From Deltaproteobacteria bacterium (lineage in GTDB: Bacteria; Desulfobacterota; Desulfobacteria; Desulfobacterales; Desulfatirhabdiaceae), in NCBI GenBank assembly GCA_026388755.1, contig JAPLJE010000412.1, positions 7,211-21,404 on the forward strand: a DNA stretch of 14,194 nt, in the 5' to 3' direction. The notes below the pieces were generated by a model. That model was not told the DNA's origin and ran no database searches. It saw nothing but the letters and a program-made list of their open reading frames with translations. The number at the start of each line of letters is the position of its first letter. Position 1 is the first letter of the stretch. Shown here one piece after another: positions 1-14,194 of this stretch. A program made the translations under genes and the position numbers.

Positions 1-439
1 TCCCATTTCGGTCCGCGGCAATCACCCCATCTACAGCACTGTTGATCATGTTTTTAAGAAACGCGCTCGATCGACGAAGCTCTTCCTCCAGCTTTCCGAG
101 CCGGGGCAGGTCAAAATCCACCATCAGCAGCGCATCGATTACCCCTTCAGAATATATGGGATAACAGGAAACACGATCACTTTCCTGAAGGCTTTTGGAA
201 GAATGCCTCAGAATGGGTTTTCCATTTTGAAGCACTCGACAGGCCGGGCAGTCATCGCAGGGCGTACTGAACTCAAAATAGATATCATGGCAGGTGCTGC
301 CAACAATACCCTTGCCCCGTTTTTCAGCCGTAAAACGATTAGTGGCAAGAATACGGTGATCCGGGGATACCACAATCATCTCGCGTTTTAATGCATCAAT
401 GGCCCGGATCAGGTATTCTTTCTCAGCTTCTGTGCGCAC
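1..439 (-). CDS. PAS-domain sensor protein, probably a histidine kinase (partial, 3' end outside window)
   Basis: A continuous minus-strand frame opens at GTG 439-437 and stays open to the window edge, giving about 146 residues. An AGGAGGGG ribosome-binding sequence (448-441) overlaps the stop of the upstream HdrD-like gene, so the two genes are tightly linked. Residues about 15-95 look like a PAS domain (EMIVVSPDHRILATNRF). It carries a Cys cluster C50-x10-C61-x2-C64-x2-C67 (motif TCHDIYFEFSTPCDDCPAC), a signature familiar from PAS domains of sulfate reducers. A short helical linker (about 111-125) leads to a second PAS start, FLKNMINSAVDGVIAADRNG. No kinase core is visible because the gene leaves the window, so the kinase assignment is inferred from domain order and from the receiver gene two genes upstream. 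The Cys cluster may sense redox or bind a metal or Fe-S cluster; that is not proven. The spacing from the ribosome-binding site to the GTG is short, and ATG at codon 21 is a less likely start because it would cut the PAS domain. Confidence 0.75.
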   Translation of the reverse strand, partial: MRTEAEKEYLIRAIDALKREMIVVSPDHRILATNRFTAEKRGKGIVGSTCHDIYFEFSTPCDDCPACRVLQNGKPILRHSSKSLQESDRVSCYPIYSEGVIDALLMVDFDLPRLGKLEEELRRSSAFLKNMINSAVDGVIAADRNG

Positions 440-446
440 ACCCCTC

Positions 447-1745
447 CTAAAGGCCGACTTCCGCCAGATCCGGTCCCAGGTAGGTGCGTTCGTTTTCACC
501 CAGAACACCCAGGGACAGGCAGATCAGGGTCCAGAGATGAACCGTGTGGTATTCAGCCTCGTAATGCTCGCCGATATCATGAACCTGGGCATGGCAGTTG
601 TGGCAGGGAGTAATGCAGTACTGCGCCCCGGTTGCCATGATCTGCTCGAGTTTCAGTCTGCCGTAAGCCCGTCTGGCTTCGGGAAGGCCGGATTGCAGGA
701 AGCCGCCGCCACCGCCGCAGCAGTAATTGTTGGAGCGGTTGGGAAACATGTCAATAAAATTCTCTTCACCCACAACGGATTTGACAACAAACCGCAGATC
801 CTCTGCCACCGGATCACCAAAACTTTTGCGAACGAGCTGGCAGGGATCCTGAACCGTAAACTTGACCTTCAGGTCCTTGTTCCAGTCGGAACTGACCTTG
901 AGTTTTCCTTCCCGTATCCACTGGGCATAACACTGAATAATGCTTTTGATTTCAAAATTGTAAGGAATGTTGAATTTTTTCAGTCCAGTCCGGACTGCAA
1001 AGAGTTCGTGCCCTCATTCGGTATTGAGCCAGACCTTGCACTTCAGATCATCCACGGCCTTGGCCTTGACTTCGACGATATGTTTCCACCTGTCGTTTTC
1101 AGCCAGAAACATACAGTAATTTTCAGCGGCCCATCCTTTGGAACCATAAGTCCAGTCCGCCCCTGCCAGATGCAGAATTTTCCAGAGCGGCACCATTTCA
1201 TCCGGCTCGGTAACCGGCTCCCGGGAGTTCTGATTCAGGAAAAATTCAGAGCCTACCTTGTCCATCGGCGCCTGGAGATCTTCAAATCCCGGCTGGTTTT
1301 CCCGGACCTCGTTCAGAACGTCTTCCACCACAAATCGCCAGTCTTCTTCGGTCGCGCCCATGGCGCTGCACGTGTCATTTCTGAGCGCCATGTCACAGGA
1401 GCCCACGATTCCCTTTGGCTTCAGTTCCCTGGGCCAACTGGCTCTGACATTGAACACCAGTTGGGGAATGTCGATTTTCATGGGACACACATAGATGCAG
1501 CGCTGGCACATGGTGCACATCCATGCCCACTTGGAGCTCAGGATTTCATCATCCATTCCCAGAGAGGCCATGCGCAGAAATTTCCGGGGATCCATATCTT
1601 CCAGTCCGGTAGCCGGGCATCCGGAAGAGCAGGCCCCGCAGGTCAGACAGAGGTTCAGGTTTCCGCCATCCGGCAGAAGGGCCATCACCTTGTCCTTAAA
1701 CAGGCTCTTGCCTGATTTTGACAGCCGAATGACACCTGTTGTCAT
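447..1745 (-). CDS. Selenocysteine-containing HdrC/HdrB-fused Fe-S oxidoreductase (HdrD/DsrK-like)
   Basis: The frame from ATG 1745 to TAG 449-447 encodes 432 residues if UGA at 1016-1014 is read as selenocysteine 244. Read as a stop, the gene would falsely split into 243-residue and 120-residue pieces. The N-terminal HdrC-like part binds two [4Fe-4S] clusters: C33/C36/C39/C43 (CLTCGACSSGCP) and C77/C80/C83/C87 (CTMCQRCIYVCP). The C-terminal half is an HdrB-like CCG domain: C302 (DPCQLVR), C342-C343 (NYCCGGGGG) and C381-x2-C384 (PCHNC), the pattern that binds non-cubane [4Fe-4S] clusters in HdrB/HdrD. Sec244 lies in TEUGH, where HdrD/DsrK-type relatives have TECGH. Translation is unbroken and homologous-looking across the UGA, so this is not a decayed gene. 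The likely role is the disulfide or dithiol electron-accepting partner of the HdrA encoded in the same gene string; no membrane helix is seen, so it is probably cytoplasmic. The start is supported by AAGGAG about 10 nt upstream. The physiological substrate is unknown. Confidence 0.9.
978..1016 (-). promoter_or_regulatory. UGA codon with putative bacterial SECIS hairpin in the HdrD-like gene
   Basis: UGA lies at 1016-1014. Downstream, CAGUCC (997-992) pairs perfectly with GGACUG (986-981) around a GGACU loop (991-987). UUU (1001-999) can pair with AAA (980-978), leaving a bulged G at 998. The loop's first base is a G, 23 nt after the UGA, within the usual window for bacterial SECIS elements that recruit SelB. 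The structure was read by eye and no folding energy was computed. Confidence 0.75.
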
Positions 1746-1769
1746 GATGAGATCTCCTTATTGGGTGAT

Positions 1770-1821
1770 AGGTAATGGGTTAGGGGAAAAGGTTGGGGAC
1801 TTTATCCATCTCCCATTACCT
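1770..1821 (-). repeat. Inverted repeat in the leader of the HdrD-like gene
   Basis: A perfect 10-nt inverted repeat (aggtaatggg at 1770-1779, cccattacct at 1812-1821) flanks a 32-nt loop in the 85-nt gap between the receiver gene and the HdrD-like gene. In the minus-strand RNA it would form a long-loop hairpin. It is not followed by a U run, so it does not look like an intrinsic terminator; it could be an RNA processing or stability element, or an operator. The loop also contains C-rich sequence on the minus strand. Confidence 0.45.
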
Positions 1822-1830
1822 GCTGTCTGT

Positions 1831-2220
1831 TTACATGCCCAGTAAACGCTTGACGCTCTGGGTGATGTCATCAGCAGAAGCCGGCTTGGGAAGATAATCG
1901 TCGGCTTCCGTGCTCATGCCGTCATAATGAGAATATTTTGTGGAAGTAACGCGGTCAGCCACGGCCGTCAACAGCACTATCGGAATGTTGGCGTAGGCGC
2001 TGTCTTTTTTGAGCAGCGCGCAAAGCTCAAAGCCGTCCATCTCCGGCATCATGACATCCAGGACAATGGCGTCCGGCGGATTGGCCTTAATTTTTTCAAA
2101 ACCTTCCACGCCATTGTAAGCTACTTCGGTTGCAAACCCTTCTTTTTCCAGATAGGTTTGAACGATCATCGAAAAATCAGGCTCATCGTCAACGATGAGA
2201 ATGCGTTTTTTTTCACTCAT
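1831..2220 (-). CDS. Stand-alone response-regulator receiver protein (CheY-like)
   Basis: This 129-residue protein is a single receiver domain with no output domain. The acidic pocket is D11-D12, the phosphoacceptor is D55 (IVLDVMMPEMDG), the switch Thr is T85 (VLLTA) and the conserved Lys is K112 (YLPKP). AAAGGA lies 8 nt before the ATG and fixes the start. An insertion-like stretch (about residues 88-106, ADRVTSTKYSHYDGMSTEAD) lengthens the loop before the Lys strand. It sits between metF and the HdrD-like gene on the same strand and probably pairs with the PAS sensor two genes downstream. With no DNA-binding domain, it may act through protein contact, possibly with the Hdr/Met enzymes themselves. 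That function is inferred from position only. Confidence 0.92.
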   Translation of the reverse strand: MSEKKRILIVDDEPDFSMIVQTYLEKEGFATEVAYNGVEGFEKIKANPPDAIVLDVMMPEMDGFELCALLKKDSAYANIPIVLLTAVADRVTSTKYSHYDGMSTEADDYLPKPASADDITQSVKRLLGM

Positions 2221-2365
2221 GAGTCACATCCTTTCATATCAATGGATACTGCATTAGAAGTTAAATGGACGCTAAGAAAACAAGAAAAGACAAACTATAT
2301 CATCTCGCCTTCCTACCACACCGGACACGCTAAGTCCAGTACAGGTTAACAGGATGTTTTCCCAC
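2221..2365 (-). other. Intergenic gap between metF and the receiver gene
   Basis: This 145-nt non-coding gap is the longest break within the minus-strand gene string. In the RNA sense, CUGGAC and GUCCGG can pair around a UUAGCGU loop (about 2319-2337). No U run follows, so it is not a clear terminator. An internal promoter for the receiver, HdrD-like and PAS genes could lie here, but I could not identify convincing -35 and -10 boxes. Confidence 0.35.
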
Positions 2366-3289
2366 TTAACTTTCTAACACGGGCCGAGGGTAGAGACCGG
2401 ACCGTTCCACGATTTCCGCCACTTTTTCTTCCCATTCGATGGCCATGATATGGAACCCGTGCACGCCTTCCACAGCCTTGAGGCGTTCAATTGTTTCCAC
2501 GCAAATATCGATGCCTTCCTGGGGCTGTTTTTCCTTGGGGACTCCAGCCATGCGTTTGATGACATCATCCGGAACATCCATGCCCGGAACCCGGTTTTTC
2601 ATGTACCGGGCCATGCCCACGGATTTCATCGGCGTAACGCCGGCCAGGATATGCACTTTTTCGGTAAGACCCCGTTCCCTGGCCAGCTTTACCCAGAGTT
2701 CGAACTTGTCCAGATTGTAAATGCACTGGGTCTGAATGAATTCAACGCCGGCGGCGATTTTCTTGGCCAGACGGGGAACCCGGATTTCAAAAGGATCGGC
2801 AAAGGGGTTTTCCGCGGCACCCACAAACATCCGGGGAGGCCTGTCGATATCGGCCCCGCCTAAAAATTTCCCCTCATCCCGCATGCGGCGCACTGTCTGG
2901 ATAAGCTGCATGGAATCGATATCATGCACATTCTGCCCGGTGGCACAATCCCCAAAGCTCTGGTGATCGCCAGAAAGACATAGGATGTTGTGGATATCAA
3001 AAGAAGCAGCCCCCAGGATATCGCTTTGAATTGCGATCCGGTTGCGGTTCTGAAGAACCGGTTCCAGGCCCATGAGTTTCAGGCGGATACAGGCTGCAAG
3101 GCTGCACATGCGCGTGACGGATGTCTGGTTATCGGTAACGTTGATGGCATCGACATGGTTTTTGATCAGATGCCCTTTTTCTTCGATGTGTTTGGGATCG
3201 CTGCCACGGGGAGGACCGACTTCCGAGGTGACTGCCAGATGGCCGGCGGCCAGAATTTTTTCAAGTTTGCTTGGCGTTTTAGTGGTCAT
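2366..3289 (-). CDS. metF: Methylenetetrahydrofolate reductase, MetF
   Basis: This 307-residue protein has the expected length for MetF, a TIM-barrel flavoprotein that interconverts methylene-THF and methyl-THF. Recognisable segments are the N-terminal strand with the probable catalytic acid E23 (TSEVGPPRG), INVTDNQTSVTRMCS, the QNRNRIAIQSD segment, ILCLSGDHQ, and GVTPMKSVGMARYM near the C-terminal half. Its ATG overlaps the metV stop by four bases (ATGA, 3289-3286), so the two are almost certainly translationally coupled, as expected for the MetFV complex of anaerobes. GGGAGG inside the metV end serves as its ribosome-binding site. With hdrA and mvhD upstream, it probably works in a flavin-based electron-bifurcating or confurcating methylene-THF reductase of the Wood-Ljungdahl pathway. 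The family assignment is firm; the coupling is inference from context. Confidence 0.94.
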   Translation of the reverse strand: MTTKTPSKLEKILAAGHLAVTSEVGPPRGSDPKHIEEKGHLIKNHVDAINVTDNQTSVTRMCSLAACIRLKLMGLEPVLQNRNRIAIQSDILGAASFDIHNILCLSGDHQSFGDCATGQNVHDIDSMQLIQTVRRMRDEGKFLGGADIDRPPRMFVGAAENPFADPFEIRVPRLAKKIAAGVEFIQTQCIYNLDKFELWVKLARERGLTEKVHILAGVTPMKSVGMARYMKNRVPGMDVPDDVIKRMAGVPKEKQPQEGIDICVETIERLKAVEGVHGFHIMAIEWEEKVAEIVERSGLYPRPVLES

Positions 3290-3954
3290 ATCTGCACATC
3301 CTCCCTGACGACTTTTCGGGGTCCGCCTGCCCTGTCGGTGGACCAGTCCTTGGTCGAGAAGAGCTTTTCATAGTCATCCATGCGTCCCAGAGCCTTCAGG
3401 CGGTCCACAATGAGCTGCCAGGCGCAGTCCAGGTCTTTGTTGATTTCACACTTGCCCTTGCTGGAGCCGCCGCAGGGACCATTTAAAATCCGCTTGGCGC
3501 AGCGCGAAACCGGGCAGATGCCGGCAGTGTTTGCCAGAATGCACTGGCCGCAGGCCTGGCACCGTTCCGTCCAGAGTCCCCGCTTTTCGGTGACGCCCAG
3601 AAAACAGGTGTTGACGCCCGGAAAAACCGGCTTGGACAGATATTTCTCTGCCATGAACTGGACGCCGACACCGCAGGCCAGGGAGACCACCGCGTCATAC
3701 TTGTCGATGCGGTCTCTGATTTCTTCTAGATACTCATGGTCGCACTGACGTTCCAGCGTAATTTCGTCAATCCGCATGTCTTTTCCATTGTTGATAAAAT
3801 ACATCCGCAGGGCCGATGCCAGAATGCCCACTTCTTTCTTCCCGCCTGCCTCGCAGACGGTGACGCATTCGTTGCATCCCAGAATCAGCACATTGCTATA
3901 GGCTTCCACTTGCTGAATGATTTCCTCGATGGGTTTTTTATCGGCTACAATCAT
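3286..3954 (-). CDS. metV: MetV, methylene-THF reductase C-terminal-domain / Fe-S partner of MetF
   Basis: This 222-residue cytoplasmic protein matches MetV, the Cys-rich partner that binds MetF in acetogens and other Wood-Ljungdahl anaerobes. The N-terminal part carries LILGCNECVTVCEAGG (C27, C30, C34). The C-terminal part is a dense Cys region: C132/C135/C138 (RCQACGQC), C147, C152, C161 in NGPCGG, C169 and C177. This suits Fe-S and/or Zn binding, and the NGPCGGSSKGKCE segment is typical of the family. It would pass electrons from HdrA or NAD(P)H to the MetF flavin. The gene follows mvhD after 57 nt containing a C-rich repeat, and an AGAGAGG-like site precedes the ATG. Its last codons overlap the metF start. 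Confidence is high for the family and moderate for the electron route. Confidence 0.92.
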   Translation of the reverse strand: MIVADKKPIEEIIQQVEAYSNVLILGCNECVTVCEAGGKKEVGILASALRMYFINNGKDMRIDEITLERQCDHEYLEEIRDRIDKYDAVVSLACGVGVQFMAEKYLSKPVFPGVNTCFLGVTEKRGLWTERCQACGQCILANTAGICPVSRCAKRILNGPCGGSSKGKCEINKDLDCAWQLIVDRLKALGRMDDYEKLFSTKDWSTDRAGGPRKVVREDVQI

Positions 3955-4011
3955 GGTTTGTGACCTCTCTTGTCATGATCAGGGTTTGGGGTCAGGGGTT
4001 AGGTTTTGTCT
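3955..4011 (-). other. Short mvhD-metV spacer with CCCC(T/A)-type repeat
   Basis: This 57-nt spacer contains a C-rich imperfect repeat on the minus strand, CCTAACCCCTGACCCC followed by AAACCC. Similar G/C-run sequence occurs in the 85-nt spacer at 1746-1830. No hairpin with a U run is present, so read-through from mvhD to metV is expected. Confidence 0.4.
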
Positions 4012-4443
4012 TTACGCCGCCTTTTTCATGGCCAGCTTGATGGGACTGGGTCCCAGATCGCGTATCCGTTGATCCATTTCCCGGGCGTATTCGGCAAACC
4101 GGGGGCCTTCCGCGGAAGAGAGATTGAACATCTGAACGCGTTCGCTTCCCACGCCGACAGTATCCAGGAGTTTCTTGGCCTGTTCCACCCGTTTTCTGGC
4201 CCGAAAGTTACCGCTGTTGAAATGACAGTCCCCCTCCATGCATCCAACGGCATAAACGCCGTCCGCGCCTTTTTCAAAGGCCCGGAGGATGTGGAGAATA
4301 TCCACCTTCCCCGTACAGGGCACGCGAATAATTTTGATACTGGAAGGGTAGCTGAGTCGCATCGAACCTGCCAGGTCCGCGGCCGTGTACCCTCAGAAAT
4401 TGCAGCAAAATGCCACGATAATCGGTTCAAACGCTTGCGTCAT
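4012..4443 (-). CDS. mvhD: MvhD (hydrogenase/Hdr-linking iron-sulfur subunit), selenoprotein
   Basis: The frame from ATG 4443-4441 to TAA gives 143 residues if UGA 4395-4393 is read as selenocysteine 17. Ignoring the UGA would start the gene wrongly at Met28 (ATG 4362). The N-terminus AFCCNFUGYTAADLAGSMRL matches the MvhD/VhuD/FrhD-delta signature, in which U17 is Cys or Sec. Further conserved Cys residues are C13, C14, C43 (PCTGKVD) and C68/C73 (GCMEGDCHF), expected to hold a [2Fe-2S] cluster. MvhD passes electrons between a hydrogenase or dehydrogenase and HdrA; no hydrogenase gene is in this window, so its outside partner is unknown. The start codon overlaps the hdrA stop (ATGA, 4443-4440), and GGAGGGG at the hdrA end is the ribosome-binding site, so the two are coupled. 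Sec in this family is established in methanogens and reported in deltaproteobacteria. Confidence 0.95.
4363..4395 (-). promoter_or_regulatory. UGA codon with putative bacterial SECIS hairpin in mvhD
   Basis: UGA lies at 4395-4393. CGGACCU (4379-4373) pairs with AGGUUCG (4369-4363), seven pairs including one G-U, around the triloop GGC (4372-4370). The first loop base is a G, 21 nt after the UGA. The position and loop G fit the bacterial SECIS model; the loop is small and alternative folds are possible. Confidence 0.65.
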
Positions 4444-7400
4444 AACACCCCCTCCAGCAGTGCATCTATCTTGCTGAGCAGTTGATCATCTTCGTACCAG
4501 TTAAGCTCAATCGCCTTGGCCGGACATTCAGATGCGCAGATGCCGCATCCATGGCATAGCGCCACATCGATCTCGCTGACCCCATCCGCATTGATCCGGG
4601 GCACGCCATAGGGACAGGATCGCACGCAGATCAGGCAGGACGCACACAAATCGGCTTGTACCTGGGCAGTCACCGCGGACAGGGTCAGGGTGTCCTGAGA
4701 CAGGAACGTGGTTGCCCGGGAGGCTGCCGCCATGGACTGCGCGATGGTTTCCGAAAGCAGCTTGGGGCTGTGGGCCGTACCGCAGATAAAAATCCCTTCG
4801 GTGGCCATATCCACGGGCCGAAGTTTGACATGGGCTTCCAGGTAATAGCCTTCGGCATTTCGCGCCAGCTTCATGATGGAGGAAAGCTCTTCGGTTTCTC
4901 CCGCCACCATTCCGGCGCTGAGGACCAGAAGATTGGCGCTGATCTGCAGCCTGCGCCGGATGATCGGATCCGTAAATACAACTTCAACGCCTTCCGAAGT
5001 GAATTCAACAACCGGCATGTCTTCCGGAGTATAGCGGAAAAACAGAATGCCCAGTTTTCTGGCTTCGGTGAAATAATCTTCCAGAAGCCCGTAGGTGCGA
5101 ATGTCCCGGTACAGGACACTCACTTCAGCCTCCGGATTCATGGCCTTGATATGCAGGGCGTTTTTAATGGCGCTCTGGCAGCAGATCCGGGAACAGTTGG
5201 GGTTTTCATCGTTTCGAGAACCGATACACTGGATCATGACCACCTGATTCAGCTTCGAAGCCGCCTCTGTTTCCAGGAATTTGCCCAGCTCTACCTGAGT
5301 CATGACCCGGGAATCCTGGCCATAGCCAAATTCCTTGGGCTTGTATTCAGTGGCGCCGGTAGCCAGAATCACGGCGCCATGGTCAATCTTTCGCTCATAC
5401 ATGCCCGGTCCCACCAGCACTTCCGTGGTGAAATTGCCCTTGAATCCGGTAAACCCCACGATGAGCGACTGGGTCAGAACCTGAAGGTTGGGGTGGGATC
5501 TGGCTTTTTGAATCAGCTCTTCCAGATAGGACTGAACATCGGCGCCTTCGATGGTTTTGGTCAGACGCCGGGCCATGCCGCCAAGCTCCGGCTCTTTTTC
5601 AACCAGAACAACTTCAAATCCCTGATCCGCCAGGCCAAGGGCGGCGGTCATGCCGCCCACGCCTCCGCCGACCACCAGTGCCCGCTTGTTGACGGGTATC
5701 TGTTTTTCATGAAGCGCCTTTAAGGTTCCGGCGCGCGCCACGGCCATCCGTACCAGTTCCTTGGCTTTCTGGGTTGCCTGCATGGGGCTGTCCGAATGAA
5801 TCCAGGAATCCTGGTTTCGGATATTGGCCATTTCAAAAAGATATTTATTGAGTCCGCAGGCCTGAAGGGTGTCCATGAAAATGGCCTCATGGGTCTTGGG
5901 GCTGCAGGATGCCACGACTACCCGATTCAACTGGTGCTCCCGGATCAGTTCCTTCATCAGGTCCTGGGCATCCTGAGAGCAGGAGAAGAGGTTCTGTCCG
6001 GCATAAACCACATTTGGAAGGGTTGCGGAATAGGCCTGTACGGCCGGAACATCCACGACTCCCGCAATATTGATGCCGCAGTTGCAGACAAAGACGCCGA
6101 TCCGGGGGATCAGGCCTTCCACGGCCATTTCTTCCGGAATGGTAACAGTTTTGGTACAGGAAAACCTTACCGGCGCCAGATTGGCTCCCGCAGCACAGGC
6201 TGCGGCGCTGGCCTCAATAACCGAGGAGGGGATGTCCTTGGGACCCTGGAATACGCCGCCCACATATACGCCCGGACGGGAGCTTTCAACGGGCGTAAAC
6301 GGATGCGTGGATGCAAACCGGTATTTTCCCAGATCCACATTCAGTCGCCCGGCCAGATCCACCGAGGATTGGGGTATCTGAAGCCCCACGGAGAGCACAA
6401 CCATGTCAAAGATTTCTTTTTGGATCTCGCCGGCGTCATCCACATAGCGGATGACCAGCTCACCGGTTTCCGGAACCTCGTCGATGGTATGGATCCTGGA
6501 TTTGACGAACCGTACACCAGTTTTGTCCTTTGCCCGGAGATAATATTTTTCATAATCTTTTCCAAAGGAGCGGATATCCATGTTGAAAATGGCGCAATCC
6601 AGATTGCCGCCGGCATGCTCCTTGGCGATCATGGCTTCCTTGATGGCGTACATGCAGCAAACGGACGAGCAGTAGCCGTTGCCGCATCGGTTGACATCCC
6701 TTGAGCCCACGCACTGAAGCCAGGCAATGCGCCTGGGTTCGGTGTGGTCCGAGAGCTTCACCAAATGTCCCATGGTGGGTCCGGATGCGCTCAGGATACG
6801 CTCAAACTCGAGGCTGGTCACCACATTGGGGTTTTTTCCATAGTGGTAGAACTGCTGCATCGGGGCAGGGTCAAAGGTCTGGCTGCCCGGACACAGAATT
6901 ACCGAACCGACGGGGATATTCCGGATCACCATTTCCTGATGGTGATCCACGGCATTGGCCAGACAGGCATCCACGCACTGATAACATTCCGAGCAGATGC
7001 CGCAGGCCAGACACCGGTCCGCCTCTTTTCGGGTGGCTTCTTCTTCAAATCCGAGCTGGACTTCGTTGAAATTGGCAACCCGGGTGTTTGAAGGCGTGTG
7101 GGGCATGGGCTCTCTGCCGGCTTTTTGATATCCTTCCACCGGCACACCGGTCACGGCCGTCCAGTCGACTTCCCGGCCTTCCAGAAGATCCAGTCCCTGA
7201 ATGAAGCGGTTGATGGAAACGGCCGCCTCTTTCCCCGCCTGAATGGCCTCGACAACGGTTTTTGGGCCGGTGACCGCATCGCCTCCGGAAAAAATATCCG
7301 GGTCCTTGGACTGAAGGGTAACAGGATCCACGACCATGGTTCCCCAGCCGGTAAGGGTGCAGGCGCATTCCTCGGTCAGACAGGCCCAGTCGGACTCCTG

Positions 7401-8927
7401 ACCGATGGCAGGGATCACGGTGTCCACTTCAATGATGAACTCGGATCCCTTGACCGGAACCGGCCTGCGTCTGCCGCTGGCGTCCGGTTCCCCCAAGGCC
7501 ATCTGGATACATTCTATTGCTTTGACCTTGCCGGCGTCATCACCGATGATCCGCACCGGATGGGTCAGGGTCTTGATCTCAATGCCTTCGTCCTCGCATT
7601 CCTCGATTTCATCCCGGCTTGCCGGCATTTCATCCATGCTCCGGCGGTAGATGATAAACGGCTTTTTGGAACCGGTTCTAAGGGCGGTGCGGACCGAATC
7701 CATGGCCACGTTTCCGCCGCCAATGACCGCCACCCGATCCCCCAGTTGTATCCGGTTTCCCAGATTCACTTCCCTGAGGAACTCAACGCCCGGATAGACG
7801 CCGGACAGGGATTCGCCCTCTATCCCCAGCCGCTTGCATTCATGGGCGCCGATGGCCACGAAAAAGGCTTTATAACCATTCTCCCGAAGCTGGGAAATGG
7901 TAAAATCCTTTCCAATTTCCACACCGGTCTTGAATTGAACCCCCAGATCCTTCATCACCTGAATTTCGGATTCAATAATATCCCGGGGAAGGCGATAGGA
8001 CGGAATGCCGACGGTCAGCATGCCGCCAAGAACCGGCAGCTTTTCAAAAACCGTTACAGAATAGCCTTCAATAGCCAGATAATACGCGGCGGTCAGGCCC
8101 GCTGGGCCTGCGCCGACAATGGCGACTTTCTCGTTTTTCGATTCCTTGACCTTGGGAACAAATGGAGAGCCGCTTTTTAAATCCTCGTCCGCCAGAAAGC
8201 GGTGAAGGTATTGAATGCTGATGGGCTCGTCCACCTGATTCCGGGTGCAGATGCCTTCGCAGGGGTGATGGCAGACACGGCCGCAGACTCCGGGAAAAGG
8301 ATGGTCCTGCTTGAAGAGCTCCAATGCTTCCCGGTATTTTCCCGCATTGATCAGGGCGATGAATCCCTGAACGCTGACATGGGCCGGGCACATGGCCTTG
8401 CAGGGCGCCGTGCCCCGCTTGCTGATGGCAAACGCACCGGGAATTGCCTGCGCATACTGCTTGAATGCAGCCTTTCGCGTGGTAAGGGACTTGTTGTATT
8501 CGTCCGGAACGCTGATGGGACAGACCTTGGCGCATTCCCCGCAGCTGGTGCATTTGGAAAGATCAATATAACGGGGCTTCTGGCGAATCCTAGCCGTAAA
8601 ACTGCCGGGATTGCCGCTGAGATCCAGAAGCTCGGTTTGGGTCAATAACTCGATGTTCAGATGCCGGCCGACCTCGACCAGTTTGGGTGAGATCACTCAC
8701 ATGGCGCAGTCGTTGGTGGGAAACGTCTTGTCAATCTGGGACATCATGCCGCCCACTGCCGCCGACTCCTCAACCAGATACACATAATATCCGGAGTTGG
8801 CCAGATCGAGCGCGGACTGCATGCCCGCTATTCCTGCGCCCACAACCATTACGGAACCCACCAGCGGTTGCGAAGCGCCACCAGCGCTTTCAGCCATTGG
8901 AAGAAGGGGGTCTGCCTGTTTTTCCAT
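4440..8927 (-). CDS. hdrA: HdrA-type flavoprotein with embedded GltD/NfnB module, selenoprotein
   Basis: ATG 8927 to TGA 4442-4440 gives 1495 residues with UGA 8699-8697 read as Sec77. Without recoding it splits into 76- and 1418-residue pieces. In order: an HdrA FAD start with GAGIAG (30-35) and PTNDCAMU (C74, U77) then [12 protein letters not shown]; a ferredoxin site C126/C129/C132/C136; a GltD/NfnB-like module with Cys-rich N-part (C176, C180, C215, C219, C223, C227), FAD GAGPAG (272-277), NAD(P)H GGGNVA (403-408) and FSGGDAV (about 546); a six-Cys cluster C639-C655; an HdrA Cys motif C748/C753/C757/C758; then a second HdrA unit with CNCG (C948, C950), GGGVGG (1087-1092) and C1234/C1245/C1249/C1250; finally two ferredoxins (C1428-C1438, C1458-C1468). 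It could hold up to three FADs and many Fe-S clusters. It is probably the cytoplasmic electron-bifurcating hub, and the insert suggests its own NAD(P)H site. AAAGGA precedes the ATG. Its stop overlaps the mvhD start. Confidence 0.95.
8664..8699 (-). promoter_or_regulatory. UGA codon with putative bacterial SECIS hairpin in hdrA
   Basis: UGA lies at 8699-8697. CUGGUC (8681-8676) pairs with GGCCGG (8669-8664), six pairs of which two are G-U, around the loop GAGGUC (8675-8670). The loop starts with G, includes GGU as in the well-studied E. coli formate dehydrogenase SECIS loop, and begins 22 nt after the UGA. Confidence 0.75.
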
Positions 8928-8955
8928 AAGTGATTTCCTTTAGAAAGTAGGTTGA

Positions 8956-8993
8956 CAATGAGCCGATCCTATCGGATTCGTAACGGCCCATTG
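8956..8993 (-). repeat. Structured RNA hairpin between the upstream MetF-family gene and hdrA
   Basis: In the 78-nt spacer, CAAUGGGCCG (8993-8984) pairs with CGGCUCAUUG (8965-8956), ten pairs with one G-U. Inside, AUCC and GGAU can form a small extra stem around GAUA. No U run follows on the minus strand, so it is unlikely to be a full terminator. It could protect or separate the downstream hdrA message or tune the expression ratio of the two genes. Confidence 0.55.
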
Positions 8994-9005
8994 CTCGCGA
9001 TTCTC

Positions 9006-9875
9006 TTAGATTCTTTCAAGGATGTCGGGGAGTTTGTCTTCCCACCCGATGGTTGATACCGACACGCCGCTGAACCCCTCGGATCTGAGTGCGGCAATCA
9101 TTTCAGCGGCAATCTGAATGCATTCCCGAACCTTGTCGGGCGCATTCTGTATTCGGGTGATGACGGTGTCAGGAATCACCACATGCTCGACATTTCGGGA
9201 CATATAACGGGCCATGCCCGCTGATTTCAGAAGCAGGACAGTCGGAATAACGGCGATCCGGCTGCGGTCAACTCGATTGTTAAAGGGACCCAGGGTGCCC
9301 AGATCAAACACCGGCGGGGTAATGAAAAATCTAGCGCCGCTGTTGCTCTTTTGGTTGAGAAGTTCTATTTCAGTTTCCAGGCTCTCTCCCTTGGCTTGGG
9401 CCTGGACCGTCGATCCCACCAGAAATCGGGGGGACCCTCTCAAATCAATGCCTGCCATGTCTTTGCCGTCCTGGAGCTTTTTCAGGGAATCCAGCAGTTC
9501 CATCAGGGTAATGTCGTAAACCGCCATGGCCTGATGATGATCCCCGAAGCGGGGGTCCTGGCCGGAGACCGCCATGACATTGGAAATGCCGCAGGCCGAG
9601 GCAGCCAGCAGATCCGCCTGCAGCGCAAGCCGGTTGCGGTCCCTACAGCAGATCTGCATGACGGTTTCCATGCCGGCCTGCTGAAGGGCGATCGCGCCGC
9701 CAAGGGAACTCATGCGCATCACCGCGTTGCTCATTTCGGGAATCAGGAAGGCATCAACCTTCTCTTTGACACGCCTGGCGTTCTTGATCATGGAAGAGAT
9801 GTCAGCGCCTTTGGGAGGTTCCATCTCAGCCAAGACCACAAACTCTCCGGCCTCTATCTTGGTTTTCAGATGCAT
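9006..9875 (-). CDS. MetF-family protein, divergent paralogue of methylenetetrahydrofolate reductase
   Basis: This 289-residue protein has a MetF-like TIM barrel: VVLAEMEPPKGAD at the N-terminus (probable catalytic acid E17), CCRDRNRLALQADLLAA, VMAVSGQDPRFGDHH, and SAGMARYM late in the sequence, all paralleling the second MetF in this window. It differs at conserved places: the TDNQTS-type segment is replaced by PEMSNAVMRMS, and the SGD motif reads SGQD. It may therefore act on a different folate or pterin substrate, form a hetero-oligomer, or have altered kinetics. GGAGGAAA lies 6 nt before the ATG and fixes the start. It is the first minus-strand gene after the divergent intergenic region and lies 78 nt upstream of hdrA on the same strand, so it is likely cotranscribed with it. 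I would not name it metF without a phylogeny. Confidence 0.85.
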   Translation of the reverse strand: MHLKTKIEAGEFVVLAEMEPPKGADISSMIKNARRVKEKVDAFLIPEMSNAVMRMSSLGGAIALQQAGMETVMQICCRDRNRLALQADLLAASACGISNVMAVSGQDPRFGDHHQAMAVYDITLMELLDSLKKLQDGKDMAGIDLRGSPRFLVGSTVQAQAKGESLETEIELLNQKSNSGARFFITPPVFDLGTLGPFNNRVDRSRIAVIPTVLLLKSAGMARYMSRNVEHVVIPDTVITRIQNAPDKVRECIQIAAEMIAALRSEGFSGVSVSTIGWEDKLPDILERI

Positions 9876-10150
9876 CGGGTTTCCTCCAGACTTGGGTGGG
9901 ACCGAAATTTAACTGGAAATGACATACATACTATCAATGTTGTTTATTCCATTAACTCATTTAGAATATTTTGGTCAAGAAAAAAATATAAAGTTTTATT
10001 TAGTAAATGAATTAAAATCATATTGATGCTGTTAACAGGATATTTGCCGGATAATCATGGACTTTTTTTCTAATCGCCTATATTGAAAATGGATCAGAAT
10101 TCATTGGAGCCCTCTGGGCACCATTGCCTTATTGTTGATTCAGGAGAAAT
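9876..10150. promoter_or_regulatory. AT-rich divergent intergenic region
   Basis: This 275-nt region separates the minus-strand Hdr/Met gene string from the plus-strand transporter, so it should hold promoters for both. On the minus strand, TTGACC (9978-9973) with a 17-nt spacer to TTAATG (9955-9950) is a weak sigma-70-like candidate. On the plus strand it holds the duplicated promoter-like element at 10048-10090. No open reading frame of interest and no clear sigma-54 site (GG-N10-GC) were found. Confidence 0.45.
10048..10090 (+). promoter_or_regulatory. Promoter-like 43-nt element, copy A (upstream of the transporter gene)
   Basis: This segment is 38/43 identical, without gaps, to 11615-11657. 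It contains TGGACT (10058-10063), a 15-nt spacer and TATATT (10079-10084), resembling -35 and -10 boxes with a short spacer. It ends about 60 nt before the transporter start. The match in two independent upstream regions suggests shared regulation, though a recent local duplication is also possible. Confidence 0.5.
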
Positions 10151-11547
10151 GTGTTGATGCAACAAAGTGTATCCCGGGGCGCCACCCTGTTCGCGGTCGG
10201 CACTGCCTCCTTTCTCATGCCGTTCATGCTCTCCGGCGTGGGCGTGGCCCTTCCGTCGATCGGCCGGGAGCTTTCTGCCAGTGCCATTCAGCTCAGCCTG
10301 GTAGAGACCGCCTATATGCTGTCGGTTCAGCCTATATGCTGTCCGTTTCCATTTTTATGCTGACCATGGGAAGGCTCGGGGATATTCACGGGCGCCGGCG
10401 CATCTTTCAGTATGGAATTGCCGTTTTTACGCTGATGGGCGGACTGTTGTCTCAGGCGTGGTCCATTCACGCTGTCATCGTATTCCGGTTTCTGCAGGGC
10501 ATCGGCGGCGCCATGATTGCGGCCACGGGGATGGCCATTGTCGTTTCCGTCTTTCCCCCCGAACAAAGAGGCAAGGCTCTGGGGATCACCGTGGCCTGTG
10601 TATATGCCGGTCTTTCCTGTGGACCTTTTGTCGGCGGATCTCTTATCACGGCGTTTGGCTGGCGGTCTTTGTTCTACCTGTGCGTACCGCTGGGAGCCGG
10701 CAGTTTTTTTCTGGTCGGTTGGAAACTGCGCGGCGAATGGGCTGACGCCAAGGGCGAACCGTTTGACTGGATAGGGGCGGCTGCGTATGCATGCGCCATT
10801 GTTGTTCTGATTGTTGGAGCTGCCAATCTTGGACATGCAAAATGGTCGTGGGGGCTTCTGGCAGCTGGTATTGCCGGATTGGGTATGTTTATCGCATTGG
10901 AGATGCGGACAAAACATCCGGTGCTGAACGTGAGCCTTTTTAGAAACAACCGGGTGTTTGCCCTGAGCAGTCTGGCGGCCCTTCTCAACTACGCCGCCAC
11001 CTTCGGGGTGACTTTTTTCTTCAGCCTCTACCTGCAGTTTGTAAAGGGCATGACGCCGCAGCAGGCCGGAGCGGTCCTCATCGTTCAGCCCGTGGCCCAG
11101 GCACTGTTTTCACCACTTTGCGGACGCCTTTCGGACCGGTATTCTGCGGAGTGGGTGGCTACGGGAGGCATGGCGCTCTGCGCTACGGGCCTTGGTATCA
11201 GCGCGGCTATTTCCGCATTTACATCCCTGCCGGTTCTTGTCGCCGTCTTCCTGTTGCTGGGGCTTGGCTTTGCCCTGTTTTCATCCCCCAACATGAGCGT
11301 GATCATGGGCAGCGTGGCACCCAGATATCTTGGTGTGGCATCAGGGCTTGTTGGCAGCATGCGCACCCTGGGCATGATGACCAGCATGACGATCATCACA
11401 GTTCTGCTGTCTGTCTTTATGAAAGGCCATTCGATCACATTCGAAACCCAGACCGACTTTCTTCTGACCATGCGAGCAGCCCTGGCGTGTTTCTGTCTGC
11501 TGTGCGGCGGAGGTATTCTGTGCTCTATCGGCAGACTGCGCCGCTGA
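10151..11547 (+). pseudogene. MFS (DHA2-like) multidrug-type transporter gene, frameshifted
   Basis: Two frames together encode one MFS transporter. The first frame (from GTG 10151, or TTG 10154 or ATG 10157; ribosome-binding AGGAG at 10142-10146) gives the first transmembrane helix, FAVGTASFLMPFMLSGVGVA, up to VETAYMLSV, then runs into a stop at 10361-10363. The second frame resumes AYMLSVSIFMLTMGRLGD (MFS motif A, GRLGDIHGRRR) and continues through about a dozen or more hydrophobic helices to the end IGRLRR. The shift comes from an imperfect 20-nt tandem duplication at 10310-10349; removing either copy restores the frame. The joined protein would be about 455 residues, typical for a DHA2 drug:H+ antiporter in the inner membrane. 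The natural substrate cannot be told. A sequencing or assembly error is a possible alternative to true inactivation. The N-terminal part of the second open frame (10132 to about 10330) is out-of-frame and not real protein. Confidence 0.85.
10310..10349 (+). repeat. 20-nt imperfect tandem duplication causing the transporter frameshift
   Basis: Copy 1 (10310-10329) and copy 2 (10330-10349) share GCCTATATGCTGTC and differ at three later positions. Because 20 is not a multiple of three, the duplication shifts the frame by two bases. Both copies encode AYMLSV in their own frames, which marks the duplication point exactly. Confidence 0.85.
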
Positions 11548-11755
11548 AGACATGAATCCCTCTTTCGCAAAAACGGCTGTCCATTGCCTGTTTCAGTCAT
11601 TCGAAGCCGACTTGCGGATAATTATGGACTTTTCTCCGAATCGCCTATATTAAAAATATGATACGATCATGCCACATGATGAGAAGCCACCATAGATGAT
11701 AATGCACGGTTAAAATGAATCGAATAAAGTCGGGATATCGAATGCCACAGGGATT
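11548..11755 (+). other. Intergenic region between the transporter and the histidine kinase
   Basis: This 208-nt region has no credible gene. It contains the second copy of the 43-nt promoter-like element (11615-11657), so the kinase and regulator probably have their own promoter. No strong hairpin plus U run was found after the transporter stop, only a weak CGGCT/AGCCG pairing with a long loop. Confidence 0.5.
11615..11657 (+). promoter_or_regulatory. Promoter-like 43-nt element, copy B (upstream of the histidine kinase)
   Basis: Ungapped match to 10048-10090 with five differences. TGGACT (11625-11630) and TATATT (11646-11651) keep exactly the same 15-nt spacing. It ends 98 nt before the kinase start. 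Confidence 0.5.
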
Positions 11756-13192
11756 ATGAAAATGCGATGGAAACTCTATTTAAACATCCGTCAAAAAGTC
11801 ATTTTCGGGCTGACGCTCGGGATGATGGCAGTTGCGCTGGTGGGGGGGTTGTCCTACCGGTATCTTAAAGAGATCGAACGCAAACAGCATTTCGTTGAGG
11901 TCGCTGATGACCTGAACAATGTCATTCTGGAGATTCGAAGGTATGAAAAAAATTTTCTACTCTATGGGGCCGAGCAGGATTTTACTGAAAACCGGTTGTT
12001 TATCGAAAAGGGTCTGAGCGCCATTGACTCTATCGCTCCAGAAATACAGAACTTGAAAGGCGCCCCGCATTTGAACCTTCTCGCACAGGAATTTCTGGCA
12101 TATCGGTCCATCATGGAACAAATTGAAAAGTCCGGCTGCCAGCACCTGCGCTCCTGCGATCAGAAAATCGAAGACAGATTGCGGGAACAGGGAAAAAAAC
12201 TCCTGGACCTTTCACATCAACTGGTCACTTATGAGCGCCAGCGCATATTGACCATCATCAAATCATTAAAAAGCCAACTGGCCGCATCCATTGTCCTGTT
12301 CATTTTTACCGGACTGTTTCTGATTGTCGTGGTCATCAAAAAAATCATTCGGCCCCTGAAGGCTATCGAACAGGCAACGCACCAGATTGCCCAGGGAGAT
12401 TTCAGCCATTTACCGATTACGGATAATTGGGATGAAACCCAACAGGTATTGCAGGCATTGAACCGGATGACTTCCGAACTGGAAAAACGCCAGGAACAGC
12501 TCCTTCAGGCCAGAAAGCTCTCCTCTATCGGAATACTGACATCCGGAGTGGCCCACCAGTTGAACAACCCCCTTAACAATATTTCAACCTCCTGCCAGAT
12601 TCTTCTGGAGGAATTCGGCCAGGGCGACCCGGAATTCATGCGTAAAATGCTGACCAATATCGAGCAGGAAGTCCACCGGGCACGGGACACGGTCAAGGGG
12701 CTTCTGGAATTTTCCCGGGACAAGGAATTTGCGCTGATCCCCCATTCGCTCAAGGAAGTGGTGGAGCGGTCGGTCCGGCTCATGTCCAGTCAGGTACCGC
12801 CGGGTATCGATATCGTGCGGAATGTTCCGGCGGATATGATTTTGAATCTGGATGCCCAACGTCTTCAGGAAGTTTTTATCAACCTTCTGATGAATGCGGT
12901 CCAGGCCATTGAAAGTCCTCCCGGACAAATCCGCATTTCTGCAATCCCGGATCAGAATGCCCATCAGGCGGTCATCGCCGTGGAAGATACGGGAGCTGGA
13001 ATTCCCGAGAATCATTTCAGCCAGATTTTTGACCCGTTTTTCACCACCAAACCCGTGGGTACGGGAACGGGCATGGGGCTTTCCGTCGTATACGGGATTA
13101 TCCAGAAGCATCAGGGAACGATTTCGGTTGAAAGCAAGGTCGGCGAAGGCACCCGATTCAGCATCCGATTGCCTTTACAGCAATCCGCATAA
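11756..13192 (+). CDS. Membrane sensor histidine kinase (two-TM, HAMP, HisKA, HATPase)
   Basis: This 478-residue kinase has a first membrane helix at about 13-35 (VIFGLTLGMMAVALVGGL), an all-helical periplasmic sensor region (about 36-176) and a second helix at about 177-195. A HAMP linker follows (about 197-250), then the HisKA H-box with phospho-acceptor H267 (GVAHQLNNPLNNI) and the ATPase core: N-box N380 (INLLMNAVQAI), G1 DTGAGI (411-416), F-box FDPFFTTK (425-432) and G2 GTGTGMGLSVV (435-445). The sensor part includes EIRRYEKNFLLYG, typical of helical-bundle (HBM-like) ligand-binding domains, so a small soluble ligand is likely; C128 and C134 could form a periplasmic disulfide. The GVAHQLNNPL box and G2 style fit NtrB/AtoS-like kinases that pair with NtrC-type regulators, and such a regulator gene starts 13 nt downstream. 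Two ATGs (11756, 11762) are possible starts. Confidence 0.93.
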   Translation: MKMRWKLYLNIRQKVIFGLTLGMMAVALVGGLSYRYLKEIERKQHFVEVADDLNNVILEIRRYEKNFLLYGAEQDFTENRLFIEKGLSAIDSIAPEIQNLKGAPHLNLLAQEFLAYRSIMEQIEKSGCQHLRSCDQKIEDRLREQGKKLLDLSHQLVTYERQRILTIIKSLKSQLAASIVLFIFTGLFLIVVVIKKIIRPLKAIEQATHQIAQGDFSHLPITDNWDETQQVLQALNRMTSELEKRQEQLLQARKLSSIGILTSGVAHQLNNPLNNISTSCQILLEEFGQGDPEFMRKMLTNIEQEVHRARDTVKGLLEFSRDKEFALIPHSLKEVVERSVRLMSSQVPPGIDIVRNVPADMILNLDAQRLQEVFINLLMNAVQAIESPPGQIRISAIPDQNAHQAVIAVEDTGAGIPENHFSQIFDPFFTTKPVGTGTGMGLSVVYGIIQKHQGTISVESKVGEGTRFSIRLPLQQSA

Positions 13193-13205
13193 GGAAGGTC
13201 AAACG

Positions 13206-14194
13206 ATGGCCGCGCGTATATTGATTGTGGACGACGAAAGCATCGCCCGGGAAAATCTGGGATATATTCTTCGGAAGGAAGGCTTTGAGACCGTTTGCGT
13301 GGACAGCGGGATGAAAGCCCTTCAGGAGCTGGAAAACCGGGATTTTGATCTGGTAATGACTGATCTTCGGATGCAGGGCATGGACGGCATGGAAGTGGTG
13401 GAACAGACCCGGGAAAAATATCCGAGCACGGAGGTCATTGTCGTTACCGGCTATGCTACGGTTACCACTGCGGTCGAGGCCATGCAGAAAGGCGCGTTCT
13501 ATTATCTTCCCAAGCCCTATCAGATTGATGAGGTTCGCATTCTGGTGCACCAGGCCATCGAAAAACGGTCTCTTCGACAGGAAGTTGCCGAATTAAAGAA
13601 ACAAATCCAGTCCCAGCAGACATTTCCCCTCCTGATCGGACAGAATCCGAAAATGATCTCCCTGAAAAACACCATTGAGCAGATCTCACCCGCGGACTGC
13701 ACGGTATTGATTCTGGGAGAAACCGGAACCGGAAAGGAACTTGTCGCCAAAACCATTCACCAGTTGAGCCATCGATCCGCAAAACGTTTTCTGGCCATAA
13801 ACTGCGGAGCGTTCAATGAAGAACTGCTGGCCAATGAGCTTTTTGGGCATGAAAAAGAAGCCTTTACCGGCGCACGGGGAATCCGCAAGGGCCTGCTGGA
13901 ATCGGTGCAGGGCGGAGCCATTCTGCTGGATGAGATCGGGGATATGCCGCTTTCCATGCAGGTAAATCTGCTTCGGGTGCTTCAGGAAAGAACCCTGATT
14001 CGCGTCGGCGGGGTTGAAGAAATTCCCATCGACATCCGAATTCTGGCAGCCACAAACAAGGATTTGAAAACAGAGGTCGACGCCGGAAAATTCCGGCAGG
14101 ATCTGTTTTACCGCTTGAACGTCATTTCCCTGCACGTTCCTCCCCTGACAGATCGAAAAGACACCCTTGCCCTGTTGTGCCGGCATTTCATGAA
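13206..14194 (+). CDS. NtrC-family sigma-54-dependent response regulator (partial, 3' end outside window)
   Basis: An open frame from ATG 13206 (ribosome-binding AAGGAAGG at 13191-13198) runs to the window edge, giving about 329 residues. The receiver domain has D9-D10, phosphoacceptor D53 (LVMTDLRMQGMDG), T81 (VVTGYAT) and K103 (YYLPKP). After a helical linker (about 106-140) comes the AAA+ domain: Walker A GETGTGKE (171-178), the sigma-54 contact loop reading EAFTGA (218-223) in place of the usual GAFTGA, Walker B GGAILLDEIG (236-245), and the sensor region LAATNKDL followed by FRQDLFYRLNVI. The C-terminal DNA-binding helix-turn-helix lies outside the window. It is probably the partner of the kinase just upstream and would activate sigma-54 promoters on phosphorylation. 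No sigma-54 site was found in the visible intergenic regions, so its targets are probably elsewhere. Confidence 0.93.
   Translation, partial: MAARILIVDDESIARENLGYILRKEGFETVCVDSGMKALQELENRDFDLVMTDLRMQGMDGMEVVEQTREKYPSTEVIVVTGYATVTTAVEAMQKGAFYYLPKPYQIDEVRILVHQAIEKRSLRQEVAELKKQIQSQQTFPLLIGQNPKMISLKNTIEQISPADCTVLILGETGTGKELVAKTIHQLSHRSAKRFLAINCGAFNEELLANELFGHEKEAFTGARGIRKGLLESVQGGAILLDEIGDMPLSMQVNLLRVLQERTLIRVGGVEEIPIDIRILAATNKDLKTEVDAGKFRQDLFYRLNVISLHVPPLTDRKDTLALLCRHFM

Follow-up and report, generated by a model that had tools for sequence, protein, structure and literature searches.

MetFV-HdrABC-MvhD of Moorella thermoacetica reduces methylene-tetrahydrofolate (methylene-THF) and is believed to bifurcate NADH-derived electrons (PMC5861303). 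Related clusters are described from Chloroflexi, where hdrC and hdrB are fused and metF has a two-component system next to it (PMC5736913), from Thermacetogenium, with hdrB and hdrC located elsewhere (PMC6895022), and from Seep-SRB1g, as metF-HdrABC (PMC10553843). Operons of hdrA, frhD and glpC rich in selenocysteine (Sec) have been in print since 2006 (PMC1794560), and a 2026 review covers them (PMC13188914). The family motifs are CxxU for HdrA, CxxU for MvhD/FrhD and UGH for the GlpC-like Fe-S oxidoreductase (PMC13188914), and Sec in all three families is already known. For Moorella, the survey of 2006 counts one HdrA and one FrhD with Sec (PMC1794560). The co-occurrence of three Sec residues in one gene string, which a sequence-only reading of the DNA studied here had put forward as its most notable feature, was anticipated by these operons with several Sec.

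The window analyzed here is a 14,194 nt stretch of a Deltaproteobacteria bacterium of sulfate-reducer type (assembly GCA_026388755.1, contig JAPLJE010000412.1, positions 7,211 to 21,404 of the forward strand). It contains the following gene string, given in the direction of reading.

9006..9875, minus strand: MetF-like protein, 289 aa (PF02219), which opens the string
4440..8927, minus strand: HdrL-type HdrA fusion, 1496 aa (NF040770, PRK12771 and PDB matches)
4012..4443, minus strand: MvhD / FlpD, 143 aa (PF02662), overlapping HdrL by 4 nt
3286..3954, minus strand: MetV-type protein, 222 aa (PF12225, MTHFR C-terminal domain)
2366..3289, minus strand: MetF, 307 aa (PF02219), overlapping MetV by 4 nt
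1831..2220, minus strand: receiver-only response regulator (PF00072)
447..1745, minus strand: HdrD-like protein, 432 aa (PF02754, Fer4 domains), an HdrC + HdrB (CCG) fusion

From the MetF-like gene to the HdrD-like gene, the intergenic gaps are 78, −4, 57, −4, 145 and 85 nt. The string is most likely a MetF/MetV-linked HdrL-MvhD cluster, a relative of the Moorella system. As in Moorella, metF, metV, hdrA and mvhD lie in one cluster; HdrB and HdrC are separate proteins in Moorella, whereas the window has an HdrCB fusion, and its HdrA includes an NfnL/GltD module (PMC5861303, PMC5736913). In HdrL, the HdrA module is split around the NfnL/GltD-like module and followed by a second HdrA part, and the PDB matches are to HdrA and NfnL/NfnA. 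PRK12771 scored above its cut-off; NF040770, which matched HdrL in four stretches, and the VhuD family scored below their curated cut-offs, and this counts against the assignment. The order HdrA-MvhD-MetV-MetF is conserved in relatives, many of which also have a MetF-like homologue 5′ of HdrA. Of the 127 clusters in which the HdrA and MvhD sites were both read, 89 have the response regulator at the corresponding position (58/77 + 31/50, the two groups being defined below by MetV identity). Scans for promoters (8 promoter-like sites against a shuffle mean of 6.5) and terminators (18 terminator-like sites against 12.5 in shuffles) were uninformative.

Reading UGA as a residue opened three minus-strand frames, with one UGA in each.

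8697..8699, minus strand: UGA, Sec77 of HdrL, in CxxU (CAMU; context NDCAM-U-VIS)
8664..8681, minus strand: SECIS-like hairpin of HdrL, loop AGGU, spacer of 22 nt after the UGA
4393..4395, minus strand: UGA, Sec17 of MvhD, in CxxU (CNFU; context CCNF-U-GYT)
4363..4379, minus strand: SECIS-like hairpin of MvhD, loop GGC, spacer of 20 nt after the UGA
1014..1016, minus strand: UGA, Sec244 of the HdrD-like protein, in UGH (context LNTE-U-GHE)
981..997, minus strand: SECIS-like hairpin of the HdrD-like protein, loop GGACU, spacer of 22 nt after the UGA

Each of the three proteins has the domain of its family, and Sec stands in the motif given for that family; the HdrD-like protein, with its UGH, belongs to the GlpC-like selenoprotein family. 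The host genome encodes SelA and tRNA-Sec. That the three UGAs lie on one strand in one gene string, each with a hairpin whose first loop base is 21 to 23 nt downstream, had been read from the window alone; the frames, their Sec/Cys orthologues and the spacers bear this out.

The HdrD-like protein among MetV-linked clusters

MetV served as the anchor for a survey of 395 genomes of the host's phylum, 277 of which have a MetV relative (E 1e-20). The MetV loci comprised 80 listed places fetched by rank and the best 80 of at least 570 relatives from titled genome records. A search of the same 395 genomes for the HdrD-like protein gave a match at E 1e-40 in 140, and 40 places were fetched first. 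Together with the window, these 200 loci make up 201 sequences, which contain 165 MetV clusters (at least 52% identity), or 162 without near-identical ones; overlapping hits in the cluster scan were handled by a same-frame rule. In 35 of the 162, the HdrA and/or MvhD gene or site was absent from the stretch or unread, and these were set aside. Choice by rank favors window-like relatives, so the proportions given below are not population frequencies.

An HdrD-like gene with its site read occurs in only 21 of the 162 MetV clusters, always with Sec, and in one more with the site unread. A single fixed three-part system, as had been proposed from the sequence, is therefore not supported, and the absence of the HdrD-like protein, the HdrCB-like fusion that would take HdrB and HdrC functions, from most clusters also counts against our own preferred reading. 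The HdrA/MvhD partners of the 21 were Sec/Sec in 12, Cys/Sec in two and Cys/Cys in two, with HdrA unread in five (and MvhD too in one of these). Sec occupies all three sites at locus L196 of Desulfonema magnum, a cultured relative that has the cluster. Among the matches listed, 11 of 25 Sec/Sec genomes had an HdrD-like relative of at least 65% identity.

We then counted HdrD-like genes wherever they occur. A first set of 56 (48 Sec, 8 Cys) under-sampled Cys genes; with 20 further places added, 77 distinct genes were available, 60 with Sec and 17 with Cys. An HdrA could be read close to 38 of the Sec-HdrD genes (but not to the other 22), and it had Cys in 21 and Sec in 17 of them. Close to Cys-HdrD, HdrA had Cys in 11/11 and Sec in none, and six had no HdrA that could be read. 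The two sites are associated (Fisher p 0.009, relatedness ignored), and the recount contained more Sec-HdrD beside Cys-HdrA than the first set, with the same conclusion. By these codon states, the HdrD site does not follow HdrA, the empty class being Sec-HdrA with Cys-HdrD.

HdrB has a five-Cys motif and a noncubane cluster. By sequence, the HdrD-like protein matches HdrC; by structure, EtfD and HdrB chains match the AlphaFold model made of it (22 rows, mean pLDDT 84.1). In its C-terminal CCG module, Cys302, 342, 343, 381 and 384 are invariant; in the N-terminal module, only Cys211 and Sec/Cys244 are. Judged by the HdrB motif, Sec244 is unlikely to belong to a normal noncubane cluster, which makes a thiol/selenol function and ligation equally plausible for that residue. 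PDB entry 9sfi has a non-standard residue, printed X and presumably Sec, at both the HdrA site (9sfi_A) and the MvhD site (9sfi_K). The coincidence at these two sites supports the earlier reading; a plain ligand role for the HdrD site, which that reading had called Cys-ligand-like, is not supported.

These features also suit a different account, in which the HdrD-like protein is a separate Sec oxidoreductase, acting with a thiol/disulfide or DsrC-type partner and often encoded near Hdr clusters, and no subunit of a MetVF complex. Its presence in just 21 MetV clusters (22 with the one unread), its many homologues beside other HdrA-MvhD pairs or alone, the degenerate N-terminal CCG module and its independent Sec state all point in this direction. 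Against it, 28 of 48 Sec HdrD-like genes, in a set enriched for MetV loci, have a same-strand MetV no more than 6 kb away, and the described MetVF clusters of Moorella and Chloroflexi have hdrBC and an hdrC-hdrB fusion, respectively (PMC5736913). We regard this account as a serious contender that falls somewhat short of an even chance.

Selenocysteine and cysteine states in relatives

Every orthologue with a readable codon has Sec or Cys at the site in question, which agrees with the earlier view that the UGAs are not randomly placed. Across the 127 MetV clusters with both sites read, HdrA has Sec in 78 and Cys in the other 49, and the HdrA/MvhD states are Sec/Sec in 78, Cys/Sec in 25, Cys/Cys in 24 and Sec/Cys in none. 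At MetV identities of 70% or more (n = 77), 75 clusters are Sec/Sec and two Cys/Sec (L185, L083); below 70% (n = 50), 24 are Cys/Cys, 23 Cys/Sec and three Sec/Sec. Taking all adjacent HdrA-MvhD pairs, MetV-linked or not (n = 146), we found 81 Sec/Sec, 32 Cys/Cys, 26 Cys/Sec and seven Sec/Cys. All seven of the last class contain the CNWC-type MvhD, a type that has Cys in 13/13.

The sequence-only reading had proposed selection for selenolate chemistry across a whole complex, with output tied to selenium supply; taken in full, it would have the three sites switch as one with that supply. The 12 Sec/Sec/Sec clusters, the associations between HdrA and MvhD (Fisher p 1.3e-12, relatedness ignored) and between HdrA and HdrD, and the parallel clusters described below are in keeping with this, but the 25/127 Cys/Sec clusters, the 7/146 Sec/Cys pairs and the 21/38 Sec-HdrD genes beside Cys-HdrA are not. 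These mixed classes contradict strict joint switching. Full independence of the sites, the opposite case, is not borne out either, given 0/127 for Sec-HdrA with Cys in a MetV-linked MvhD and 0/11 for Sec-HdrA with Cys-HdrD.

On a tree built by a quick method from concatenated MetV and MetF proteins (127 rows), the minimum number of state changes was at least two for HdrA and at least five for MvhD; on the HdrD tree, it was at least eight for the HdrD-like protein. Because the changes are few, the raw Fisher associations rest on few events, and the pattern is therefore mostly inheritance. An independent-pairs test of joint change had too few contrasts, and with so few independent changes there is no power to reveal joint change. 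We consider selection for joint switching unlikely. Nested, lineage-bound use of Sec is the simplest reading, and the cluster states and trees show Sec use in the cluster to be old and nested.

SelA was found in 355 of the 395 genomes. Its presence was ruled out as the cause of Sec versus Cys clusters, since nearly all genomes of each class have it: 25/25 for Sec/Sec, 23/23 for Cys/Cys and 22/24 for Cys/Sec, the two without a SelA match being G164 (73% complete) and G392 (90% complete).

Ten of 73 genomes have two or more MetV clusters read, and in 10/10 of these, Sec-MvhD and Cys-MvhD clusters occur together; the second clusters are distant paralogues, in a sample chosen by rank. Genomes G254 and G295 each have two such clusters: an HdrA-MvhD-HdrA-MvhD-HdrD-MetV cluster that is rich in Sec, although its first MvhD has Cys, and an all-Cys counterpart (L209/L241 and L227/L239). 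It is possible, if on the doubtful side, that Sec is nested along the electron path, so that the HdrD-like site and the MetV-linked MvhD can have Sec beside a Cys-HdrA but do not have Cys beside a Sec-HdrA, and that the parallel Sec and Cys clusters encode methylene-THF reductase complexes that act as selenium-dependent isoenzymes. If true, such isoenzymes would lie within central carbon metabolism.

Hairpins in selenocysteine and cysteine genes

A published model of the bacterial SECIS has a loop of 3 to 9 nt with a G in the first two positions, 16 to 37 nt past the UGA, and an energy of −7.5 kcal/mol or better (PMC13188914). All three hairpins in the window fall within its loop and spacing limits. 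As isolated hairpins, those of HdrA (−9.1 kcal/mol) and the HdrD-like protein (−7.9 kcal/mol) pass the energy limit, whereas that of MvhD (−6.9 kcal/mol) misses it, a point against our preferred reading; the contiguous MvhD hairpin reaches −7.5 kcal/mol in only 3 of 124 Sec MvhD genes. An Rfam search of the window gave no family at gathering score. In single-sequence folding, the three hairpins were no better than shuffles (z −0.04, −0.63 and −1.12). We rejected such folding as too weak for proof of a SECIS, and because it was not significant, we relied on the comparison of Sec with Cys orthologues.

In this comparison, all seven pairs of the HdrA hairpin are present in 77/78 Sec but 1/49 Cys orthologues. 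All six pairs of the MvhD hairpin are present in 28/28 Sec and 0/28 Cys genes at matched divergence (MetV identity below 66%), and in 91/96 Sec genes at 66% or more. The HdrD-like stem has 6 to 9 pairs in 60/60 Sec genes and 1 to 5 in 17/17 Cys genes. At third codon positions, the majority share in the large Sec groups is 0.91 to 0.99 in the hairpin versus 0.47 to 0.55 further downstream; in Cys genes, it is 0.53 to 0.68 versus 0.50 to 0.58. For Sec HdrA below 70% identity, a group of three rows only, the shares are 1.00 versus 0.88. The pairs barely vary among Sec genes, and the evidence for a SECIS, as read from aligned genes, is one of conservation and loss without compensatory change. Synonymous shuffles that drew codons from the Sec genes themselves gave modest mean z values (−1.19, −1.43 and −1.22), with 3/77, 7/124 and 2/21 genes below 5% of their own shuffles, because the codons of Sec genes already carry the hairpin.

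The weak folding z-scores could also fit stop codons, pseudogenes without a frame, errors of assembly or a different reassignment of UGA, but such explanations are very nearly eliminated: the same UGAs recur across many independent assemblies (both of them in 78 clusters), Cys is the alternative codon, the third codon positions of the hairpins are locked and Sec machinery is present. Together, these comparisons of orthologues show the three UGAs to be selenocysteine codons with conserved SECIS hairpins.

Proposed function and known systems

We propose a methylene-tetrahydrofolate reductase of the MetFV-HdrA-MvhD type as the product of the string, and consider it probable that it works as follows. 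MetF and MetV would handle methyl-THF and methylene-THF. MvhD would deliver electrons to the flavin in HdrL, whose NfnL/GltD-like module would supply an NAD(P) site and whose clusters would reach ferredoxin. The HdrD-like HdrC/HdrB fusion may be an optional extra electron port. With the Wood-Ljungdahl pathway run oxidatively, oxidation of methyl-THF would be coupled with ferredoxin and NAD(P). The assembly of these proteins into one complex and this direction of electron flow are what the gene content suggests, and Sec may tune Fe-S or thiol chemistry within it.

In the literature searched, which leaves most subscription papers outside its coverage and so gives a weak negative, we found no MetVF-linked HdrL-MvhD-HdrD string described in which all three proteins have Sec, nor any account of the nested pattern (Sec-HdrA never beside Cys-HdrD or a Cys MetV-linked MvhD) or of Sec and Cys clusters sharing a genome. 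The cluster takes Sec-rich Hdr operons beyond their hydrogenase setting into a folate-linked one, and it is widespread within a single phylum. It also provides an unusually clean set of Sec/Cys orthologues, in which SECIS hairpins are locked or lost, and it points to genomes carrying clusters of both kinds, where control by selenium over central carbon metabolism would be open to direct measurement.

The glpC-hdrA-frhD-frhG-frhA operon of Syntrophobacter and Desulfotalea, like the window, brings together Sec-containing HdrA, FrhD (MvhD family) and GlpC-like proteins, but it is hydrogenase-linked, whereas the window is MetF/MetV-linked (PMC1794560), with neither frhG nor frhA among the frames and domains listed for the string. 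HdrL1/HdrL3 of Desulfobacterium autotrophicum HRM2 resemble the window by description, as Sec HdrA-glutamate synthase fusions followed by mvhD, and the same genome has MvhD as a selenoprotein and a Sec HdrD (HdrD4), again likened by description; the account of hdrL in the HRM2 report mentions no metVF alongside, whereas the string in the window includes MetV and MetF (PMC2702500). Methanococcus offers the parallel for isoenzymes, with Sec in HdrA and VhuD of its Vhu/Vhc and HdrA isoenzymes and Sec and Cys versions in one genome. That system is archaeal, and selenium control has been shown for it (HrsM; PMC11097638).

Possible two-component genes in and near the string

Downstream of HdrD, locus L289 carries a histidine kinase gene (4754-5653, minus strand). 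A homologue of the kinase, at an identity of at least 58%, was present in 11 of the 19 related loci tested; a two-component system may therefore accompany the cluster. Within the string itself, the window encodes a receiver-only response regulator (1831-2220, minus strand).

Flanks of the string

The string is headed by a second MetF-like protein (window 9006-9875) that is without a MetV of its own, and a MetF-like homologue is again found upstream of HdrA in many relatives. The following genes, named from their translations alone, occupy the strand opposite to the string:

10132-14194, plus strand: MFS-type transporter, sensor kinase and NtrC-type regulator

Tandem clusters and a distant gene pair

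The tandem gene order HdrA-MvhD-HdrA-MvhD-HdrD-MetV occurs in Sec-rich and all-Cys versions within one genome:

Genome G254, both versions: loci L209 and L241
Genome G295, both versions: loci L227 and L239

Four further loci (L293, positions 1315-3067; L300; L301; L302) encode a distantly related MvhD homologue that has a Ser codon where others have Sec or Cys. The HdrD-like gene next to it is itself of a more distant kind, at 35-37% identity, and carries its UGA in a WPE-U-GH context.
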